Shown here in pieces: positions 1-64,000 of a stretch of DNA of 64,000 nucleotides. The stretch's first letter is position 1; every line of letters starts with the position of its first letter. Both the position numbers and the translations under genes were made by a program. The notes below the pieces were generated by a model, which was not told the DNA's origin, searched no databases, and worked only from the letters and a program-made list of their open reading frames with translations. Origin of the DNA: Brevibacillus laterosporus (GTDB lineage: Bacteria; Bacillota; Bacilli; Brevibacillales; Brevibacillaceae); NCBI GenBank assembly GCA_007833815.1, contig CP033464.1:2722001-2786000 (forward strand), written 5' to 3'.

Positions 1-1575
1 TATTGAAGGTTTGAGCTAGGTCAATCACATATTTCCCAATCTGAGAAGGGTCAAATTGATCACGTGCTTTTTCTAGAATAACAGGGAACTGCATTAATGT
101 AGTAATGACAGCCCATGTTTCTGGACCTTCTAGTGCTTGGTCTACTACTGTTACTGCTCCTAGTTGGTAGCCACCCTTTTTCAATAGAGAGCAAGCACGG
201 GCATGTGTATATTGAACGTAAGGCCCCGTTTCCCCTTCAAAGGTAAGCATTTCTTCCCATGAAAAGTTTACATCATTCAAACGGTAATTTTTCAAATCGT
301 GGAATATAACCGCACCTACACCAACTTGGCGAGCAACTTGCTCTTTATTAGCAAGAGATGGATTTTTCTCTTCGATAACTTTGAGTACGTCAGTGATTGC
401 TTGGGAGAATACTTCTTCTAACAGAACCACTTTACCCTTGCGAGTGGACATCTTTTTACCATCTTTTAACATCATGCCAAATGGAATATGGTGCATGTTG
501 TTAGCCCAGTCATAACCCATTTTTAACAAGACTTTAAATAATTGTTGGAAATGCAGGCGTTGTTCTCCGCCAACTACATATAAAGCTTTCCCAAAATCAT
601 ATTGCTCGTGACGATAAAAAGCAGCAGCTAGGTCACGCGTCGCGTATAAGGTTGCTCCATCCCGTTTTTTAATTAAGCAAGGAGGCATGTCATACTCGTC
701 TAAGGATACAACCATTGCGCCATCTGATTCCGTTAACAATCCTTTTTCTTCCAATAATTTCACGACGCGATCCATTTGATTGTTGTAGAAGGCTTCTCCG
801 TTAAAGGAGTCAAAGGAAACGCCCATCAATTCGTAGATTTTCTTAAACTCTTTCAAGGATTCATCGCGAAACCATTGCCATAGTTGTTCGGCTTCCTTAT
901 CGCCATCTTCTAATTTTTTGAACCATTCGCGGCCTTGATCCTCAAGTGTTGGATCATTTTCTACTTCTTCATGGAAGTGAACATACAGCTTCAACAATTC
1001 CTTGATAGGCTCTGCTTTCACTTTTTCTTCGTCGCCCCATTTTTTATAGGCAACGATTAGTTTACCAAATTGGGTACCCCAGTCTCCCAAGTGATTGATG
1101 CGAACTGGCTGATAACCATGCTTTTCCATGATGTTTGCAAGTGCATTTCCGATAACGGTGGAGCGCAAATGTCCCATGGAGAACGGTTTAGCAATGTTTG
1201 GGGAAGATAAGTCGATCGGTACTTTTTTGCCAGCACCTACTACTGTATTACCATAAGAAGGACCTTGCTCTAGGATCGTTTCGATGCAAGTAGTAATGAC
1301 GCTGGTTTGGTTATAATACAGGTTTATATACGCATTTGCTACTTGTACCTCTTGTAAGAAAGGCAAGGAAATCTTAGAAGCTAATTCCGTTGCGATCATT
1401 GGGGGGCTTTGCGCAATGCTTTAGCTAATTGGAAGCAAGGGAAAGCTAAATCACCCATTTGTGGGTTAGGAGGAGTTTCGAGCATGCCTAGGACACGTTC
1501 GCAGGAAAAATCCTCTACGCCCATGTCAGTTAGGATAGTAGAGATTTGTTCGGCTACAAGTTGTTTGTAATTCAT
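1..1575 (-). CDS. argS: Arginyl-tRNA synthetase, C-terminal end outside window, one-base frameshift
   Basis: Class I synthetase that charges tRNA-Arg in the cytoplasm. Translating the minus strand from ATG at 1575 (start MNYKQLVAEQ) gives the N-terminal additional domain, the HIGH-type motif SPNIAKPFSMGHLRST and the KMSK-type motif KMSTRKG near 440-460, running out of the window at base 1. The reading frame breaks at a run of six G on the + strand (1401-1406). As written, the frame meets TGA just after residue 58; with seven G it continues as KAPPMIATELAS, the expected protein. Because argS is essential, a homopolymer base-call error is likelier than a real mutation. A T-box leader lies upstream, consistent with induction by uncharged tRNA-Arg. 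Identity is very secure; the frame status is not. Confidence 0.94.
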
Positions 1576-1730
1576 GTTTATTTCATCCTTTCTTTTATCG
1601 ACACAAACATTCAGGGATCAGCTTACAATTCCGTGAAAAGTGGGATACAAGCATAAATATAACCATAAGGTATACAAGCACAGAGCGATTTGGTAAGTAG
1701 GGGCATACGATAATACTAAGAAACAACAGC

Positions 1731-1796
1731 AAAAAACCTCCCGTCTCTTTTGGATAGAAATGATCACAAATCAATCCGTAAAGAGACGAGAGGTTA
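1731..1796 (-). terminator. T-box leader terminator upstream of argS
   Basis: On the minus strand, AACCTCTCGTCTCTTT pairs with AAAGAGACGGGAGGTT and is followed by a run of T. This is the attenuator of the argS T-box. The antiterminator would use the left arm together with the T-box core just upstream. Confidence 0.88.
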
Positions 1797-2050
1797 TGGT
1801 TATCATACTCCCGCGGTGCCACTCTTTTTGTTCTTTTCCGACGAGATATATAAGTCGATCTCAATCGGTAAAAAACCTGCTTGATAGCTATAACGGGCAA
1901 ACCCGGCGAACTCTATACGTTGTCTATAGACAAGTTTTCAAGCCGCGTCTCCGAGGTGCGCTTCATCATGGCCGTTCTATCAGGCTTCCACCAATCCTGA
2001 CTCGCTAGTAGTACGGAACCATCATTACTCTCCTCATCATCGAGTACTTG
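1731..2050 (-). promoter_or_regulatory. T-box leader of argS
   Basis: The minus strand contains the T-box core AGAGTGGCACCGCGG (1811-1825), close to the consensus AGGGTGGNACCGCG that pairs with the acceptor end of uncharged tRNA. It is followed by a terminator hairpin and then argS. The upstream part (about 1830-2050) is GC-rich and foldable, as expected for Stem I. A CGC triplet near 1960 (within AAGCGCACC) could be the Arg specifier, but I could not fold Stem I by hand, so that assignment is tentative. Known T-boxes terminate transcription unless the cognate tRNA is uncharged. Confidence 0.9.
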
Positions 2051-2099
2051 GTTATATAGCGTCTAGTATACCCAATAAAAGGCATTCTAGCAAGGTTTA

Positions 2100-2576
2100 T
2101 CACTGTTTCTTTTTTTGTTGATCCCATTGTTCAAAAAAATATTTGGTCAGGGCTTCTTTATCAGTGGCAGAATCAAATTGCTGTTTATATTGCCGCAATG
2201 AATCAAGGAGAGTACGCTCGGCTTCGGCTTCTTCCACATTCAAAAAGTTTTCAGTGGGGTCAAATGGTAACAGACGTTCATCTTGTCCTGTACGCCAATA
2301 AGTGGTACGCCAGTGTTCAGGATAGTGATAAGGCTCCTCGCCAAATAAAAGACCCATGACCTGATCAGCGGACAAAGGAAGATAGAATTCGTAGGTTTCC
2401 ATACTACCGCCTGCCATGAGATCAATGTGCCGTGTTTGGTAATGCAAATAATGCTGTTCATTTTCGTGGTGTTTGATCACGGTGTAAGTTTCCCAGTCGG
2501 TTTCCTCTAGTATCTTTACTTGTATTAATGATGCTTGAAACACTGATGTATGTAAACATGCTTGATTATTTTCCAT
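2100..2576 (-). CDS. Conserved-looking hypothetical protein, 158 aa
   Basis: I do not recognise this protein. It starts at ATG 2576 behind a clear GGAGGG site and ends shortly before the argS T-box, so it lies upstream of argS on the same strand but probably forms its own transcript. It is acidic (many Glu/Asp, several EE and EEAEAE stretches), has no signal peptide or membrane segment, and is rich in Tyr, Trp and His in the middle (residues 40-100, for example YHYPEHWRTTYW). The C-terminal third (about 105-158) looks helical and charged. The B. subtilis gene next to argS, ywiB (DUF1934), does not resemble it by eye. Good ribosome site and codon use support a real gene; function is unknown. 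Confidence 0.75.
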   Translation of the reverse strand: MENNQACLHTSVFQASLIQVKILEETDWETYTVIKHHENEQHYLHYQTRHIDLMAGGSMETYEFYLPLSADQVMGLLFGEEPYHYPEHWRTTYWRTGQDERLLPFDPTENFLNVEEAEAERTLLDSLRQYKQQFDSATDKEALTKYFFEQWDQQKKKQ

Positions 2577-2658
2577 GAAAATCCCTCCGTCTATCCTCCT
2601 TTTATCCTAGCAGAGGTCAATTGTCTCTACAAGCAAGGGATGTATGGAAAAGAGAGCA

Positions 2659-2681
2659 AAGGGGCATGTGCCTGCCCCTTT
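2659..2681. terminator. GC-rich hairpin after the tiny YjcZ-like genes
   Basis: AAGGGGCA pairs with TGCCCCTT around a six-base loop. It sits about 160 bases past the stop of the downstream tiny gene (2839) on the minus strand. The T-run is weak, so it may be only a structured 3' end. Confidence 0.4.
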
Positions 2682-2838
2682 CCCTCTAGCTAGATTATTA
2701 GTGGGGTGTGCAAACCTGATTAGGGGTTTTCTGGTCACTTTGCTAATTGGATGAAACAGTATAGAATCCTGTAGGATTGAGTGTAGATGAATCAGAGCGT
2801 AGCTGTATTCAGGTTTGTCGGTGGAGTAACTTGCTATA

Positions 2839-2937
2839 TTAGCAGCAGCCGCAAGAGATGATGACAAGTAGGATGAACAGCACTAAAATGAAGCTGAAGT
2901 TATCTCCGAAGAAGTTTCCGCCGTAGGATGTGCTCAT
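2839..2937 (-). CDS. YjcZ-family tiny membrane protein, 32 aa
   Basis: A 32-residue protein starting MSTSYGGNFF with a single hydrophobic helix SFILVLFILLVII followed by a Cys-rich tail SCGCC. This is the pattern of the YjcZ/tiny-transmembrane family, widely annotated as sporulation-associated in Bacillus and Brevibacillus. ATG at 2937 is preceded by AAGGAGGAATTC on the minus strand. A close paralogue lies immediately upstream (2990-3091), so the pair is a tandem duplication. Known: family members are small single-pass proteins; their exact function is not established. Inferred: spore-related expression, not shown by this sequence. Confidence 0.85.
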   Translation of the reverse strand: MSTSYGGNFFGDNFSFILVLFILLVIISCGCC

Positions 2938-2989
2938 GAAAGAATTCCTCCTTAATGGTTGTATGGTTGAAGGTGTCGCTGCTCAACTG

Positions 2990-3091
2990 CTAGTTCTCGC
3001 AGCCGCAGCTTATGATTACCAGCAGAATGAACAATACAAGAATGAAGCAAAAACCTCCGCCTCCAAAGTTACCGCAAAACGATGTACTCAT
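2990..3091 (-). CDS. YjcZ-family tiny membrane protein, 33 aa
   Basis: A 33-residue paralogue of the neighbour at 2839-2937. It begins MSTSFCGNFGGGGF, has the near-identical hydrophobic helix CFILVLFILLVII and ends SCGCEN. The start at 3091 has the ribosome site GAAGGAGGAATT. It differs from its neighbour by extra Gly residues and a Cys at residue 6 before the helix, and by Glu-Asn replacing the last Cys. The membrane helix and SCGC motif are fully conserved between the two copies, which argues for selection on that part. Confidence 0.85.
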   Translation of the reverse strand: MSTSFCGNFGGGGFCFILVLFILLVIISCGCEN

Positions 3092-3304
3092 CTGGCAATT
3101 CCTCCTTCGCTTTGTTATTCTACAGTCTATACATATCTGTCTATCTGGTGTGGGCTTACGCCTAGGGAGAAGTAAAATTGGGCAAATAACCACAAAAGAA
3201 GAAAGGTAGATAGATATCCATTGACGGAATAATATCTGAATGTTAAGATACCTGTATTCAAAACACGAATAGAACGACATATAGGCGATTAACTAAATAT
3301 GATT

Positions 3305-3478
3305 TCTCTTATCTAGAGAGGCGGAGGGACTGGCCCGAAGATGCCTCGGCAACCGATAAATCAGGTGCCAATTCCAGCAAGGCTTTATGTCTTGAAAGAT
3401 AAGGGAGGATGAGTTCCTTTTTAATGAACCATACAAATCCTCTTCTTGCTTTCAGGCAGGAAGAGGATTTTCTTATTT
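3305..3478 (+). promoter_or_regulatory. SAM-I riboswitch (S-box) upstream of metH
   Basis: The sequence CTTATCTAGAGAGGCGGAGG followed by GACTGGCCC, CCTCGGCAACC and a late AAGATAAG closing strand is the conserved S-box core. Known S-boxes bind S-adenosylmethionine and terminate transcription of methionine genes when SAM is plentiful. The element ends in a strong intrinsic terminator (3436-3471) and is followed at once by metH and yitJ, both steps of methionine synthesis. Confidence 0.96.
3436..3475 (+). terminator. Intrinsic terminator of the SAM riboswitch
   Basis: AATCCTCTTCTTGC pairs with the downstream GGCAGGAAGAGGATT and is followed by TTCTTATTT. This is the expression platform of the S-box, located about 45 bases before the metH start. 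Confidence 0.9.
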
Positions 3479-3515
3479 GTCAAAGTCTAATGGAGATTAT
3501 GGAGGGTTATGGAGG

Positions 3516-6500
3516 ATGAACAAACCGACATTGCAAGAGCAGCTGGCACGAAAAATATTGATACTCGACGGGGCAATGGGAACGATGCTACAGCAGGCTA
3601 ATCTCACAGCGGACGATTTTGGCGGTGAGGAATATGAAGGCTGTAATGAGCTGTTAAACGTAACAAGACCAGATGTCATTCGGCATATTCATGCCACGTA
3701 TTTTGAGGCAGGAGCTGACATTGTAGAAACCAACACATTTGGATCAACCGATATTGTTCTCGCTGATTACGACATAGCGGATCGAGATTATGAACTCAAT
3801 TTGGCTGCGGCACGTATTGCTAAAGAAGTAGCAGATGAATGTAGCACAGAGGAGTGGCCGCGTTATGTTGCAGGCTCCATGGGGCCTACTACTAAAACCC
3901 TTTCTTTAACAGGTGGCGTTACATTTGAGCAATTAATACATGCATACTATCGCCAGACAAAAGCTTTGATGGAAGGTGGCGTCGATTTACTACTATTGGA
4001 AACCTCTCAGGATACTTTGAACGTAAAAGCTGGTGGTATTGGCATACGTCAAGCCTTTGAAGAGCTTGGCTATGAACTTCCAATCATGATCTCCGGTACA
4101 ATCGAGCCAATGGGAACGACGCTGGCAGGACAAAACATTGAGGCTTTTTATGTGTCGATTGAGCATCTTCGCCCTATCACCATTGGTCTGAATTGTGCGA
4201 CAGGCCCTGAATTTATGCGAGACCATTTACGTACCTTATCTGACCTGGCCTTATGCGGAGTTAGTTGTTATCCCAATGCAGGACTTCCTGATGAGAATGG
4301 TCACTACCATGAATCACCTCAAGGCTTAGCAATGAAAATGAAAGGATTTGCTGAAAAGGGCTGGCTTAACATAGCGGGTGGGTGTTGTGGTACCACACCT
4401 GAACATATTCGTGCGCTACATACAGCGTTGCGCGATATTACACCTCGTGAAAATAAACAGTACCATGTCACTGCTGTATCCGGTATTGAGGTGTTATATG
4501 TAGAGGATGACAACCGTCCTATTTTTGTGGGAGAACGCACCAATGTTATCGGCTCCAAAAAGTTCCGTGACTTGATTGCGGCTGGCCAATTTGAGGAAGG
4601 CTCAGACATTGCTCGGGCGCAAGTAAAGCGGGGAGCGGCTGTTATAGATATCTGCTTAGCTGACCCTGATCGTGAAGAGTACGAGGATATGGAAAAATTC
4701 CTTCCGTTCGTGAGCCGCAAAGTAAAAGCACCGCTGATGATTGATTCCACAGATAAAAAAGTACTGGAGTTAGGTTTAAAGTACTCCCAGGGGAAGGCAA
4801 TCATAAATTCGATTAATCTTGAAGATGGTTTAGATCGTTTTGAAGAGGTTGTACCACTTATTCATAAATATGGAGCGGCTGTCGTGGTTGGTACCATTGA
4901 TGAGCCGGGTATGGCTATTACTCGGGAGCGCAAGCTGGAAGTAGCTACACGTTCCTACGATATATTGGTGAATCAGTATGGTGTCAATCCGCAAGATATT
5001 ATTTTTGATGCCCTAGTGTTCCCAGTTGGAACAGGAGACGAGCAATACATTGGTTCAGCAAAAGAAACGGTAGAAGGGATTCGCTTAATTAAACAGAAGT
5101 TTCCTCTATGTAAACAGATTCTTGGTGTCAGCAACGTCTCATTTGGCTTACCACCTGCAGGTCGTGAAGTGCTGAATGCAGTCTTTTTATACCATACAAC
5201 GTTAGCCGGCCTTGATTATGCGATTGTTAACACAGAAAAACTAGAGCGCTATGCTTCAATTTCTGAAGAAGAACGCAAGTTAGCAGAGGATTTGTTATTT
5301 CATACAAATGACCAAACATTAGCGACGTTTACTGATTTTTATCGCCAGAAAAAGAAAGAGGTTGTAAAAGAAGTTTCTAACCTGTCGCTAGAAGAACGTT
5401 TAGCCAATTACGTAGTAGAAGGCTCCAAGGATGGATTGACTACTGATTTAGCCCTCGCTTTGGAAAAATATGTGCCTCTTGATATCATTAACGGTCCACT
5501 TATGAGAGGAATGGAAGAAGTAGGTCGTCTGTTTAACGCAAACCAATTAATTGTAGCAGAAGTGTTGCAGAGTGCAGAGGTAATGAAGGCGTCGGTTGCC
5601 TTTCTGGAACCGCACATGGAAAAGTCCGAGTCAGCGATGAAAGGGAAAATCTTGTTAGCTACTGTGAAAGGGGATGTCCACGATATTGGTAAAAACCTAG
5701 TGGAAATCATCTTGTCCAACAATGGCTATGAGGTCGTTAATTTAGGAATTAAAGTGGCGCCGGAGCAATTGATTGCTGCATGTCGTCAAGAAAAGCCAGA
5801 TGCGATTGGTCTATCTGGTCTCTTAGTTAAATCAGCGCAACAGATGGTCATTACTGCGCAGGATTTGCGAAGTTCTGGCATCGACGTTCCGCTGATGGTT
5901 GGGGGGCAGCCCTTACTCGTAAATTCACCACAAACCGAATTGCACCTGAATACGAAGGTCTTGTTTTATACGCAAAGGATGCAATGGATGGACTGGATCT
6001 TGCTAATAAATTACAGGATCCACAAGCGCGCACCAAGCTAGTGGATGAATTACAAGCACAAGTGACGGCTAATTTAGTCCAAGCAGAAGAAAAGGCTAGC
6101 GAATCTGTAGTTGTTACACAGACTGAGATCATTCGTTCCACGACAAGCACTACAACACCGATTTATGTCGCTCCTGATTTGGAGCGCCATGTCTTGCGTG
6201 ATTACCCAATTAACTATTTGCGTCCTTATATAAATTTACGTATGTTGCTCGGAAAGCATCTAGGTATCAAGGGCAACGTAGACAAATTATTAAAATCGGG
6301 TGATAAAAAAACGACCGAATTGTATGAAATAGTGGACGATTTGCTGAATGAAGCAATACGTAATCAGATTTTGCAAGCGAGTGGAATGTATCGTTTCTTC
6401 CCAGCGCAATCTTCTGGAAATGACATCCTTATCTATGATCCGAAAGATCACACGAAGGTGCTAGAACGTTTCACCTTCCCACGTCAACCGCAAGACCCTC

Positions 6501-6979
6501 ATCTGTGTCTGGCTGACTTTTTACGACCAGTGGAAACGGATGAGATGGATTATGTAGCTTTCTTGACCGTTTCAGCTGGTAGAGGGGTAAGAGACTTAGC
6601 ACAGCAATGGAAAGAAAAAGGGGATTATCTTTGTTCTCATGTTTTGCAAGCAGTAGCGTTAGAGCTAGCAGAAGCGTTTGCCGAACGCATACATCATGTT
6701 ATTCGCGACTCATGGGGTTTTCCAGACCCAGCAGATATGACCATGCTGGAGCGTTTTGGGGCTCGTTACCAAGGAATTCGTGTTTCATTCGGATATCCCG
6801 CTTGTCCTGATTTAGAGGATCAAGAAAAGCTCTTTAAGCTGTTGTCTCCACAAGACATCGGCATTCAATTAACGGAAGGCTTTATGATGGACCCTGAAGC
6901 ATCCGTGTCTGCTATGGTATTTGCTCACCCCGAAGCCCGGTATTTTAATGCAACTCCGCCAGTTGGAGTGGAAGTGTAA
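3516..6979 (+). CDS. metH: Cobalamin-dependent methionine synthase, one-base frameshift at 5901-5906
   Basis: Transfers a methyl group from methyltetrahydrofolate to homocysteine through B12, in the cytoplasm. Domains in order (reconstructed numbering): homocysteine/Zn domain (about 1-310, Zn cysteines in GGCCGT near 289), pterin domain (from FVGERTNVIGSKKF near 337), B12-binding domain with DVHDIGKN near 720, and SAM-binding activation domain (about 890-1154). The frame breaks in a run of six G (5901-5906). With seven G it reads MVGGAALTRKFTTNRIAPEY and joins the second part, giving about 1154 aa, the usual MetH length. Without the extra base the first half ends at 6041. ATG 3516 is chosen because GGAGGG lies nine bases before it. 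SAM-riboswitch controlled. The frameshift is probably a homopolymer error. Confidence 0.95.
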
Positions 6980-7009
6980 ATCATAAAAAGACGAAGAGGA
7001 GGAGTCTCG

Positions 7010-8875
7010 GTGGGAAAACGGGATTTGCGAGCCTATCTCACACAACACTTACTAGTTGGTGATGGAGCGATGGCTACCCAGCTATACGAGCAAGGAGTTC
7101 CTATTGGCGTTAGTTACGAAGAGTTATGTTTAAGTAATCCACAAGTAATACGAAACGTACATGCTGCCTACTATGAGGCGGGTGCACGATTGATCGAGAC
7201 TAATACATTTGGGGCCAATCGAGATAGCTTATCTCGATATGGTCTGGAGAGCAAGGTTACGCGGATGAATCGTGCTGCGGTTACCATTGCGAGAGAAGCG
7301 GTTGGAGATGATGCGTTCGTAGTCGGAGCGATGGGCTCTATTATTGCCGGACGTGTCCGTAACAAGCAAATTGAACAATATCGAGACCAATTCGAAGAGC
7401 AGGCTACTTCCCTGTTGCATGCAGGTGTAGATGGGATCTTGCTGGAAACGTTCTTAGATGTGGATGAATTACTGCTAGCGCTTGACGTGATTCGTCCCAT
7501 AACACAGCTACCTATCATAGCTCAGCTTGCTACATTGGAAGTAGGAACGACCCGTGATGGTCATATGTTGACCAGTGCATTCCAACTGATCAAGGACGCA
7601 GGGGCAGATGTAATCGGGCTTAATTGTCGATTGGGTCCCGCGGAAATCTTACGTTCCTTTGAAGCTACAGTGTGTCCCAACGATGTTTATTTGTCGGCGT
7701 TTCCGAATGCAGGTCGTTTAGGCATGGCTGATGGTACACTTTCCTACAAATCTTCTCCAGAATATTTTGCAGAAAGTGCCGTACGTTTACGTGAACAGGG
7801 TGTACGCCTAATTGGCGGTTGTTGTGGTACGACACCGGAACATACCAGAGCGATTGCGGAAAAGCTGGCGGGTGTTACTCCATTACCACGGGTGAATCCT
7901 CAAGCGCCTATCCATTCAGAGACGATTACAGTGCCAGCGGTTCAACAACGTCTCCAACCAAGTATCATTGATCAAGTGAAGCATCATCCGACGATTATCG
8001 TTGAGTTTGATCCGCCAAAAGATCTTCATACCGAAGATTTCTTGCATGGTTGTTGTGCCTTACATGAGGCAGGTGCTAATGCGGTAACGCTAGCCGATAA
8101 TTCATTGGCAACGGTTCGTATGAGTAATATGGCATTAGGAGCTATGATGAAGCGTTTGGGGGTAGAGCCTCTGCTTCATATTGCCTGCCGAGACCGTAAT
8201 TTAATTGGGCAACAATCACATTTGATGGGACTTCATGCGCTTGGTATCGATCAGGTACTGGTCATTACTGGCGATCCTTCTCGTTTTGGAGATTTACCAG
8301 GTGCAAGTTCTGTCTATGATGTGAGCTCGTTTGATTTAATCCGCATGGTAAAGCAGTTAAATCAAGGCTTTGCTTTTTCAGGCAAACAACTGAAGCAAAA
8401 TGCTCAGTTTATTGTTGGAGCGGCGTTTAATCCGCATGTGCGCCATTTGGATGCAGCAGTGGCACGACTGGAAAAGAAGGTAGAAGCTGGAGCCGATTAC
8501 ATTATGACGCAACCCGTTTATGATGCGGAGACCATTGTACATATTTATGAAGCTACAAAGCATATTCATGTACCTATCTTCATCGGTATCATGCCACTAA
8601 CGAGTTTGCGTAATGCCGAGTTTTTGCATAACGAAGTGCCGGGAATCAAGCTGTCCACATATGCTCTTGAGCAAATGAAGCTATTTACCGGTGAAGCTGC
8701 CCGTCAGGAAGGCAATCGCATGGCAAAGGAGCTGATCGATGTAACGCTTCAATACTTTAATGGAATCTACTTAATTACCCCGTTTAATTATTATCAGATG
8801 ACGGTAGAATTGACACAGTACATTAGACAACAAGAGCAGGTAAAAGCAGGATATAAACAAGTGTCGAGTTCATAG
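7010..8875 (+). CDS. yitJ: Bifunctional homocysteine S-methyltransferase / 5,10-methylenetetrahydrofolate reductase
   Basis: The N-terminal half (about 1-300) is a homocysteine methyltransferase domain with the Zn ligands in GGCCGTTPEH near 268. The C-terminal half (about 320-600) is a MetF-type flavoprotein TIM barrel, recognisable by VEFDPPKDL, VLVITGDPSRFG and GADYIMTQPVYD. In this family the reductase makes the methyl-folate used by methionine synthase, so the gene fits directly behind metH, 30 bases away, in one SAM-riboswitch operon. Length 621 aa is normal for YitJ. The GTG start at 7010 follows AGGAGGAG. No frame problems are seen. Redundancy with MetH in the methyl-transfer step is common in bacilli. 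Confidence 0.95.
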   Translation: MGKRDLRAYLTQHLLVGDGAMATQLYEQGVPIGVSYEELCLSNPQVIRNVHAAYYEAGARLIETNTFGANRDSLSRYGLESKVTRMNRAAVTIAREAVGDDAFVVGAMGSIIAGRVRNKQIEQYRDQFEEQATSLLHAGVDGILLETFLDVDELLLALDVIRPITQLPIIAQLATLEVGTTRDGHMLTSAFQLIKDAGADVIGLNCRLGPAEILRSFEATVCPNDVYLSAFPNAGRLGMADGTLSYKSSPEYFAESAVRLREQGVRLIGGCCGTTPEHTRAIAEKLAGVTPLPRVNPQAPIHSETITVPAVQQRLQPSIIDQVKHHPTIIVEFDPPKDLHTEDFLHGCCALHEAGANAVTLADNSLATVRMSNMALGAMMKRLGVEPLLHIACRDRNLIGQQSHLMGLHALGIDQVLVITGDPSRFGDLPGASSVYDVSSFDLIRMVKQLNQGFAFSGKQLKQNAQFIVGAAFNPHVRHLDAAVARLEKKVEAGADYIMTQPVYDAETIVHIYEATKHIHVPIFIGIMPLTSLRNAEFLHNEVPGIKLSTYALEQMKLFTGEAARQEGNRMAKELIDVTLQYFNGIYLITPFNYYQMTVELTQYIRQQEQVKAGYKQVSSS

Positions 8876-8906
8876 GCAGTTAGGATTGAATGATACAGTC
8901 TATATA

Positions 8907-8943
8907 AAGGAAGACCCTTACAAAGCGTGAGAGGTCTTCTTTG
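8907..8943. terminator. Terminator between yitJ and a convergent small gene
   Basis: AAGGAAGACCC pairs with GAGGTCTTCTTTG around a 13-base loop. It is nearly symmetrical, so it can serve both yitJ (+) and the small membrane-protein gene (-). Confidence 0.75.
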
Positions 8944-9168
8944 TTATTTATTTTTTTTTCTGTTTTGTACTTGTACAACGGAATAAATAAAATGAACCAC
9001 AACTAGAATGATGAGGATGCTAAGCAAAATGTTTGTTGTATGTAACGTTTGATTTAACTTATTTATTTCGGATTGAATTCCAAACAAAGCATTTCCTGTT
9101 TTACTTCCAATATCGCCAATACTGTGCGTAATATCGTTAAAATATTGGCGTAGTTGAGAAAAATCCAT
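8944..9168 (-). CDS. Small single-pass membrane protein, 74 aa, unknown function
   Basis: The first half (about 1-42) is polar and looks able to form a helical or coiled segment (QSEINKLNQTLHTTN). It is followed by one strong membrane helix (about 43-64, ILLSILIILVVVHFIYSVV) and a basic tail ending NRKKNK. The basic end after the helix predicts a cytoplasmic C-terminus. ATG 9168 has a GGAGGGAC ribosome site. It is convergent with yitJ and divergent from the NirD-like gene. I do not recognise the family. Confidence 0.65.
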   Translation of the reverse strand: MDFSQLRQYFNDITHSIGDIGSKTGNALFGIQSEINKLNQTLHTTNILLSILIILVVVHFIYSVVQVQNRKKNK

Positions 9169-9394
9169 TTCTGTCCCTCCGAAATGTTTAATATTTTTAT
9201 TAGCATTCTACAAACGTGGAGAAAAACACCAAATTTTTTTCTCAAATGTGACAAACAAGAAAAGAAAGTGAAAAATTTCTCATTAAGTGACATATATAGC
9301 TTTTGCAATTGTGTCGAACCCGTTATACTACGATTGTAGAATGAAATAGAGACAATTTCTATTAATTCCAAAAGGGAAGGGAGTTGTTAGAAGC

Positions 9395-9754
9395 ATGCTA
9401 TATCCTGTTGCTGAACAGCTAGTTTGTTTCTTTGAAATAGGGAGCATTGATGATTTTTCAACGAAAGTAGGTAGAGTTGTCTGCGTAGAGGAGACTGAGG
9501 TTGCCCTATTTCGTTTGGAAGATGATCAGTTCTATGCAGTAGCAAATCGTAATCCACATCCTAAAGGTGGCACATTAGTAGATGGTATCATTTCTGATCT
9601 ATTTTTGTATGATCCCTTGTATGACTGGAAGATTTCGCTGGTAGATGGAACGGTGCAAGCTCCTGATAGTGGCCAAGTAGAAGTTTACCCGGTTATTGTA
9701 GAAGGAAAAACTGTGAAACTAGGCTTACCTGCTTGCGATAACTTTTTATCTTAA
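9395..9754 (+). CDS. NirD-type nitrite reductase small-subunit-like protein lacking most Rieske ligands
   Basis: This 119-aa protein has the fold signature of NirD/NasE Rieske-like proteins (VALFRLEDDQFYAV, then PLYDWKISLVDGTVQAP, then VYPVIVEGKTVKLGL). In Rieske members the ligands are CPH and CPLHDW. Here the motifs read NPHPKGG and DPLYDWKI, so both cysteines and one histidine are replaced. NirD proteins without a cluster are known (for example the enterobacterial small subunit), so it could still assist a NirB-like large subunit, but no nirB is in this window. A NirC-type channel gene follows 35 bases later, which supports a role linked to nitrite. ATG 9395 has GGGAG upstream. Confidence 0.8.
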   Translation: MLYPVAEQLVCFFEIGSIDDFSTKVGRVVCVEETEVALFRLEDDQFYAVANRNPHPKGGTLVDGIISDLFLYDPLYDWKISLVDGTVQAPDSGQVEVYPVIVEGKTVKLGLPACDNFLS

Positions 9755-9789
9755 CGACACGTGCCTAACGACCTAAGGAGTTGGAGACC

Positions 9790-10647
9790 TTGTATACAGA
9801 TACTCTGGAAGTGATGGCTAAGAACGCAGTAAAGAAAAAAGATATGCTAGATAGAAGTATAGCCCGATATTTGTTGCATGCAGCGCTTGCGGGATGCTAT
9901 GTAGGTATTGGAATCGTACTAATTTTAACGGTGGGTGAGCCGCTATTACAAGCTGGCTCCCCCCTAACTATGACATTGATGGGCGTGTCGTTTGGGATTG
10001 CCTTAACCTTGGTCATTTTCGCAGGTTCCGATTTGTTTACCGGGAATAATATGTATTTCACGATTGGAGCATTAAGCGGTGCGACTAAATGGAAGGATGC
10101 AGGGAAAAATTGGGTGTGGTGCTGGATTGGAAACCTACTCGGAGCAACTGTATTCTGTCTGATCATTTTAGGTTCGGGAGTGTTTAGCCACGCTTCAAAC
10201 GACCATATGCTTTTTTACCTAGCAGCTAAAAAAATGAACCTACCAACTGTGCAATTATTTTTCAGAGGAATTCTTTGTAACTGGTTAGTTTGCTTATCTA
10301 TTTGGACAGCCACCCGGGCAAAGGAAGATACAGCGAAACTAATTCTGATTTTCTGGATGTTGTTTGCCTTTATTACCTCTGGATACGAGCATAGCGTAGC
10401 CAACATGACAGTGTTAACACTGGCGCTCATGCTTCCACACCCAGAGACTATTACCATTGCGGGCTGGGCTCATAACCTGAGCGTTGTTACATTAGGAAAC
10501 ATTGTTGGTGGAGCATTATTTGTCGGTACCATGTACTGGCTGGTGTCACCGCTCAAAACCAAGTTAACAAAAGGAAAACAACAGGAAGAATTCAAAGAAA
10601 ACCAGCAGATAGCTACAACAGAAAGAGCTAGTCTGCAAGCGAAATGA
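9790..10647 (+). CDS. Formate/nitrite channel family protein (NirC/FocA type)
   Basis: Integral membrane protein of about 285 aa with six hydrophobic segments. Family hallmarks are the segment AGSDLFTGNNMYFTIGALSG (about residues 77-96) and a conserved NIVGGALFVGTMYW near the C-terminus. Known FNT proteins are pentameric channels for formate, nitrite or related anions. Pairing with the NirD-like gene upstream makes nitrite the best guess. TTG 9790 is preferred over TTG 9781 because AAGGAG ends at 9779, too close for the latter; ATG 9814 remains possible. The C-terminus is a polar Lys/Gln-rich tail. A terminator follows at 10670. Confidence 0.9.
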   Translation: MYTDTLEVMAKNAVKKKDMLDRSIARYLLHAALAGCYVGIGIVLILTVGEPLLQAGSPLTMTLMGVSFGIALTLVIFAGSDLFTGNNMYFTIGALSGATKWKDAGKNWVWCWIGNLLGATVFCLIILGSGVFSHASNDHMLFYLAAKKMNLPTVQLFFRGILCNWLVCLSIWTATRAKEDTAKLILIFWMLFAFITSGYEHSVANMTVLTLALMLPHPETITIAGWAHNLSVVTLGNIVGGALFVGTMYWLVSPLKTKLTKGKQQEEFKENQQIATTERASLQAK

Positions 10648-10669
10648 AACGGTTTCATATGATAAAGAA

Positions 10670-10705
10670 AGTCTGTTCTTAGGCACGTGGGAACAGGCTT
10701 TTTTC
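10670..10705 (+). terminator. Terminator after the nirD-like/nirC-like pair
   Basis: AGTCTGTTCTT pairs with GGGAACAGGCT (two G-U pairs) and is followed by TTTTTT. Confidence 0.85.
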
Positions 10706-10839
10706 ATTTTTTCCTCCATTATTGATATGTTATGGGTCGTTGTATCATATGATAGAGAATCGGTGATCCGTCAAAGTAGCATAACATGTATTCTTCATAA
10801 AGAAATTGGTGGATTAAATATGTAAAGAGGTGAGTAAAT

Positions 10840-12222
10840 ATGAAATATCCAGCGGAACCATTTAAAATCAAAATGGTAGAACCGTTGCGGCTCATTTCAC
10901 GAGAAGAACGGATTACTGCGTTGAAAGAAGCGGGGTATAATCCGTTTTCGCTTCGTGCTGAAGATGTGTACATTGATTTACTAACGGACAGTGGAACGGG
11001 GGCAATGAGCGATCGACAATGGGCAGGGCTTATGCAAGGCGATGAATCCTATGCAGGTAGTCGTAGCTTTTATCATTTACAAGAGAGTGCACGTGATGTG
11101 TTTGGGTTTGCTTATGTCGTCCCCACCCATCAGGGCAGGGGAGCGGAACAGGTTCTCTTTCCTTTACTGATCAAGCCAGGACAGTCTGTCATTAGTAACT
11201 GGCATTTTGATACGACCCGTGCCCATGTGGAATTGGCTGGTGGAAAGGCGATTGATTTGGTTACGGATAAAGCTTTGGAAACAAGTACGTACCATGATTT
11301 CAAGGGGAATATAGATATTGAAAAAGCAAGGAAGGTCATCGAGGAAAAAGGTAAGGAAAATATTGCTTTTCTAATCATGACAATTACGAATAACAGTGCA
11401 GGTGGTCAACCTGTTTCCATGGAAAATATTAAGCAAGCATCAGAATTAGCTAAAGAATATGGACTTCGATTTTTGCTGGATGCGGCTCGTTTTTCTGAGA
11501 ACGCTTACTTTATAAAACAGCGTGAAGCTGGCTATCAGCAGAAATCAATTCGTCAAATCGTCCGTGAAATGTTCAGTTACGCAGACGGCTATACCATGAG
11601 TGCTAAAAAGGATGGATTGGTCAACATAGGAGGACTTATTGGAATTCGTGAAGAGCAAGAGTTGTATCAACAAATCCGTTCTGCTGTCGTTCCTCTTGAA
11701 GGATTTCCGACATACGGAGGCTTGGCTGGACGTGATATGGAAGCGTTAGCTATTGGATTACAGGAGGTTGTAGAGGAGGATTACTTGCATTATCGGATTG
11801 CGCAGATTGCTTATTTAGGAGATCGACTGACAGCAGGAGGAATCCCAATCCAGACGCCAACTGGAGGTCATGCTGTATTTGTAGATGCTAAGAAGCTATT
11901 ACCACACATTCCATTTCATCAATTTCCGGGTCAAGTGCTGGCGAATGAGCTTTATGTAGAAAGTGGGGTTCGGGCTGTAGAGGTTGGCTCTTTTTTACTG
12001 GGAAGAGATACAGCAACAAAGCAACAGCTTGCCAGTCCCTTGGAATTATTACGCCTGACGATTCCACGGAGAGTGTACACATATGCACATATGGATGTTA
12101 TTGCAGAGGGTTTGATTCGGATTAAAGAGCAGGCAAATGATTTGGGCGGACTCATGTTTACATACGAACCACCTGTGTTGCGCCATTTTACAGCGCGCTT
12201 GAAACCTATTTTGGAAAAATAG
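10840..12222 (+). CDS. tnaA: Tryptophanase (tryptophan indole-lyase)
   Basis: PLP enzyme that splits L-tryptophan to indole, pyruvate and ammonia. The 460-aa length is typical. Family motifs include [23 protein letters not shown], the PLP-lysine segment [15 protein letters not shown] (near 252-266), [15 protein letters not shown] and the terminal [11 protein letters not shown]. Tyrosine phenol-lyase is the close relative. Residues such as [25 protein letters not shown] and RHFTARL match tryptophanase better, but specificity is inferred. ATG 10840 has AGAGGTGAG upstream. I find no tnaC-like leader peptide with Trp and Pro codons in the 190-base upstream region and no tnaB permease next to it. 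A terminator follows at 12323. Confidence 0.9.
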
Positions 12223-12322
12223 CTACTTCAAGGGCATAGAGAACGGTTGTGGACGTGAGAACCAGAGGTCGTCTAAGATGACTAACATATGAAAAATTTC
12301 AAATTTACATGCAAAAATTTGA

Positions 12323-12366
12323 TAACCAGCCCCAATATCCTGACATGTGGGGATGGTTATTATTTG
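12323..12366 (+). terminator. Terminator after tryptophanase
   Basis: TAACCAGCCCCA pairs with TGGGGATGGTTA and is followed by TTATTTGTTT. The rest of 12367-12500 is very AT-rich and probably carries the brnQ promoter, which I cannot pinpoint. Confidence 0.8.
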
Positions 12367-12514
12367 TTTCAAGGAAGAATTTTTTGACAATTTTATATAA
12401 AATAAAAATTTTAATTGTTTGTTATTTTTTATCTCTTGCTTCTTAATAACTCATCCTATAGAATTGCTATATTGATAAACAAAAATAAAAAACAACATGA
12501 ATCAGGAGTTTGTT

Positions 12515-13831
12515 ATGAATAATTCTTCTTTGAGATTTTCACAAATCTTTACGATTGGTTTATTGCTGTTTGCTATCTTTTTTGGTGCTGGAAATGTGAT
12601 TTTTCCTCCTGCATTGGGACAAGCAGCAGGAACGAATATGTGGATTACCATTACCGGTTTTATTGTGACAGATGTAGGTCTTTCTTTACTAGCAATAATA
12701 GCAGTTGCTCTTGCGGGTGGTAGTTTTGATCAATTAGGGGCAAAGGTTCATCCAACATTTGCAACCGTACTAAGTATTGTTATCTATCTGGCTATTGGTC
12801 CACTTTTTGTTATTCCACGTACTGGAACAGTATCTTTTGAAATGAGTGTGGCCCCTGTATTATCTGAGGGCAATGCGGGAAGATGGTGTTTCCTATTCAT
12901 TTTCTTCGTTATCACATACCTCTTATCGCTAAACCCCACTAAATTAGTAGACCGTATCGGTAAAATCTTAACGCCTGTCTTTTTAGTTATGATCGGAGTT
13001 ATTTTAGCGAAGGCTCTTATCTCCCCAATGGGAGCATTTGCTGAGCCAACAGGGGATTATGCTGAAATTCCTTTTTTTAAAGGATTTTTAGAAGGATTTT
13101 TAACGCTAGATGCTATTGGTGCTTTAGTAATTTCTGTTATTGTTGTAAATACGATTAAGCAATATGGGGTAACGGAAAGAAAAGCGATTGCCAAAAACAT
13201 GATTTATGCTGGAATCATTGCTTCTATTGGACTAATGCTTGTTTATTTTGCTTTAGGGTATATTGGAGCTTCTAGTGTTTCACTTGGAGTAGCAAGCAAT
13301 GGAGGAGAACTTCTTACAAATGTGATGAATCATTTATTTGGAGCAAGTGGGAATTTGTTACTGGGAGCAGTAATCATTTTAGCGTGCTTAACAACTGCTG
13401 TTGGCGTAACATCTGCATTTGGTAACTATTTCTCAAAAATGTTACCGGGTATTTCTTATAAAAAGATTGTCTTAGCTGTTTGTTTATTTAGTTTCGGTAT
13501 CTCCAACTTAGGACTAAATGCGCTTCTTCAAGTTACAGGGCCTGTATTAATGGTGCTATACCCAATTATCATTGTTTTAATTGTGTTATCGTTTCTTGAT
13601 AAGTATATAACTGGAAAACCATCTGTTTATATTGTTGCAATGACAGTAGCAACCATTTTTAGTCTCCTTCAAGTACTTGAAGAACAGGGGTGGATGTCAG
13701 AGAGCATCATCCGTTATGCACAAATGATTCCCTTTTACCAATTGAAAATTGGATGGATGGTGCCAGCTGCTATTGGTGCTATTGTCGGATATATCATGCC
13801 ACAAAAGTCAGTGAAAAAAGGAAAAAAATAA
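12515..13831 (+). CDS. brnQ: Branched-chain amino acid:cation symporter, LIVCS family
   Basis: Imports Leu, Ile and Val with Na+ or H+. About 438 aa with roughly 12 hydrophobic segments. The N-terminal family signature FAIFFGAGNVIFPPALGQAAG is split around residues 17-38, and ITYLLSLNPTKLVDRIGKILTP follows near 135-155. ATG 12515 is preferred over ATG 12497 because CAGGAG sits eight bases before it. The gene is monocistronic by position and ends in a Lys-rich tail. Substrate is inferred from the family. Confidence 0.9.
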   Translation: MNNSSLRFSQIFTIGLLLFAIFFGAGNVIFPPALGQAAGTNMWITITGFIVTDVGLSLLAIIAVALAGGSFDQLGAKVHPTFATVLSIVIYLAIGPLFVIPRTGTVSFEMSVAPVLSEGNAGRWCFLFIFFVITYLLSLNPTKLVDRIGKILTPVFLVMIGVILAKALISPMGAFAEPTGDYAEIPFFKGFLEGFLTLDAIGALVISVIVVNTIKQYGVTERKAIAKNMIYAGIIASIGLMLVYFALGYIGASSVSLGVASNGGELLTNVMNHLFGASGNLLLGAVIILACLTTAVGVTSAFGNYFSKMLPGISYKKIVLAVCLFSFGISNLGLNALLQVTGPVLMVLYPIIIVLIVLSFLDKYITGKPSVYIVAMTVATIFSLLQVLEEQGWMSESIIRYAQMIPFYQLKIGWMVPAAIGAIVGYIMPQKSVKKGKK

Positions 13832-13843
13832 CATAAAAAAGAG

Positions 13844-13976
13844 GTGCTCCCACATCTTTGTCTAGGTAAGAGTTATGGCATGTTTACATGAAAATGAAAC
13901 ACATGTTGCTATCCGGCGCTTGATCTGCATTTTGGTAGTCAATCGTTAACGTAACCTGACAGTGATGTGGGTGCAC
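13844..13976. other. Long-range dyad between brnQ and an EamA transporter gene
   Basis: GTGCTCCCACATC (13844-13856) is complementary to GATGTGGGTGCAC (13964-13976) with one mismatch, enclosing about 107 bases. On the minus strand the right side is followed by CTCTTTTTT, like a terminator, but no minus-strand gene ends here. It may be a structured non-coding RNA or a relic. Confidence 0.35.
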
Positions 13977-14124
13977 TTATCGTTTGTAAAAAAACCAATA
14001 AATTACCTAATTGTGGTACTATTACATTGACTTAAAATAAAGGTAAACAATTGGGGTTGGGAATGTAGGTATATTTTAAATGAAAAAAGCAGTTATTCTT
14101 AATAAATAGTGGGAGAGATTTACT

Positions 14125-15039
14125 TTGTCTAATAGCACGGTTGCGTATGTAAAAGTATCCATTGCCATGTCTATTGTAGGAAGTTTTGTCGTCGTAAACA
14201 AATTTATCTTGGAACAAATCCCTATTTTTTTAGCATCGGAGTTGCGGTTGCTTATTGCCACTATCATTTTACTACCTATGTTTTATCGTAAAGAAAGAAA
14301 ATTTCCTCGAATACATAAAAAAGATGCTTTTGTTTTACTTGTACAAGGATTTGTCGGGATTTTTTTATTTAGTGTATGTTTATTATATGGATTACAATAT
14401 ACATCCGCTGTTGAGAGTGGAATTGTTTTAAGTTGTACTCCTGCTGCAATGGGGATCATTGCTTATGTTTTTTTGAAAGAGAAATTAGGGGTTACGAAGA
14501 TATCAGGTATTTTATTAACTATCTTAGGAACCATTTCAATTAATGTTTTCGGAATTATTTCTACTAATAGTATAAGCTTTAGTTCATTATTCGGAAATTT
14601 CCTTATTCTTTGTGCTGTAATAGGTGATGCTATCTTTTTTTCGTTTGGAAAATTACTATCTAAAGCGTGGTCTCCTTTAGCGATTTCAACAGCGCTGAGT
14701 ATGATAGGAGCCATCTTATTTTTACCACTAGCTATCCATGATTCTTTGAGCCTAGATTTCTCTAAAGTATCCATATCTGTTTGGCTACTGATTTTATATA
14801 CGGCTATTATTGTTACAATCGTAGCAGTCATTTTAATGAATCAAGGATTAAAAGTAATACCTGCTAGTGTAGCTTCCGTTTTCACTGCGTTAACACCAAT
14901 TACTACGATTTTATTATCAAGTCTAGTGCTAAAGGAAGACATTTATTGGTATCACATATTGGGAATGGTGTTTGTACTGATGGGGATTGTTGTTCTTACA
15001 AGGACAAATGAAAAACCAATAGAAATGAATACCATGTAG
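14125..15039 (+). CDS. EamA/DMT-family transporter
   Basis: A 304-aa membrane protein with ten hydrophobic segments in two homologous halves (EamA repeats about 10-145 and 160-295). Typical features are the LLYGLQYTSAVESGIVLSCT segment near 90-110 and the closing segment ASVFTALTPITTILLSSLVL followed by Y-W-HILG. The family exports amino acids, metabolites or drugs; the substrate cannot be told. The start is TTG 14125 after GGGAGAG. A bidirectional terminator separates it from the convergent carboxypeptidase gene. Confidence 0.85.
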   Translation: MSNSTVAYVKVSIAMSIVGSFVVVNKFILEQIPIFLASELRLLIATIILLPMFYRKERKFPRIHKKDAFVLLVQGFVGIFLFSVCLLYGLQYTSAVESGIVLSCTPAAMGIIAYVFLKEKLGVTKISGILLTILGTISINVFGIISTNSISFSSLFGNFLILCAVIGDAIFFSFGKLLSKAWSPLAISTALSMIGAILFLPLAIHDSLSLDFSKVSISVWLLILYTAIIVTIVAVILMNQGLKVIPASVASVFTALTPITTILLSSLVLKEDIYWYHILGMVFVLMGIVVLTRTNEKPIEMNTM

Positions 15040-15106
15040 ACAGATCAAGTTTAATTGTTAACCTATAATGGTATTTTTGACTCGATAATATACTTTTATC
15101 ATAATG

Positions 15107-15167
15107 AATAGCCTCCCCATAGCACTATCTAGAAAATAGATGAGCGTACAAGGAGGCTATTTTTTTA
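15107..15167. terminator. Bidirectional terminator between EamA gene and M32 carboxypeptidase
   Basis: AATAGCCTCC pairs perfectly with GGAGGCTATT, followed by TTTTTT on the + strand, between two convergent genes. The loop is long (about 35 bases). Confidence 0.8.
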
Positions 15168-15198
15168 TGCTCCTATAAAGAATAGGCTAGTCCTATTC

Positions 15199-16713
15199 CT
15201 ACAGCTGATACAAATCCTTATATTTCTTTTCCAAATAATCAACTAGGTAGCTTGCATTCACTTGCTCTCCGGTTACATCTTGCAATAGCTCTTGTGGAGA
15301 CTTCATTTTACCGAATTGGTGAATGTGCTCACGTGACCATTGATTGAGCGGCGCAAAATCACCAGCGCGTAAGAGATCATCAAAGTTAGGAAGCTGTTTT
15401 TTCATAGCATGTGTAAATTGAGCCGCATAAACATTTCCTAGGGAATATGTTGGGAAGTAACCCATTAAACCACTAGACCAATGGACATCTTGCAAGACAC
15501 CCAGATCATCGCTAGGTACATCGACGCCTAGGTATTCTTTCATCTTTTTGTTCCAAATTTGTGGTAGTTCGCCTACCTCAATTGTCTGGTTAATCAAGCC
15601 TTTTTCAATCTCATAGCGAACCATTATATGCAAATTGTAGGTAAGTTCATCAGATTCGGTACGAATAAAAGATGGTTCTACTAAATTTGCTGCCCGGTAG
15701 AAATCTTCCAATGCTACGCCAGCAAATTGCTCAGGGAACGCTTGTTGCGCATCTGGATAGAAATGCTCCCAGAATGGTAGACTACGTGCCACCATGTTTT
15801 CCCAAAAACGAGATTGGGATTCATGAACGCCCATGGAAGTACCGTTACTAAGCAATAGACCATTGTACGCTGCATTTACATTTTGCTCATACATACCATG
15901 ACCTGCTTCATGAATACTACTCCATAGCGCGTAGCGGAAATCTTGTTCATCGTATCGTGTGGTTAGACGTACATCGCTCGAACCAAAATGAATGCAGAAC
16001 GGATGGGTACTGGTATCAAGGCGACCAGATTGGAAGTCGAAGCCAATTTTCTTTAACACAAGCTGGTTAAATGCTGCTTGATCTGCTTTGGCAAAATGTT
16101 TTTCCATAAAGCTAATATTTGGTCGTCGATTTGATTCATTGATTGCATGAACCAATGGAACTGTTTTGTCACGCAATAAGGTAAAAATTTGATCCAATTG
16201 CTTTACTGTCATACCTGGCTCATATTGATCCAGTAAGGTATCGTATTTATCCTCTTTGGCTCCCCAATAATCAATGAACTCCAATTTCATATTTACGATC
16301 TTTTCAAGGTAGGGACGGAACAGAGCAAAATCATTTTTTTCGCGAGCTTCTTCCCAGAGATTTTCGGCTTGATTCGTAATGAGTACATATTCTTGATAGC
16401 GCTCGGTTGGAATCTTCTTGTTTAAGTCAAATTCCTTTTTGGATTCTTCCACTAATTTTTGTGTGACTGCGTCTAGTTGCTGGTAGGTTTGTTCTTCAGT
16501 CAGACGTTGTAGGTAATCCTCCATTTGTTTAGATGTAGAGAGCTTGAACGCCTCAGTAGATAATGTAGAAATCACTTCTGAGCGTGCATCCATCCCTTTT
16601 TTCGGTGCTTTCGTACGAAGATCCCAGTATAAAACTGCTGTTGCATTGTTGTAGGCATGAATTTTTTTAGAGAAGGTAGTAAAATCAGTAGCTAATTGAT
16701 TAATCGTACCCAT
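15199..16713 (-). CDS. ypwA: Carboxypeptidase Taq family (M32) metallocarboxypeptidase
   Basis: Zinc carboxypeptidase that removes C-terminal residues from peptides in the cytoplasm. The 504-aa length and the motifs fit M32: WDLRTKAPKKG near 30, the DVRLTTRYDEQDFRYAL block near 247-263, the zinc motif HEAGH (268-272), the HES block GVHESQSRFWEN (about 298-309), and later YLGVDVPSDDLGVLQDVHWS. ATG 16713 has TTAGGAGGCG upstream. It is monocistronic and convergent with the EamA gene. The symbol follows B. subtilis ypwA by family resemblance. Confidence 0.92.
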   Translation of the reverse strand: MGTINQLATDFTTFSKKIHAYNNATAVLYWDLRTKAPKKGMDARSEVISTLSTEAFKLSTSKQMEDYLQRLTEEQTYQQLDAVTQKLVEESKKEFDLNKKIPTERYQEYVLITNQAENLWEEAREKNDFALFRPYLEKIVNMKLEFIDYWGAKEDKYDTLLDQYEPGMTVKQLDQIFTLLRDKTVPLVHAINESNRRPNISFMEKHFAKADQAAFNQLVLKKIGFDFQSGRLDTSTHPFCIHFGSSDVRLTTRYDEQDFRYALWSSIHEAGHGMYEQNVNAAYNGLLLSNGTSMGVHESQSRFWENMVARSLPFWEHFYPDAQQAFPEQFAGVALEDFYRAANLVEPSFIRTESDELTYNLHIMVRYEIEKGLINQTIEVGELPQIWNKKMKEYLGVDVPSDDLGVLQDVHWSSGLMGYFPTYSLGNVYAAQFTHAMKKQLPNFDDLLRAGDFAPLNQWSREHIHQFGKMKSPQELLQDVTGEQVNASYLVDYLEKKYKDLYQL

Positions 16714-16861
16714 ACAGAAACGCCTCCTAAAGATAATTTTCTGATAAAAAAATTTTGTTTGAAAATTATGTATATATAGCGTGTCAAACGATTTTCTTCG
16801 CTTTACACACGCCGACTATCTCATTATTATATCTGATTTTTCGTGTATGTACATCTATCTT

Positions 16862-16894
16862 CTAACAGAAAAAGCAGGCAAATTATTTGCCTGC
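16862..16894 (-). terminator. Terminator overlapping a stop codon
   Basis: On the minus strand GCAGGCAAA-TAA-TTTGCCTGC followed by TTTTTCTG forms a nine-base-pair stem with the TAA stop codon of the membrane protein gene as its loop. The terminator is thus embedded in the end of the coding sequence. Confidence 0.85.
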
Positions 16895-17587
16895 CTTCCG
16901 TTTTGAATAACCAATGACAATATAGCCAATAAAGAAAATAGCAAGGATAGGTGCTAAAATAATAGTCCAGTTTATATCACTATTATGGGAATCTATAGAT
17001 TGTACGATCTCCTCCAGGGAACCAGCCACGACGTATGTGCTATTTGGCAACAATCCGTTCAGCCCTGCAATGACCTGACCATTATGTACTTCCGCTGCTA
17101 GATAGATCTCCGAATGGTTCGGAATGGCTTTGTAGCTAAGAGCTTTAGGGGGAAGAGAACTGATTGAAAGTTTTTGGTTTTCATCAGTAATTTCACCAAT
17201 AAACTCAGGTTTTACCGTCGTTTCATTTAATATCAAATCCGTTTTAATTACATAAATCTCATGTAGAGAAATAGGCTGCCCATTAAAGGTCATGTTAGTA
17301 GCAACTAATAGTTCAGTATCATCATTGCGCCATTTTAGTTTCTTTTTAGTGTGCTTGTTTTTTTGAAGAATGACATAGGATTGCTTCAGATACTCCTGAT
17401 CACTTATCAGTGAGCCTGCTTCCATAGTTCCTTTTACAATTTGCAGTCCGTCTTTAGAAAGGTCAAAACTTTTCTGAATAGGTAATGATAGCAAGTGCTC
17501 TTCTAACTCGGCTGTTTGTTTAGAATCCATATATTTAGATACAAGTCCAATGCCAATTAAAGCAGCTACTAACACAAGTACGATCAT
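16883..17587 (-). CDS. Bitopic membrane protein of unknown function, about 234 aa
   Basis: Starting at ATG 17587 the protein has an N-terminal membrane helix (MIVLVLVAALIGIGLVSKY), a large soluble middle of about 180 residues and a C-terminal helix (WTIILAPILAIFFIGYIVIG) before a basic tail KRKAGK. Both ends are probably cytoplasmic with the middle outside, given the basic tail. The middle contains GTMEAGSLISD and repeated short beta-like stretches; I do not recognise the family. The frame stays open upstream to 17824, overlapping the divergent prfC start, but those codons look non-coding. AAGGAAGTGG lies about 20 bases before ATG 17587, so the true start could be slightly further upstream. 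The gene ends inside its own terminator. Confidence 0.65.
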   Translation of the reverse strand: MIVLVLVAALIGIGLVSKYMDSKQTAELEEHLLSLPIQKSFDLSKDGLQIVKGTMEAGSLISDQEYLKQSYVILQKNKHTKKKLKWRNDDTELLVATNMTFNGQPISLHEIYVIKTDLILNETTVKPEFIGEITDENQKLSISSLPPKALSYKAIPNHSEIYLAAEVHNGQVIAGLNGLLPNSTYVVAGSLEEIVQSIDSHNSDINWTIILAPILAIFFIGYIVIGYSKRKAGK

Positions 17588-17811
17588 TTTTATACGATCG
17601 ATGATATCCACTTCCTTTGTTGAATGAATATAGTAAAATCTTATATATGAATTACGAGTCATTTTTAATAAAGTTTCATGAAAACAGGACTTTGTAGAAG
17701 AGATTCGACCGTATTGTAGACTTTTCTCTTTTAACGGAGCGTGTTTGTTTGTATAATCGTACTGGTAGAGAAGCGTAAGGAAGAATTTGATTGCCATAGG
17801 AGAATGAATAA

Positions 17812-19416
17812 ATGACTCAATCACAAGTGAATTGGGAAAATGAAATTACGAGACGGCGTACATTCGCCATCATTTCCCACCCGGATGCCGGTAAAACGAC
17901 AATGACGGAAAAATTATTGTATTATGGAGGCGCCATTCGAGAAGCAGGTGTGGTCAAGGGACGTAAAAATTCCAAGCACGCTACTTCCGACTGGATGGAG
18001 ATCGAGAAAAAACGTGGTATCTCTGTAACTTCCTCCGCGATGGACTTTGAATATAAAGGACACCATATTAATATTTTGGATACACCTGGTCATGAAGACT
18101 TTAGTGAAGATACGTATCGTACGTTGACTGCTGCCGATGCTGCTGTCATGATCATTGACGTGGCAAAAGGGGTGGAAGCGCAAACCATCAAGCTGTTTAA
18201 GGTTTGTCGGATGCGTGGAATTCCTATTTTTACCTTTATTAACAAATTGGATCGTCACGGAAAAGATCCGTTCTCTCTTTTAGAGGAATTAGAGAGCGTA
18301 TTGGGTATTCGCTCTTATCCAATGAATTGGCCAATTGGTATGGGTAGCGATCTATGTGGTGTATATGACCGTGTAAAAAACCGCGTGGAGCTATATCAGG
18401 ATGGTAGTGATCACCAGCAGATTTCTTCCGTTGAAGTAAGCGGAGCTGATGATCTAACAATTAAGAATAGCGTTGGCGAAGTATTATATGATCAACTACA
18501 GGAAGAAATTTCTCTATTAGACATCGCAGGAGATGAATACGATGAGTCATTGATCGCTAGGGGAGAGCTGACTCCAGTATTTTTTGGTTCGGCGATCAAT
18601 AACTTCGGTGTGCAAACTTTCCTGGAGAATTTCTTACAAATGGCACCGCCACCTTCACCAAAGAAAAGTACGATTGGAGAAATCGATCCATTAAATGGTA
18701 AATTCTCTGGTTTTATCTTTAAAATCCAAGCCAACATGAATCCAGCTCACCGTGACCGTGTAGCGTTTATGCGCATTTGCTCAGGTAAATTCCAAAGGGG
18801 AATGAATGTTCGTCATGTACGTTTAGGTAAAGACATTAAATTGGCCCAGCCGATGCAATTCATGGCGCAAGACCGTGAAATTGTAGAAGAGTCATATGCA
18901 GGTGATGTAATTGGCTTATTTGACCCAGGAATTTTCCAAATTGGAGATACGCTATGTGTCGGGTCTGCGTTTGAATATGAAGAAATGCCACATTTCTCAC
19001 CGGAGTTCTTTGCTAAGGTAACAGTTAAAGATGCGATGAAGCATAAACAGTTCCAAAAAGGTATTATGCAACTGACCGAAGAAGGTACGGTGCAGTTGTT
19101 TAAGACACACCCGTGGGAAGAACTCATTATTGGTGTGGTTGGTGTCTTGCAATTTGAGGTACTGGAATACCGTTTGAAAGCAGAGTACGGTGTCGATATT
19201 CATTTGCAACGTATGTCGTACCAAGTTGCTCGCTGGATTGAAGGGGATAAGGAAGCGATGGATGCTGTAAAATCCCGTAGCCAATCCGTTACAGATCGTT
19301 ACGGGCGACTGGTCATGCTATTTGATAGTGAATACCAATTACGGATGGCACAAGAGAAGTATCCGAAGCTTACTTTCCATGAGAGTTCATTGGGATTACA
19401 TCGTGTGACGGACTAA
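17812..19416 (+). CDS. prfC: Peptide chain release factor 3
   Basis: Translational GTPase that recycles RF1 and RF2 after peptide release. The 534 aa show the G1 motif SHPDAGKTTMTEKLL (near 23), the switch II motif DTPGHEDFSEDTYRTL (near 85) and G4 NKLDR (near 144), followed by domains II and III. The GTPase is RF3-type rather than EF-G-type because of SDWMEIEKKRGISVTSSAM. ATG 17812 has AGGAG upstream. It diverges from the membrane-protein gene and ends at a TTCG-loop terminator. RF3 is present in some but not all bacilli. Confidence 0.95.
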   Translation: MTQSQVNWENEITRRRTFAIISHPDAGKTTMTEKLLYYGGAIREAGVVKGRKNSKHATSDWMEIEKKRGISVTSSAMDFEYKGHHINILDTPGHEDFSEDTYRTLTAADAAVMIIDVAKGVEAQTIKLFKVCRMRGIPIFTFINKLDRHGKDPFSLLEELESVLGIRSYPMNWPIGMGSDLCGVYDRVKNRVELYQDGSDHQQISSVEVSGADDLTIKNSVGEVLYDQLQEEISLLDIAGDEYDESLIARGELTPVFFGSAINNFGVQTFLENFLQMAPPPSPKKSTIGEIDPLNGKFSGFIFKIQANMNPAHRDRVAFMRICSGKFQRGMNVRHVRLGKDIKLAQPMQFMAQDREIVEESYAGDVIGLFDPGIFQIGDTLCVGSAFEYEEMPHFSPEFFAKVTVKDAMKHKQFQKGIMQLTEEGTVQLFKTHPWEELIIGVVGVLQFEVLEYRLKAEYGVDIHLQRMSYQVARWIEGDKEAMDAVKSRSQSVTDRYGRLVMLFDSEYQLRMAQEKYPKLTFHESSLGLHRVTD

Positions 19417-19431
19417 TTTATTAGAAACAAG

Positions 19432-19478
19432 AACAAGAGACGCAAAGGGATGTTTCGACATCTCTTGCGTCTTTTCTT
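19432..19478 (+). terminator. Terminator after prfC
   Basis: AAGAGACGCAAAGGGATGT and ACATCTCTTGCGTCTTTTCTT form a long stem with a TTCG tetraloop and a T-rich tail. Confidence 0.85.
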
Positions 19479-19564
19479 GTATGAAAAGGTTTTTTCTATT
19501 CATGAAGCGGACAGCCACTCTCATATAGTGAAAGAGCAGTAGCAAAGGAAGGAGTGGAAATGTT

Positions 19565-20803
19565 TTGCGGAGAAAATATGCCCTTTGGTTGCTGTTTGTC
19601 ATTTTGTTTTTGGCTTCGTTCGACATGCATGCACAGATGCCTCTCTTATCACCCTTTATTAAAGAATTGGGTGCGCCAGCTTTGTTAATTGGTCTATTGT
19701 TGAGTGCGTATTCCTTCACAAACCTGATTGGCAATCTGACAGCAGGACCTATCATTGATCGCTACAGCAAAAAAGGATTTATCAGCGCAGGCTTGATGAT
19801 CTCAGGAATTTTATTAATGCTGCATGGGATCATTGATAGCTCTACGCAATTGCTCGGCATTCGGTTGACCTATGGGTACGTCATGGCTTTTGTCTCACCA
19901 GCTTGTTTTGCGGTGCTCGCCTCATCCGCCGATACGATTGATGAGCAAAATAAAATATTTGTACAAAAAGGGATTATTTTAACTTTCGCTTCCATTTTAT
20001 CACCAGCGGTAGGGGGATTTCTCGCAGGAAGGTTTGGATTTGCTAATTCCTTTGTCATTTTAGGGTGGGTAATGTTGATTACTGGACTGATAGCATTGCT
20101 CTTTTTACCCAAGAAAAGTGGGGAAGGAAAACAGGTGACACCTGGTGGATTTATATTCAATGCTGAGGAGAATGAACAAAGACAGACTAAACAAAACAAC
20201 AAGAATAACAAGAAAGACAATCTGAAAACAACCTTGAACCTGCTATTCGGAAGCATCGGGATGTATCCCGCCTTCTTTTCTGCGTTTGCGATCATGTATG
20301 CACAAGGGATAATGATGTATGAAGTGCCGTTATTAATTGCCCGTCAGAATTTAGATCCTACTGTGACTGGCATGGTCTTCAGCATGATGGGACTAGGTTC
20401 ATTGCTTACATTAAGTCTGACACAGATTCAACGTAAATCACCTGTGGTGCGGTGCTTATTTGGGCTTACAATTTTGAGCACTATGTTTTATGCGACAGCG
20501 ATGAATTGGAATGTTTCGATTTACTGGATGATGTTTTTTGTGGGCGGTGCCTTTGGACTGTTATTTCCTGCTATGACTACCATTTTAACTTCTTATTCAC
20601 CGCGTCATCTGTACGGTACTGCTTTTAGTTTTTACTCTGCGATCATGTCTGCTGGAGCCATATTAAGTCCGGTAATGGCAGGAATGTATGATAATGTCAG
20701 TCGGTCATTTTTTTCTGGGTTTCTCGTGCTGATGACCGCTAGTATATGTTGCATCTTATTTCAGGATAAAAAGTGGCAGGCAGTCTCTCCGGTACGGCGC
20801 TAA
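19565..20803 (+). CDS. Major facilitator superfamily transporter
   Basis: A 412-aa transporter with about 12 membrane segments in two halves joined by a polar loop near residues 185-220 that is rich in Gln, Asn and Lys (KQNNKNNKKDN). The first half has the MFS motif A-like GPIIDRYSKKGFI between helices 2 and 3. No substrate can be assigned; such proteins are usually drug or metabolite exporters. The start is TTG 19565 behind AAGGAGTGG; an overlapping ATG at 19560 is out of frame. It is monocistronic by position. Confidence 0.85.
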   Translation: MRRKYALWLLFVILFLASFDMHAQMPLLSPFIKELGAPALLIGLLLSAYSFTNLIGNLTAGPIIDRYSKKGFISAGLMISGILLMLHGIIDSSTQLLGIRLTYGYVMAFVSPACFAVLASSADTIDEQNKIFVQKGIILTFASILSPAVGGFLAGRFGFANSFVILGWVMLITGLIALLFLPKKSGEGKQVTPGGFIFNAEENEQRQTKQNNKNNKKDNLKTTLNLLFGSIGMYPAFFSAFAIMYAQGIMMYEVPLLIARQNLDPTVTGMVFSMMGLGSLLTLSLTQIQRKSPVVRCLFGLTILSTMFYATAMNWNVSIYWMMFFVGGAFGLLFPAMTTILTSYSPRHLYGTAFSFYSAIMSAGAILSPVMAGMYDNVSRSFFSGFLVLMTASICCILFQDKKWQAVSPVRR

Positions 20804-20978
20804 TATGGCGTCTTACCGGGGGAAATTCAATTTTATGAGGAGTAAATTGTAATTACATGGTAAATCTATTAGAGAACTAGGGAAAATAAAAAACTTCTTG
20901 CTCAAATTGTCACGAAACTATTGCTAGTATGGCTTTTAGCCCCCATACTATAACTAATTTTGTAAAGGAGGAATGATC

Positions 20979-21581
20979 ATGTCTACAAAACGCAGCATGT
21001 GGTCGTTATCAACTACAGCGCTCGTACTTATTCCAGTAGCTGTCGGTGTTAATTACATCGGTAAATTGTTTGCTGGACTATTAAAACTACCACTGTGGCT
21101 GGATGCTATCGGAACAGTACTAGCTAGCTTGCTCGCGGGTCCTATTATCGGCGGATTGTCCGGTCTCATTAATAACATTATTTATGGTTTAACGGTGGAC
21201 CCGATTTCGTTTGTATATGCACTGACTAGTTTATGTATGGGGTTAGTTGCAGGGGCAATGGCTTTTAAAGGATGGATTAACAGTTGGGGGAAAGCAGCTG
21301 TTGTTGGATTAACCGTTGGTGTAACCGCCGTGGTTATTTCTACACCGCTAAATGTATGGTTTTGGGGAGGACAGACGGGTAATTTATGGGGCGATATGGT
21401 ATTTGCCTATGTGATGAACAATACCCAGTCAATCTGGCTTGCATCTTTTTTAGACGAATTAGTGGTGGATGTACCTGATAAATTATTAACCGTTTTGGTT
21501 GCCTATGGAATATATCGCGTGTTGCCTAAGAGCCTTATCCATATGTACAAAAACAAGTCAGATATTGAGTCACTGGACTAA
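20979..21581 (+). CDS. ECF transporter substrate-binding (S) component
   Basis: About 200 aa with six hydrophobic segments, the size and shape of S components of energy-coupling-factor vitamin importers. It contains conserved-looking LWLDAIGTVLASLLAGPIIG (about 30-49) and LDELVVDVPDKLLTVLVAYG (about 160-180), the latter resembling the helix that contacts the T subunit. The T component and two ATPases follow in the same direction, so this is a complete importer. The ligand is not evident: no thiamine, riboflavin or cobalamin riboswitch is visible upstream, only a short hairpin near 20925-20955. ATG 20979 lies seven bases after AAAGGAGG and is preferred to ATG 20973. Confidence 0.85.
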   Translation: MSTKRSMWSLSTTALVLIPVAVGVNYIGKLFAGLLKLPLWLDAIGTVLASLLAGPIIGGLSGLINNIIYGLTVDPISFVYALTSLCMGLVAGAMAFKGWINSWGKAAVVGLTVGVTAVVISTPLNVWFWGGQTGNLWGDMVFAYVMNNTQSIWLASFLDELVVDVPDKLLTVLVAYGIYRVLPKSLIHMYKNKSDIESLD

Positions 21582-21607
21582 GTTGGTAGATAAGAGGTGT
21601 AGAAACC

Positions 21608-22375
21608 ATGAAGACACTTAGCCTATATGTCCCAAAGGATACGATGATACACCAGATTGACCCGATTACCAAGCTCTGCTACATTGCATTTGCCGTATTG
21701 GTGCCAATCATTTTACCGTCCCTGCATACTGCTTTGATTGGTATGCTAGTTAGCTTTCTGATTCTACTTGTTGCCAAGGTGTTCAGACGTGCATTGGCGG
21801 TCATTAGCTTTGTAGGCTTCGTGCTTGTGACAGTCGTGTTTATCCAAGGCTTTTTTTATGTGAAAAATGAGACGGTGCTGTTTTACATAGGTTCGTGGGC
21901 GTTTTATCAGGAAGGTTTGCTATATGCCTTAGGGATTTGCTTTCGCGCACTTAATATCGTAGGAGCTTTTCTCATTCTTGTGTTAACTACAAAACCGTCG
22001 GATTTAATTGAATCGCTCGTCCGAAAAGGACTGTCAGCCAGATTTGGATATGTGTTAAGCTCTGTGTTCCAAATCATTCCACAAATGATGACAACAATGG
22101 ATACGATTACAGATGCGCAGCGGTCGCGTGGAATGGAGACCGAGGGGAACCTGTTTGCCAGAATGAAAGCATTTGTCCCGCTGATTGGTCCGGTTGTACT
22201 AAGCTCGCTCATTGATACGAAGGAACGGAGTCTTGCCTTACAGGTTCGCGGATTTAATGTATCGGGGCCTAAGACGTTTCTTCAGGAAGAAACACAATAT
22301 CCGCATAGAAAAATATTACGGGTACTCATGGCAGTATGCGTAGTGGTTGCAATTGTTTGGAGGGTAATCGGATGA
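21608..22375 (+). CDS. ECF transporter transmembrane (T) component
   Basis: A 255-aa EcfT-type protein. It starts with the family's N-terminal pattern (THQIDP-like IHQIDPITKLCY near 13) and has the ATPase-contacting coupling motif with Arg in DAQRSRGMETEG (near 175), the A-R-G signature region of EcfT proteins. It has several membrane helices, ends in a hydrophobic helix and overlaps the downstream ATPase gene by four bases (ATGA). It provides the membrane scaffold coupling ATP hydrolysis to the S component. Confidence 0.88.
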   Translation: MKTLSLYVPKDTMIHQIDPITKLCYIAFAVLVPIILPSLHTALIGMLVSFLILLVAKVFRRALAVISFVGFVLVTVVFIQGFFYVKNETVLFYIGSWAFYQEGLLYALGICFRALNIVGAFLILVLTTKPSDLIESLVRKGLSARFGYVLSSVFQIIPQMMTTMDTITDAQRSRGMETEGNLFARMKAFVPLIGPVVLSSLIDTKERSLALQVRGFNVSGPKTFLQEETQYPHRKILRVLMAVCVVVAIVWRVIG

Positions 22376-23331
22376 GTCACATTGAGATTAATCAGCTAAA
22401 ATATCGGTATCCCATGAACGAACAATTGGCCTTAGATGATGTTAGCTTGACAGTAGAACGTAGTGAGTTCCTCGGAGTAATTGGACAAAATCTAGCTGGT
22501 AAATCGACATTTTGCCAAGCGTTAACTGGTTTAGTTCCTCACTTTTACAAAGGAGCCTATGGCGGTAGTGTATTGATTGATGGTACAGATGTAGGCAAAG
22601 TAGGTGTAGATGAAACCATACGAAAAGTAGGCATTGTCTTCCAGAATCCATTTACGCAGGTGACGGGTGCCAAGCTAACTGTATATGAAGAAATTGCATT
22701 TGGACTGGAGCATTTGGGTGTACCACGTCAACAAATGATGGAGAGAATTGATCACGTCCTGCATCTGTTGGATATAGAAGAGTGTAAAGACCGTGCCCCA
22801 TTCGATCTGTCTGGTGGTCAGATGCAACGAATGGCCATCGCTAGTGTCATTGCTATGCGCCCCCAAGTGATTGTGTTAGATGAGCCTACATCTCAACTTG
22901 ATCCTCAAGGTTCAGAAGAGGTGTTTCAGGCCATTCAAAGCTTGAGTAAGGAAGGCATGACTGTCATACTGGCTGAACACAAAATGGAGAAGCTAGCAGT
23001 ATATGCTGACCGGATTGCCTTGTTTCATCAGGGTAAACTGGTTGATGTGGATACACCGTCCCGACTGTTCTCACGAGATGACTTGGCGCAATATGGCGTG
23101 CAACCACCAGTATACACGCGGGTTTGTCGGGAACTAGCGTTAAAGGTACCAGGCTCCAATACATATCCCGTTACGTTGGAGGAAGCGCAACGTTCTTATG
23201 AGGCTCAACGCCAACAAAATGGGGTAGAGTCACTTGAACGGATACAAGATTCTTCGACATCTACAAAGCAGGCTGGTCAACTTCATGGGCAAAAAAGGTC
23301 ACAGTCTAGCGAGGGTGAACAGCATGATTAA
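22372..23331 (+). CDS. ECF transporter ATPase, first subunit
   Basis: ABC ATPase of about 319 aa. It shows Walker A GQNLAGKSTF (near 42), Q-loop VFQNPFTQVTGAKLTV, the intact signature DLSGGQMQRMA (near 147) and Walker B VIVLDEPTSQLDP (near 167), with the switch His in LAEHKMEKL. The C-terminal 70 residues beyond the ATPase core are polar (Gln/Ser-rich) and may be variable. ATG 22372 follows GGAGGGTAATC and overlaps the end of the T-component gene. It pairs with the second ATPase. Confidence 0.88.
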   Translation: MSHIEINQLKYRYPMNEQLALDDVSLTVERSEFLGVIGQNLAGKSTFCQALTGLVPHFYKGAYGGSVLIDGTDVGKVGVDETIRKVGIVFQNPFTQVTGAKLTVYEEIAFGLEHLGVPRQQMMERIDHVLHLLDIEECKDRAPFDLSGGQMQRMAIASVIAMRPQVIVLDEPTSQLDPQGSEEVFQAIQSLSKEGMTVILAEHKMEKLAVYADRIALFHQGKLVDVDTPSRLFSRDDLAQYGVQPPVYTRVCRELALKVPGSNTYPVTLEEAQRSYEAQRQQNGVESLERIQDSSTSTKQAGQLHGQKRSQSSEGEQHD

Positions 23332-24118
23332 ACTAATGGATGTTCGATTTGGTTATCAACCGGGGCAGGAAGTACTAAAAGGACTTTCACTCACATTTGA
23401 TCAGCGCACGACGGCTATTATTGGTCAGAATGGAGCAGGGAAGACGACGTTGGTAAAGCTGTTAAAAGGTTTATTGCAGCCGACAGCAGGAGACGTTTTT
23501 ATTGGAGAGGTTAATACAAAAACGGCCACTGTAGCACAGCTAGCCAGTACGATTGGGCTTGTCTTTCAAAATCCGCATGACCAGATTTTTAAAAGAACGG
23601 TAGTAGATGAAGTGATGTTTGGCCCCTTACAACTTAAGGTGAATGAACAAACAGCGAAACAACGTGCCCAAGAAGCATTAGAACTAGTAGGCTTGTGGGA
23701 GCGTCATGCTGAGAATCCCCATGACTTAGGACTATCTGAGAAAAAATTAATTACAATTGCATCTGTGGTTGCCATGAATACAGATATCATCATTTTAGAT
23801 GAACCAACCATTGCGCAGGATGACGCTGGCAAACGCCGGATTGCAGAGATTATCAAGCAGTTGAAACATGAAGGAAAACTAGTGATGGCTATTCTGCATG
23901 ATATGGATTTTGTTGCTGCTCATTTTGAGCGAACAATCGTCCTGAACCAGGGACAGGTGCTGGGAGACAAAGATACACGCGACGTCTTTTCCCAACAGGA
24001 GCTTTTGCAACGCGCGGGATTGGACACGCCATATGTGACTCAGCTCGGCAAACAATGGGAAGAAGAGACCGTATTGACAGCGGAAGAGCTGATCGGGAGA
24101 TGGTCATTAAGGGGCTAG
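23324..24118 (+). CDS. ECF transporter ATPase, second subunit with degenerate ABC signature
   Basis: ABC ATPase of 264 aa beginning MIKLMDVRFGYQPGQEVLKG. Walker A GQNGAGKTTLVKLLKG and Walker B IIILDEPTIAQDD are intact, and the Q-loop VFQNPHDQIF fits EcfA. The usual LSGGQ signature is replaced by LGLSEKKLITIA, so one of the two composite ATP sites in the heterodimer should be altered. Asymmetric pairs are known among ECF and other ABC transporters. The first 30 codons of the longer open frame (from 23234) overlap the previous gene; ATG 23324 with GAGGGTGAA before it is the better start, overlapping the upstream stop by eight bases. A terminator follows at 24161. Confidence 0.85.
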   Translation: MIKLMDVRFGYQPGQEVLKGLSLTFDQRTTAIIGQNGAGKTTLVKLLKGLLQPTAGDVFIGEVNTKTATVAQLASTIGLVFQNPHDQIFKRTVVDEVMFGPLQLKVNEQTAKQRAQEALELVGLWERHAENPHDLGLSEKKLITIASVVAMNTDIIILDEPTIAQDDAGKRRIAEIIKQLKHEGKLVMAILHDMDFVAAHFERTIVLNQGQVLGDKDTRDVFSQQELLQRAGLDTPYVTQLGKQWEEETVLTAEELIGRWSLRG

Positions 24119-24160
24119 TTAAACAGGCTCCAATCTTTTATCAGATATAAAGTAAAGCTA

Positions 24161-24203
24161 AAAGCCCACGATTTCCTTGATACATGAGAAATCGTGGGTT
24201 TTT
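24161..24203 (+). terminator. Terminator of the ECF transporter operon
   Basis: AAAGCCCACGATTT pairs with AAATCGTGGGTTTTT around a short loop. Confidence 0.9.
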
Positions 24204-24270
24204 CATATATAGAACCTACACGAGCAACAGATGAAAGTCATTTGTTTTCATGAAGCGTCCTTATATACGG

Positions 24271-24396
24271 CTATTCAACTAAATGTCTATTCTCAAAAAC
24301 TTTGATCTGACCGACAGATTGAAAGCCAGATTTTTTATAAATATTGATTCCATCAGGAGAAGCTTGTAGCACACAAAGCGGTGGATGCGGAGCGCT
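24271..24396 (-). pseudogene. C-terminal remnant of a GNAT acetyltransferase
   Basis: The minus strand encodes LQASPDGINIYKKSGFQSVG followed by about 15 more residues and a stop at 24271. The pattern of a small residue, SPDG, an aliphatic-Tyr pair, then GF is the acetyl-CoA-binding C-terminal motif of GNAT acetyltransferases. No start or N-terminal domain is present; the frame fades out near 24396, next to the micro-peptide terminator. I read it as a decayed fragment. Confidence 0.55.
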
Positions 24397-24413
24397 TGGG
24401 ATGCGAAAGAGAG

Positions 24414-24457
24414 GAAAAAATGATACCGTCCAAAATGCTAAATTCGGACGGTATCGG
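24414..24457 (-). terminator. Terminator after the Cys/Arg/Phe micro-peptide
   Basis: On the minus strand GATACCGTCC pairs with GGACGGTATC and is followed by ATTTTTTCC. Its position 10-50 bases after the micro-ORF stop supports the micro-ORF being transcribed. Confidence 0.75.
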
Positions 24458-24467
24458 GTTAATCCTA

Positions 24468-24542
24468 TCAGAAGAAGAAGAAACGACGGCGTCTACGGAA
24501 GAAACCGCAACAGCGACGGCGGCGACGACAGCAACAAGACAT
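24468..24542 (-). CDS. 24-residue peptide made almost only of Cys, Arg and Phe
   Basis: Starts at ATG 24542 with the strong ribosome site GAGGAGGTGGAG and ends TGA at 24468. The peptide begins MSCCCRRRRRCCGFFRRRRR and ends with four Phe: five Cys, ten Arg, six Phe, one Gly, one Ser. A terminator directly follows. This is not a chance composition in a random frame: the ribosome site, start, stop and terminator line up. I know of no named family. The composition suggests a spore-coat or membrane/nucleic-acid binding micro-protein, but this is inference only. Confidence 0.6.
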   Translation of the reverse strand: MSCCCRRRRRCCGFFRRRRRFFFF

Positions 24543-24763
24543 AACTCCACCTCCTCATTGTTTCATACTGTATATGTAATCGAAAATAGCTGAAAATGCT
24601 TGGACGAAATTCATGGAAATACGTTTGTTTATGCGATTTATGGGTTATTTCCACACTTTCCTTTAATCAAGGCCTTGAGGTTTTATCTTTAGAAATAAAT
24701 TATTTACTGTACTCGCCTAAAAGTGATTGAAAAATTTTACATTTGATATGAAATGGATCACCC

Positions 24764-24937
24764 CTAAGCTACTTGAAGCTGTTTTTTTATTTCTTTCAGT
24801 GATATGCCTGCTCTTGCTTGAATAAATACGTATTCGATCCCTCGTTTGGAGCTGTTTCCACTGTTCCAGTCCTCTAATGAGTAGACCCTGTATGTTAAGG
24901 AATCGATTTTTTTATGTAGCTTCTTCAAATAAGGCAC
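24764..24937 (-). other. Short open frame, 57 codons, possible gene fragment
   Basis: From GTG 24937 the minus strand reads VPYLKKLHKKIDSLTYRVYS and on to RAGISLKEIKKQLQVA before a stop at 24764. The composition is protein-like (regular hydrophobic spacing, EYVFIQARAGISLKEI). There is no ribosome site and a stop lies just upstream, so it may be the C-terminal remnant of a lost gene. The family is not recognised. Apart from this, 24543-25032 holds nothing I can identify. Confidence 0.35.
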
Positions 24938-25032
24938 CCGTTAGCAAAAGAAGGGAATGTAATTTAGTTTGGAGTTTTATAGTTGACTATCCAAACCACG
25001 ATTTTAGATAGCGAGAAAAATAAACACCTCTG

Positions 25033-25605
25033 TTAACATTTCCACAATCTTTTAACCTCTACCAATTCCTGACCATTGAATTCCATTCTGTAGATATCGG
25101 GTTTTGAAGTTTTTAATAAAAATTCCAAGTCGTATTGACGATCAAAATACCCCATCATTAATGTCATAACAGCCCCATGAGTTCCTATTACAACTTTCTG
25201 TCCTGTATATTTCTTTAGAATTTTTTTCAAAGCTGTTACAGAACGATTCTGACAATTTGTAATAGATTCCCCTCCAGGTAACGAAAAGTCTGGATCAGAA
25301 AACATCTTCTTTACTAATGGATACAATTCCTTATCAGACAATATCTTATCGTCACTTATAAAAACCATTTCTCTAAAATCTTCATCAACTAATATTTCTG
25401 TACCTAAAGACTGGGCTAATTCCTCGATTGTTAAAATTGACCTTCTATATGGACTTGAAATGAACGTGTCTATTCCCTCATCTTTTAATAATTCAGTTAT
25501 TATATGGGCATCTGACCTACCCTTCTTAGTCAGCTCACGTGTTCTCTCGTTCCCTTCTGTTTTCGGTGATTCGCCATGTCTCACCATGAAAATGAAAGTT
25601 TTCAT
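25033..25605 (-). CDS. Histidine phosphatase family protein (phosphoglycerate mutase-like)
   Basis: A 190-aa protein with the RHG catalytic motif at the N-terminus (FIMVRHGESPKTEGN), the second conserved Arg in ISSPYRRSILTIEEL (about 55-70) and the second catalytic His in VVIGTHGAVMTLMMGYFD (about 137-155). These are the hallmarks of the acid-phosphatase branch. The substrate is unknown; relatives act on sugar phosphates, nucleotides or other small phosphoesters. ATG 25605 has GGAGGGATATT upstream. The gene stands alone between an unstructured stretch and the divergent YdcF-type gene. Confidence 0.9.
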   Translation of the reverse strand: MKTFIFMVRHGESPKTEGNERTRELTKKGRSDAHIITELLKDEGIDTFISSPYRRSILTIEELAQSLGTEILVDEDFREMVFISDDKILSDKELYPLVKKMFSDPDFSLPGGESITNCQNRSVTALKKILKKYTGQKVVIGTHGAVMTLMMGYFDRQYDLEFLLKTSKPDIYRMEFNGQELVEVKRLWKC

Positions 25606-25777
25606 AATATCCCTCCATGATTTTTAGAAACTTGTTACTCCAAATAAATCCTTGTTTTAAATCTAATATTAATCAACACAGTTTTACTGATCTTAAACAA
25701 TCCTGACCCCTAAGTACATTCCTTCTTTGGCACGTTTGAATCATTCGTTTCTTATCTGTCAATGGAGTGCTATTTGT

Positions 25778-25789
25778 GAACATACGTTC
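25778..25789. promoter_or_regulatory. LexA/DinR-type SOS box without an obvious target gene
   Basis: GAACATACGTTC matches the Bacillus SOS consensus GAACNNNNGTTC, with a flanking T and C close to the extended form. It lies in the 515-base gap between the histidine phosphatase and the YdcF-type gene. No open frame starts right beside it in either direction. Chance occurrence is possible for an eight-base specific match. Confidence 0.35.
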
Positions 25790-25966
25790 CGCTCACTGTA
25801 TTAAGGTACTTTTTGTCTCTTCATTCCTTACTTTTAAGTAGGTTAGTCAGTTTTTTACTTTTTGGATGTAAAACAATCGTTATTTACAATTGTTTGTATA
25901 AATAGACTATGGTATCATGTTTTTGTAAGCGATATCAATAATACGGCGTGTTACTAGTTAGACTAG

Positions 25967-26013
25967 GCATAAGCCAAACAACGGAGTTATTTCTACCGTT
26001 TTTTGGGTTATGC
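25967..26013. terminator. 18-bp inverted repeat between phosphatase and YdcF genes
   Basis: GCATAAGCCAAACAACGG (25967-25984) faces CCGTTTTTTGGGTTATGC (25996-26013), with two mismatches and an 11-base loop, followed by TATTTTTATTTT. It may be a leader attenuator of the YdcF-type gene about 100 bases downstream or the end of a small upstream transcript. The rest of 25606-26120 shows no coding sequence. Confidence 0.5.
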
Positions 26014-26120
26014 TATTTTTATTTTATCCTTTCATTTTTTTATACGCTTACATCAACTAGACATATCTGTTATAACGTGCAGGTACCCTACATTGCCAAG
26101 ATTTTTTAGGAGGAACTATC

Positions 26121-27188
26121 ATGACAAAACACAAAAGTAAACTAATCCTTTCATTAGCGTTGGCACTCTCTGTCTCTCCTTTGACTAGCGCATTTGCTCA
26201 AGCAGAAAAAAGCCCCGTTGTAAAAAATGAGACGACCGCACAGCGGATTCAGCATCTTGTTGATTCAACGATCGATCTATTCCGCAATAGCTCTCAAAAT
26301 GATAAATTTGCGCTCATGGAAAAAAATCTGCAAGAAGCTAGCTCATTAGATCCATTTAACATGGAGTTAAAGTTTTATTTGGCCTCAACTTTGATTTTTC
26401 AAAAGAAAGTAGATGAAGCTGTTAGCATTTACAAGCAGATTGTTAATTTCCAACCAAATCATTTTGAAGCAAATCTTTTGTATGGCGTTTATTCAAAAGT
26501 AAATGGTGATGAGGCTACATACAATAAAGCCATGGCTACGTTACAAAAGCTTGATCCACAACAAGCGAATGCTTTTCAAGCGAAGCTACAGGCAGCGGAT
26601 GCTTATTTAACAACCGAGCTTAGTACGACAGTGCCTCAAAACCTACCTCAAAAAGACCATGCGATTATCATCTTAGGTTTTGCACTTGAAAACGATGGTT
26701 CCATGAAACAACCACTAATTGAACGTTTACAAGCTGGATTAGCTATTGCAAAAAAATATCCAAATTCAAAAATTATCGTTACAGGCGGATCAGCTAAAAA
26801 TGGCGTAACAGAAGCAGAAGCCATGAATAAATGGTTGTTGGAAAAAGGCGTGGACAAGAATCGTATCGTACTAGAAAAAAGCGCATCTGATACAGTAGAA
26901 AACGCATTATGTACAACAGCTATTTTAGAAACCATGGGAATAACAGATGCTACATTGGTTACAAACGCAACTCATATGCGCCGCGCCCTCTCTGGATTCC
27001 AAGCATCTAGTGACCACTATGCTCGTCTAATGGGAAAAGAAAATAAACGTACTTTTACGAACATGGTATATATGGATTACCCTTCTGTAGATAAAGCAAA
27101 ACAAGTAACAAAAGATGAAAAACTAGGTATTTACCGCGATCTGTTACGTACATCTGGAATCTGGGCTTACCCAGGCTATCAACGCTAA
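26121..27188 (+). CDS. Secreted YdcF/SanA-type (DUF218) protein with tetratricopeptide-like N-terminal part
   Basis: A 355-aa protein with a Sec signal peptide (lysines, then LILSLALALSVSPLTSAFAQA, cleavage likely after AFA-Q near 27). Residues about 45-160 form TPR-like helices (LDPFNMELKFYLASTLIFQK, then NHFEANLLYGVYSKV). The DUF218 domain follows (about 185-340): HAIIILGFAL, IVTGGSAKNGVTEAEAMNKW, KSASDTVENALCT and VTNATHMRRALSGF. Known family members (SanA, ElyC, YdcF) affect envelope synthesis or bind nucleotides; the biochemical role is open. ATG 26121 has AGGAGGAAC upstream. Monocistronic. Confidence 0.85.
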   Translation: MTKHKSKLILSLALALSVSPLTSAFAQAEKSPVVKNETTAQRIQHLVDSTIDLFRNSSQNDKFALMEKNLQEASSLDPFNMELKFYLASTLIFQKKVDEAVSIYKQIVNFQPNHFEANLLYGVYSKVNGDEATYNKAMATLQKLDPQQANAFQAKLQAADAYLTTELSTTVPQNLPQKDHAIIILGFALENDGSMKQPLIERLQAGLAIAKKYPNSKIIVTGGSAKNGVTEAEAMNKWLLEKGVDKNRIVLEKSASDTVENALCTTAILETMGITDATLVTNATHMRRALSGFQASSDHYARLMGKENKRTFTNMVYMDYPSVDKAKQVTKDEKLGIYRDLLRTSGIWAYPGYQR

Positions 27189-27336
27189 AAAAACGAAGAA
27201 TTGATATGATCCCCTTCTTGTAGACAAGAATGAAGAAGCACCTAATTCTGTTCTTGAAGTGACCCAGTAAATTGAGACAAGGAAAAAGCACCTCCTGAAT
27301 CGTATTTCTAATATGATTCGAAGGAGGTGCTTCTTT

Positions 27337-27470
27337 ATGGGCAAAATGCGGAGAACATTCGTTGAGAATTACAAATTGGAAATCGTGAAGATGTATTAAC
27401 ACGGAACAAAAGGATACAAAGCGCTTGCGAAAGAACTTGAAATTGACAATCGAAGCATCAGGCCCTCAAA
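27337..27470 (+). pseudogene. IS3-family transposase OrfA remnant
   Basis: Reads MGKMRRTFVENYKLEIVKMY, then a TAA stop at 27397, then HGTKGYKALAKELEIDNRSI in the same frame. This is the start of the OrfA helix-turn-helix domain of IS3/IS150-type elements with an in-frame nonsense codon. The frame loses similarity near 27470. The upstream hairpin with AAGGAGGTGC in its right arm contains the ribosome site. Confidence 0.7.
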
Positions 27471-28136
27471 AAATTTAGCATGTAAGTCCCTATGAGTCTA
27501 GAAAAACCGGGTTGATAGAATGACGTGGCAGATAGTGGAAGAACAGTAGGTAAAATTATCAAACTCAGTTGACAGATATATTGAAATATTGTAATGTTCC
27601 CTAAAGTATATTCTTTTATGATTTATTGTAAAATATTTGCATTCAAGGTTGAGGAAATAGAAGCTTGGGCTGCTAAGTGGTGAAGCTTCAGAATAGTTGT
27701 TCAGTTTGACACTAGATGTATATTATGACTTACGTTTAACTAACGGATTCGTTACTTGAAGAACGCCGTATTTTTCCTTTGTGAAAATGCGGCATATTTG
27801 TATACGGTGCAGGCGATAAAGGCGATGAGGTTCCTTACTCGCTGGAGCTTCAGCTTGATGCTATTGTTAATGTTTTAGTAGCTAAGCAAAAGTAAAAGTT
27901 TGAAAATTATACCCCGGTATATAAAAGATAAACAAGAGCGCTTGCTTTATAATGTAGAGGAAGGTTTTGAATACGTTTCTATACAAATTCATATTGGGGC
28001 AGTAGAACCAACCACCGCTGACCTCATCGTTGGCAGAGTTGGGGTCAGGTGTTCGATCCTTCTAAATTCCACACATGTGGAGTGTGTTATATTGATAACA
28101 CGTGTAACTATTAGATAAATGGAGAGGAATATACGG
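27471..28136. other. Interior of the decayed element without a recognisable gene
   Basis: This 666-base stretch carries no convincing intact gene. At about 27800-27896 the + strand reads VYGAGDKGDEVPYSLELQLD and on to a stop after VAKQK, which looks like the tail of a lost protein I do not recognise. A 72-codon open frame at 27900-28118 has an unconvincing composition. The region appears to be an accumulation of fragments. Confidence 0.4.
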
Positions 28137-28504
28137 ATGGAAATTAAAGTAAATCATAAGGGAGATTCAAAAGTTGCCATTATATCAGGCGACAGCGTAA
28201 TTATAAATAACGTAAACGACGCCTTGGATTTAATGGCAAACGTCCGATATAACGGTTGCGAGAAAATGCTGGTGAGAAAAGAGAATATAATTGATGATTT
28301 CTTTGATTTAAAAACAGGCCTTGCGGGTGAGGTTTTACAAAAATAACAAACTACAACATGAAAATTGCAATCGTTGGTGAATTTGAATCATATAACAGTA
28401 AAAGTTTGAATGACTTCATTTACGAATGCAACAAAGGAAAGCAAGTATTTTTCAAAAGAACAGAAGACGAAGCGTTGCATGCACTTCATGGCATAGATTC
28501 TTAA
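28137..28504 (+). pseudogene. DUF4180 protein, frameshifted
   Basis: Starting MEIKVNHKGDSKVAIISGD and continuing through NDALDLMANVRYNGCEKMLV and DFFDLKTGLAGEVLQK, the first part matches DUF4180, a roughly 120-residue family of unknown function. It stops at 28346. One base out of frame the remaining third follows at once (MKIAIVGEFESYNSKSLNDF, later VFFKRTEDEALHALHGIDS) and stops at 28504. A single missing A in the run at 28337-28342 restores a 122-aa protein of normal length. This could be a real mutation in a relic region or a homopolymer error. ATG 28137 has GGAGAGGA upstream. Confidence 0.75.
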
Positions 28505-28529
28505 AAGTGAGCGGTGTCAGATACAGCAT

Positions 28530-28639
28530 TTTTTTCAGTAGAAGCTCTTCACGGCTACATTAATTTCTATAATCAGCAACGGTTTCAATCTCGATTAAAA
28601 AACCTGAGTCCGGTAGAATACCGAACTCAGGCAGCCTAG
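28530..28639 (+). pseudogene. IS3-family transposase OrfB C-terminal remnant
   Basis: Reads [20 protein letters not shown] and then [12 protein letters not shown] before TAG at 28639. The Y-IxFYNxxR and SPVEYR motifs are the C-terminal end of the DDE integrase domain of IS3/IS150 OrfB. The rest of the domain is missing upstream. Confidence 0.75.
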
Positions 28640-28717
28640 ATGGGGCTTGTTTAAAGTTGTCTACTTGACAGCGGTAAGATCAGACCACCTAAACTTGCCA
28701 AGTGGTCTTTATTGTAT

Positions 28718-29572
28718 TTACTCATCTCCTGTTGCCACGGGACTATCCTCATAAGATGACCAATCGCTCCAGCTACCTCCGTATAACATTGCATCGGGTC
28801 GATCGGCTCTCATTAGTGCCAGGAGATTGACGCATGCTGTTACACCTGATCCACAGTAAACTATAATGTGCTTTTGCTTTAATAACTCACCGAAATGGTT
28901 TTGCAACTGCTCTTTCGTTTTTAATGTACCATCTGCTTGTAAGGTGTTTTTGTAAAAGAAGCACTCAGCTCCAGGAATGTGTCCTGCCTTAGAGTCCAAG
29001 GGTTCCACATCACCACGATAACGCTCCGGTGCTCGGGAGTCGAGTAGAGGGGTGGTAGCCTCCCGTTGCTCCACTGCGTGCTTGGTAAGAAGCATATCTG
29101 GTTGGACATTCGCTGTGAAGGAACGAGGCTCTCTATGTAGGATTTCGGTGCTAATGGGATAATTATCTTTGTTCCACGCGGCATAACCGCCGTCCAGTAC
29201 GTACACACTCTCATGTCCCACATAGCGCAACATCCACCACAAGCGAGCTGCCATCGCCATATCTACACCATCATAAGCGACAACGGTGGTATGTTCGTCA
29301 ATACCGATGCGGGAAAATAAATCTTCAATGGCAGAAACGCTCGGTAAAGGATGACGTCCACCGTGACCTTGCTCTGTTTTCGGACCAGATAGGTCTGAAT
29401 CCAGACTAAGATAGATGGCACCCGGAATGTGTCCCGCATCGTATTCCACCCGACCTACATCTGGTTGTCCGAGAATAAACCGGCAGTCCAATATCACTAC
29501 AGATGGATCTTTCAGATGCTCATGAAGCCAACCAGCTTGCACTACGGGGTCTTGCAGCTTATCCTGTAACAT
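28718..29572 (-). CDS. Sulfurtransferase, two rhodanese domains (3-mercaptopyruvate sulfurtransferase type)
   Basis: A 284-aa tandem rhodanese. The first, inactive domain (about 5-145) contains VVILDCRFILG, YDAGHIPGAIYLSLDSDLSG and YVLDGGYAAWN. The second (about 160-284) has TPLLDSRAPERYRGDVEPLD, GHIPGAE and the active-site loop YCGSGVTACVNL. The CGSGVT loop is typical of mercaptopyruvate sulfurtransferases rather than thiosulfate:cyanide ones. ATG 29572 follows AAGAGGGATTGG at proper spacing; the frame is open further upstream (to 29722) but that part does not resemble the family. It diverges from the HAD gene. Confidence 0.9.
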   Translation of the reverse strand: MLQDKLQDPVVQAGWLHEHLKDPSVVILDCRFILGQPDVGRVEYDAGHIPGAIYLSLDSDLSGPKTEQGHGGRHPLPSVSAIEDLFSRIGIDEHTTVVAYDGVDMAMAARLWWMLRYVGHESVYVLDGGYAAWNKDNYPISTEILHREPRSFTANVQPDMLLTKHAVEQREATTPLLDSRAPERYRGDVEPLDSKAGHIPGAECFFYKNTLQADGTLKTKEQLQNHFGELLKQKHIIVYCGSGVTACVNLLALMRADRPDAMLYGGSWSDWSSYEDSPVATGDE

Positions 29573-29794
29573 CCAATCCCTCTTTTCCATAATAGATCGA
29601 AATTTTGCCTTTTTAATACTATAACAGATTAGAAGTTGTTTCGCCTTTGGAAAGGATGGTACATTGGGGTATAGGGAGGGATACAGCCCAACTTCCATAG
29701 GCACATAAGTAGGGAAAGACATAAGGAAGCTTTTTTTGTTTCTGGTAGATTGTCAGGTTCATATATAAACCAGATAAACAGGCAGGAGGATACC

Positions 29795-30448
29795 ATGATA
29801 AAGGCGTTAGTGTTTGATTTTGACGGAACTATCTTGGATACAGAATGGACATTATATCAGTCATTTAAGGAAATCTATGAATCTTATGGAGTAATACTTC
29901 CTATCGATTTATGGTCGCAGGGTGTGGGAAGTGAACTCGTATTTGATCCCTTCGCTCATTTAGAAGAGCTGACCCAAGCCCCAGTAGACCGGGTTGCTAC
30001 AGAAGATAGATGGCTGAATCGTCACCGGGAAATGTTGCAGACAACAGATTTACGACCAGGCGTTCGAGATTATTTGGAAGTAGCGCGATCACACGGATTA
30101 AAAATTGGACTTGCATCCAGCTCCCCACGTTCCTGGGTAGAGCCCCATCTAAAAAAATATGGAATACGAGATTATTTCTCTTGCATTTTTACTAAAGATG
30201 ATGTGCTACAAGTAAAACCTGACCCAGAGCTTTACACAAAAACGCTCTCTTGCCTTGGAGTAAGACCGCATGAAGCGATTGCTGTAGAGGATTCGGTCAC
30301 AGGCGCGATTGCAGCCAAAGCGGCTGGTATGTACTGCATCATTACACCACATGAGCTATCTCGTCAGCATGCTTTTACAGAGTATGATGTTCGCTTGGAG
30401 TCACTTGCAGAGCGACGTTTGGAGCAGGTGTTAGAAGGATTTAAATAA
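29795..30448 (+). CDS. HAD-superfamily phosphatase, beta-phosphoglucomutase-like subfamily
   Basis: A 217-aa hydrolase with the HAD motifs in order: motif I FDFDGTILDTEW (nucleophile Asp near 8), motif II LASSSPRSWVEPHL (near 112), motif III KPDPELYTKTL (Lys near 145) and motif IV AVEDSVTGAIAAKAAGM (near 168). A helical cap lies between I and II. The substrate is probably a sugar phosphate or similar small phosphoester but cannot be specified. ATG 29795 has CAGGAGGATACC upstream. It is close to and divergent from the sulfurtransferase. Confidence 0.88.
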   Translation: MIKALVFDFDGTILDTEWTLYQSFKEIYESYGVILPIDLWSQGVGSELVFDPFAHLEELTQAPVDRVATEDRWLNRHREMLQTTDLRPGVRDYLEVARSHGLKIGLASSSPRSWVEPHLKKYGIRDYFSCIFTKDDVLQVKPDPELYTKTLSCLGVRPHEAIAVEDSVTGAIAAKAAGMYCIITPHELSRQHAFTEYDVRLESLAERRLEQVLEGFK

Positions 30449-30777
30449 GGCTAAGTTGAGCAAGAGCGTGGATTCATGCACGGCTCTATAATAGGAAAAT
30501 ATGATTTTATGTACGATAATTTCAGTTCATTTTCGATTTGGCTCCCTAACGTTTTGTTGGGGAGCTTTAAGTTAAATAACATAAAAAGCTACCGAGGTTT
30601 CTCGACAACCTGAGGCTAGGTTATATTACTATTCAAGTTATAAATCGTATTATTATTTACACCATTATTCCTATGTAAATTCCATGCGAAAACCCTTCTG
30701 ACGGTCCAGCCATTTTCATTAGGTGGGTTGTCTGTCAGAAGGGTTTTTTCAAAAGAGAATGGCTCCAGCAACTGGTG
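30449..30777. other. Intergenic stretch with two terminator-like hairpins
   Basis: A GGCTCCC/GGGGAGC hairpin at about 30539-30567 probably ends the HAD gene. A second, stronger one ends the next gene. No open frame with a ribosome site is present. Confidence 0.5.
30688..30750. terminator. Strong bidirectional terminator
   Basis: AAAACCCTTCTGAC pairs with GTCAGAAGGGTTTTTT. It lies just past the stop of the minus-strand small gene at 30778 and can serve both directions. Confidence 0.85.
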
Positions 30778-31014
30778 CTATTGACGTTTGCCAAGGAACA
30801 CGACATCTTCATCATCTGAGATAGAATGCTCGCGTGGTTTGTTCTGGACAGAACTGTTCTGATGCGACATGGTACTGGTAAAGACACGAGGATTACCGTC
30901 ATTTTTCAGTCCTTTAATAAATCGACCAGCTTTCCCTGCTATAACAAGTGCCACCACGGCAATCAATACAATCGGTATCAAGGCTAACATCGCCAAAATG
31001 AGTAAGAATTTCAT
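30778..31014 (-). CDS. Small membrane-anchored protein, 78 aa
   Basis: The N-terminal membrane helix (MKFLLILAMLALIPIVLIAV) is followed by a cytoplasmic-looking tail with basic residues (KAGRFIKGLKNDGNPR) and an acidic patch SDDEDVVFLGKRQ at the end. ATG 31014 has AGGGGAGACAG upstream. It lies downstream of the DUF2621 gene with 56 bases between, so the two are probably one transcript. The family is not recognised. Confidence 0.65.
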   Translation of the reverse strand: MKFLLILAMLALIPIVLIAVVALVIAGKAGRFIKGLKNDGNPRVFTSTMSHQNSSVQNKPREHSISDDEDVVFLGKRQ

Positions 31015-31070
31015 CTCTGTCTCCCCTTTAAGTCGGCTAGTAATATATACGAAACAGGAGCACAGAAGTT

Positions 31071-31499
31071 TCAGGCTTGTAAATATTTTTGATAAGGGGT
31101 AAAGTCAATCTCTTTTTCTTTCAAATGAGCAATTAAAAATTTGTGATCACGTTTTGGAGTGGCAATAATGTAGCCACGAATGATCAGCTCTGTAGTCATG
31201 TGGTCCACTTTTTCATCCAGTGCCAACTGACCAATTTTTGCAGCAATGGTGCGCCTCGCTACCGGGCGGAATAATTCAGGAACAGGGTGTACTAGTTCGT
31301 TTAACAACTTCAGGCCTTCATCGTCCCACATGTGCCGTGTCTGATCAATAAAGTGATCTTGCCAATCCAAATCAGATTTACCATCTTGTTTTGGCATTGA
31401 TTTTAGAAATTTTCGGAACATAAAATAGCCACCAATGGCAAACAGTCCAACCAACACAATGGTCCAACCGATAATAAACCAGGAAAACATTCCGTTCAC
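31071..31499 (-). CDS. DUF2621 family membrane protein (YneK-like)
   Basis: A 142-aa protein with one N-terminal membrane helix (MFSWFIIGWTIVLVGLFAIG) and a conserved soluble domain LDWQDHFIDQTRHMWDDEGL followed by RPVARRTIAAKIGQLAL, matching DUF2621, a family of bacilli that includes B. subtilis YneK. Function unknown. GTG 31499 follows GAGGTG at acceptable spacing; no better ATG exists upstream. It is probably cotranscribed with the small membrane protein downstream. Confidence 0.8.
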   Translation of the reverse strand: MNGMFSWFIIGWTIVLVGLFAIGGYFMFRKFLKSMPKQDGKSDLDWQDHFIDQTRHMWDDEGLKLLNELVHPVPELFRPVARRTIAAKIGQLALDEKVDHMTTELIIRGYIIATPKRDHKFLIAHLKEKEIDFTPYQKYLQA

Positions 31500-31736
31500 A
31501 AGCTACACCTCGTTATCGTTATGCTTCTTACTATCCGTAATTCAACTATTATCCTAACGTTTTCATTGTACAACAAATATTCCGTTTTTTTAAGAGGAGG
31601 AGTACAAAGAAACTAGCGAAATGCAAACCATCTCTCTACAGTGATTCGCCTATTTAAGGATTTTCTCTTTCCAATTCTACATGAAATGAGTAAGATAGAT
31701 AGTACAATAGCTGTTGGAAAAAGGGGGCTCGTGCCT

Positions 31737-32108
31737 ATGTTTACACTTGGACAACGGGTAATTATCACAGCAGATTCCTTTGAACAATCGTTGCCAATCG
31801 GAGAACATGCCTATCTTATCGGCCGCGATCGCAACCCGGATTCGGCTTTTGACTGGTTGATTCGTGTCCCAAAATACGATCGACATTTTCCTGTGACGGA
31901 TAAAGATATCTCTTTAGAAGAGACGATTTGGGAAGAAGCAGCTGAGCGAGCGCAGCATGAAGCTTTGCTTGATTTTGCTTTGGCCACCAAAAATGAAGCT
32001 TTGTTTCGTAAAGTGGTAGGTCTTGCTGACGAAGAGCCCGAACAAGGTGCGACAAAGGAAACAACTGAGGAATTTATTCGTAAAGTAAATATGAAAGCAT
32101 GGATATAA
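31737..32108 (+). CDS. Hypothetical protein, about 123 aa, possibly IDEAL-like C-terminal part
   Basis: Begins MFTLGQRVIITADSFEQSLP, a beta-rich N-terminal half reminiscent of a small barrel (GEHAYLIGRDRNPDSAFDWL, then IRVPKYDRHF). An acidic helical half with EALLDFALATKNEALFRKVV follows. The helix resembles the IDEAL domain pattern (short helix with leucines and FR), but the match is weak. ATG 31737 is chosen since AAAGGGGG lies nine bases upstream. It precedes a TPR gene by about 190 bases in the same direction. Confidence 0.6.
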   Translation: MFTLGQRVIITADSFEQSLPIGEHAYLIGRDRNPDSAFDWLIRVPKYDRHFPVTDKDISLEETIWEEAAERAQHEALLDFALATKNEALFRKVVGLADEEPEQGATKETTEEFIRKVNMKAWI

Positions 32109-32297
32109 GTTGCCTACCAGAATGATTTCCCAATCGGGCCAAAAGGAAGGGAGGCTTGGGGAGATCATTTTGTATTTCGATTCCTTCTGGTAGCAGGAAT
32201 TGCAAGGGTATAACAAGAAATCAGTTAGAGAAGAGATAGATCATTAAAAACTAGGTGACGAAGCTTGTTTCGCCAAGGAAAGAGAGGCCCTTTAGCC

Positions 32298-33248
32298 ATG
32301 TCAGATTTTATTGAATTTCAAAACGAAGATGGACAGAGTATGCAGTTATCCCGCGAGGATTTTCAAGATAAAATCATTCCGAAGTATATGGACCTGTACT
32401 GGAATGAAAATGAAAAATTACGAGAATTTGCTATGGAGTTGGTACGTCAGGAATTTCCTGAACAAGCTTCTAAAGCAGCGGATCGTTTATTAGAATTGTA
32501 TGGTCCGATTGAACCTGCGATGATTTTCCGCTCCATTGTACATATGCAAGTGGGGGAATTTCCTGAGGCACAGAAATTATTGCATGAAACAATTGACCAA
32601 TATCCTGAATCAGCTACCGCTCATCTTAATCTAGCCCGCTTGTATGCACATGCGAGTGATGATCATACAGCGGGTTTGTTGTTGCAAAAGTCATTGCTCA
32701 TCGATCCAAACCAAGATAGTGGTTTGGAATGGTTGACTAACTCTTTTATGGAAGCAGGCAAAAAGGAGGAGCTGTATCAATATTTAACAGAACTTGGCAA
32801 TCGAGAAGGAGCATGGCGTCCCCATTATGTCTTGGCACTTGTCGCTTTAAAGGAAGGCGATCTCTTGACTGCTATGAAGATGTTTAAGGAAACACTAGAT
32901 AAAGTGAATGGTCATGAAGAAATCGTGATGAACGTGACAGGTGAACTGGGACAAGCAGGGTACGTCTATCAGTTGATCCAGATAAGTGAGCAATATTGGA
33001 AACCAAGCTTTGAACGCCCTTATGCCGGCTTTAACTACATCAATGCCCTCTTGCAAACAGATGAGACAAAAAAGGCCATTGAGGTACTAAAAGAATTAGT
33101 CGAACATACACGCGAAGAGTTTAAGCCAGCGGTACAAGAGTATGTGGACAAATTTCCACAAGAGCTTCTTGAGGCACATCAAGCAGACGATAAAAATGCT
33201 GTATCTGCCAACGGAGATGAAAAGAAACCTTGGTGGAAGGTTTGGTAA
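32298..33248 (+). CDS. Tetratricopeptide-repeat protein, about 316 aa
   Basis: A soluble, acidic helical-repeat protein. TPR-like units span about residues 45-250: LYGPIEPAMIFRSIVHMQVG, YPESATAHLNLARLYAHASD, then ALVALKEGDLLTAMKMFKET. The start MSDFIEFQNEDGQSMQLSRE is polar, and the tail (ADDKNAVSANGDEKKPWWKVW) is a linker ending in an aromatic-basic tip. TPR proteins mediate protein contacts; no catalytic motif is seen. ATG 32298 is preferred over TTG 32265, with GAAAGAGAGG upstream. Partners are not evident. Confidence 0.75.
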   Translation: MSDFIEFQNEDGQSMQLSREDFQDKIIPKYMDLYWNENEKLREFAMELVRQEFPEQASKAADRLLELYGPIEPAMIFRSIVHMQVGEFPEAQKLLHETIDQYPESATAHLNLARLYAHASDDHTAGLLLQKSLLIDPNQDSGLEWLTNSFMEAGKKEELYQYLTELGNREGAWRPHYVLALVALKEGDLLTAMKMFKETLDKVNGHEEIVMNVTGELGQAGYVYQLIQISEQYWKPSFERPYAGFNYINALLQTDETKKAIEVLKELVEHTREEFKPAVQEYVDKFPQELLEAHQADDKNAVSANGDEKKPWWKVW

Positions 33249-33402
33249 TAGGAAATACAGGAATGTAAACAAGGCTCGGTTTTCCTTTGCGGGAAGATCG
33301 GGTCTTGTTTTGTGTTTTACCGGATGTTCGCAGAGTCAACAGTTTATTGACAAGATCATCTGGCGCCGTAGATAAAAAGGTGATAAAATACAATTGTATA
33401 TT

Positions 33403-33417
33403 TGATAATGATTATCA
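33403..33417. promoter_or_regulatory. Perfect 7-1-7 Fur box upstream of the nitroreductase
   Basis: TGATAATGATTATCA is an exact match to the bacillar Fur consensus TGATAATNATTATCA. It lies about 105 bases before the nitroreductase start with no other gene between. Known: Fur represses iron-uptake and iron-reduction genes when iron is sufficient. Confidence 0.85.
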
Positions 33418-33520
33418 TTTTTATTTGCAAATAAAAAATGACCAACTACATGTTATTGCCTACACACATAAAGAACAGCATCATAATCTTCAGACTGAAA
33501 ACCACTGGGGAGGAATATAT

Positions 33521-34123
33521 ATGGCAGAAGCAACGCAAACGCTGGCAACGCTTATTACATCGAGAAGATCAGTACGACAAACTCAAAACACTCCACTTCC
33601 TATGGAGTCGATTCATGAAATTTTGGAACAGGCAGCGTATGCTCCTTTTCATAGCGAAGTAGAGCCTTGGGCAGTCAAAATAGCTTCGACTGAGCAGGAA
33701 AAGAAATATTTTTTCCAATGTGTCTTTAACAGTTACGAGCGTATTGGTATTTTTGAATCATATACGGATGAGAAAAAAGAGAAAGTAAAAGAATCGTACA
33801 GGGAGTATTTTGAAGGTACGCCCGTTTCTATCCTGGTAGCAACCGATGTGTTTGACCATGAAAAAAAGGATTTTGAATCAGTTGGAGCTACTTGCGCATT
33901 TATCCAAAACGTTCAACTATTGTGCTGGGAGAAGAATATTGGGGCTGTGTGGCGAACCAATCCTTATATTTTTGATCCAGAATTTATAAAGGAAATGGGA
34001 TTTACTTCCAAACAAAAAATTGTAGGTTCTCTTCATTTAGGTTATCCACAACAAGTACCTAAAGCAAAGGAACGCCGTTCGCTGGATCAATGGGTGTCTC
34101 GCGTTCATGTGGGCGCCGAATAA
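33521..34123 (+). CDS. Nitroreductase-family FMN oxidoreductase, Fur-controlled
   Basis: A 200-aa flavoprotein of the nitroreductase family. Features are the N-terminal FMN-phosphate site TLITSRRSVRQTQNTPL (Arg-Arg-Ser-Val/Ile-Arg), the helix ILEQAAYAPFHSEVEPWAV, and the C-terminal IVGSLHLGYPQQVPKAKERR, where GxLxLGYP is the family hallmark. It should be a dimeric NAD(P)H-dependent reductase. A perfect Fur box upstream suggests a role when iron is scarce, for example reducing ferric chelates, but this is inference. ATG 33521 has GGGGAGGAATAT. The open frame upstream of it (from 33287) crosses the Fur box and is not coding. Confidence 0.87.
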   Translation: MAEATQTLATLITSRRSVRQTQNTPLPMESIHEILEQAAYAPFHSEVEPWAVKIASTEQEKKYFFQCVFNSYERIGIFESYTDEKKEKVKESYREYFEGTPVSILVATDVFDHEKKDFESVGATCAFIQNVQLLCWEKNIGAVWRTNPYIFDPEFIKEMGFTSKQKIVGSLHLGYPQQVPKAKERRSLDQWVSRVHVGAE

Positions 34124-34148
34124 CAACTAGATCAACAAGGGTAAGCTC

Positions 34149-34188
34149 AACATTCCATTTATCACTGGTGCGTGATGCTGGAATGTTT
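34149..34188 (+). terminator. Terminator after the nitroreductase
   Basis: AACATTCCA pairs with TGGAATGTT, with ATCAC/GTGAT extending the stem, followed by TTTTTGTTG. Confidence 0.8.
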
Positions 34189-34327
34189 TTTGTTGTTTTT
34201 CGTGAAGTAGCAGGTAAGGAGTATAAATGATCTTGCATAATCTTGTGATTTAAGCAAGGAAAGATATACTTAATTTGTTTCCTGAGAAACAAAAAGAGGT
34301 ATCCGAATGGTAAAGGAGAGAAGATAA

Positions 34328-34804
34328 ATGATTACACAACAAATCGTAGGAAAGTGGCAAAAGCTACTGCACAAACATGAGGAAAACATCAAAAAGAATC
34401 AGACTAGCTTAATGAACTCCATTCGAGAGCTGGATGGACAGACAGGAGAACTGACTTTATCTGAGCTGCATGTTATCGCTTGCATTGGAAAGCAAGGGCA
34501 GGTAAATGTAACGGCCATTTCCCAAGAGATGGATATGACTCGTGGAGCTATTTCTAAAATTAGTACCAAATTATTGCAGAGAGGATTTCTACTTAAAAAA
34601 CAACGAGCGGACAACCAAAAAGAGGTTCATTTTCAGTTAACATCCACGGGCGAAGAGATATTTCGTGTGCATGAAGAGTTACATGAACAGGCTGAGAAAC
34701 GAGTGGAGGGGTTTCTACAAAAATACTCCTGTTCTGAGCTAGATTTCATCGATCGTCTGCTGACCGATGCCATCGCAGAACATACGAACAAGCAGAGAGA
34801 ATAG
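34328..34804 (+). CDS. MarR-family transcriptional regulator
   Basis: A 158-aa winged-helix regulator. The recognition region is LSELHVIACIGKQGQVNVTA followed by ISQEMDMTRGAISKISTKLL, then the wing RGFLLKKQRADNQKEVHFQL. Helices at both ends (1-35 and 120-158) would form the dimer interface. Ligand and targets are unknown. It sits just upstream of the radical SAM cluster in the same direction (about 200 bases before the first maturase frame) and could be its local regulator, or could belong to the nitroreductase. ATG 34328 has AAAGGAGAGAAG upstream. Confidence 0.88.
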   Translation: MITQQIVGKWQKLLHKHEENIKKNQTSLMNSIRELDGQTGELTLSELHVIACIGKQGQVNVTAISQEMDMTRGAISKISTKLLQRGFLLKKQRADNQKEVHFQLTSTGEEIFRVHEELHEQAEKRVEGFLQKYSCSELDFIDRLLTDAIAEHTNKQRE

Positions 34805-35009
34805 GGCATTTTCAATTTGTGAGAAGGAAATCTTGAGTTTTAAAACAAAATGGATCTTGTATACGTTAGCAATCAAGTGCGTTAGTAGGATCGCAATCCC
34901 AAAATATTTACACGCTTTTCGGGAAGTATTTCTTGGTTTTTGTTCTTTCGTGTGTTACAAGGGATCGGCGTATTCCTACGTGCTATAAATCAATCCTTTC
35001 ACTCTACTG

Positions 35010-36192
35010 GTGAGCATCCCTTCTTTTTTGTTTTATTCGTTATTCTTGATGGCGAAAGTCAGTGAAAGTAAAATTGATACGTTTACCTGTAATCTGCGTT
35101 GTCCCAACTGCTATGAAGGCCTCGATATTAGATCGTCTAAAACCGCTATGACGAAGGAACAAATTCATCAGATGTTTTCTTCTATGGATCAACTCATTCA
35201 AGAACGGGGAGCAACCTCCGTACACCTACAATATTTCGGAGGAGAACCATTTTTACGATCGAACAAAGCGATTGTGGAGGACATCACGCTACAAGCTGTT
35301 GAGCGAGGATGGACGATTTCTGGTATAACGAATGGTACGCAAATCGATCAGTATTTTGATCTGTTTTCCAGAATACCAGGCAAGGTCGATCAGATTCAAA
35401 TTACCATGGACGGGCCAGAGGAAATACACAACCAGCTACGTATTCGTGCTGACGGTGGTGGAACCTACTTACAAATTTGCCGGAATGTCACTATTAGAGC
35501 TTAACATTCCTGTTCTGCTACGTGTGAATACAGGTACCGATAATGTGAGCCATCTGCCTAGAATGTTTGCCGAATTTGAACAAATGGGTTGGACTGCTTC
35601 CCCACATTTTATGTGTCAGATTGCTCCGATAAATGATCATGCCTGTACGGGGTGTGTACCTAATTATCAGCCAGAATTTAAGCTTTTAACACAATTACAC
35701 GAGACGTTCGGTGATTGGGAAGTAGCTCGAGATCGCTATCGACTAGCATTAGGCTATGATATGGAAAGAAGAACCAGCTTATTAAGACAGGCGATCTATG
35801 GCAAGGATTCAATCATGTGGAGAGGGGAAAGTATTGATTTAACTGGGTGTAGTGCATCCAAGCACCATTATGTGGTCTATGGCGCAGAGGGTTTCATTTA
35901 TGCCTGTCCTGAATCGGTGGGGAATAAAGAGGCAGCGATTGGTCACTATAGCCCTGAGCATTTTATTGATCGCAATAAGTGGAACAAATGGGATTTAAAT
36001 ATTTCAAATACAAGTAAATGCTCTGAGTGTAATATTGCTCCGGTATGTGGAGGAGCCTGTCCGTGGCATGGTTTCCATAGTAGTAAGGAAGATGCCTATG
36101 AGCCACACTGTAATTTTGCTCAGCAGACAATGAAAACCTATCTGGATCAGAATAGACAGAGAATCTTGGACTTGTTGGCGGTGAATCAGTAA
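35010..36192 (+). CDS. Radical SAM/SPASM peptide maturase 1, frameshifted and possibly short at the N-terminus
   Basis: The first frame (35010-35504) holds the radical SAM cluster motif CNLRCPNCYEG (CxxxCxxC), the FGGEPFLRS motif and QITMDGPEEIHNQLRIRADG. It then stops. A second frame continues without loss: LLELNIPVLLRVNTGTDNV through to the SPASM motif CSECNIAPVCGGACPWHGF and a stop at 36192. The break lies near 35490 and needs one base removed or two added. Such enzymes make thioether or C-C links in peptides. Compared with maturase 2 the first ~90 residues are absent and no ribosome site precedes GTG 35010 or ATG 35049, so the 5' end may also be damaged. A precursor-like gene follows directly. 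Confidence 0.8.
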
Positions 36193-36280
36193 GTCTTGAA
36201 TAGAAAAGGAAACTGTCATTGGCAATTAGTAAAATTGCTGTCTTACTTTACGTAGTTAGCCTTGAAGGGAGGTGATACAT

Positions 36281-36415
36281 ATGAAATCTTTGAACAATAA
36301 AATCTGGACAAAATTGTCTGTAAAAGAGATTGAAAATTCAAACTACCAAGCAAGTTGCTGTCTGATTGCCAAAGTTAATATCGATGAAGGAAGTACACCA
36401 AATTCAAAAAATTAG
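36281..36415 (+). CDS. Putative RiPP precursor peptide, 44 aa, with a Cys-Cys pair
   Basis: A small gene with an excellent ribosome site (GGGAGGTGAT, five bases before ATG 36281), lying between two radical SAM/SPASM maturases. The peptide has a basic/acidic leader-like part MKSLNNKIWTKLSVKEIENS, then NYQASCCLIAKVNIDEGSTP and a four-residue end. The only cysteines are 26 and 27. Size, position and a downstream hairpin match precursors of sactipeptide/ranthipeptide-type natural products. I do not know a named family with this sequence. The modified residues and the leader cleavage site cannot be told from sequence. Confidence 0.75.
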   Translation: MKSLNNKIWTKLSVKEIENSNYQASCCLIAKVNIDEGSTPNSKN

Positions 36416-36427
36416 TAACTTTTGGGA

Positions 36428-36453
36428 GAGAGAAACCGTTTATGGTTTCTCTC
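36428..36453 (+). terminator. Hairpin between precursor gene and maturase 2
   Basis: GAGAGAAACC pairs perfectly with GGTTTCTCTC around a six-base loop, 12 bases after the precursor stop. The tail CTTCTC is not a strong T-run. Hairpins like this often set a high ratio of precursor to enzyme mRNA by partial termination or 3'-end protection. Confidence 0.7.
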
Positions 36454-36496
36454 CTTCTCAATCGCTTACTTGATACCCAAATAGGGGGATACTAAT

Positions 36497-37878
36497 ATGA
36501 TCGTTACCCATTATCTCTTTCAACATAAGTTGGATGAAGGGAACTATTTATTACTCAACTCATTAACAGGGGCAGTTGATGTGGTTGAACAGCACGTAAT
36601 TACGGGATTAAAACAGATTAGACAGCATGGAACCTTCCCGTTTTCTCCTAAGGAACACTTCTTTTTACTAGAGCGTGGCTACTTGTATGAAGACAGAACC
36701 GACGAGAAAAAGGTAGTAGATCAATTAATTGCTTGGAGTCGTAAGCATCGTGACGAACATACCCCTATTACATTTGTATCTGTCCGACCATGGCCTGTAA
36801 TTTGCGATGTCCATACTGTTTTGAGCCGCATAAATTGCATGAAACGAGTCAGGTGATGACAGAGAGTCAGGTGGAGGCAGCATTTGAAGCGCTTGATGCG
36901 ATTCGTGAACAGCGTAAAGATTTATCGAGGGCAGGCTACAATTTGTTTGGTGGGGAACCCCTGTTGCCTACTACTAAAAAAATAGTAGAATCCGTTGTCC
37001 AAAAGGCTGCCCAACGTCATTTATATGGTTCTATCACCACAAATGGCACCCATCTCCATCAATTTGTGGATATCCTATATCCCTATCGAACACTTTTACT
37101 ATTTCAAATCACCATTGATGGAAGCCAAGAGATACATGATAAAAGGCGGATAACGGCTGGTGGTAAGGGAACCTTTGAACAAATTATTTCTAACATTGAA
37201 TTATACCTTAGCAAAGGCTTTAAAATTGATGTCAGAATGAATTTAAATGAAGAAAATATTCATATCGTACCAGAGTTATTACAGTATCTAAAAGAAAAAA
37301 AATTCCCTGAATACGATAATTTTTGTCTTTCGCTATCCCCTGTAACAAATTATACCGGACTTGGTGGGGAAGGAATTATGGCTCCACATGAGGTGGAGGC
37401 ACGTGTGCGGGAGCAAGTGCCTATGAATTTACTAAAAGAGGTTAAGGTTGGGTTAAATGGTGATTTTTCGCGGTTGAATTTGCCTGTAAGTAAGGCGATA
37501 GGCGAAAGCTTTATAAAAGATGAGTTTATGCCATCGCTATTTTATTGTGAGGCCTCAGGCGGAAGTTTTTATGTATTTGCACCAGATGGCAACATTTATC
37601 CCTGTAATCAGATCATTGCAGACCCTAGTTGGGCGATTGGTACCTATGATTCCGAGTTTTATATTAACCAAGAAGCAGCAGACCTATGGCATGGTCGAGA
37701 TGTTAGTAATATGCCTCAATGTATGGAGTGCAGTGTTGCCTTCCTTTGCTCAGGTGGTTGTCCGGTCATGGCTAACAGGAAGTATGGTTCTCCTATGGCT
37801 TCTTATTGTGGAACCTCAAAAAAAGAATTACATGATTATTTAGATTCGGTCGCTCCTAAAATTTTGTCCCAAGTATAA
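36497..37878 (+). CDS. Radical SAM/SPASM peptide maturase 2, one-base frameshift near 36778
   Basis: The first frame from ATG 36497 (ribosome site AGGGGGATACT) gives an N-terminal domain of about 95 residues (MIVTHYLFQHKLDEGNYLLL). It may serve in leader binding. It runs into a wrong frame at 36778. Shifted by one base it reads ICPTMACNLRCPYCFEPHKL, the radical SAM motif, then LFGGEPLLPT, TIDGSQEIHDKRRITAGGKG and the SPASM motif CMECSVAFLCSGGCPVMANR, ending at 37878. One A missing in TTTGTATCTG (expected TTTGTAATCTG) explains the break. The repaired length is about 460 aa, normal for this class. The start LVVDQL/N-domain plus SPASM layout resembles maturases of Cys-containing peptides. Likely partner: the 44-aa peptide just upstream. 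Confidence 0.85.
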
Positions 37879-37903
37879 GAAAGTGGGGAAAGGAACTACT
37901 GAT

Positions 37904-39496
37904 ATGCATGCAGACAACGAAAAGATGTACCTAGTTGTCAATTCTAAGTTCTCTAAATGGAAGCCTTGTCCGATTATGAGTCAGATTGTGAATGATGTCT
38001 TACAAATTTACACAGAAATACAAGCATACTCACAGAGAATAGAACCTACGCTAGAGATACCTGTCTCCCTTGTTCCATTCATAAACCCTTTACTACGCAA
38101 ACGACTAGGATTATTTTATATGCCGAGTCTTACCCCCGACAATAATGATCATCCCGAAGAGAAAACCAGCTATCAATTGATTCAGTGTGTGGCCAATGTA
38201 ATCAGGACGATTCAAAAGACAATGCAACAAACTCTAGTTTTGGTTCTCCCAGCAGGATTATCTATAAGTAAAACAGATCGACTCTTTTTAAAAGCTGTAG
38301 ATAAGCATGTAACTTTTAAATGGTACGAACAAGATGTAAGAGAACAGCGGTCGGATTTTCCAGATAAAATGTATACCCCCAAGCTGAAACAAGCCAAACA
38401 AACTGTTTCTTTCTATACAAGAAGAATTACTAGAGAGCAGCGCTTATTATCTCTGATCATTGGAGGTATTGACCGAGCATTACAAGCTGCCTTCTATCAT
38501 GAAGCAAATAGAAAAATAGTAATGGCAACTCGCCTGTTTCGTAGAATGGGTCCCATTCCGTATTCCCTAAAGGAGCGACAAGCATTCGTTTATTTAGCCC
38601 TACAACAACACCAACGAGCTATTAAACACCTTTTTTGGCTTGTGGAGCATGCACGGACCCCTATAGAAGGCTGTCATGCTAGAATCAGTCTTGCTGCTCA
38701 ATTAATCACTCAGGATCAACAGAAAGAATCATTTGAACAGGCTAGACGCTGTCTTGCCGAGGTGAAGCAACTGGAGAGAGAGGTTGTTGGCACTGAACGT
38801 ATCTTACTTGAATCGATGCGCTTAAACACGACAGCATTATTGCTATATCGCAGGAAGAAATATCGTAGTGCACTACAAAAATTGGAACGGGCATTTGCCA
38901 CCATTGATAATAACGAGCTTGTAGAAAAATATGCAGGACAGGTAAGTATTGTGAGTGATAATGCAGTTCGAATCACCCTTTTGCTTTATGAAACGAAATC
39001 TTCTGAAAAATGGGCAACTCGTCTCTCTAGAGCTGCACAGTATCATGATTTTGGGAAGATACGAGCAAGTAAAGTGTACGCTAAATTAGAAAAATGGGAA
39101 GAGGCTAAGGACTGGGCAACAAAGGCGCTAGAAGAAAACGTGGCACAGCCTGAGCTATATATTAACAGGGCGTTATGTTTGTATCATTTGAAAGAGTATA
39201 AACGAATGCTTCAGGATGTAGAGCGAGCGGAAGCATATGGAAAGCAAGATATAGAGATCATTCTTCTCAAAGCTACAGTGATGGAGGAATTAGATAAAAA
39301 ATCGGAAGCAATCGATTATTATCAGCAAGCAATCTGTATCAATCCACATCATGTACATGCATGGATTGATATGGCGCGGTTGTATTGGGACATAGGAGAG
39401 ACTAGAGATGCAACGGTAGCTTTGACGCAAGCTATTATGCTTGATCCATCAAGAGAAGACGTTCGAGAATGGATGAATATGTTACAACACTCGTAG
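37904..39496 (+). CDS. Large TPR-containing protein in the radical SAM cluster, about 530 aa
   Basis: The N-terminal 170 residues carry no recognised domain and include KPCPIMSQIVNDVLQIYTEI and LVLVLPAGLSISKTDRLFLK. From about 195 on, helical TPR-type repeats follow: RQAFVYLALQQHQRAIKHLF, RKKYRSALQKLERAFATIDN, LYINRALCLYHLKEYKRMLQ, and YYQQAICINPHHVHAWIDMA. It is cytoplasmic, basic in the first half and without a signal peptide. ATG 37904 follows AAAGGAACT at suitable spacing. The stop is 14 bases before the start of the B12 radical SAM gene. In context it may be a scaffold for the peptide-modifying enzymes or a peptide-sensing factor, but no direct evidence is present. Confidence 0.75.
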   Translation: MHADNEKMYLVVNSKFSKWKPCPIMSQIVNDVLQIYTEIQAYSQRIEPTLEIPVSLVPFINPLLRKRLGLFYMPSLTPDNNDHPEEKTSYQLIQCVANVIRTIQKTMQQTLVLVLPAGLSISKTDRLFLKAVDKHVTFKWYEQDVREQRSDFPDKMYTPKLKQAKQTVSFYTRRITREQRLLSLIIGGIDRALQAAFYHEANRKIVMATRLFRRMGPIPYSLKERQAFVYLALQQHQRAIKHLFWLVEHARTPIEGCHARISLAAQLITQDQQKESFEQARRCLAEVKQLEREVVGTERILLESMRLNTTALLLYRRKKYRSALQKLERAFATIDNNELVEKYAGQVSIVSDNAVRITLLLYETKSSEKWATRLSRAAQYHDFGKIRASKVYAKLEKWEEAKDWATKALEENVAQPELYINRALCLYHLKEYKRMLQDVERAEAYGKQDIEIILLKATVMEELDKKSEAIDYYQQAICINPHHVHAWIDMARLYWDIGETRDATVALTQAIMLDPSREDVREWMNMLQHS

Positions 39497-39510
39497 GGAG
39501 GGATCAAAGG

Positions 39511-41268
39511 ATGCTCCACCTCATTCGACCACCATACAGGACGGATTCCATTTGTCCACCCATTAATCTACTTACACTAGCTGGATATGTAGAACCTTAT
39601 TATAAAGTAACCGTAACAGACTTGGTTCCTCCTTATATACGGAATGAAATTTCATTAGATAGTGAGAGTGTCCAAAGCATGGCACAGCATTTACTGGAAG
39701 ACCCATCTCCTGTTTTGGGTTTTACAGCGATGTGTAGTTCGTATGCGGCTGCATTGAGGATTGCCGAAGAATGCAAGAGGCAGGACCCTACTCGCTTTAT
39801 TTTATTTGGTGGACCCCACGCTGGTTTTGTCGATCAGGATACACTACTGGCATTTCCTTTCGTAGATGCCATTGTGGTGGGGGAAGGAGAAAAGACAATT
39901 CTGGAATTTCTCGATGCCTATTTGAATCAATTGCCATTTACAAACATTGCTGGTCTTACCTATCGAGACAATAATCAGATTGTGAAGAACCACAAACGGG
40001 ATGTGCTGGATGATTTGGATGAATTACCCATTCCTGCCTATCATTTAATCGATAATATTGAGGAGTATTATGGAGCTGGGGCAGATCGGTTCATTGAGAT
40101 TGAAGCTGGAAGAGGATGTCCTTTTCAATGTAAATTTTGTAGCACATCGCTGTTTTTCTCCCGTAGATATCGAGTGAAATCCCCAGAGCGTTTAGTGAAT
40201 GAGATGAAGTGGCTAAAAGAGCATTGGAATATAACTGGATTTGGGCTTATTCATGATAACTTGACAGTAAACAAAACAAAGATATTCGAACTATGTCAAA
40301 TTTTTCTTGAGTCGGGTGAGAATTTTACCTGGTATTGTTCTTCAAGAACGGACACGATCAACAGAGAAATGATGGAGAAAATGAAGGAATCAGGGTGTAA
40401 AGGTATCTTTTTTGGTGTAGAGTCAGGCAGTCAAGAGATGCAAAAAAATATTGGGAAACGCTTAAAACTTCAAAATGCTTTGGAAACCTTTACTCACTTG
40501 CAAGAGGTAAAAATTAATGCGACTGCTTCATTTATTGTAGGTTTTCCGGATGAAACATTGGCTGATTTTGAAGATACGCTCTCTATGGCATTGGAACTAA
40601 AAATGGCGGGAAATAGAGATATCCAACTGCATTCGTTAACTACATTACCAGGTACAGAGGTATTGGAACAATGTCTAGATGATATCATTTTTGATACTAA
40701 TTTGCTTACGTTTCTGGATATCACATCTGTCATTGATATTACTGAGGTAGAATTAAAGTGGATTCAAGAACATAAAAAAATCTTTAGTAATTTTTACTCC
40801 GTGCCTACCAAGCATTATCCACTTGAACTCGTGTATCAGGCGAGAGGAAGCTATTTCTATCTTGTTCATTATCGACCTAAGACTTTATATGCAATAAAAC
40901 GGTTAGTTGGGTTGCAAAATGTACAAATAGTGGCACGATTGGTAAAAAAATTGTCTGGGGATTTTCGTGAGTGGCTGCCAGAACAATTGCTGCAAGCTTT
41001 AGAAGCAGTTGTAGCAGATTTACCAGGTGATGTAGGAATGTTTATACAAGATGTGCTGAACTATGAGACCGTCTATACTTCTGTGGCAGACTTTACAGAT
41101 GGAGCTAATGGATGGGTACGATACAAAGGTGTTGATCCAACGCAACAATGTACAGAAGAAATGGTGAAACCTGCTAAAACGCTTGCGGTTACCTATGATA
41201 TCATGCCTGTTCTACATCGGATTAGGAGATCAAGTTCGAACGTGGGCTATTATTTTCTGGATATTTAA
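39511..41268 (+). CDS. B12-binding-domain radical SAM protein (putative peptide methyltransferase or related)
   Basis: Residues about 1-150 form a cobalamin-binding-type domain (PPINLLTLAGYV, then FILFGGPHAGFVDQD and VGEGEKTILEFL). The radical SAM domain follows with the cluster motif GRGCPFQCKFCSTS (near 203) and later GIFFGVESGSQEMQKNIGKR and ATASFIVGFPDETLADFEDT. The C-terminal third is helical without known motifs. Class B enzymes of this architecture methylate unactivated carbons, and some rearrange or cyclise, in natural-product pathways. The location after two SPASM maturases and a precursor suggests it acts on the same peptide. ATG 39511 has GGGAGGGATC. The last 86 bases overlap the MFS frame, so the true C-terminus is uncertain. 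Confidence 0.85.
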   Translation: MLHLIRPPYRTDSICPPINLLTLAGYVEPYYKVTVTDLVPPYIRNEISLDSESVQSMAQHLLEDPSPVLGFTAMCSSYAAALRIAEECKRQDPTRFILFGGPHAGFVDQDTLLAFPFVDAIVVGEGEKTILEFLDAYLNQLPFTNIAGLTYRDNNQIVKNHKRDVLDDLDELPIPAYHLIDNIEEYYGAGADRFIEIEAGRGCPFQCKFCSTSLFFSRRYRVKSPERLVNEMKWLKEHWNITGFGLIHDNLTVNKTKIFELCQIFLESGENFTWYCSSRTDTINREMMEKMKESGCKGIFFGVESGSQEMQKNIGKRLKLQNALETFTHLQEVKINATASFIVGFPDETLADFEDTLSMALELKMAGNRDIQLHSLTTLPGTEVLEQCLDDIIFDTNLLTFLDITSVIDITEVELKWIQEHKKIFSNFYSVPTKHYPLELVYQARGSYFYLVHYRPKTLYAIKRLVGLQNVQIVARLVKKLSGDFREWLPEQLLQALEAVVADLPGDVGMFIQDVLNYETVYTSVADFTDGANGWVRYKGVDPTQQCTEEMVKPAKTLAVTYDIMPVLHRIRRSSSNVGYYFLDI

Positions 41269-42404
41269 GATGAGCGATCATTCCCCGACCATGCAGATGA
41301 TGGTTTTGATTGCTCAGTATGTTCCTGCTATTATATTCGGGCCTTTAGCAGGCGTATGGGTAGATCGATTTAATCATAAACGTGTATTGTACTTTTCTTT
41401 GATCGTTCGGTCGTTGCTCTCTTTAGCAATCATTCCTTTTATCATCACGGTCAATATGGGAGCAATCTTGATTCTAATTGCCATTTCAGCTGTAATCGCC
41501 CAGTTTTTTCAGCCTTCCATGTCAAAATTAATGGTTGTTCTTGTTCCCAAAGCATCATTGCTGGCAGCTAATAGCCTCACGCGAAGTACAAAAACCTCCC
41601 TTAATCTGCTAGGACCTATTTGCGCTACAGCCCTGTACCAGCTATTTGGAGCAGAACTATCTCTTGTTCTAGACGGGCTTAGTTTTCTTTTAGCAGCGGC
41701 ATGTATCTTTATCATTCGTATGGATAGAAACGTAGATGGGGAAAACAGGCGGATTTCTGGTTTATTTACATCATTTTGGAAAGATTTTTTTGCAGGCATG
41801 CAGTTTGCTTGGGGAAATTCAGCCGTACGTGGCATCTTTTTATTGATTTTGTATTATTAGTTTAGGTGCGGGTGCCGTTAACCTTTTAAATATCTTTCTT
41901 GTGGTAGATATCCTTGAGCTACCTGAAGATCATGTTGCTTGGGGTAATACGTGTCAAGCTATCGGAATGTTAGCTTCAGCCATTCTGTTGGGTGTCATTA
42001 GTAAACGAGTCAAAGCCTTTAATTGGTTGAGCATTGGTGGAGTAGGGATTATTTTTCTAGGCATTGTGTTACTCGCTGTCTCTCCTAATGCGTGGATCAT
42101 GCTTGCTAGTCGATTCATTACAGGGATTGGTTCGACCGTGTTGACTGTTTCACTTACCACCTTATTTCAATATGAAGTTCCAGAAGAGTTGCTTGGGAGA
42201 ATTGGTGCTGTGTTAGAAACGGCTCCACTCCTTGCCATGTTAGTCTCCGTTGGCTTATCGGGGTATTTACAGTCTTTGATTTCTACCAGACTTATTTTTA
42301 TTGGATCCGCTGTTATTATCCTAGTTGCGGGACTTATAGCGATGGTGCAATTAGGTTGCTTGCAGACGATGAAAAAAGAGGAGATACGAACGGAGAGTAT
42401 GTAA
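41183..42404 (+). CDS. MFS exporter of the radical SAM cluster, frameshifted near 41850
   Basis: The first frame covers membrane helices 1 to about 6: FYIGLGDQVRTWAIIFWIFK, then PAIIFGPLAGVWVDRFNHKR, the MFS helix 2-3 loop motif. It stops at 41860 right after GIFLLILYY. Another frame continues with SLGAGAVNLLNIFLVVDILE and helices 7-12 to 42404. Together they give a roughly 400-aa transporter of the MFS_3/macrolide-efflux type. The break is a one-base indel near 41845-41855. The start is unclear: the frame opens at TTG 41183 inside the previous gene with no ribosome site, and the first helix already lies in the overlap, which hints at another indel. The likely role is export of the mature peptide. 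Confidence 0.75.
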
Positions 42405-42448
42405 CCCCATTCATTGAAATAAGAGATAGCAGTATATATCCTTATAGT

Positions 42449-42480
42449 AAAAAGCCGCCCCGAACATGGAGCGACTTTTT
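42449..42480. terminator. Bidirectional terminator between MFS and ABC permease genes
   Basis: AAAAAGCCGCCCC pairs with GGAGCGACTTTTT with minor mismatches, between convergent genes, with T-runs in both directions. Confidence 0.8.
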
Positions 42481-42491
42481 GGTATTGCTAT

Positions 42492-43298
42492 CTATTTAAA
42501 CTGGCTGGTAAGCCTCTTCTCTAGATAGCTGACACCTTGGTACATCAAAGCGGCGACGAGAGCGATGACGAAGAGAGATACCATGACCAGGGAAAAGTTA
42601 AAAACCTGAAATCCGTAAATAATCAGATACCCCAAGCCTTTTTGAGCAACGAGGAACTCTCCGACAATAACACCTACCCAAGATAGACCGACATTTACCT
42701 TTAAGGATGAAATAATCGTCGGCATCGTGGCGGGGAGAATCACCTTGGTAAACATCTGACTTTTTTTCGCACCAAAGGTCTGCATTACTTTCATGTAGTT
42801 AGGATTAACCTCACGGAAGCTCGTATAAATCGTTATGGCGGTAATAATGATGGAAATGGAAAGTGTTGTGGCAATGATGGAGACGATACCGGGGCCTAAA
42901 CCGACAATAAACAGAGGACCCAATGCCACTTTTGGCATGCTATTTGCGATGATTAAGTAAGGCTCCAACACCCGAGATAGAAAAGGGGACCACCAAATCA
43001 CGATGGCAATCAAGGTACCAAAAAGGGTTCCGAGTAAAAATCCAATTACGGTTTCTAGCACGGTTACACCGGTATGCATAAATATGCTCATATCAGTGAT
43101 TTTTTCAATAAATAAACTCCAGATGCGACTAGGTGAGCTAAACAGTAAAACATCAATCCATTGTAAGCGGGCGGCAATTTCCCACATACCTAAAAACACG
43201 ACCAGGATAAGAAACTGAGTGAGGAGAACTAGCCATTTAGTACGTGCTACGCTTTGTTTATACTGCTGATGAATGCGATCTATGTTAATCTGCTCCAT
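42492..43298 (-). CDS. ABC transporter permease (SsuC/TauC/ThiX type)
   Basis: A 268-aa inner-membrane permease with about six hydrophobic segments. The EAA loop for ATPase contact is [20 protein letters not shown] (about 178-197) followed by [20 protein letters not shown]. The N-terminus is basic and cytoplasmic. It is last in the operon binding protein > ATPase > permease and overlaps the ATPase gene by 14 bases. ATG 43298 has GGAGGGATGTTC upstream. The transported compound is not determined (see binding protein). Confidence 0.88.
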
Positions 43299-44082
43299 CA
43301 GAACATCCCTCCATCTCTTTCCACACGTGGTTGTATAGATCAGAGAAGCCGGTCAATTGTCGAGCTTGGAATGGCAACGCCTGACGAATTGTCTCTGGTA
43401 TCTTCATTTCCGAACGAATGCGTCCCGGATTACGATCTAATATGTAGATTCGGTCTCCCATAGCTACAGCTTCCTGTAAATCATGAGTGACCAGAATGGC
43501 TGTTTTCTTGTGGCGACGCAAGGTTTCAATAATGAGATCCTCAAGCATAAGCTTCGTCTGGTGATCCAGAGCGGAGAAGGGTTCATCCAAGAGCAGAATT
43601 TCTGGTTGACAGGCAAGGGTGCGCACTAAGGCAACACGTTGTTTCATCCCGCCAGATAATTGTTGTGGCAAGGCTTTCCGAAAGTGAATCAGCTCCATCT
43701 CTTCTAATAAATGTAGCGCATATTCTTCATTTTCTTTGGTACGTATTCCTTGCACCTCTAGGCCGAGAAATATATTCTCTTCTATGCTACGCCAGTTAAA
43801 TAAATAATCTTGTTGTAGCATGTAGCCTACCTTACGAGTGGTTCCTGTTATTTTATTACCGTCTAGATAAATTTGACCTGCTGTTGGTTTTTCAAGTCCT
43901 GCGATTAGCGAAAGTAAAGTGGTTTTTCCACAACCGCTAGGACCTACTAAACAGACGAATTCACCCTCCTCCACACGCAAGGATATGCTGTTTATGGCCA
44001 TGAACGCGTTGCGCGGTGTTACGTAGAGGTGGGTTACATGGCTCAGCTCAATTTTTGCCGGAGAAGAAGGGGAAGGGTTCAT
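43285..44082 (-). CDS. ABC transporter ATPase (SsuB/TauB type)
   Basis: A 265-aa ATPase with Walker [21 protein letters not shown] (near 44), Q-loop [10 protein letters not shown], signature [16 protein letters not shown] (near 137), Walker [14 protein letters not shown] and switch [15 protein letters not shown]. The sequence class ([17 protein letters not shown]) matches nitrate/sulfonate/taurine/pyrimidine importers. It begins three bases after the binding-protein stop and is translationally coupled with the permease. Confidence 0.9.
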
Positions 44083-44085
44083 TCG

Positions 44086-45081
44086 TTATTTCCCCCCCAA
44101 CGCCTGTTTGGCAAACGTTTCATTCACTAGCTTTTCATAGGGTGCTGATTGTTTGAGCTCTCCGGCAGTTTTCATGATTTTCTGTAATAATTCCCAGTCG
44201 GCTTTTTTGAGTAAGGGATTTGTTGGATAGGAATCTTGCTCTTGGTAACGTTTGATGGAACGTATGAGGATTTCTGGTTTTACGTCAGAAAAATAGGGCG
44301 TAATCACTTTTGCGACTTCTTCTGCGGAATGAGAATTTACCCATTGTTGCCCTTTGTAAATGGCGTTAGTAAAACTCTGGACTTTTTTTTGATTTGTCTG
44401 AATATAGCTTTGTTTGGCCATATAGCTGGTGTAAGGAACATTACCGCTTTCTTTACCAAATGAGGCGACCACGTGACCTATGCTCTCTTGTTCAAATTGA
44501 GATGCTGTTGGTTCAAAGAGCTGCACATAATCTCCAGTACCTGAGGCGAATGCGGAAGGAATGTTTTTAAAATCAATGTTTTGGAGAAGGGATGTATCTA
44601 TGTGGGGATCGATGCTGTTTTTTCTCAGTACAAATTCGCCTACCATCTGGGGCATGCCACCTTTTCGTTGACCGAGGAATACCTTGCCTCTTACTTGATC
44701 CCAAGAGAATTGATCTGGTTTGGTCCTAGCAAGAAGAAATGTCCCATCGGTTTGGGTAAGCTGAGCAAAATTAATGACAGCATCTTGAGCGCCTTGAAGA
44801 TCAACGTAGATACTGGTTTCCGAACCGACTAGTGCTACATCAATCCCGTCTGATAGCAAAGCAGTCATGGTTTTGTCGCCTCCCCATGTTGTTGTCAATT
44901 CAACCTCCAATCCTTCTTCTTTAAAAAATCCTTTTTCCAGAGCGACGTATTGAGGAGCGTAGAATAGGGAGCGAGTTACCTCTCCGACTCGGATTTTATT
45001 CGTACTACTACTGGAGCAACCGCTCAAAAAACAGGTAAGACCTAGGCAAAGAACAATGCCTAGGATAAGGAAACGTTTCAT
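44086..45081 (-). CDS. ABC transporter substrate-binding lipoprotein (NMT1/SsuA/ThiY-like)
   Basis: A 331-aa binding protein with a lipoprotein signal (MKRFLILGIVLCLGLTCFLS then GC, lipobox Cys near 21). The mature part opens KIRVGEVTRSLFYAPQYVAL and contains GFFKEEGLEVELTTTWGGDK, the start typical of SsuA/NMT1-type proteins. GSETSIYVDLQG, KVFLGQRKGGMPQM and ASGTGDYVQLFEPTAS follow. Candidate ligands for this class are thiamine-pyrimidine precursors, alkane sulfonates or nitrate-like anions; no TPP riboswitch or sulfur-related signal is visible upstream. ATG 45081 is preferred over the longer open frame, with AGGAGGTTTTTTC upstream. Confidence 0.87.
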   Translation of the reverse strand: MKRFLILGIVLCLGLTCFLSGCSSSSTNKIRVGEVTRSLFYAPQYVALEKGFFKEEGLEVELTTTWGGDKTMTALLSDGIDVALVGSETSIYVDLQGAQDAVINFAQLTQTDGTFLLARTKPDQFSWDQVRGKVFLGQRKGGMPQMVGEFVLRKNSIDPHIDTSLLQNIDFKNIPSAFASGTGDYVQLFEPTASQFEQESIGHVVASFGKESGNVPYTSYMAKQSYIQTNQKKVQSFTNAIYKGQQWVNSHSAEEVAKVITPYFSDVKPEILIRSIKRYQEQDSYPTNPLLKKADWELLQKIMKTAGELKQSAPYEKLVNETFAKQALGGK

Positions 45082-45187
45082 GAAAAAACCTCCTAGGCGT
45101 TTCGTTTTACTGTAGCCTATGCCCAGGTGAGGAGAATGGTGAATGGGTAATGGGTAAAAAAACAGTGCCAAGCACACAGATGATATT

Positions 45188-45217
45188 TTGCATCAAATAT
45201 GATAAGATTGGTAAAAT
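45188..45217 (+). promoter_or_regulatory. Probable sigma-A promoter of rnz
   Basis: TTGCAT and TAAAAT separated by 18 bases, 42 bases before the RNase Z start. Confidence 0.55.
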
Positions 45218-45258
45218 ATGCACGTGGATTTTACATAAAGGATGGAGGTGGATAGGGT

Positions 45259-46203
45259 ATGCAGATTGTTTTTCTTGGAACTAGCTCGGGAGCCCCTACC
45301 ACTAAGCGGAATGTATCAGGTATTGGACTTCGTTTCATGGAGAGAGGCACGTGGTGGCTCATTGATTGTGGAGAAGGCACGCAACACCAAATCATGCGTT
45401 CCGTGCTGAATATTTCGCAGTTGGAAAATATATTTATTACGCATTTGCATGGCGATCATTTATATGGATTAATTGGTATGCTTGCCAGTCGCTCTCTACG
45501 CGGAGCTGATACGGGGGGAATTACTCTATATGGTCCAAAAGGCATCGACGAGTATGTACAGGCCATCATGCGTATTAGCCCGGTTCATTTACAGTATCCC
45601 CTTATCATTAAAGTGGTGGAAGAAGGGGTTATTTACGAGGATGATACCATTATTGTGGAAGCGACAAAGGTGAGGCATCGTGTTCCAGCCTTTGCCTATT
45701 CGATGATGGAGAAGCCGCGTCCAGGTTCGTTTAAGATTGAGTTAGCAAAAGAGGCGGGAATTCCCAAAGGTCCTATGTATGCTCAACTTAAAGCAGGAGA
45801 GAGTATTCAATTAGAAGATGGAAGGTTTTTTCATGGCAAAGACTTTGTAAATCCACCTCAACCTGGTCTCAAGGTAGCGTTTAGTGGAGATACTATACCG
45901 TGTCCTAATATGGTGCGTTTAGCCCAAGGAGCAGACATGCTCGTCCATGAATCTACCTATGTTCATCAGCATCTAGATTTAGCTGAACGCAGTGGTCATT
46001 CGACAGCTAAACAAGCAGCAGAAATCGCTGTTGCAGCAGAAGTGAAAGGCTTGTTGCTTACACATTTGAGTCCGCGTTATGATACTGAAGACGGACCGAT
46101 TACCCTTGATGATATGCTACAGGAAGCGCAGGAGATTTTTCCAAATACGCAAATCGCACAAGACCTTAGTGTTTATGAAGTGAAGAGAACGCGGTTGTTG
46201 TAA
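45259..46203 (+). CDS. rnz: Ribonuclease Z
   Basis: Metallo-beta-lactamase-fold endonuclease that matures tRNA 3' ends lacking encoded CCA. The 314 aa show the N-terminal MQIVFLGTSSGAPTTKRNVS, the zinc motif ITHLHGDHLYGL (near 61-70), the exosite/flexible arm region around 150-180 (EKPRPGSFKIELAKEAGIPK), AFSGDTIPC, HESTY and LLTHLSPRY (final His ligand). ATG 45259 has GGATGGAGGTGG upstream and a promoter at 45188. A tRNA-Thr lacking encoded CCA is in this window, a plausible substrate type. Confidence 0.95.
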   Translation: MQIVFLGTSSGAPTTKRNVSGIGLRFMERGTWWLIDCGEGTQHQIMRSVLNISQLENIFITHLHGDHLYGLIGMLASRSLRGADTGGITLYGPKGIDEYVQAIMRISPVHLQYPLIIKVVEEGVIYEDDTIIVEATKVRHRVPAFAYSMMEKPRPGSFKIELAKEAGIPKGPMYAQLKAGESIQLEDGRFFHGKDFVNPPQPGLKVAFSGDTIPCPNMVRLAQGADMLVHESTYVHQHLDLAERSGHSTAKQAAEIAVAAEVKGLLLTHLSPRYDTEDGPITLDDMLQEAQEIFPNTQIAQDLSVYEVKRTRLL

Positions 46204-46219
46204 CCAATAAGGCTAGGCC

Positions 46220-46259
46220 AAACCCTTGTGTCACAAATAAAAGTGATGCAGGGGTTTTT
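46220..46259 (+). terminator. Terminator after rnz
   Basis: AAACCCTTGTGTCAC pairs with GTGATGCAGGGGTTT with one mismatch, followed by TTC. Confidence 0.8.
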
Positions 46260-46284
46260 CAATTTTGGAAGAGAGGAGATGGTT

Positions 46285-46539
46285 ATGAAACAACTTGCTC
46301 ATTCTAAATTAATAAAGGCTGCCGGATGGAAGATAAAGGATGAAACTGGGAAAGTAAATCATGGTGTGTTCTTTAATGGAAAACCAAGCATTAATCAAAA
46401 TGGAAATGTACAATTGAAGGGTGAACTGTTGTATAAAAATGAAGGAAAACAACCTAAAGAACTTACGCTTACTTTTGATAAAGCAGGTAAAGAAAACAGT
46501 AATGTGCAGTGGGAAGTTCCAATTCATCTAGAGAAATAA
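46285..46539 (+). CDS. Small hypothetical protein, 84 aa
   Basis: Begins MKQLAHSKLIKAAGWKIKDE and continues as a basic, beta-rich soluble chain (GKPSINQNGNVQLKGELLYK, then ELTLTFDKAGKENSNVQWEV), without signal peptide or membrane helix. ATG 46285 lies at good distance from AGAGGAG; ATG 46279 is the alternative. The family is not recognised. A terminator follows at 46624, so it is likely its own transcription unit. Confidence 0.6.
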   Translation: MKQLAHSKLIKAAGWKIKDETGKVNHGVFFNGKPSINQNGNVQLKGELLYKNEGKQPKELTLTFDKAGKENSNVQWEVPIHLEK

Positions 46540-46623
46540 TTACAAACTCTACATTAAAATTAACCAGAATCATAACATGGGTAAGATTAGAATAGAGATG
46601 TAAAAATGTAAGAACTTGTTTGT

Positions 46624-46656
46624 AAAAAAGCTATCCTACCTGGATGGCTTTTTTTC
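46624..46656. terminator. Terminator downstream of the 84-aa gene
   Basis: AAAAAAGCTATCC pairs with GGATGGCTTTTTT around a short loop, symmetrical for both directions. Confidence 0.85.
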
Positions 46657-46771
46657 TTGTAAAGGACATGGTACAGCAAACGGTTAAACACATTTTCAAA
46701 GTTCCCAATTATGCACGCTAGGCATACTGTAAAGTCAAAAGAACTACAAATAAAAAAGCAGGTGACCAAAA

Positions 46772-47623
46772 ATGCACGAGGATGTAAGTCAGAGCCCTTT
46801 TTTTCCTGTAGGTTATCCTGAACATGTACAATGCCAATTTCCTTACCACCATTTTTATTATCCTTATCCAAGCAGCCATCCCTTATCACCTCCTATTACC
46901 TTTGTTTTAGTTCACGGAGCTTGGGGGGATTGCGGTTATTGGTATAATACAGCGGAAGAACTGTGTAAGATGGGTAACACAGTTTTTACACCAAATTTGC
47001 CGGGACATGGGAGAGATACGAATAAAGCAGTATCTCATGAGGATTATGTAAAATCCGTCATTGACTTCATAGAAGAAAGAAATTTATATAACTTTGTTCT
47101 TGTTGGGCATAGCTTTGGTGGAACGGTGATCTCTAAAGTGGCTGAACAGATTCCCGGAAGAATCAGACAGCTTGTATTTATGGACGCGTTCGTTGTGCGT
47201 AATGGCTATAGTGCTGCGGATGAAATACCACCAGAAGGAAAGGCTCTTTGGGCGGAACTTGCCAAAAAATCACCAGATAATGCAATTATGTTACCTTTTC
47301 AAATCTGGCGGGAAACATTTATGAATACAGCTGATCTCGAGCTGGCTACGGAGATATATCAGACTGTCACTCCAGAACCAGCAGGGCCATTATTTCAGAA
47401 GCTGGATCTTTCGGCATTCTACAGTCTTGATATCCCAAAAAGCTACTACTACCTCATGGAGGATACGGCTGTTCCGCAAGGTGAGCAGTACGGATGGCAT
47501 CCACACATGTCCAGTCGTCTTGGGCTGTTTCGATTGATAAAATCGAAAGGGGATCATATGACATCTTTTTATACCATGCCAACTATGATTGCCAATAATC
47601 TGGTAAGAGCAGGTAGAGATTAA
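46772..47623 (+). CDS. Alpha/beta-hydrolase fold protein
   Basis: A 283-aa hydrolase. The first 40 residues are an unusual Pro/Tyr/His-rich extension (FPYHHFYYPYPSSHPLSPP). The core shows the oxyanion strand FVLVHGAWGDCGYWYNTAEE (near 46), the nucleophile elbow VGHSFGGTVIS (Ser near 114) and the late His in KGDHMTSFYTMP. The HGAWGDxxxW pattern is found in the salicylate-esterase/hydroxynitrile-lyase-like branch of bacterial hydrolases. The substrate is unknown. ATG 46772 has GCAGGTGACC upstream. It is followed by the IS1182-like element, so its transcript may be cut short by that insertion. Confidence 0.85.
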   Translation: MHEDVSQSPFFPVGYPEHVQCQFPYHHFYYPYPSSHPLSPPITFVLVHGAWGDCGYWYNTAEELCKMGNTVFTPNLPGHGRDTNKAVSHEDYVKSVIDFIEERNLYNFVLVGHSFGGTVISKVAEQIPGRIRQLVFMDAFVVRNGYSAADEIPPEGKALWAELAKKSPDNAIMLPFQIWRETFMNTADLELATEIYQTVTPEPAGPLFQKLDLSAFYSLDIPKSYYYLMEDTAVPQGEQYGWHPHMSSRLGLFRLIKSKGDHMTSFYTMPTMIANNLVRAGRD

Positions 47624-47702
47624 TCATGTTGTGTTTCTCAACGATTGGATAGAGTTTCGTCATAAAGGTAATAAAAAAAGATGTTTATTTTACAATTAAT
47701 GT

Positions 47703-49269
47703 AAATTGAATCAATTTCATAAAGGCTTTTTCCAAAAATAATTAGACTATCCCTACGGGATTAATGCTGTTTTTTTGAAAAAATTAAGCTGCTACTTTCA
47801 TCCTACTTGCCAGTTCCTACGAATTCGATCCACTGCTAACTTGGATGCATTATAAACAAGAGTAACCAAGTCAAAATGGACTTTTGCCCTCTTTCCTGTG
47901 CGATATCGGACATTGTTTAGCTGAAAGAACTCCTTCAAATAAGCATGTACTCGCTCTACGGCTGTTCTCTGGTCATATAGTTCTTCCCACGTTTTTGTTC
48001 CTCTGGCTGGCGCGGTGTACTTTCGAAGATCGGTTTCAGCCTTAATTTTATAGACTTTTTGACAGAGAGAATCCTGATTCAATGGACAGTCTTTACATTC
48101 TTTTGGCCGTACAAATTTCAACGTTTTGTACTTCTTATCATAACTGTCGTAACGATAAGAGCATTCTCGGACACAAGTTGGCGCAAAATGTGAATCGAAT
48201 CCAACCATTTCTCCTTCATTCCGCTTGTTGTAAGCAATAATCGCTTGTGCGTTCATTCGTCCGATTTGTTGATAGATCGGGACATAGTCATATCCCGCAT
48301 CCATGATTGCATATCGCATGTGATTGGGAAGGACAGTTTGAATTCCTTTCAACAAAGGAATCGCTGCTTTCCCATCGTTCATACTTCCAGAGGACATGAG
48401 GGAGCAAAGAATATATTGACTTTTCGTACTGACTGCAAGATGAGCTTTGTATCCAAACCAAAACATGTTCTTTCCATCACTATTTTTCTTTATTCCCCAA
48501 GCAGGTTTGATAGGAACTTGGTACCGTAGGTCCTCCAACGTCACATCCAGTTGAGCTGCAATGGTTTTTTCATATAAGGACTTCTGGGCTTCCTTTTCTT
48601 GCTTTTGCTTGTCGTAGATATCTTTTTCTGCTTTTGATTTACGTCCACGTTTTTTCAATTCTGGTTTCGTCTTTTTTTCTTTTGCCACACCTCGATCACG
48701 GGATTCAAAATGGGTTGCATCGATGGCAATTGCTTCATCGCCTATGAACCCTTCCTGTATCGCTTGCAACAGTAACTTGTCTTGGACTTTATTGAGGTGT
48801 GCTGTTTCAGAAAGCTTCTGAACGAGACGAGAGTACGATGCCTCGGAAGGAAGATTGTCAGAAAACAGAAAACCGCATTCCATTCGAAAGATAAAGTCAT
48901 GTTTTAGTCGTTTTCGTAAATCTTTCACAGTGGGAATTCGTTCTACGATTCGAGCGACCAGAGAATATAGCATGGCAGCATAATTCAACTCGGTAGGAGC
49001 ACCATAGATCGACTTTTTGGAAATAGAGAAAAGAAGCGGTTCAATGTCAAGAGTGGAGAAAATAGCCTCAAAACGTTTGGGAGGTTCTAAGTCGAATAAT
49101 TCCTGTATATCAAATAGGCTTCCTTGTTTTATAATAGACATTGGGAGTCACCACCACCTCTTAAGTTTGGGTCGCACTTAACTTATTAGAGATTTGGGGA
49201 GGTACTCCTTTTTCTATGCTCAAAAACTCTTGGGCCCGTAGGGCTCTGATTTATGAAATTGATTCAATT
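47703..49269 (-). mobile_element. Complete IS1182-family-like insertion sequence
   Basis: About 1.57 kb bounded by inverted ends: AAATTGAATCAATTTCATAA at 47703 and, at 49250-49269, the complementary TTTATGAAATTGATTCAATT. The ends match over about 20 bases and each contains a small palindrome. A single intact transposase gene fills the element. Target duplication could not be fixed because the flanks (CAATTAAT on both sides) overlap the ends. Confidence 0.8.
47798..49141 (-). CDS. IS1182-family transposase
   Basis: A 447-aa DDE transposase without frame damage. The N-terminal region (NYAAMLYSLVARIVERIPTV, LRKRLKHDFIFRMECGFLFS) and the catalytic block with AIDATHFESRDRG (first Asp near 157), later AIMDAGYDY and the C-terminal RTAVERVHAYLKEFFQLNNV (Glu) followed by RYRTGKRAKVHFDLVTLVYN fit IS1182. 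A Cys-rich region near 345-385 (PTCVRECSYRYD, CKDCPLNQDSLCQKV) may bind zinc. ATG 49141 has GAGGTGGTGG upstream. Being intact, it may be recently active. Confidence 0.9.
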   Translation of the reverse strand: MSIIKQGSLFDIQELFDLEPPKRFEAIFSTLDIEPLLFSISKKSIYGAPTELNYAAMLYSLVARIVERIPTVKDLRKRLKHDFIFRMECGFLFSDNLPSEASYSRLVQKLSETAHLNKVQDKLLLQAIQEGFIGDEAIAIDATHFESRDRGVAKEKKTKPELKKRGRKSKAEKDIYDKQKQEKEAQKSLYEKTIAAQLDVTLEDLRYQVPIKPAWGIKKNSDGKNMFWFGYKAHLAVSTKSQYILCSLMSSGSMNDGKAAIPLLKGIQTVLPNHMRYAIMDAGYDYVPIYQQIGRMNAQAIIAYNKRNEGEMVGFDSHFAPTCVRECSYRYDSYDKKYKTLKFVRPKECKDCPLNQDSLCQKVYKIKAETDLRKYTAPARGTKTWEELYDQRTAVERVHAYLKEFFQLNNVRYRTGKRAKVHFDLVTLVYNASKLAVDRIRRNWQVG

Positions 49270-49494
49270 AATAAAATTTATACCTTGCATTTACTCGAAA
49301 ACATACCTGACCAATTTATTTTACATATCAAGGTAAACAGGTTGGACGAATATATGCATTGATTTGATAGATACTCTTTAGAACGCTCATCTGGGCGTTC
49401 TTTTTTTAAAACCACTTCCCTCTTTACCAACGCTTCATTTAATGCCATAATGTCGCCATACAGTGTCAATATCAGACAGGAGTGAACATAGTCA
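49142..49494. other. IS right end and intergenic stretch
   Basis: Contains the right end of the IS element (to 49269), about 110 bases of nondescript AT-rich DNA, a terminator hairpin at 49379-49407 (AGAACGC/GCGTTCT then T-run) and the upstream region of the next gene. No coding sequence is seen. Confidence 0.6.
49379..49407 (+). terminator. Terminator hairpin right of the IS element
   Basis: AGAACGC and GCGTTCT form a seven-pair stem followed by seven T. It may be the original terminator of the hydrolase transcript now separated by the IS, or simply shield the next gene. Confidence 0.7.
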
Positions 49495-49725
49495 ATGAAA
49501 CGCATAACTTTTCAAAACCCAACTGAGCTTGCCGAATACGGACGTGAGCGTGAGGTGGCTATCACCGTGGAATATCGGGATGAAAATGGAAAGCAACGCC
49601 AAGTTATATTATCTGATGAGCGTTTAGCAGAGATTGGGAAGTATTTGGAAAAACCAAACGCAATGGCTTATTTTAAGGAAGAGAAAATCTTCTATGAAGT
49701 AATTGCTGAGTGGCTTGGATCATGA
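49495..49725 (+). CDS. Small hypothetical protein, 76 aa
   Basis: A soluble, highly charged protein starting MKRITFQNPTELAEYGRERE and continuing with VAITVEYRDENGKQRQVILS and LAEIGKYLEKPNAM, ending EVIAEWLGS. No known motif. ATG 49495 has CAGGAGTGAAC upstream. Its stop is followed within 13 bases by the DMT transporter frame, and an ATGA overlap (49722) would be the ordinary coupling start for that gene, so the two are likely an operon. Confidence 0.6.
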   Translation: MKRITFQNPTELAEYGREREVAITVEYRDENGKQRQVILSDERLAEIGKYLEKPNAMAYFKEEKIFYEVIAEWLGS

Positions 49726-49737
49726 TAAGACCAACAC

Positions 49738-50733
49738 ATGGCGTCAGATTTGTTTTGCGTTATGCCATGTTTCTTGCTGGGCTATTCTGTTGTTTATAGC
49801 TGGCTTACATATCAACTGTGTTGGGATTGGGATGTATATCTCCCGTACTATTCTGTAACGTTATCGGCTGAGGTCTTCACGTTAACCCGTTTTTTGATGG
49901 TTCTTCCTATATTATTTGGGCTAGTGTATATGACAGAACGCAACGTGAAAATTCGTTTGAAAGATATCCCTGCCTTTTTACTTGCCGCCTTAGTGGGAAT
50001 TTCACTCTACCAAACGTTATTTGTTGCGTCATTACGTTATACGACTGCGTCTAATTCATCCCTGTTAATCGCAATGTCTCCATTGTTTACTGTTATTGGG
50101 CTGTTGCTCACCAAGAAAGAGAAAGCAACACCAACTCGGGTCATTGGCTCTTTTGTTGCCGTAATGGGCGTTTTTATGATTAAAGGGCTGGGAGATGTTC
50201 CATTTCAGTTTAGCTGGGATTCCTTGCGTGGTGATATCATTGCTTTATTAGCTAGCATGTTGTTTGGAATTTATCCTTTTACCCTTACTCGCCTGCAAAA
50301 AACGTATACCGCTCTTACCATTACCTTGTATACTGCTTTATTTGGTAGTATATTTTTAGCGATTTACAGTGGAGCAGATTGGCTTCGAACAGATTTTACG
50401 ACTTTACCAGTAGCCACATGGGGATCGCTCTTATTTGCTGCTTATCCAGTCACGGCATATTCGCTTGTGGTTTGGAATTATGGGATAGAGAAAGTAGGGT
50501 CTTCCCGCGTGATGCCCTACATGTATTTAGTTCCAGTCACGGCTATTGTGATTGCGATGCTTTGGATTGATGAAGGGATGAATATCTGGCAAGCCTGTGG
50601 AGCATTCTTCATCTTGCTTGGTGTTGGTGTAGTTCGTCAAGGAGAGCAATGGTTACATGGGTGGAAGCAGCGTAGTTCGAGTAAGAGGCAACAACCTTTT
50701 TCATCATTTCTCAGTGGAGACACGCGACTTTAG
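49738..50733 (+). CDS. EamA/DMT-family transporter, N-terminus doubtful
   Basis: From about residue 40 onward this is a normal ten-helix DMT transporter: LSAEVFTLTRFLMVLPILFG, LYQTLFVASLRYTTASNSSL, LIAMSPLFTVIGLLL, then the second half with YGIEKVGSSRVMPYMYLVPV near 250. The substrate is unknown. The first 35 residues (with several Trp, Tyr and Cys) do not look like a DMT first helix, and ATG 49738 has no ribosome site. An alternative start ATG 49722 overlapping the previous stop reads MIRPTHGVRFVLRYAMFLAG but soon meets a stop, so an indel in 49780-49860 is likely. Confidence 0.75.
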   Translation: MASDLFCVMPCFLLGYSVVYSWLTYQLCWDWDVYLPYYSVTLSAEVFTLTRFLMVLPILFGLVYMTERNVKIRLKDIPAFLLAALVGISLYQTLFVASLRYTTASNSSLLIAMSPLFTVIGLLLTKKEKATPTRVIGSFVAVMGVFMIKGLGDVPFQFSWDSLRGDIIALLASMLFGIYPFTLTRLQKTYTALTITLYTALFGSIFLAIYSGADWLRTDFTTLPVATWGSLLFAAYPVTAYSLVVWNYGIEKVGSSRVMPYMYLVPVTAIVIAMLWIDEGMNIWQACGAFFILLGVGVVRQGEQWLHGWKQRSSSKRQQPFSSFLSGDTRL

Positions 50734-51022
50734 TCGTGTGAGGAAACTGAGTCGTTTCAGGCGTGAAATAAAAGCTTTTTATACATATCATTTGAAACAA
50801 TCACGCTCGCAATTGCATTATGGGGGATTGGGAAATTAATCTCGTAGCAGTAATCAAACGCCCCAATTGACATTGCCATGCTACGTTAGCCATCGGTTTA
50901 ACATTCGTGAAGATAACGTACAAATTTAAAAGATATCGATTCCCACAAAATCCTGCTGTTTTTTATAAACTACATGAAATGTGATTTCTGTAACCCTACT
51001 TGCAACTATAGTCATGATAGTG

Positions 51023-51364
51023 TCACCCATGTATTTCTGTCGGCTCAAAATCTTGTTGAACACGAAACCAAATGTTTAAATCATTGATTGTACTAGCTAA
51101 TTCAGCAATCTCAGAATTAAGTTCACACGAGCGTTCAAAATTATCTTCCTGATACAGTTGAGCCTGTTTTTGATTAATAACAGCTTCAAGAGCGATGACG
51201 TGATCTGGTATTCTGGAGCGAATTTCTTCCCATTTGAACAAGATATCAGTCCGCTCAGCAGGATCATATTCTTCCCACTCCAAATAGAGAATCGGGAGGA
51301 GAATGCCTAGTCGCTCCTCACGTTTAAATTCATAACGTACCACGAATCTGACTCCCTTCAGCAA
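51023..51364 (-). CDS. Hypothetical protein, 113 aa
   Basis: Starts MLKGVRFVVRYEFKREERLG and continues ILLPILYLEWEEYDPAERTD, with a helical, acidic second half (ALEAVINQKQAQLYQEDNFE) ending PTEIHG. Soluble, no signal peptide, no motif I recognise. The start at 51364 has GAAGGGAGTC upstream. It is flanked by intergenic DNA (50734-51022 shows no gene) and divergent from the YqxD gene. Confidence 0.55.
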   Translation of the reverse strand: MLKGVRFVVRYEFKREERLGILLPILYLEWEEYDPAERTDILFKWEEIRSRIPDHVIALEAVINQKQAQLYQEDNFERSCELNSEIAELASTINDLNIWFRVQQDFEPTEIHG

Positions 51365-51484
51365 AGCATGTTATAATTATGGTATACGAAAAAGAGCAAA
51401 GAATATAGGGTTATCCTACATAAAACTGCAAAAAATAGAAAAGTTAATGCATGCAGGAAACAGTACGTATGAGAGGATTATGAT

Positions 51485-51940
51485 ATGAACCAAAAACCTA
51501 GAGTCTTAATTGATGCAGATGCTTGTCCAAAAAAGGCTCTCCAAATAGCAGTAGAGCTATGTAAAGAAAATGGCTATGAGCTGATCACCTTCGCTAGCTA
51601 TAACCATCAGTTTCAGCATGACAATCATGTGGTTGTTGATGCAGGCTCGCAGGCAGTGGACATCAGATTGACCAATGAAACGAAACCAGGCGATATTGTG
51701 GTGACGCAGGATATCGGTTTGGGTGCTATGGTAATGGGAAAGGGAGCCAAATCTCTGACGCCACATGGAAAAATTTTCACTTCCGATAGCATTACGTTTG
51801 ATTTGGAAGTACGTAATGAAAAGGCTCGTTTCCGGCGTGGTGGCGGACGGACAAAGGGTCCACATGCTAGAACTTCAGTAGACGACCAACATTTTCAGGA
51901 TGCACTTGCGTACCTGATGCAAGAGGAAGGGGAAAAATGA
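51485..51940 (+). CDS. yqxD: UPF0178 / YaiI-YqxD family protein
   Basis: A 151-aa protein with the family pattern: RVLIDADACPKKALQIAVEL at the start (Asp cluster, NYN/PIN-like), DNHVVVDAGSQAVD, KPGDIVVTQDIGLGAMVMGK, and the Arg/Gly-rich RRGGGRTKGPHARTS near 118-132, then FQDAL. Known: conserved in many bacteria, with a PIN-like fold suggesting RNA-related nuclease activity; function not established. ATG 51485 has AGAGGATTATG upstream. Its stop overlaps the start of the PAP2 gene (ATGA), so they are translationally coupled. Confidence 0.88.
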   Translation: MNQKPRVLIDADACPKKALQIAVELCKENGYELITFASYNHQFQHDNHVVVDAGSQAVDIRLTNETKPGDIVVTQDIGLGAMVMGKGAKSLTPHGKIFTSDSITFDLEVRNEKARFRRGGGRTKGPHARTSVDDQHFQDALAYLMQEEGEK

Positions 51941-52620
51941 TGGGAAAAGGTGAAATAAAAGGCCCCTCGCTCTTTTATAGTAAATTTTCACTTATCCTTG
52001 CAGGCGCTTTATTTATCGCATTCTTTTGGATCACGTATATCGTAATCGGGCTTCGTTCGAATGGGATGGATGAGTGGGGCATTAGGTTGAGTAAAGAAGT
52101 ACGCGATCCGCTCCTATCAACGATTATGAATGCCATTACCCAGTTGGGAGATGTGTATATCTTAGTAATTGTCGTTGTCCTGTTATTTGCTGGTTGGTGG
52201 AATAAACACAGGTTAGAGTCCTTATTTTTTTTAGGCACACTTGTTTATGGCTTTTTAGGAAAAGAAATTTTGAAAAGAACGATCATGCGTGAGCGACCTA
52301 TTGATGTAAATCTGATCGATCTGCCCTCTTCTTGGTCTTTCCCCAGTGGACATACGACTTTTAGTACCTTGTTTTTTGGAATGGGAGCTTATCTGTTTTG
52401 GAAGAACCAGCGTGGACGTCAAAACGCATGGATCTGGCCTACGATAGGTATTGCAATCCCACTATTGGTTGGATGTAGCCGAATTTACTTAGGGGTTCAT
52501 TTTTTTAGTGATGTCGTGGCAGCTTGGTTATATTCCAGTGGATGTATTTTGGTGTCTGCCTATTTATATGAAAAAAGGTTGGCTACAAGAGGTGTACTAT
52601 CCACCCATAAAAATAAGTAG
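51937..52620 (+). CDS. PAP2-family membrane phosphatase
   Basis: A 227-aa integral membrane protein with about six helices and the three-part acid phosphatase signature: KRTIMRERP (KxxxxxxRP, near 111), PSGHTTFST (PSGH, near 133) and SRIYLGVHFFSDVVAAW (SRxxxxxHxxxD, near 180). Family members dephosphorylate lipid phosphates such as phosphatidylglycerol phosphate, phosphatidic acid or undecaprenyl pyrophosphate at the outer membrane face; the last is the commonest role in bacilli. Which applies here is unknown. It is followed by two tRNA genes. Confidence 0.9.
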   Translation: MMGKGEIKGPSLFYSKFSLILAGALFIAFFWITYIVIGLRSNGMDEWGIRLSKEVRDPLLSTIMNAITQLGDVYILVIVVVLLFAGWWNKHRLESLFFLGTLVYGFLGKEILKRTIMRERPIDVNLIDLPSSWSFPSGHTTFSTLFFGMGAYLFWKNQRGRQNAWIWPTIGIAIPLLVGCSRIYLGVHFFSDVVAAWLYSSGCILVSAYLYEKRLATRGVLSTHKNK

Positions 52621-52694
52621 TGGAGCGGACTCTATTGACTTGTAGAAGGAGAACATGGTAATGTGGAGATGAGTTGTTGTATTTATCTGACTAT

Positions 52695-52769
52695 TCCTCA
52701 GTAGCTCAATGGTGGAGCAACCGGCTGTTAACCGGTAGGCTGGCGGTTCGAGTCCGTCCTGAGGAGCCA
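52695..52769 (+). tRNA. tRNA-Asn (GTT)
   Basis: Cloverleaf with 5' TCCTCAG pairing CTGAGGA, anticodon loop CTGTTAA (anticodon GTT), T-loop GGTTCGAGTCC, discriminator G and an encoded CCA. Confidence 0.95.
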
Positions 52770-52770
52770 T

Positions 52771-52843
52771 GCTCCTGTAGCTCAGTCGGTAGAGCGTTTC
52801 CATGGTAAGGAAGAGGTCGCAGGTTCGATTCCTGTCGGGAGCA
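52771..52843 (+). tRNA. tRNA-Thr (GGT), no encoded CCA
   Basis: 5' GCTCCTG pairs with CGGGAGC, anticodon arm TTTCC-ATGGTAA-GGAAG gives anticodon GGT, T-arm AGGTTCGATTCCT, discriminator A. The CCA end is not encoded (CATC follows), so CCA must be added after processing. One base separates it from tRNA-Asn. Confidence 0.93.
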
Positions 52844-52867
52844 CATCTTTTCTCTGTTTTATATTGA

Positions 52868-52902
52868 TGAGGCGCGCCCTAGCGGGGGAGCGTCTTTTTT
52901 TA
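52868..52902 (+). terminator. Terminator after the tRNA pair
   Basis: GAGGCGCGCCC and GGGGGAGCGTC flank a TAGC loop and are followed by seven T. The stem is imperfect. Confidence 0.55.
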
Positions 52903-53121
52903 TCAAGGAAATTTCTTTAACAGTTTCAGCGTTGCTTTTTCTGGAAAAATTATAAATCTGTGCTACAATAATATGCATAAACACTTATATTCGACAAGGA
53001 AATGGCATAATAGACGTAGCGTGGTCAGATCTTAAAAAATGTTTTCAAATAGTGAAACCTTTTACCAGCTCGATCGTATACCGTACTTGTCATTTGAAAA
53101 GAGAGGGGAATTCATACCGTT

Positions 53122-53580
53122 ATGAAAAGAAACAAACTAATGATGGTCTTTCTAGCATTAGCTCTAATGTTTACGACCGTTGGAATAAACGCGCATGAGG
53201 TAGATGCAAAGCGCGGTGGTGGATACAAATCTGGTTCTAAATCATTCCAGCCTACACAAAGTACAACCACTCCTAAATCAAACGCAAAGCAAGATCAAAA
53301 CGTAAATAGTAAAACGAATAATAATGCAACTAACCCAGGAGCTGCTACTGCTAGTAAAAGTGGCGGTTTCATGAAAGGATTGTTATTCGGTGGTTTGGCA
53401 GGGATGTTATTCGGTGGGCTTTTGGGTCACCTAGGTGATTTCGGAGCGTTTGCAGCCGTACTGTTGAATATCCTGATTATGGTTGGAATTGTATTGTTGG
53501 TTGTTCGTCTCTTCCAGATGATTAGAAATAACAAAAACAATAATAAACATAAGGAACAAGAAAACCGATGGAAACAATAA
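53122..53580 (+). CDS. Tim44-like-type secreted/membrane protein
   Basis: A 152-aa protein with a signal sequence (MKRNKLMMVFLALALMFTTV, cleavage near residue 28). A low-complexity Lys/Ser/Gln/Asn linker follows (KRGGGYKSGSKSFQPT), then a Gly-rich hydrophobic pair (FMKGLLFGGLAGMLFGGLLG and AAVLLNILIMVGIVLLVVRL), and a basic Asn/Lys-rich tail. This layout is that of short bacterial proteins annotated as Tim44-like because of the KRGGG and GGLxGMLFGG pattern; the C-terminal Tim44 domain itself is absent. Function unknown. It overlaps the DUF2653 gene by 13 bases, so they are cotranscribed. Confidence 0.7.
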   Translation: MKRNKLMMVFLALALMFTTVGINAHEVDAKRGGGYKSGSKSFQPTQSTTTPKSNAKQDQNVNSKTNNNATNPGAATASKSGGFMKGLLFGGLAGMLFGGLLGHLGDFGAFAAVLLNILIMVGIVLLVVRLFQMIRNNKNNNKHKEQENRWKQ

Positions 53581-53867
53581 GATTATTGGAACAAGACCTT
53601 ATTAATGCAATCTGTCTATATATTGCTGAGAAAAGAGAGATCGAGCCTGCTCAAGTAAATGTTGAGTTAATGTGGGATGAAGAATATGGTTATTCGGCAG
53701 AAGTGAATGCAAATGGACGTGATCAGGTGCTGATTGAGTCCAACATGTTAGAGGCCCTGCGCAAGTATTTACGGGATCAGATGCAACTAGATCCATTCTC
53801 GGCGCGTATCCAGCTAGACATTGATGACGAAGAGGGCATGATTGCCCTCGTTAGCTATAACTCATAA
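53568..53867 (+). CDS. DUF2653 family protein (YxcD-like)
   Basis: A 99-aa acidic soluble protein. It contains LLEQDLINAICLYIAEKREI, ELMWDEEYGYSAEVNANGRD and LDIDDEEGMIALVSY, matching DUF2653, known from B. subtilis YxcD and others with no assigned role. ATG 53568 lies inside the end of the Tim44-like gene, with AAGGAACAAG upstream. A terminator follows eight bases after the stop. Confidence 0.82.
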   Translation: METIRLLEQDLINAICLYIAEKREIEPAQVNVELMWDEEYGYSAEVNANGRDQVLIESNMLEALRKYLRDQMQLDPFSARIQLDIDDEEGMIALVSYNS

Positions 53868-53874
53868 CAACAGA

Positions 53875-53913
53875 AAGCCACGTGGAGTAGAATACACTCT
53901 TCGTGGCTTTTTG
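53875..53913 (+). terminator. Terminator after the DUF2653 gene
   Basis: AAAGCCACG and CGTGGCTTTTT with inner complementarity (GAGTAG/ACTCTT region) form a hairpin with a T-run. Confidence 0.82.
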
Positions 53914-53949
53914 CATGTATAAATATAGAATGTTCCTATACCTGTTCTA

Positions 53950-54978
53950 TTACGATTTTTTCGCCTCAGTCGTATCATTCATGAATAATCGCCAGAAGTA
54001 TATAAATCCCGGAGTAAGAATAGCAAACCCTACGATATACACAATAAACATAGCTCGGAAGTTGTTCGGGTGCGTAAAGCCTGATTCAATCGTTACATTT
54101 GGATAAACCAGATAAGGAAGATGGGACACACCGTATGCATAGCTAGCTAATAAATACTGGATAATGGCAGCTATGGTGGCGAGACGTGGCAGGCTAAGCC
54201 ATCCTTTTCGCTTGGACGTCCCAAATAGCGATGCATAGGAGAGCAGGAAAAAGCCAGCAGAAGCGACAAGCCAGCCCGTATGGGAACGCAGATTGGTATA
54301 GATCCAGGTTGCTTCGTTAGACATCGTAATCACAACAGCTATGGCTAGTAAGATTGTGATGGGGCCTACAATTCGAGCATCTCTGCGGTAAATCAGAAAT
54401 GCTTCACGTTCGCCAAGGACATTGGAAAAATCGGCGAGTAACAGCGAAGAAAGAAATAGGGTGCTAGTAATGGCAATACCAATAAACATATATTCATGGG
54501 GACTAGAAAATAACCTGAGTAATTGGAGCTGTTCGTAACCATTTTCAAGTGTAATAAAACCGCCCTGCGTAATTGGTAACACACTGATTAACAGTGCAGG
54601 GATTAAGATACCAGTAATACCTGAGACAATCGACATCATTTTGCGATAATCCTCCACGACATGAGAGAAGACTAAGAAGGCACTTCGTAACAATAACAAA
54701 AGCAAAATCAAGCTACCAGGGATGATCAATACGGTTCCTAACGTATAGGTGGCTCCTGGGAAAAAGGTGACAAGTGCTATAACAATAAGTACGATAAAAA
54801 CGTTCGTCACTTCCCAAGATGGAGAGAGGTAACGATTAGCGATCTGTGTTGCTTTGGTTTGTTCACGATCTCGATAAATCATTGACCAGAAGCCTGCACC
54901 AAAGTCAATAGAAGCAGCTACCGAATAAATAAATACAAATCCCCACAGCATTGTGACCGCAATAATGGTATCACTCAT
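53950..54978 (-). CDS. Cytochrome bd-type quinol oxidase subunit II
   Basis: A 342-aa integral membrane protein with about nine helices. The segment MLWGFVFIYSVAASIDFGAG at the start matches CydB-type helix 1 (the DFG residues are conserved). It lies directly after and overlapping by four bases (ATGA) the subunit I gene, as in cyd operons. The sequence is divergent from classical CydB and resembles the CIO/YthB branch. Subunit II carries no haem ligands but is needed for assembly. No cydCD genes are in view. Confidence 0.85.
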   Translation of the reverse strand: MSDTIIAVTMLWGFVFIYSVAASIDFGAGFWSMIYRDREQTKATQIANRYLSPSWEVTNVFIVLIVIALVTFFPGATYTLGTVLIIPGSLILLLLLLRSAFLVFSHVVEDYRKMMSIVSGITGILIPALLISVLPITQGGFITLENGYEQLQLLRLFSSPHEYMFIGIAITSTLFLSSLLLADFSNVLGEREAFLIYRRDARIVGPITILLAIAVVITMSNEATWIYTNLRSHTGWLVASAGFFLLSYASLFGTSKRKGWLSLPRLATIAAIIQYLLASYAYGVSHLPYLVYPNVTIESGFTHPNNFRAMFIVYIVGFAILTPGFIYFWRLFMNDTTEAKKS

Positions 54979-56297
54979 GCTTCTCCCTCCAAACTAATGG
55001 GATGTCGACGGAAATAATAACGGAACACCAGAATTGTTGCGACGGCGAGGAATAGATAGATGCCTAAGAACAGCAGGAATAGCGTTCCTAAGCCCTGTGA
55101 TTGTGTAGTGGCCTCAGCCGTCTTCATGACACGGTATAAAATCCAAGGCTGACGTCCTGTGCATGCGAAAATCCAGCCAGCTTCAATGCCTAGCATGGAA
55201 AGCGGACCACTAAGGACAAAAATCCACATTACCCATCTAGGATAATGAGAATGTTTGAGCCATTTTTTCCAAGCAAAACCGATAAATCCAACAAAAATGA
55301 GAGCACCGCCCACGATGACCATAAAATTAAACAGCGTATGGATAAATAGCGGTGGCCATTCTTCCCGAGGAAAATCATTCAGGCCAATGACCACTTCATT
55401 TGGCGTATTTCCAGCTAGCACGCTTAGCAACCAGGGAATTTCGAGTCCATACTTAACCTGCTTTGTCTCCTCATCTGTAACACCACCAATTACAAGGGGA
55501 GCATGTGACTGTGTTTCAAATAAGCCCTCTGCAGCGGCTAGCTTTTCTGGTTGATATTGGTGCAGATATTGAGCCGAGTCATGTCCATTGATGCCTGTTA
55601 ATAAAGAAAATGTACCGCCCATCACAAGACCCATCAATAAGGCTTTTTGATGGAACGCATACTCACGCGAGGACTTTTTGACCCGTAGCATTTTGTAGGC
55701 AGCAATGGATGCGATTACAAATGCTCCTGTCATATAGGCGGAAACGACTACATGCCCCGCTGTGACAAAAAAGCTGGGGTTAAAAAAGGCCTTCCAAGGG
55801 TCTACGTCAACGACTTCTCCATTGACCAAATGAAAACCAGTCGGGGTACCTTCGAAGGCATGTACATTGGTAATGAGCACAGCTGATGCGGTTGCACCGA
55901 TCAAAACCAGTAGTACACTTAGGATACGCATTTTTGGGGATAGGCGATGTGCAGCATAGACATAGATAGACAAAAATAAGGCTTCTAAGAAAAAAGCAAA
56001 GATTTCAATTTGAAATGGCAGGGATATAACTCTGCCCACGACCTCCATAAAACCGGGCCACAATAAGGATAATTGCACACCCGAGATTGTTCCTGAGGGA
56101 ATAGCTATTCCAAGTAAAATGGCTTGTCCTTTGGTCCAACGCTTTGCCATTAGCGAATAGTCGGTGTCTTTCGTGCGTTGATACAACAGCTCTGCGATTA
56201 GAATCATCAGTGGCAAGCCAACTCCAAGCGAAGCAAAAATAATATGAAAGCCCATGGTCATACCAAAGGTGCTTCTGGCGATCAAAATTTGATCCAT
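54975..56297 (-). CDS. Cytochrome bd-type quinol oxidase subunit I (YthA/CIO-like)
   Basis: A 440-aa subunit I. It begins DQILIARSTFGMTMGFHIIF with the haem-ligand His near 18, followed by ASLGVGLPLMILIAELLYQR. Other hallmarks are GTISGVQLSLLWPGFMEVVG, the loop Q-region ETQSHAPLVIG and a GRQPWILYRVMKT motif near the C-terminus (GRQPW is diagnostic of CydA). The Q-loop is short, as in the cyanide-insensitive-oxidase/YthA branch. It transfers electrons from quinol to oxygen in the cytoplasmic membrane. ATG 56297 has GAGAAAGGTTGATGG upstream. Confidence 0.9.
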   Translation of the reverse strand: MDQILIARSTFGMTMGFHIIFASLGVGLPLMILIAELLYQRTKDTDYSLMAKRWTKGQAILLGIAIPSGTISGVQLSLLWPGFMEVVGRVISLPFQIEIFAFFLEALFLSIYVYAAHRLSPKMRILSVLLVLIGATASAVLITNVHAFEGTPTGFHLVNGEVVDVDPWKAFFNPSFFVTAGHVVVSAYMTGAFVIASIAAYKMLRVKKSSREYAFHQKALLMGLVMGGTFSLLTGINGHDSAQYLHQYQPEKLAAAEGLFETQSHAPLVIGGVTDEETKQVKYGLEIPWLLSVLAGNTPNEVVIGLNDFPREEWPPLFIHTLFNFMVIVGGALIFVGFIGFAWKKWLKHSHYPRWVMWIFVLSGPLSMLGIEAGWIFACTGRQPWILYRVMKTAEATTQSQGLGTLFLLFLGIYLFLAVATILVFRYYFRRHPISLEGEA

Positions 56298-56457
56298 ATC
56301 CCATCAACCTTTCTCCGTAACAAGCTCCTCCTTACCTTTGCATTTTTTTCCTGTAATTATGCATATAAACTGGAAGAAGACCCCATTTCGTGGTTGAAAG
56401 AGTCATTGCTTTCTGAAGAGAATCGTGGTAAAATATTTTTACATTGATCATATTTTT

Positions 56458-56544
56458 GCGGTCATGGCGGAATTGGCAGACGCGCTAGATTCAGGTTCTA
56501 GTGGTGGCAACACCATGGAGGTTCAAGTCCTCTTGTCCGCACCA
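56458..56544 (+). tRNA. tRNA-Leu (CAG)
   Basis: Class II tRNA with a long variable arm. Acceptor GCGGTCA/TGTCCGC has one mismatch, D-loop GAATTGGCAGACGCG, anticodon loop TTCAGGT (anticodon CAG), T-loop GTTCAAGTC, discriminator A and encoded CCA. Confidence 0.92.
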
Positions 56545-56554
56545 ATTCAATTAT

Positions 56555-56628
56555 GCGGGTGTAGTTCAATGGTAGAACTCCAGCCTTCCAAGCTGGTCGC
56601 GTGGGTTCGATTCCCATCACCCGCTCCA
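56555..56628 (+). tRNA. tRNA-Gly (TCC), integration site of the downstream island
   Basis: Acceptor GCGGGTG/CACCCGC, anticodon arm CCAGC-CTTCCAA-GCTGG (anticodon TCC), T-arm GGGTTCGATTCCC, discriminator T and encoded CCA. Its 3' 49 bases recur exactly at 62211-62259, which marks it as the attachment site of the island. Confidence 0.95.
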
Positions 56629-57560
56629 TAGATTTTTTCTCTAATTGCCTTGTATATCAAGGCTTTTTTTATTTTTATCTCTCTGTATACTTTTCTCATA
56701 ATCCCACCTAGCGTCTTTCTCATTTAGAGAGAGGCGTTTTTATTTGCCCGTATTAAGAAGGAATAGGAAATATGGAAGAGGCGGTCATTAACATTGTACT
56801 CCAACAAGGCCCATTTGCGGCTCTGTTTGTATGGTTACTATTTTCTACTAAGAAAGAGGGAAGAGAGAACGTGAAGCCAGATTGGTTTAGTAATTGCAGT
56901 CGGTGCATGGCTAAAGAATTAAGAGTGGTACCCAAATACACTTATTCCACTGGCTATCGCAACGCTAATCTGTTTGGTGGAGACTTTCTTGAAGCAGGAA
57001 AATTAGCATTCATTGAGGCAACTGCCGCAATTGGTATCCATTCGGGTTTGAAGAAACTACCCCTTGATTTTCCGGTAGTGCTGGATATAGAAACAACGAA
57101 AGGATTACAAGCGCCACAGATAACCGCGTTTTGTCTAGCGTTTCTTACTCACATCAAGGCTCGCACAGATAAAACCCCTATCCTTTAACAGGGGCATCTT
57201 TTGCTAAGACTTACTTAAATAAAGAGCTTGCTGGCTTCCCATTGTGGGTTGCTGATTATGGAACAAATCAGCCTATGGGAAACCCAATATGGAGCCGTTG
57301 GGCGGTATTCCAGCATTCCGATTGTGGGAAAGTGGCTGGTATCAAAGGCAACGTAGACATGAACTGGATGGAAAAAGACTTTTGGAATGCAAATATGAAG
57401 GGGAAACAACTGTGGATAAAATGTTAGCAGATGAACTTATCTTGGTTTTGAAAACACAATGGAAAGTTAGTGACGCAATGGGAATGAAGGAGCAAGCGAA
57501 ATACCTTGGTGAACTTGCCGATCGGGTAAGGATTGCTAGTGGGCAGGAGCCTCAAAACGT
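56580..57560 (+). repeat. Direct repeat copy 1 (about 980 bp), left boundary of the island
   Basis: From CCAGCCTTCCAAGCTGG in the tRNA-Gly anticodon arm to near 57560 the sequence recurs at 62211-63190 with roughly 98% identity by eye. It includes the tRNA 3' half (attL, 56580-56628), two terminators and a broken holin/lysozyme module. Copy 1 and copy 2 differ by scattered substitutions and one base deleted in copy 2 near 62636. Confidence 0.95.
56646..56672 (+). terminator. Terminator of the tRNA-Leu/tRNA-Gly unit
   Basis: GCCTTG-TATA-TCAAGGC stem-loop followed by TTTTTTT. A second hairpin (GCGTCTTTCTC/GAGAGAGGCG then T-run) lies at about 56711-56742. Both recur in the second repeat copy (62277-62303 and onward). 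Confidence 0.85.
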
Positions 57561-57564
57561 ATAA
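56772..57564 (+). pseudogene. Phage lysis relic, copy 1: holin start fused to broken GH25 lysozyme
   Basis: The frame opens like a BhlA/UviB-type holin peptide (MEEAVINIVLQQGPFAALFV, then TKKEGRENVK). It then passes into sequence with the GH25 lysozyme features LDFPVVLDIETTKG (catalytic Asp-x-Glu pair) and CLAFLTHIKA, with no proper lysozyme N-terminus. It stops at 57188. One base out of frame the lysozyme resumes: GASFAKTYLNKELAGFPLWV, then DYGTNQPMGNPIWSRWAVFQ and GNVDMNWMEKDFW. A last segment (to 57564) encodes the small C-terminal domain KYLGELADRVRIASGQEP. The fusion and the frameshift are both shared with copy 2, so the module was already dead before duplication. Confidence 0.8.
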
Positions 57565-57851
57565 AGGAAGTCAAATATCACTAAGATTTGATTGTGAAGC
57601 CACCAGCAAAAATACAAGGTGGCTTTGCCTTTTTCCAAGATAGCGAATGTTTATTTTATAGAATTTAAAATCTAAGATTTTCTGAAAATAAATAATGAAC
57701 CAATCTAATAATTTTTATTGTTATTTACAATATTATACATATTAGGTATTATTATATGAGTTTAATACCATAGTATTTGATTTTTGATATGACATTTGAA
57801 CAATATCATTATTTTATAAGGGTAATCTAAATAGTTGAAGGCGGGGTATAA

Positions 57852-59141
57852 ATGGGAAGGAATGAAACTTTAATTTATACATCACTGGGCGATCTGATTA
57901 AAAAGAAACGCGAAAAAATCGGGATGAGTTTATCCGAGTTATCAAGATTAACACGAATTAGCAAAGGTGTTTTACACTATATTGAAACTGGTGAAACGAA
58001 ACGACCGGAATTAAAAACTCTTAAACCAATTGCGGATGTATTATCACTACCCTATAAAGAAATTGTTGAACATTACATAGAAGTGGAACAACGAGTAGAG
58101 GCATTGTATAAGCTACTCGCAGAAGCCAATGAAATATCTAACATTCCCTTTATATCTAAAGTAGCTCGAAAAATTCTCGAATCCCCTAGTGAGGATACCT
58201 ATACATCATTGCAACGCCTATACGATCACATCGTAATCTTAACAAGCGATGAAATAAAATTGCTACTGTCAAAAGTTATTACTAAATATGCCAGACAGCA
58301 TGGAGTACCACAGTTTGTAGCTAATGGATTATTTCAACAATATATGATCGAAAGAGAAGATTTAAAAAGATTGGAAGAGTCATTAAGAGACGGAGAAGAA
58401 ATACTGCATTATACAGACTTTCTATCTCGTGAAGATACAATAACTTATTATTATCGTATGGCGCTTCACGCTTATAATATTAAGCGATATGAAAAATGTA
58501 TTAAGTTCGGTCAAAAAGGATTTATAGAAGATACATCATCAAATGAACTTAAAGAAAGGGTAGCTTTGGTAATGTGTCACTCATACATACATCTGAACGA
58601 CCATGAATCTGCTGAAGAATGTGTTAATAATTTTGTAAAGATGGGTTATCAATTTGTTATAGATCATTCTAAACCAATCAGAGCAAATATATATTTAAAA
58701 AGAGAGGATTATAATTCAGCACTCCCTCTTCTGCGAGAATGTTTGGACGAAGCGACGGTGGATACCTATCTTCACAGATTGAACGATCTATTAGAAGTAC
58801 TATCTTTATTAAATGATACAGATTCCATTTATCACATTCTCACATGTATAGAAGAAAAGAAAATATTCATTGATGTGAACACTCCATATAAATATCGTGA
58901 ATTAGGCAGGTATCATAAATTAAAAGGAGAGTACGAAATTAAGACTAGAAAATTTGATGAAGGTATTACCACCCTATTGGCTAGTATTCTTAATTACGAA
59001 AAAATCAGTGCCTATGAAGAAATCAATCAATGTGTAGGTATTATTTTGAATTGTCAATCATTTAATCAGAAACATATTAATACGGATATTTTGGGTAATT
59101 TGGTATATATTTATAATAAGATTAATAAAGTAAATGTATAA
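57852..59141 (+). CDS. XRE-TPR transcriptional regulator, RRNPP-type peptide receptor
   Basis: A 429-aa protein with an N-terminal HTH (about 10-70: LGDLIKKKREKIGMSLSELS, then RISKGVLHYIETGETKRPEL). The rest is all helical, in TPR-like repeats (ITYYYRMALHAYNIKRYEKC, ERVALVMCHSYIHLNDHESA, then KPIRANIYLKREDYNSALPL). This is the architecture of RRNPP receptors such as PlcR, NprR and AimR. The decisive context is a 42-aa secreted pro-peptide gene starting 14 bases after the stop. ATG 57852 has GAAGGCGGGG upstream. The AT-rich composition and the island location indicate transfer. The likely target is the pair of matching promoters at 59373 and 60128. An ordinary XRE repressor with a chance neighbour is the alternative. 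Confidence 0.85.
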   Translation: MGRNETLIYTSLGDLIKKKREKIGMSLSELSRLTRISKGVLHYIETGETKRPELKTLKPIADVLSLPYKEIVEHYIEVEQRVEALYKLLAEANEISNIPFISKVARKILESPSEDTYTSLQRLYDHIVILTSDEIKLLLSKVITKYARQHGVPQFVANGLFQQYMIEREDLKRLEESLRDGEEILHYTDFLSREDTITYYYRMALHAYNIKRYEKCIKFGQKGFIEDTSSNELKERVALVMCHSYIHLNDHESAEECVNNFVKMGYQFVIDHSKPIRANIYLKREDYNSALPLLRECLDEATVDTYLHRLNDLLEVLSLLNDTDSIYHILTCIEEKKIFIDVNTPYKYRELGRYHKLKGEYEIKTRKFDEGITTLLASILNYEKISAYEEINQCVGIILNCQSFNQKHINTDILGNLVYIYNKINKVNV

Positions 59142-59154
59142 GGGAGTTGAAATC

Positions 59155-59283
59155 ATGAAAAAGTTATTATTATCTTTGCTTTTCTTATCGGTACTACTTC
59201 CTTCTTTTTTATCTGAACCAGAAAAAAACAAATTAGAATATCAAGCTTATGCACAAGCATATTTAGATGATGCAGGACATTGA
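59155..59283 (+). CDS. Phr/NprX-type signalling pro-peptide, 42 aa
   Basis: Not long enough for standard gene callers. ATG 59155 has AAGGGAGTTG eight bases upstream. It starts MKKLLLSLLFLSVLLPSFLS, a canonical Sec signal, followed by the polar EPEKNKLEYQAYAQAYLDDA and GH at the C-terminus. No membrane helix follows the signal, so the C-terminal part would be released. Size, signal, position directly after an XRE-TPR receptor and a following terminator match cognate peptides of RRNPP systems, where a C-terminal 5-10-mer is re-imported (often by Opp). The active peptide probably lies within the last dozen residues, but the exact ends cannot be told. Confidence 0.82.
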   Translation: MKKLLLSLLFLSVLLPSFLSEPEKNKLEYQAYAQAYLDDAGH

Positions 59284-59302
59284 AACAATTATTTTTTTCA
59301 TT

Positions 59303-59331
59303 AAGAACGCTTAAATGGCGTTCTTTTTTTA
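59303..59331 (+). terminator. Terminator after the receptor/pro-peptide operon
   Basis: AAGAACGC pairs with GGCGTTCTT (one offset) followed by TTTTTT, about 20 bases past the pro-peptide stop. Confidence 0.85.
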
Positions 59332-59372
59332 TTGCACATTATTAATGAGATAGTTTGTCACAATTTGAAAAT

Positions 59373-59421
59373 CGTTCTAGTTGCAAAAAGTGGATAGATA
59401 TTCCAGAACGGCTGGTACAAT
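59373..59421 (+). promoter_or_regulatory. Dyad-containing promoter, copy 1 (upstream of Spo0E-like gene)
   Basis: CGTTCTA (59373-59379) and CCAGAACG (59403-59410) form a dyad spanning 38 bases. Five bases later comes a -10-like TACAAT (59416-59421). No good -35 is present at 17 bases, so an activator or special regulation is likely. The same arrangement with identical spacing occurs at 60128. Confidence 0.65.
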
Positions 59422-59456
59422 TACAAATAAGCGATAGAAAGGAGGGATTAATATTA

Positions 59457-59477
59457 GTGTTCATTCTGGAAAACTAA
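59457..59477 (+). other. Six-codon open frame behind a strong ribosome site, copy 1
   Basis: AAAGGAGG (59438-59445) is followed by GTG and the codons for MFILEN, then TAA. The parallel promoter at 60128 drives an equally placed six-codon frame. A leader-peptide role is possible; translation is unproven. Confidence 0.35.
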
Positions 59478-59481
59478 AAAA

Positions 59482-59518
59482 GGACATTCTCCATTGCTTC
59501 CACGCTACGAGAATGTCC
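59482..59518 (+). other. Perfect 10-bp hairpin before the Spo0E-like gene
   Basis: GGACATTCTC pairs perfectly with GAGAATGTCC around a 17-base loop. No T-run follows, so it is not a plain terminator. It lies between the six-codon frame and the Spo0E-like start, which lacks its own ribosome site. Confidence 0.6.
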
Positions 59519-59542
59519 CTACCACCTTGAATAACATTATCT

Positions 59543-59770
59543 GTGCCTCAAATTAATTCTATCATTCCTTCGTGGGCAGATGAAGTACAAAATACCCAAT
59601 ATGAAAATGAATTATTGGACGCTACAGAAGCACTACGGCAACAATTAATTCAGTTGTATTGTAAAGAAGGCTCTTTCTCAAGTGAAAAGGTTGTGAAAAA
59701 GAGCCAAGAATTAGATAAGTATATCGTCAAAATTCAAAAAATGGGAAAAGATAAAAAATACTCAATATAA
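59543..59770 (+). CDS. Spo0E-family aspartyl-phosphate phosphatase-like protein, 75 aa
   Basis: The region LRQQLIQLYCKEGSFSSEKV followed by KKSQELDKYIVKIQKM is the Spo0E pattern: two helices with the signature S-x-x-LD-x-x-I (here SQELDKYI). Known Spo0E, YisI and YnzD remove phosphate from Spo0A and so delay sporulation. The first 20 residues (PQINSIIPSWADEVQNTQYE) are an extra N-terminal part. The only in-frame start is GTG 59543 (an in-frame stop lies 18 bases upstream) and it has no ribosome site, so translation may depend on the upstream six-codon frame or hairpin. It follows the quorum-sensing operon in the island, hinting that the element tunes host sporulation. Confidence 0.75.
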   Translation: MPQINSIIPSWADEVQNTQYENELLDATEALRQQLIQLYCKEGSFSSEKVVKKSQELDKYIVKIQKMGKDKKYSI

Positions 59771-59900
59771 AGCAATAAATCTTTGTATCTAATCGGATAA
59801 GGAAATATTTGTACGGAAAACTTTATTGAAAAATTAGTTTTCAGATATTCCATGTCCGATAAATCTTTTACATTATCAATGTAAGCTAGGAGGTTTATTC

Positions 59901-59960
59901 ATGTCTCTAATATGGGCTAACCGACATCGAGATATGGGTTTTAAAGATAAAAAAAATTAG
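59901..59960 (+). other. Short open frame with good ribosome site, 19 codons or frameshifted longer form
   Basis: TAGGAGGTTTATTC precedes ATG 59901; the frame reads MSLIWANRHRDMGFKDKKN and stops at 59960 right after a run of eight A. One base out of frame it would continue as a very basic peptide (KLEKRGKSKKGLFVDNS, or alternatively IRKTRKIKKRVVCRQQLINE). The A8 run could hide an indel. No family is recognised. Confidence 0.35.
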
Positions 59961-60127
59961 AAAAACGAGGAAAATCAAAAAAAGGGTTGTTTGTAGACAA
60001 CAGCTAATAAATGAGGCTAGAAACGTTTTGTTTAAAAAGAGAGAAGAATAAGCGAAGGTTAAATAGGCTTCGAATCCTAGCTATTAGTTTACGCAAAAAA
60101 TGTAATATTTTGTCATAGTTTGAAATA

Positions 60128-60176
60128 CGTTCTATTTGTAAAAATCTTACAGATATTCTAGAACGCCTGATACAAT
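60128..60176 (+). promoter_or_regulatory. Dyad-containing promoter, copy 2 (upstream of secreted protein)
   Basis: CGTTCTA (60128-60134) and TAGAACG (60159-60165) form a perfect seven-base dyad over 38 bases, with TACAAT (60171-60176) five bases later. Every distance equals that in copy 1. The flanks (TTGTCA upstream, AGTAGAAAGGAGGGG downstream) are also similar. The arms start 31 bases apart, about three helical turns, as for a dimeric DNA-binding protein. Confidence 0.7.
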
Positions 60177-60206
60177 TTGAACTAAGCAGTAGAAAGGAGG
60201 GGTATT

Positions 60207-60227
60207 ATGGCGATTTTATTAAGTTAG
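60207..60227 (+). other. Six-codon open frame behind a strong ribosome site, copy 2
   Basis: AAAGGAGG (60193-60200) precedes ATG and the codons for MAILLS, then TAG. It parallels the frame at 59457. An extended -10 element TGGTATAAT (60273-60281) lies further down and could be a second promoter for the secreted protein. Confidence 0.35.
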
Positions 60228-60307
60228 ATGTGGGGGAAATTTGTTTGAAAACTATGGTATCAAAATTGCGTATGGTATAATATGTAAAATGGGAGAGTAA
60301 AAATTCA

Positions 60308-61174
60308 ATGAAAAAATCAAAGGTAATAAAAAGTGTATTTGTTTTGACAGCAACCTTTATTTTGTCCTCACCAATAAATTTCGTTGGTACAGTCAAGGCG
60401 GCAGATGCAGGTATAGACGGTAAATCGTTTGCTGAAAATATTCTTCAACTTGATGAACAGGAACTAAAAGAAGATGCCACTTCATTAACAAATCAGGTTG
60501 ATCGTATGACAGATGAAGAGTTTGATAAGTTTATTGTCACATTCACGAAAGAGTTTAAAGGAACTCCTGATGAGGCAAAACAAGAACTAAGCTTATTGGA
60601 CATTGAATACTCTACTAAAGAAGTAGAACATTCTTCTATAGCATCATCTAAAAAGGCAGAACATCCTTCTGTAGCATCATCGGATTTGGAAGCGGCAGAT
60701 TTAGAATTTTCAATCACCCAGTCTAAGCGTGGAAAAGACTCATTTTATCGGTTAATCTCAACTTTTGGTGCAAAATATGCTGTTTTCGATCACGGATCAT
60801 ATGATCTAGTATCAATTGAATGGGACCCAGATGTTGCTTCCTATTACGAAGCAGTAGTAGGAGATGAAAAGAGAGCCTCTTTAAGAGATGGAAGTAAAAG
60901 AAAACAAGGTATCTACATGTTTAATGTATACGATTACAGAGAAGATTTTGATACCTATGCGGCAGTATATGTTGAGCCTAAAGTTAAAGGTAAATGGTTA
61001 GAATACGGTTCGAAATATACTCATACTTATGTAACTAAAGGGTCTGGTTCAAGTGGACAAGCATCTTTCGAGTTTGGGAGAGGAAGTATTGGGACATCAT
61101 TGTCCTACACAGTAAACCCATCTAGTAGTGAAAGTTCTTGGGAAAAATGGGATGATGGAGCGGTTAAATTTTAA
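60308..61174 (+). CDS. Secreted protein of unknown function, 288 aa
   Basis: Has a signal peptide (KKSKVIKSVFVLTATFILSS, cleavage near residue 32 after VKA). A helical acidic region (about 35-105) contains DEQELKEDATSLTNQVDRMT and a short repeat with SSIASSKKAEHPSVASS. The C-terminal part (about 120-288) looks beta-rich: FSITQSKRGKDSFYRLISTF, YVEPKVKGKWLEYGSKYTHT, then GTSLSYTVNPSSSESSWEKW. I do not recognise the family. The tail style (repeated Ser/Thr, Gly, aromatic) resembles the partial protein at 63309-64000 in a general way. It has its own regulated promoter (60128) and an extended -10 at 60273; GGGAGAG precedes ATG 60308. It could be an effector of the quorum-sensing island. Confidence 0.7.
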   Translation: MKKSKVIKSVFVLTATFILSSPINFVGTVKAADAGIDGKSFAENILQLDEQELKEDATSLTNQVDRMTDEEFDKFIVTFTKEFKGTPDEAKQELSLLDIEYSTKEVEHSSIASSKKAEHPSVASSDLEAADLEFSITQSKRGKDSFYRLISTFGAKYAVFDHGSYDLVSIEWDPDVASYYEAVVGDEKRASLRDGSKRKQGIYMFNVYDYREDFDTYAAVYVEPKVKGKWLEYGSKYTHTYVTKGSGSSGQASFEFGRGSIGTSLSYTVNPSSSESSWEKWDDGAVKF

Positions 61175-61191
61175 ATAAAAGTGATAATGTA

Positions 61192-61219
61192 AAAGGAGGC
61201 ATCTAATGATGTCTCCTTT
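61192..61219 (+). terminator. Hairpin between the secreted protein and lipoprotein genes
   Basis: AAAGGAGGCATC pairs with GATGTCTCCTTT with one G-U pair around a four-base loop. It lacks a T-run, so read-through into the lipoprotein gene is likely. Confidence 0.6.
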
Positions 61220-61255
61220 GCGGGTAATTTATTCAAAGTAACAGGAGGGTAAAGA

Positions 61256-61804
61256 ATGATGCGAAAGTTTATATTGATAATTAGCATATTCATACTAACT
61301 TCTTGTGGTAATCAAACAGTAGAAACAAACTATGCAACAAATACAACATTAGTGCATATTTTTAATCGTGGGTACTCTGTTTCCTTATTTAACTTTGGCG
61401 AGATTGTAAACAAGCTTTCTGAAGTTAAGACTAAGGATGATATTATATATATTAATGGAATGGTTGATATTTATTTAACCAATAATTCTCTATTTATGGT
61501 GTCAATGATTGTTTCGAGTGATAAAAATGGGGAAAGTAAAGTAGTTGATCCATTTATTCGAGAAGATATAGTAGACATGTTGCATAACCAAATATCGTTT
61601 ATGAAACAGATAAAGGAATTGTTGTTGAACAAGGACAGTCTACATAATATAAAAGGGCAGTCAAAATATTATAAGGATATTTATAAGGCAGAGAGAGAAT
61701 TAAATATGGACATTCCAAAAGAACAGGATGAACTTACGAAATATAAATTGTCTATAGAGCAAATGAATTCATTACTGACAAAAAGCATAGTTGAGGGTAG
61801 TTGA
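61256..61804 (+). CDS. Putative lipoprotein, 182 aa
   Basis: Begins MMRKFILIISIFILTSCGNQ with a lipobox LTSC, so the mature protein should be anchored by Cys 17. The rest is polar with a central DIIYINGMVDIYLTNNSLFM and a long helical end (SFMKQIKELLLNKDSLHNIK, later LNMDIPKEQDELTKYKLSIE). The family is not recognised. ATG 61256 has CAGGAGGGTAAAG upstream. It follows the secreted protein in the same direction. An immunity or receptor role toward that protein is conceivable but unproven. Confidence 0.7.
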   Translation: MMRKFILIISIFILTSCGNQTVETNYATNTTLVHIFNRGYSVSLFNFGEIVNKLSEVKTKDDIIYINGMVDIYLTNNSLFMVSMIVSSDKNGESKVVDPFIREDIVDMLHNQISFMKQIKELLLNKDSLHNIKGQSKYYKDIYKAERELNMDIPKEQDELTKYKLSIEQMNSLLTKSIVEGS

Positions 61805-62210
61805 CTTATACAAAATGAATGAGAAAATAATTGTCTAACCACAGACCCCTGTGTAAAAAGGTACAAGTCGTGACGTTAAAAATAACGAAATTTTGTCGAG
61901 TTTCTTCATTATAATAGCTGTTCAAATTAATACATCGAATACAGGTAACTTAGCTGTCTTTGCTTATCAAAATGGAAGATAACAAATTGCAGTGTTGAAT
62001 GCTAGAACGTGAACAAGCTAGAATAACAAAAATCCCTCCTCGACTGAGAAGGGAAGTTATGTTTTAAGGGGGGACGATGAGGACGAATTGGGGACGAATT
62101 CTATCAGTAATGCCCCAAAATTATCTTAGATTAACATAAATAGATATTAGTAAAACCTTTGATAAATCAGGTTTTATCAGAAAATAACATACATGATCAG
62201 GAGCGTACTA
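61805..62210. other. Right end of the island without intact genes
   Basis: AT-rich, no open frame with a ribosome site. It contains a lone TAGAACG half-site (62003-62009), a weak hairpin CCCTCCTC/GAGAAGGG (62035-62054) and, at about 62075-62120, the + strand GGACGAATT twice ending in codons for GDEFYQ and a stop. This could be the last trace of an integrase C-terminus near the attachment site, as integrase genes usually lie here, but the evidence is slight. Confidence 0.35.
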
Positions 62211-63190
62211 CCAGCCTTCCAAGCTGGTCGCGTGGGTTCGATTCCCATCACCCGCTCCATAGATTTTTTCTCTAATTGCCTTGTATATCAAGGCTTTTTT
62301 TATTTTTATCTCTCTGTATACTTTTCTCATAATCCCACCTAGCGTCTTTCTCATTTAGAGAGAGGCGTTTTTATTTGCCCGTATTAAGAAGGAAGAGGAA
62401 ATATGGAAGAGGCGGTCATTAACATTGTACTCCAACAAGGCCCATTTGCGGCTCTGTTTGTATGGTTACTATTTTCTACTAAGAAAGAGGGAAGAGAGAA
62501 CGTGAAGCCAGATTGGTTTAGTAATTGCAGTCGGTGCATAGCTAAAGAATTAAGAGTGGTACCCAAATACACTTATTCCACTGGCTATCGCAACGCTTAT
62601 CTGTTTGGTGGAGACTTTCTTGAAGCAGGAAAATTAGATTCATTGAGGCTACTGCCGCAATTGGTATCCATTCGGGCTTGAAGAAACTACCCCTTGATTT
62701 TCCGGTGGTGCTAGATATAGAAACAACGAAAGGATTAAAAGCGCCACAGATTACAACGTTTTGTTTAGCGTTTCTTACTCACATCAAGGCTCGCACAGAT
62801 AAAACCCCTATCCTTTAACAGGGGCATCTTTTGCTAAGACTTACTTAAATAAAGAGCTTGCTGGCTTCCCATTGTGGGTTGCTGATTATGGAACAAATCA
62901 GCCTATGGGAAACCCAATATGGAGCCGTTGGGCGGTATTCCAGCATTCCGATTGTGGGAAAGTGGCTGGTATCAAAGGCAACGTAGACATGAACTGGATG
63001 GAAAAAGACTTTTGGAATGCAAATATGAAGGGGAAACAACTGTGGATAAAATGTTAGCAGATGAACTTATCTTGGTTTTGAAAACACAATGGAAAGTTAG
63101 TGACGCAATGGGAATGAAGGAGCAAGCGAAATACCTTGGTGAACTTGCTGATAGGGTACGCGTTGCTAGTGGTCAGGAGCCTCAGAATAA
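62211..63190 (+). repeat. Direct repeat copy 2 (about 980 bp), right boundary of the island
   Basis: Begins exactly with the tRNA-Gly 3' half (attR, 62211-62259), which here lacks the 5' half of a tRNA and so is not a gene. It then repeats the terminators and the dead lysis module of copy 1. The two copies lie 5631 bases apart, giving the length of the island. Confidence 0.95.
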
Positions 63191-63194
63191 GTAA
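62403..63194 (+). pseudogene. Phage lysis relic, copy 2: holin start fused to broken GH25 lysozyme
   Basis: Same fused holin/lysozyme relic as copy 1. It shares the fusion point and the one-base loss in CCTATCCTTTAACAGGGG (expected TATACAGGG-like reading). In addition it lacks one C near 62636 (TTAGATTC against TTAGCATTC in copy 1), so the first frame ends earlier (62681). The C-terminal piece ends ASGQEPQNK at 63194. Copy 2 is thus one mutation further decayed. Confidence 0.8.
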
Positions 63195-63241
63195 TTTAGC
63201 TTGTAGATAAAACGAAAAAAGGAATGACTACAAATAACAGT

Positions 63242-63278
63242 ATAAACGTCCGAATTTGAAGTTCGGACGTTTATTTTC
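63242..63278. terminator. Bidirectional terminator right of the repeat
   Basis: AAACGTCCGAA pairs perfectly with TTCGGACGTTT around a seven-base loop. It serves the minus-strand gene ending at 63309. Confidence 0.85.
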
Positions 63279-63308
63279 TTTGATTACTTGAATTTTTCGA
63301 AATCTATT

Positions 63309-64000
63309 TTATAAATCTTTGAAGGTTTCTTCGATTGTTCCAGTATTGAAAGTAACATTGGAATCAAGATTTCTGTAATAGTATACATAATGGTTATGTT
63401 GAAACTGGATTCTTCCTTTTCTATTTGTTACACGAACTCCGGGTTCCCATACAAAATTATTTTTTGCTGTCTTGGTTCCCAAAGCTATATCCACATTCCA
63501 TTTAGCATAGTTATCCGATAGACTGGATTGGTCAGTAATATTTGCTGATTTCGTATTAAACGTCCAACTTATTGAGGGAACCAAACCGGATAGTCCAACA
63601 GATGCAGACGAATCGGTATCAGTAGTGTATGGTCCATAAGAACGAATGGTCTGTGTATCATCGGCTAATCCAGTATGTTTATAACGCATTGACAATTGAC
63701 GTGTTTGATAATCATTTCTTGGCTCCGACTGATTAAAATACTTAACATCCCACACGGAAACTTTTTTCTTATCTAATGTGGAGGTTCCTTTTCTTGTATA
63801 GTCAACGTTGCTTGTATATACTCCAGCTAATTCATCTCGTCTTTCATCTCTAATTCGATACGTGTAAGATTCGGAGCGAGTATCCTCATCAGAAGAGATA
63901 GAATTTTGATTTTCAGTTTCTTCAACTTTGTCTTTAATATGTGTACGGATTTCATCTAAAGGTACTTCTTCTACCTGATCAAAAATGTAATCTACACGAA
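63309..64000 (-). CDS. Unknown probably secreted protein, N-terminal part outside window
   Basis: An open minus-strand frame enters from the right edge (reading VDYIFDQVEEVPLDEIRTHI) and runs to a stop at 63309, so at least 230 residues. The first visible part is charged and helical (KDKVEETENQNSISSDEDTR). The rest appears beta-rich: SSASVGLSGLVPSISWTFNT, NYAKWNVDIALGTKTAKNNF, WEPGVRVTNRKGRIQFQHNH and a tail FNTGTIEETFKDL. No known motif. The general layout (acidic helices, then a Ser/Gly/aromatic beta region) resembles the secreted protein at 60308-61174, though I cannot claim homology by eye. The start lies outside the window. Confidence 0.6.
   Translation of the reverse strand, partial: RVDYIFDQVEEVPLDEIRTHIKDKVEETENQNSISSDEDTRSESYTYRIRDERRDELAGVYTSNVDYTRKGTSTLDKKKVSVWDVKYFNQSEPRNDYQTRQLSMRYKHTGLADDTQTIRSYGPYTTDTDSSASVGLSGLVPSISWTFNTKSANITDQSSLSDNYAKWNVDIALGTKTAKNNFVWEPGVRVTNRKGRIQFQHNHYVYYYRNLDSNVTFNTGTIEETFKDL

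Follow-up and report, generated by a model that had tools for sequence, protein, structure and literature searches.

A 64,000-nucleotide stretch of Brevibacillus laterosporus DNA (the window) carries, in a prophage-like island at a tRNA-Gly gene, a cassette whose identity as an Alo-type (AloR-AloP) RRNPP system is well supported. The locus is one more example of a type of quorum sensing previously known from related bacteria; what is fresh in it is an RNA hairpin leader and the layout of the operator-like repeats, the rest being mostly ordinary. Gene order, domains, phage kinship, the conservation of the peptides, the operator-like repeats, and the leader were established here. The cassette is probably cargo of a decayed prophage, in which the Alo-type system would time sporulation through an activator that is shut off by its peptide.

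Composition of the cassette and related systems

The initial annotation had listed a receptor, a pro-peptide, a terminator, and a Spo0E-like gene in an island at a tRNA gene; this set was confirmed at positions 57852 to 59770, with the 3' end of tRNA-Gly as the site of the island (Table 1). The receptor has an N-terminal HTH (HTH_3, E = 7.8e-8; Pfam) and a C-terminal TPR-like domain (Pfam, structure model, and fold search), as the Alo definition requires, and it falls in PHROGs family phrog_32768 (E = 4.2e-139). The TPR superhelix that had been proposed was recovered in the structure model, which is TPR-like. Foldseek matches to PlcR (E = 2.1e-4), Rap (9.1e-4), and AimR (9.9e-4) all ranked below LGN and others, and NprR, Rap, and AimR appeared among many unrelated TPR proteins, so that the matches of the predicted fold indicate fold class only.

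Table 1. Features of the cassette and its island, in window coordinates
Feature	Coordinates	Strand	Basis
Intact tRNA-Gly (tcc), 3' end = apparent attachment site	56555..56628	+	ARAGORN
att-like repeat 1 (tRNA-Gly 3' end)	56594..56629	+	self-BLAST
Phage lysis remnants: BhlA holin start fused to broken GH25 lysin pieces	56772..57564	+	Pfam, PHROGs
AloR-type receptor, 429 aa, XRE HTH and TPR-like superhelix	57852..59141	+	Pfam, structure model, fold search, PHROGs
AloP-type pro-peptide, 42 aa, C-terminal end AYLDDAGH	59155..59283	+	ORF call, paralogue comparison
Intrinsic terminator 3' of peptide gene	59303..59331	+	by eye
Operator-like repeat 1, CGTTCTA-N24-CAGAACG, abuts -10 box TACAAT (59416-59421)	59373..59410	+	binding inferred
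Leader: AAGGAGG (Shine-Dalgarno-like, from 59439), H1 (59482-59491 / 59509-59518), CCACCTTGA	59441..59525	+	alignment, folding
Spo0E-like protein, 75 aa, SQELD motif	59543..59770	+	PF09388, E = 3.6e-12
Operator-like repeat 2, CGTTCTA-N24-TAGAACG (perfect), abuts -10 box TACAAT (60171-60176)	60128..60165	+	binding inferred
288-aa protein, signal-like N-terminus, first gene 3' of repeat 2	60308..61174	+	ORF call
Putative lipoprotein, 182 aa	61256..61804	+	ORF call
att-like repeat 2, inside direct repeat 62207-63184 of 56577-57554	62225..62260	+	979 columns, 98.0% identity

The peptide gene starts 13 bases 3' of the receptor gene, and its product, with a hydrophobic N-terminus (by eye), lies within the Alo definition (32 to 50 residues, immediately downstream of the receptor); the mature signal is probably its last 5 to 7 residues. 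The Spo0E-like protein scored 46.5 bits against PF09388 (gathering score, 23). Its target is presumably Spo0A. The 288-residue protein had a best Pfam E value of 0.023, under the cut-off, and no NCBIfam or PHROGs match at the thresholds used; the putative lipoprotein had no family match over the cut-off in Pfam or NCBIfam. Between the Spo0E-like gene and repeat 2, positions 59901 to 59960 hold a 19-codon ORF (MSLIWANRHRDMGFKDKKN), by eye an apparent remnant of a small ORF starting M-L-V/I-W-G/A that is found 3' of several Alo loci and is often frameshifted.

Voichek et al. (2020) described AloR-AloP pairs across the Paenibacillaceae, Brevibacillus included, with up to 40 receptors per genome. 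According to the main text of that paper, spo0E-like genes lie directly downstream of 6 Paenibacillus polymyxa and 12 P. terrae Alo systems, and in a B. subtilis reporter AloR13 activates the adjacent spo0E promoter and the AloP13 peptide SHGRGG shuts it off (PMC7425212). In the consulted part of Bernard et al. (2023), B. laterosporus LMG 15441 is reported to have AloR-AloP and "cluster 8" systems on its plasmid DNA, and phage-borne RRNPP systems beside spo0E-like genes are proposed as able to steer host sporulation (PMC10075063). A 2025 paper places AloR, subfamily 08, and AimR in one clan, with a DPG motif in subfamily 08 and AimR peptides (PMC12700828), and AloR is the sole name given in the consulted part of a 2022 mBio family paper (PMC9765709). 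The initial interpretation, that a Spo0E-like gene accompanies an RRNPP-type pair on an element that is or was mobile, is supported. Its claim that no described system has this combination is not: P. polymyxa offers a demonstrated case, in which the peptide controls a neighboring spo0E-like gene (PMC7425212), and a phage version was proposed (PMC10075063).

Like AloR13-AloP13-Spo0E, the window cassette has an HTH-TPR receptor, an adjoining Sec pro-peptide, and then a promoter and a Spo0E-like gene, and in both P. polymyxa and this genome there are many paralogues (PMC7425212). Unlike AloP13, which ends in SHGRGG, the window peptide ends in DAGH, and the window copy lies within the remains of a prophage and has, in addition, a second copy of the promoter and a hairpin leader. 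The cloning primer for P. polymyxa spo0E suggests AGGAGG 9 bases before the start (PMC7425212), whereas no ribosome-binding site is visible ahead of the GTG start of the window Spo0E-like gene. That start is doubtful. RRNPP cluster 8 or subfamily 08 systems, which are predicted only, have DPG-motif peptides (PMC10075063; PMC12700828), comparable with 14 of 20 loci in this genome if N is counted for D. The arbitrium system AimR-AimP of Bacillus phages, in which the peptide down-regulates the adjacent gene (PMC7425212), also pairs a phage-borne HTH-TPR receptor with a downstream peptide gene, but here the adjacent output is a Spo0E-like protein, not aimX, and no lysogeny link was seen. The Rap-Phr systems of Bacillus plasmids and phages are likewise mobile peptide systems acting on sporulation. 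Rap, which is not known to have an HTH, acts on the phosphorelay itself, whereas the window receptor has an HTH and a separate Spo0E-like protein would act.

Prophage-like island, phage kinship, and homologues

The 36-nt 3' end of tRNA-Gly is repeated at 62225 to 62260 and 74740 to 74775 (numbering continued past the window), and ARAGORN called no tRNA at the att-like repeats. A 979-column repeat comprising the tRNA end and holin/lysin remnants opens both units; the lysis remnants matched BhlA (E = 7.7e-6) and GH25 (E = 0.0062, below its cut-off) in Pfam and an endolysin in PHROGs (E = 2.3e-4). In two relatives (G004 and G005), synteny resumes at 74883 and 74894, respectively 4.5 and 2.7 kb past tRNA-Gly compared with 18 kb here, with no receptor match between the tRNA and the resumed synteny. 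In a third (G003), another receptor begins 366 bases after the same tRNA, and positions 61139 to 61542 are 82% identical to DNA of that island. G003 is probably strain LMG 15441, since a receptor on its contig C2 has coordinates identical to those in the plasmid record of LMG 15441. Fragments of terminase, portal, and prohead protease genes lie further along the 18-kb island, and no integrase-like ORF was seen in it (ORFs by eye; Pfam on 7 of one set of 18 ORFs). The earlier description of the element as mobile therefore holds by descent only, as a prophage-like island, because no integrase-like ORF was seen and the phage genes are fragments.

The same island also encodes a 321-residue TPR protein without an HTH match (65424 to 66389; L067, 3424 to 4389) and, on the minus strand at 63309 to 64000 (whole gene, L067, 1309 to 2340), a 343-residue protein with a signal-like N-terminus and no family match. 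At 47798 to 49141 there is a 447-residue transposase-like ORF (by eye), a near copy of which lies beside a partial Alo locus (L024) elsewhere in the genome.

Relatives of the receptor were found in 7 plasmid records (5 Brevibacillus and 2 Paenibacillus; best, 43.5%), in 5 phage records representing 3 phages, and on 6 viral contigs, one of them as long as Sundance. In a tree of 49 hand-chosen rows (L095 and L098 dropped for stops), the window receptor paired with a viral-contig copy, L120 (56% identity; support, 100/97), which adjoins an Amidase_2 gene and has a Spo0E-like gene of its own downstream. The complete trio of receptor, peptide, and Spo0E-like gene is present in phages Sundance and SecTim467, and phage Jenst has a short receptor gene only; the consulted part of PMC4909266 names the Spo0E genes of these phages and mentions no peptide system.

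The genome holds 26 matches to the receptor, counting the receptor itself, and all six genomes of the genus that were searched (this one included) had matches, 7 to 26 per genome; Paenibacillus homologues were 36 to 42% identical. Twenty of the 26 loci were inspected, with fragments L023, L027, L029, L031, L032, and L034 set aside. A short peptide gene lies at the receptor end in 16 of these 20, although some of the 16 receptors are broken (internal stop in L017 and L022) or partial (L024 and L028). Fourteen of the 16 peptides end in [DN]PG[HYF], one ends in NPQG, and the window copy ends in DAGH; that it is not DPGH was counted against the best explanation. L030 (23% identity) has a dissimilar peptide ending in APDW, and no peptide was seen at L025 and fragments L026 and L033 among the 20. 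Hairpins resembling the terminator also occur 3' of the paralogues' peptide genes. A wider survey covered 37 of 38 further loci (L105 left out) and two phages. Candidate peptides were picked out by a script at 35 of these 39, and 33 remained after L099 and L102 were judged unconvincing; a Spo0E-like frame lies within 2.2 kb of the receptor in 22 of the 39, some contigs ending sooner. The pro-peptide is thus kept downstream of most homologues, and receptors consistently lacking it were not observed, given its presence at 16 of 20 and 33 of 39 loci.

The published AloR13 primer had no exact match in a collection of genome contigs and none at three mismatches in 2 genomes; at three mismatches it matched in 11 of 104 genomes, and none of the 8 loci inspected was AloR. 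The AloP13 fragment had no match among plasmid records.

Two promoters and a structured leader

The two cassette promoters are copies of each other (103 nt, 79%). Common to both is the split inverted repeat CGTTCTA-N24-TAGAACG (one mismatch in repeat 1), which stops just short of the -10 box. A perfect copy is present at a single place in the genome (60128), and the one-mismatch class occurs at two places, one of them 59373. With up to two mismatches, the repeat occurs at 22 genomic places compared with 37 for the reversed control, i.e., more rarely, and this was counted as a point against. The left and right half-sites of one promoter matched each other more closely than half-sites exchanged between promoters (31, 8, and 1 of 2,000 permutations reached the observed mean for lengths 6, 7, and 8) in a position-constrained test of 23 hand-chosen promoters of 32, among which related promoters are not independent and relatedness is uncontrolled (left out were L043, L124, L125, L020, L028, L033, L047, L057, and L061). 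An inverted-repeat search of the 32 promoters without position limits was generally no better than shuffles; only one of the 32 had an inverted repeat reached by at most 5% of shuffles, away from the operator position, which also counted against. AimR is a dimer spanning two distant half-sites of a long-spaced inverted operator. By analogy, the split repeat, the putative DNA site of the receptor, would fit a receptor dimer bridging two distant half-sites.

Between promoter and first gene, the leader runs AAGGAGG, hairpin H1, CCACCTTGA, and a second hairpin, H2. Thirty-five sources were tried and 31 leaders were aligned, three of them placed by hand; 29 stand ahead of a Spo0E-like frame (some broken) and 2 (L132 and L151) ahead of another gene. 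Left out were L013 (nothing found) and L122, L053, and L064 (no H1-like hairpin), and the second window promoter's leader and those of L126 and L127 are outside the alignment. Across the 31 leaders, standard pairs filled 84.0% of pair cells (slid controls, 47.8% or less), and both sides had changed in 10 pairs (slid controls, 7 or fewer); because the structure was drawn from one aligned sequence, some of this excess over the slid versions is to be expected. None of 500 shuffles reached the observed share of paired cells, covariation score, or cells changed on both sides. Further standard pair types were not above shuffles (17 compared with 17.7; 393 of 500 shuffles as high), 2 of the 11 H1 pairs cannot form in 13 and 16 of the 31 sequences, respectively, and neither can the outermost pair of H2 in 23 of 31. 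H1 is GGACATTCTC/GAGAATGTCC in the window and GGCGTTCC/GGAACGCC in most copies. Folding z-scores were -3.19 for the window, -4.94 for L016, and -3.52 for L151; for the L124 leader the value was -1.02, no better than for shuffles. Judged by eye, the window has a weak H2, and L132 and L151 have none. The anti-Shine-Dalgarno stretch CCACCTT may pair either with AAGGAGG or inside H2.

In many copies a small frame, ATT...PPP-TGA, is in phase with spo0E, an arrangement that raised the idea of TGA readthrough or of an arrest peptide. This was examined in 21 copies, with TTGAG/CTGAG/TTAAG before [CAG]AAC as the anchor (the window copy, L057, L060, and the phages excluded). Upstream of the TGA, the frame in phase with spo0E contained a stop in 1 of 21 copies (other frames, 19 and 21), and downstream in 3 of 21 (other frames, 12 and 10); these counts favor an open frame. 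Readthrough or arrest was nevertheless judged less likely, as substitutions were nearly even over codon positions (121/115/133 upstream of the TGA, 39/53/46 downstream), the putative start codon varies among copies, and the frame relation is inconsistent, differing in phage Sundance, L057, and L060. A type I toxin was rejected; four leader peptides had no Pfam match. A structured RNA is the preferred reading, with a coding role for the leader less likely. By hand, the L132 and L151 leaders could encode a near-identical 22-residue peptide, MF(K/I)ELIRDIFF(C/H)LFEEIMSLPP, with some synonymous changes. The leader arrangement in phage SecTim467 differs from that of chromosomal copies: the leader start (ATTAGCTTTTGT; L066, about 4598 to 4774) reads straight through, in frame, to the Spo0E-like protein, with no hairpin and no stop in between.

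Rfam matched only two tRNAs and, below the cut-off, a tmRNA within 56000 to 63999, and only RAGATH-25, far below the cut-off, at 8 paralogue loci. No account of an Alo operator or of the leader hairpins was found in the literature searched, which included the main text of PMC7425212.

Proposed working of the cassette and alternatives

In the explanation that we consider probable, the Sec pathway would export the pro-peptide, processing would leave a short C-terminal fragment (approximately LDDAGH), and this fragment would be re-imported and bound by the receptor. Free receptor would bind the long-spaced split repeat at the -10 box of both promoters and activate them, the first giving the structured leader and Spo0E-like gene and the second, by presumption, the secreted protein and lipoprotein. 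With few carriers, the receptor would be active, the Spo0E-like protein and second transcript would be made, and Spo0A would be dephosphorylated, delaying sporulation; with many, the peptide would inactivate the receptor and sporulation would be released. The sign of this switch is borrowed from the AloR13 experiments. Because AloR13 is an activator when free and is inactivated by its peptide, production of the Spo0E-like protein would be expected when carriers are few, which corrects the idea in the initial annotation.

The sign could be the opposite, with the receptor a repressor relieved by peptide, so that the Spo0E-like protein would be made at many carriers. Repressors often bind between the -35 and -10 positions, and the right half of the repeat sits there. 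No good -35 box was seen by eye, however, and this alternative seems decidedly unlikely given that AloR13, whose target is likewise a spo0E-like gene at that position, works as an activator that the peptide turns off (PMC7425212). It is also unlikely that receptor and peptide work while the Spo0E-like gene is carried along and decays, with selection acting instead on the leader RNA and on the secreted protein and lipoprotein as outputs; the cassette would then control a secreted effector, not sporulation. At least 6 of 12 Spo0E-like frames in the genome (L011, L012, L016, L017, L018, and L028) lack a standard start codon, so that some such genes may be dead, a point counted against the best explanation; among the others, L010 is broken and some start oddly. 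In G003 and G004, the gene that comes first behind the promoter codes for a secreted protein (C39-like by Pfam in G003) instead of Spo0E, and the genes following the L120 receptor include one for an unknown protein with a signal-like start. Against this, the window Spo0E domain is intact by profile, and Spo0E-like genes are retained beside receptors in Brevibacillus, Paenibacillus, and two phages. That the cassette is dead prophage debris, with no part expressed, we regard as highly improbable: the neighboring lysis, terminase, portal, and protease genes are fragmentary and no integrase-like ORF was seen, but amid these broken genes the receptor, the peptide, the terminator, and the two operator-like repeats have stayed intact. 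These assessments overlap, because two of the alternatives keep the Alo identity.

More speculatively, and doubtful as it stands, the Alo systems of Brevibacillus may in part be prophage cargo in which each receptor reads its own split operator, the promoter makes a hairpin leader whose CCACCTT pairs with AAGGAGG or within H2, and one signal couples sporulation timing to secreted-protein release. Carriers would then be gated twice, in transcription by the peptide and in translation by RNA structure.

With the peptide-shut-off activator as the favored explanation, the locus unites two published ideas, peptide-controlled spo0E-like genes, as shown in P. polymyxa, and phage signaling that times host sporulation, as predicted. 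About 15 peptide-bearing paralogous loci in one genome, together with the phage copies, make receptor, operator, and peptide specificity directly comparable, and the split repeats provide concrete sites to test.
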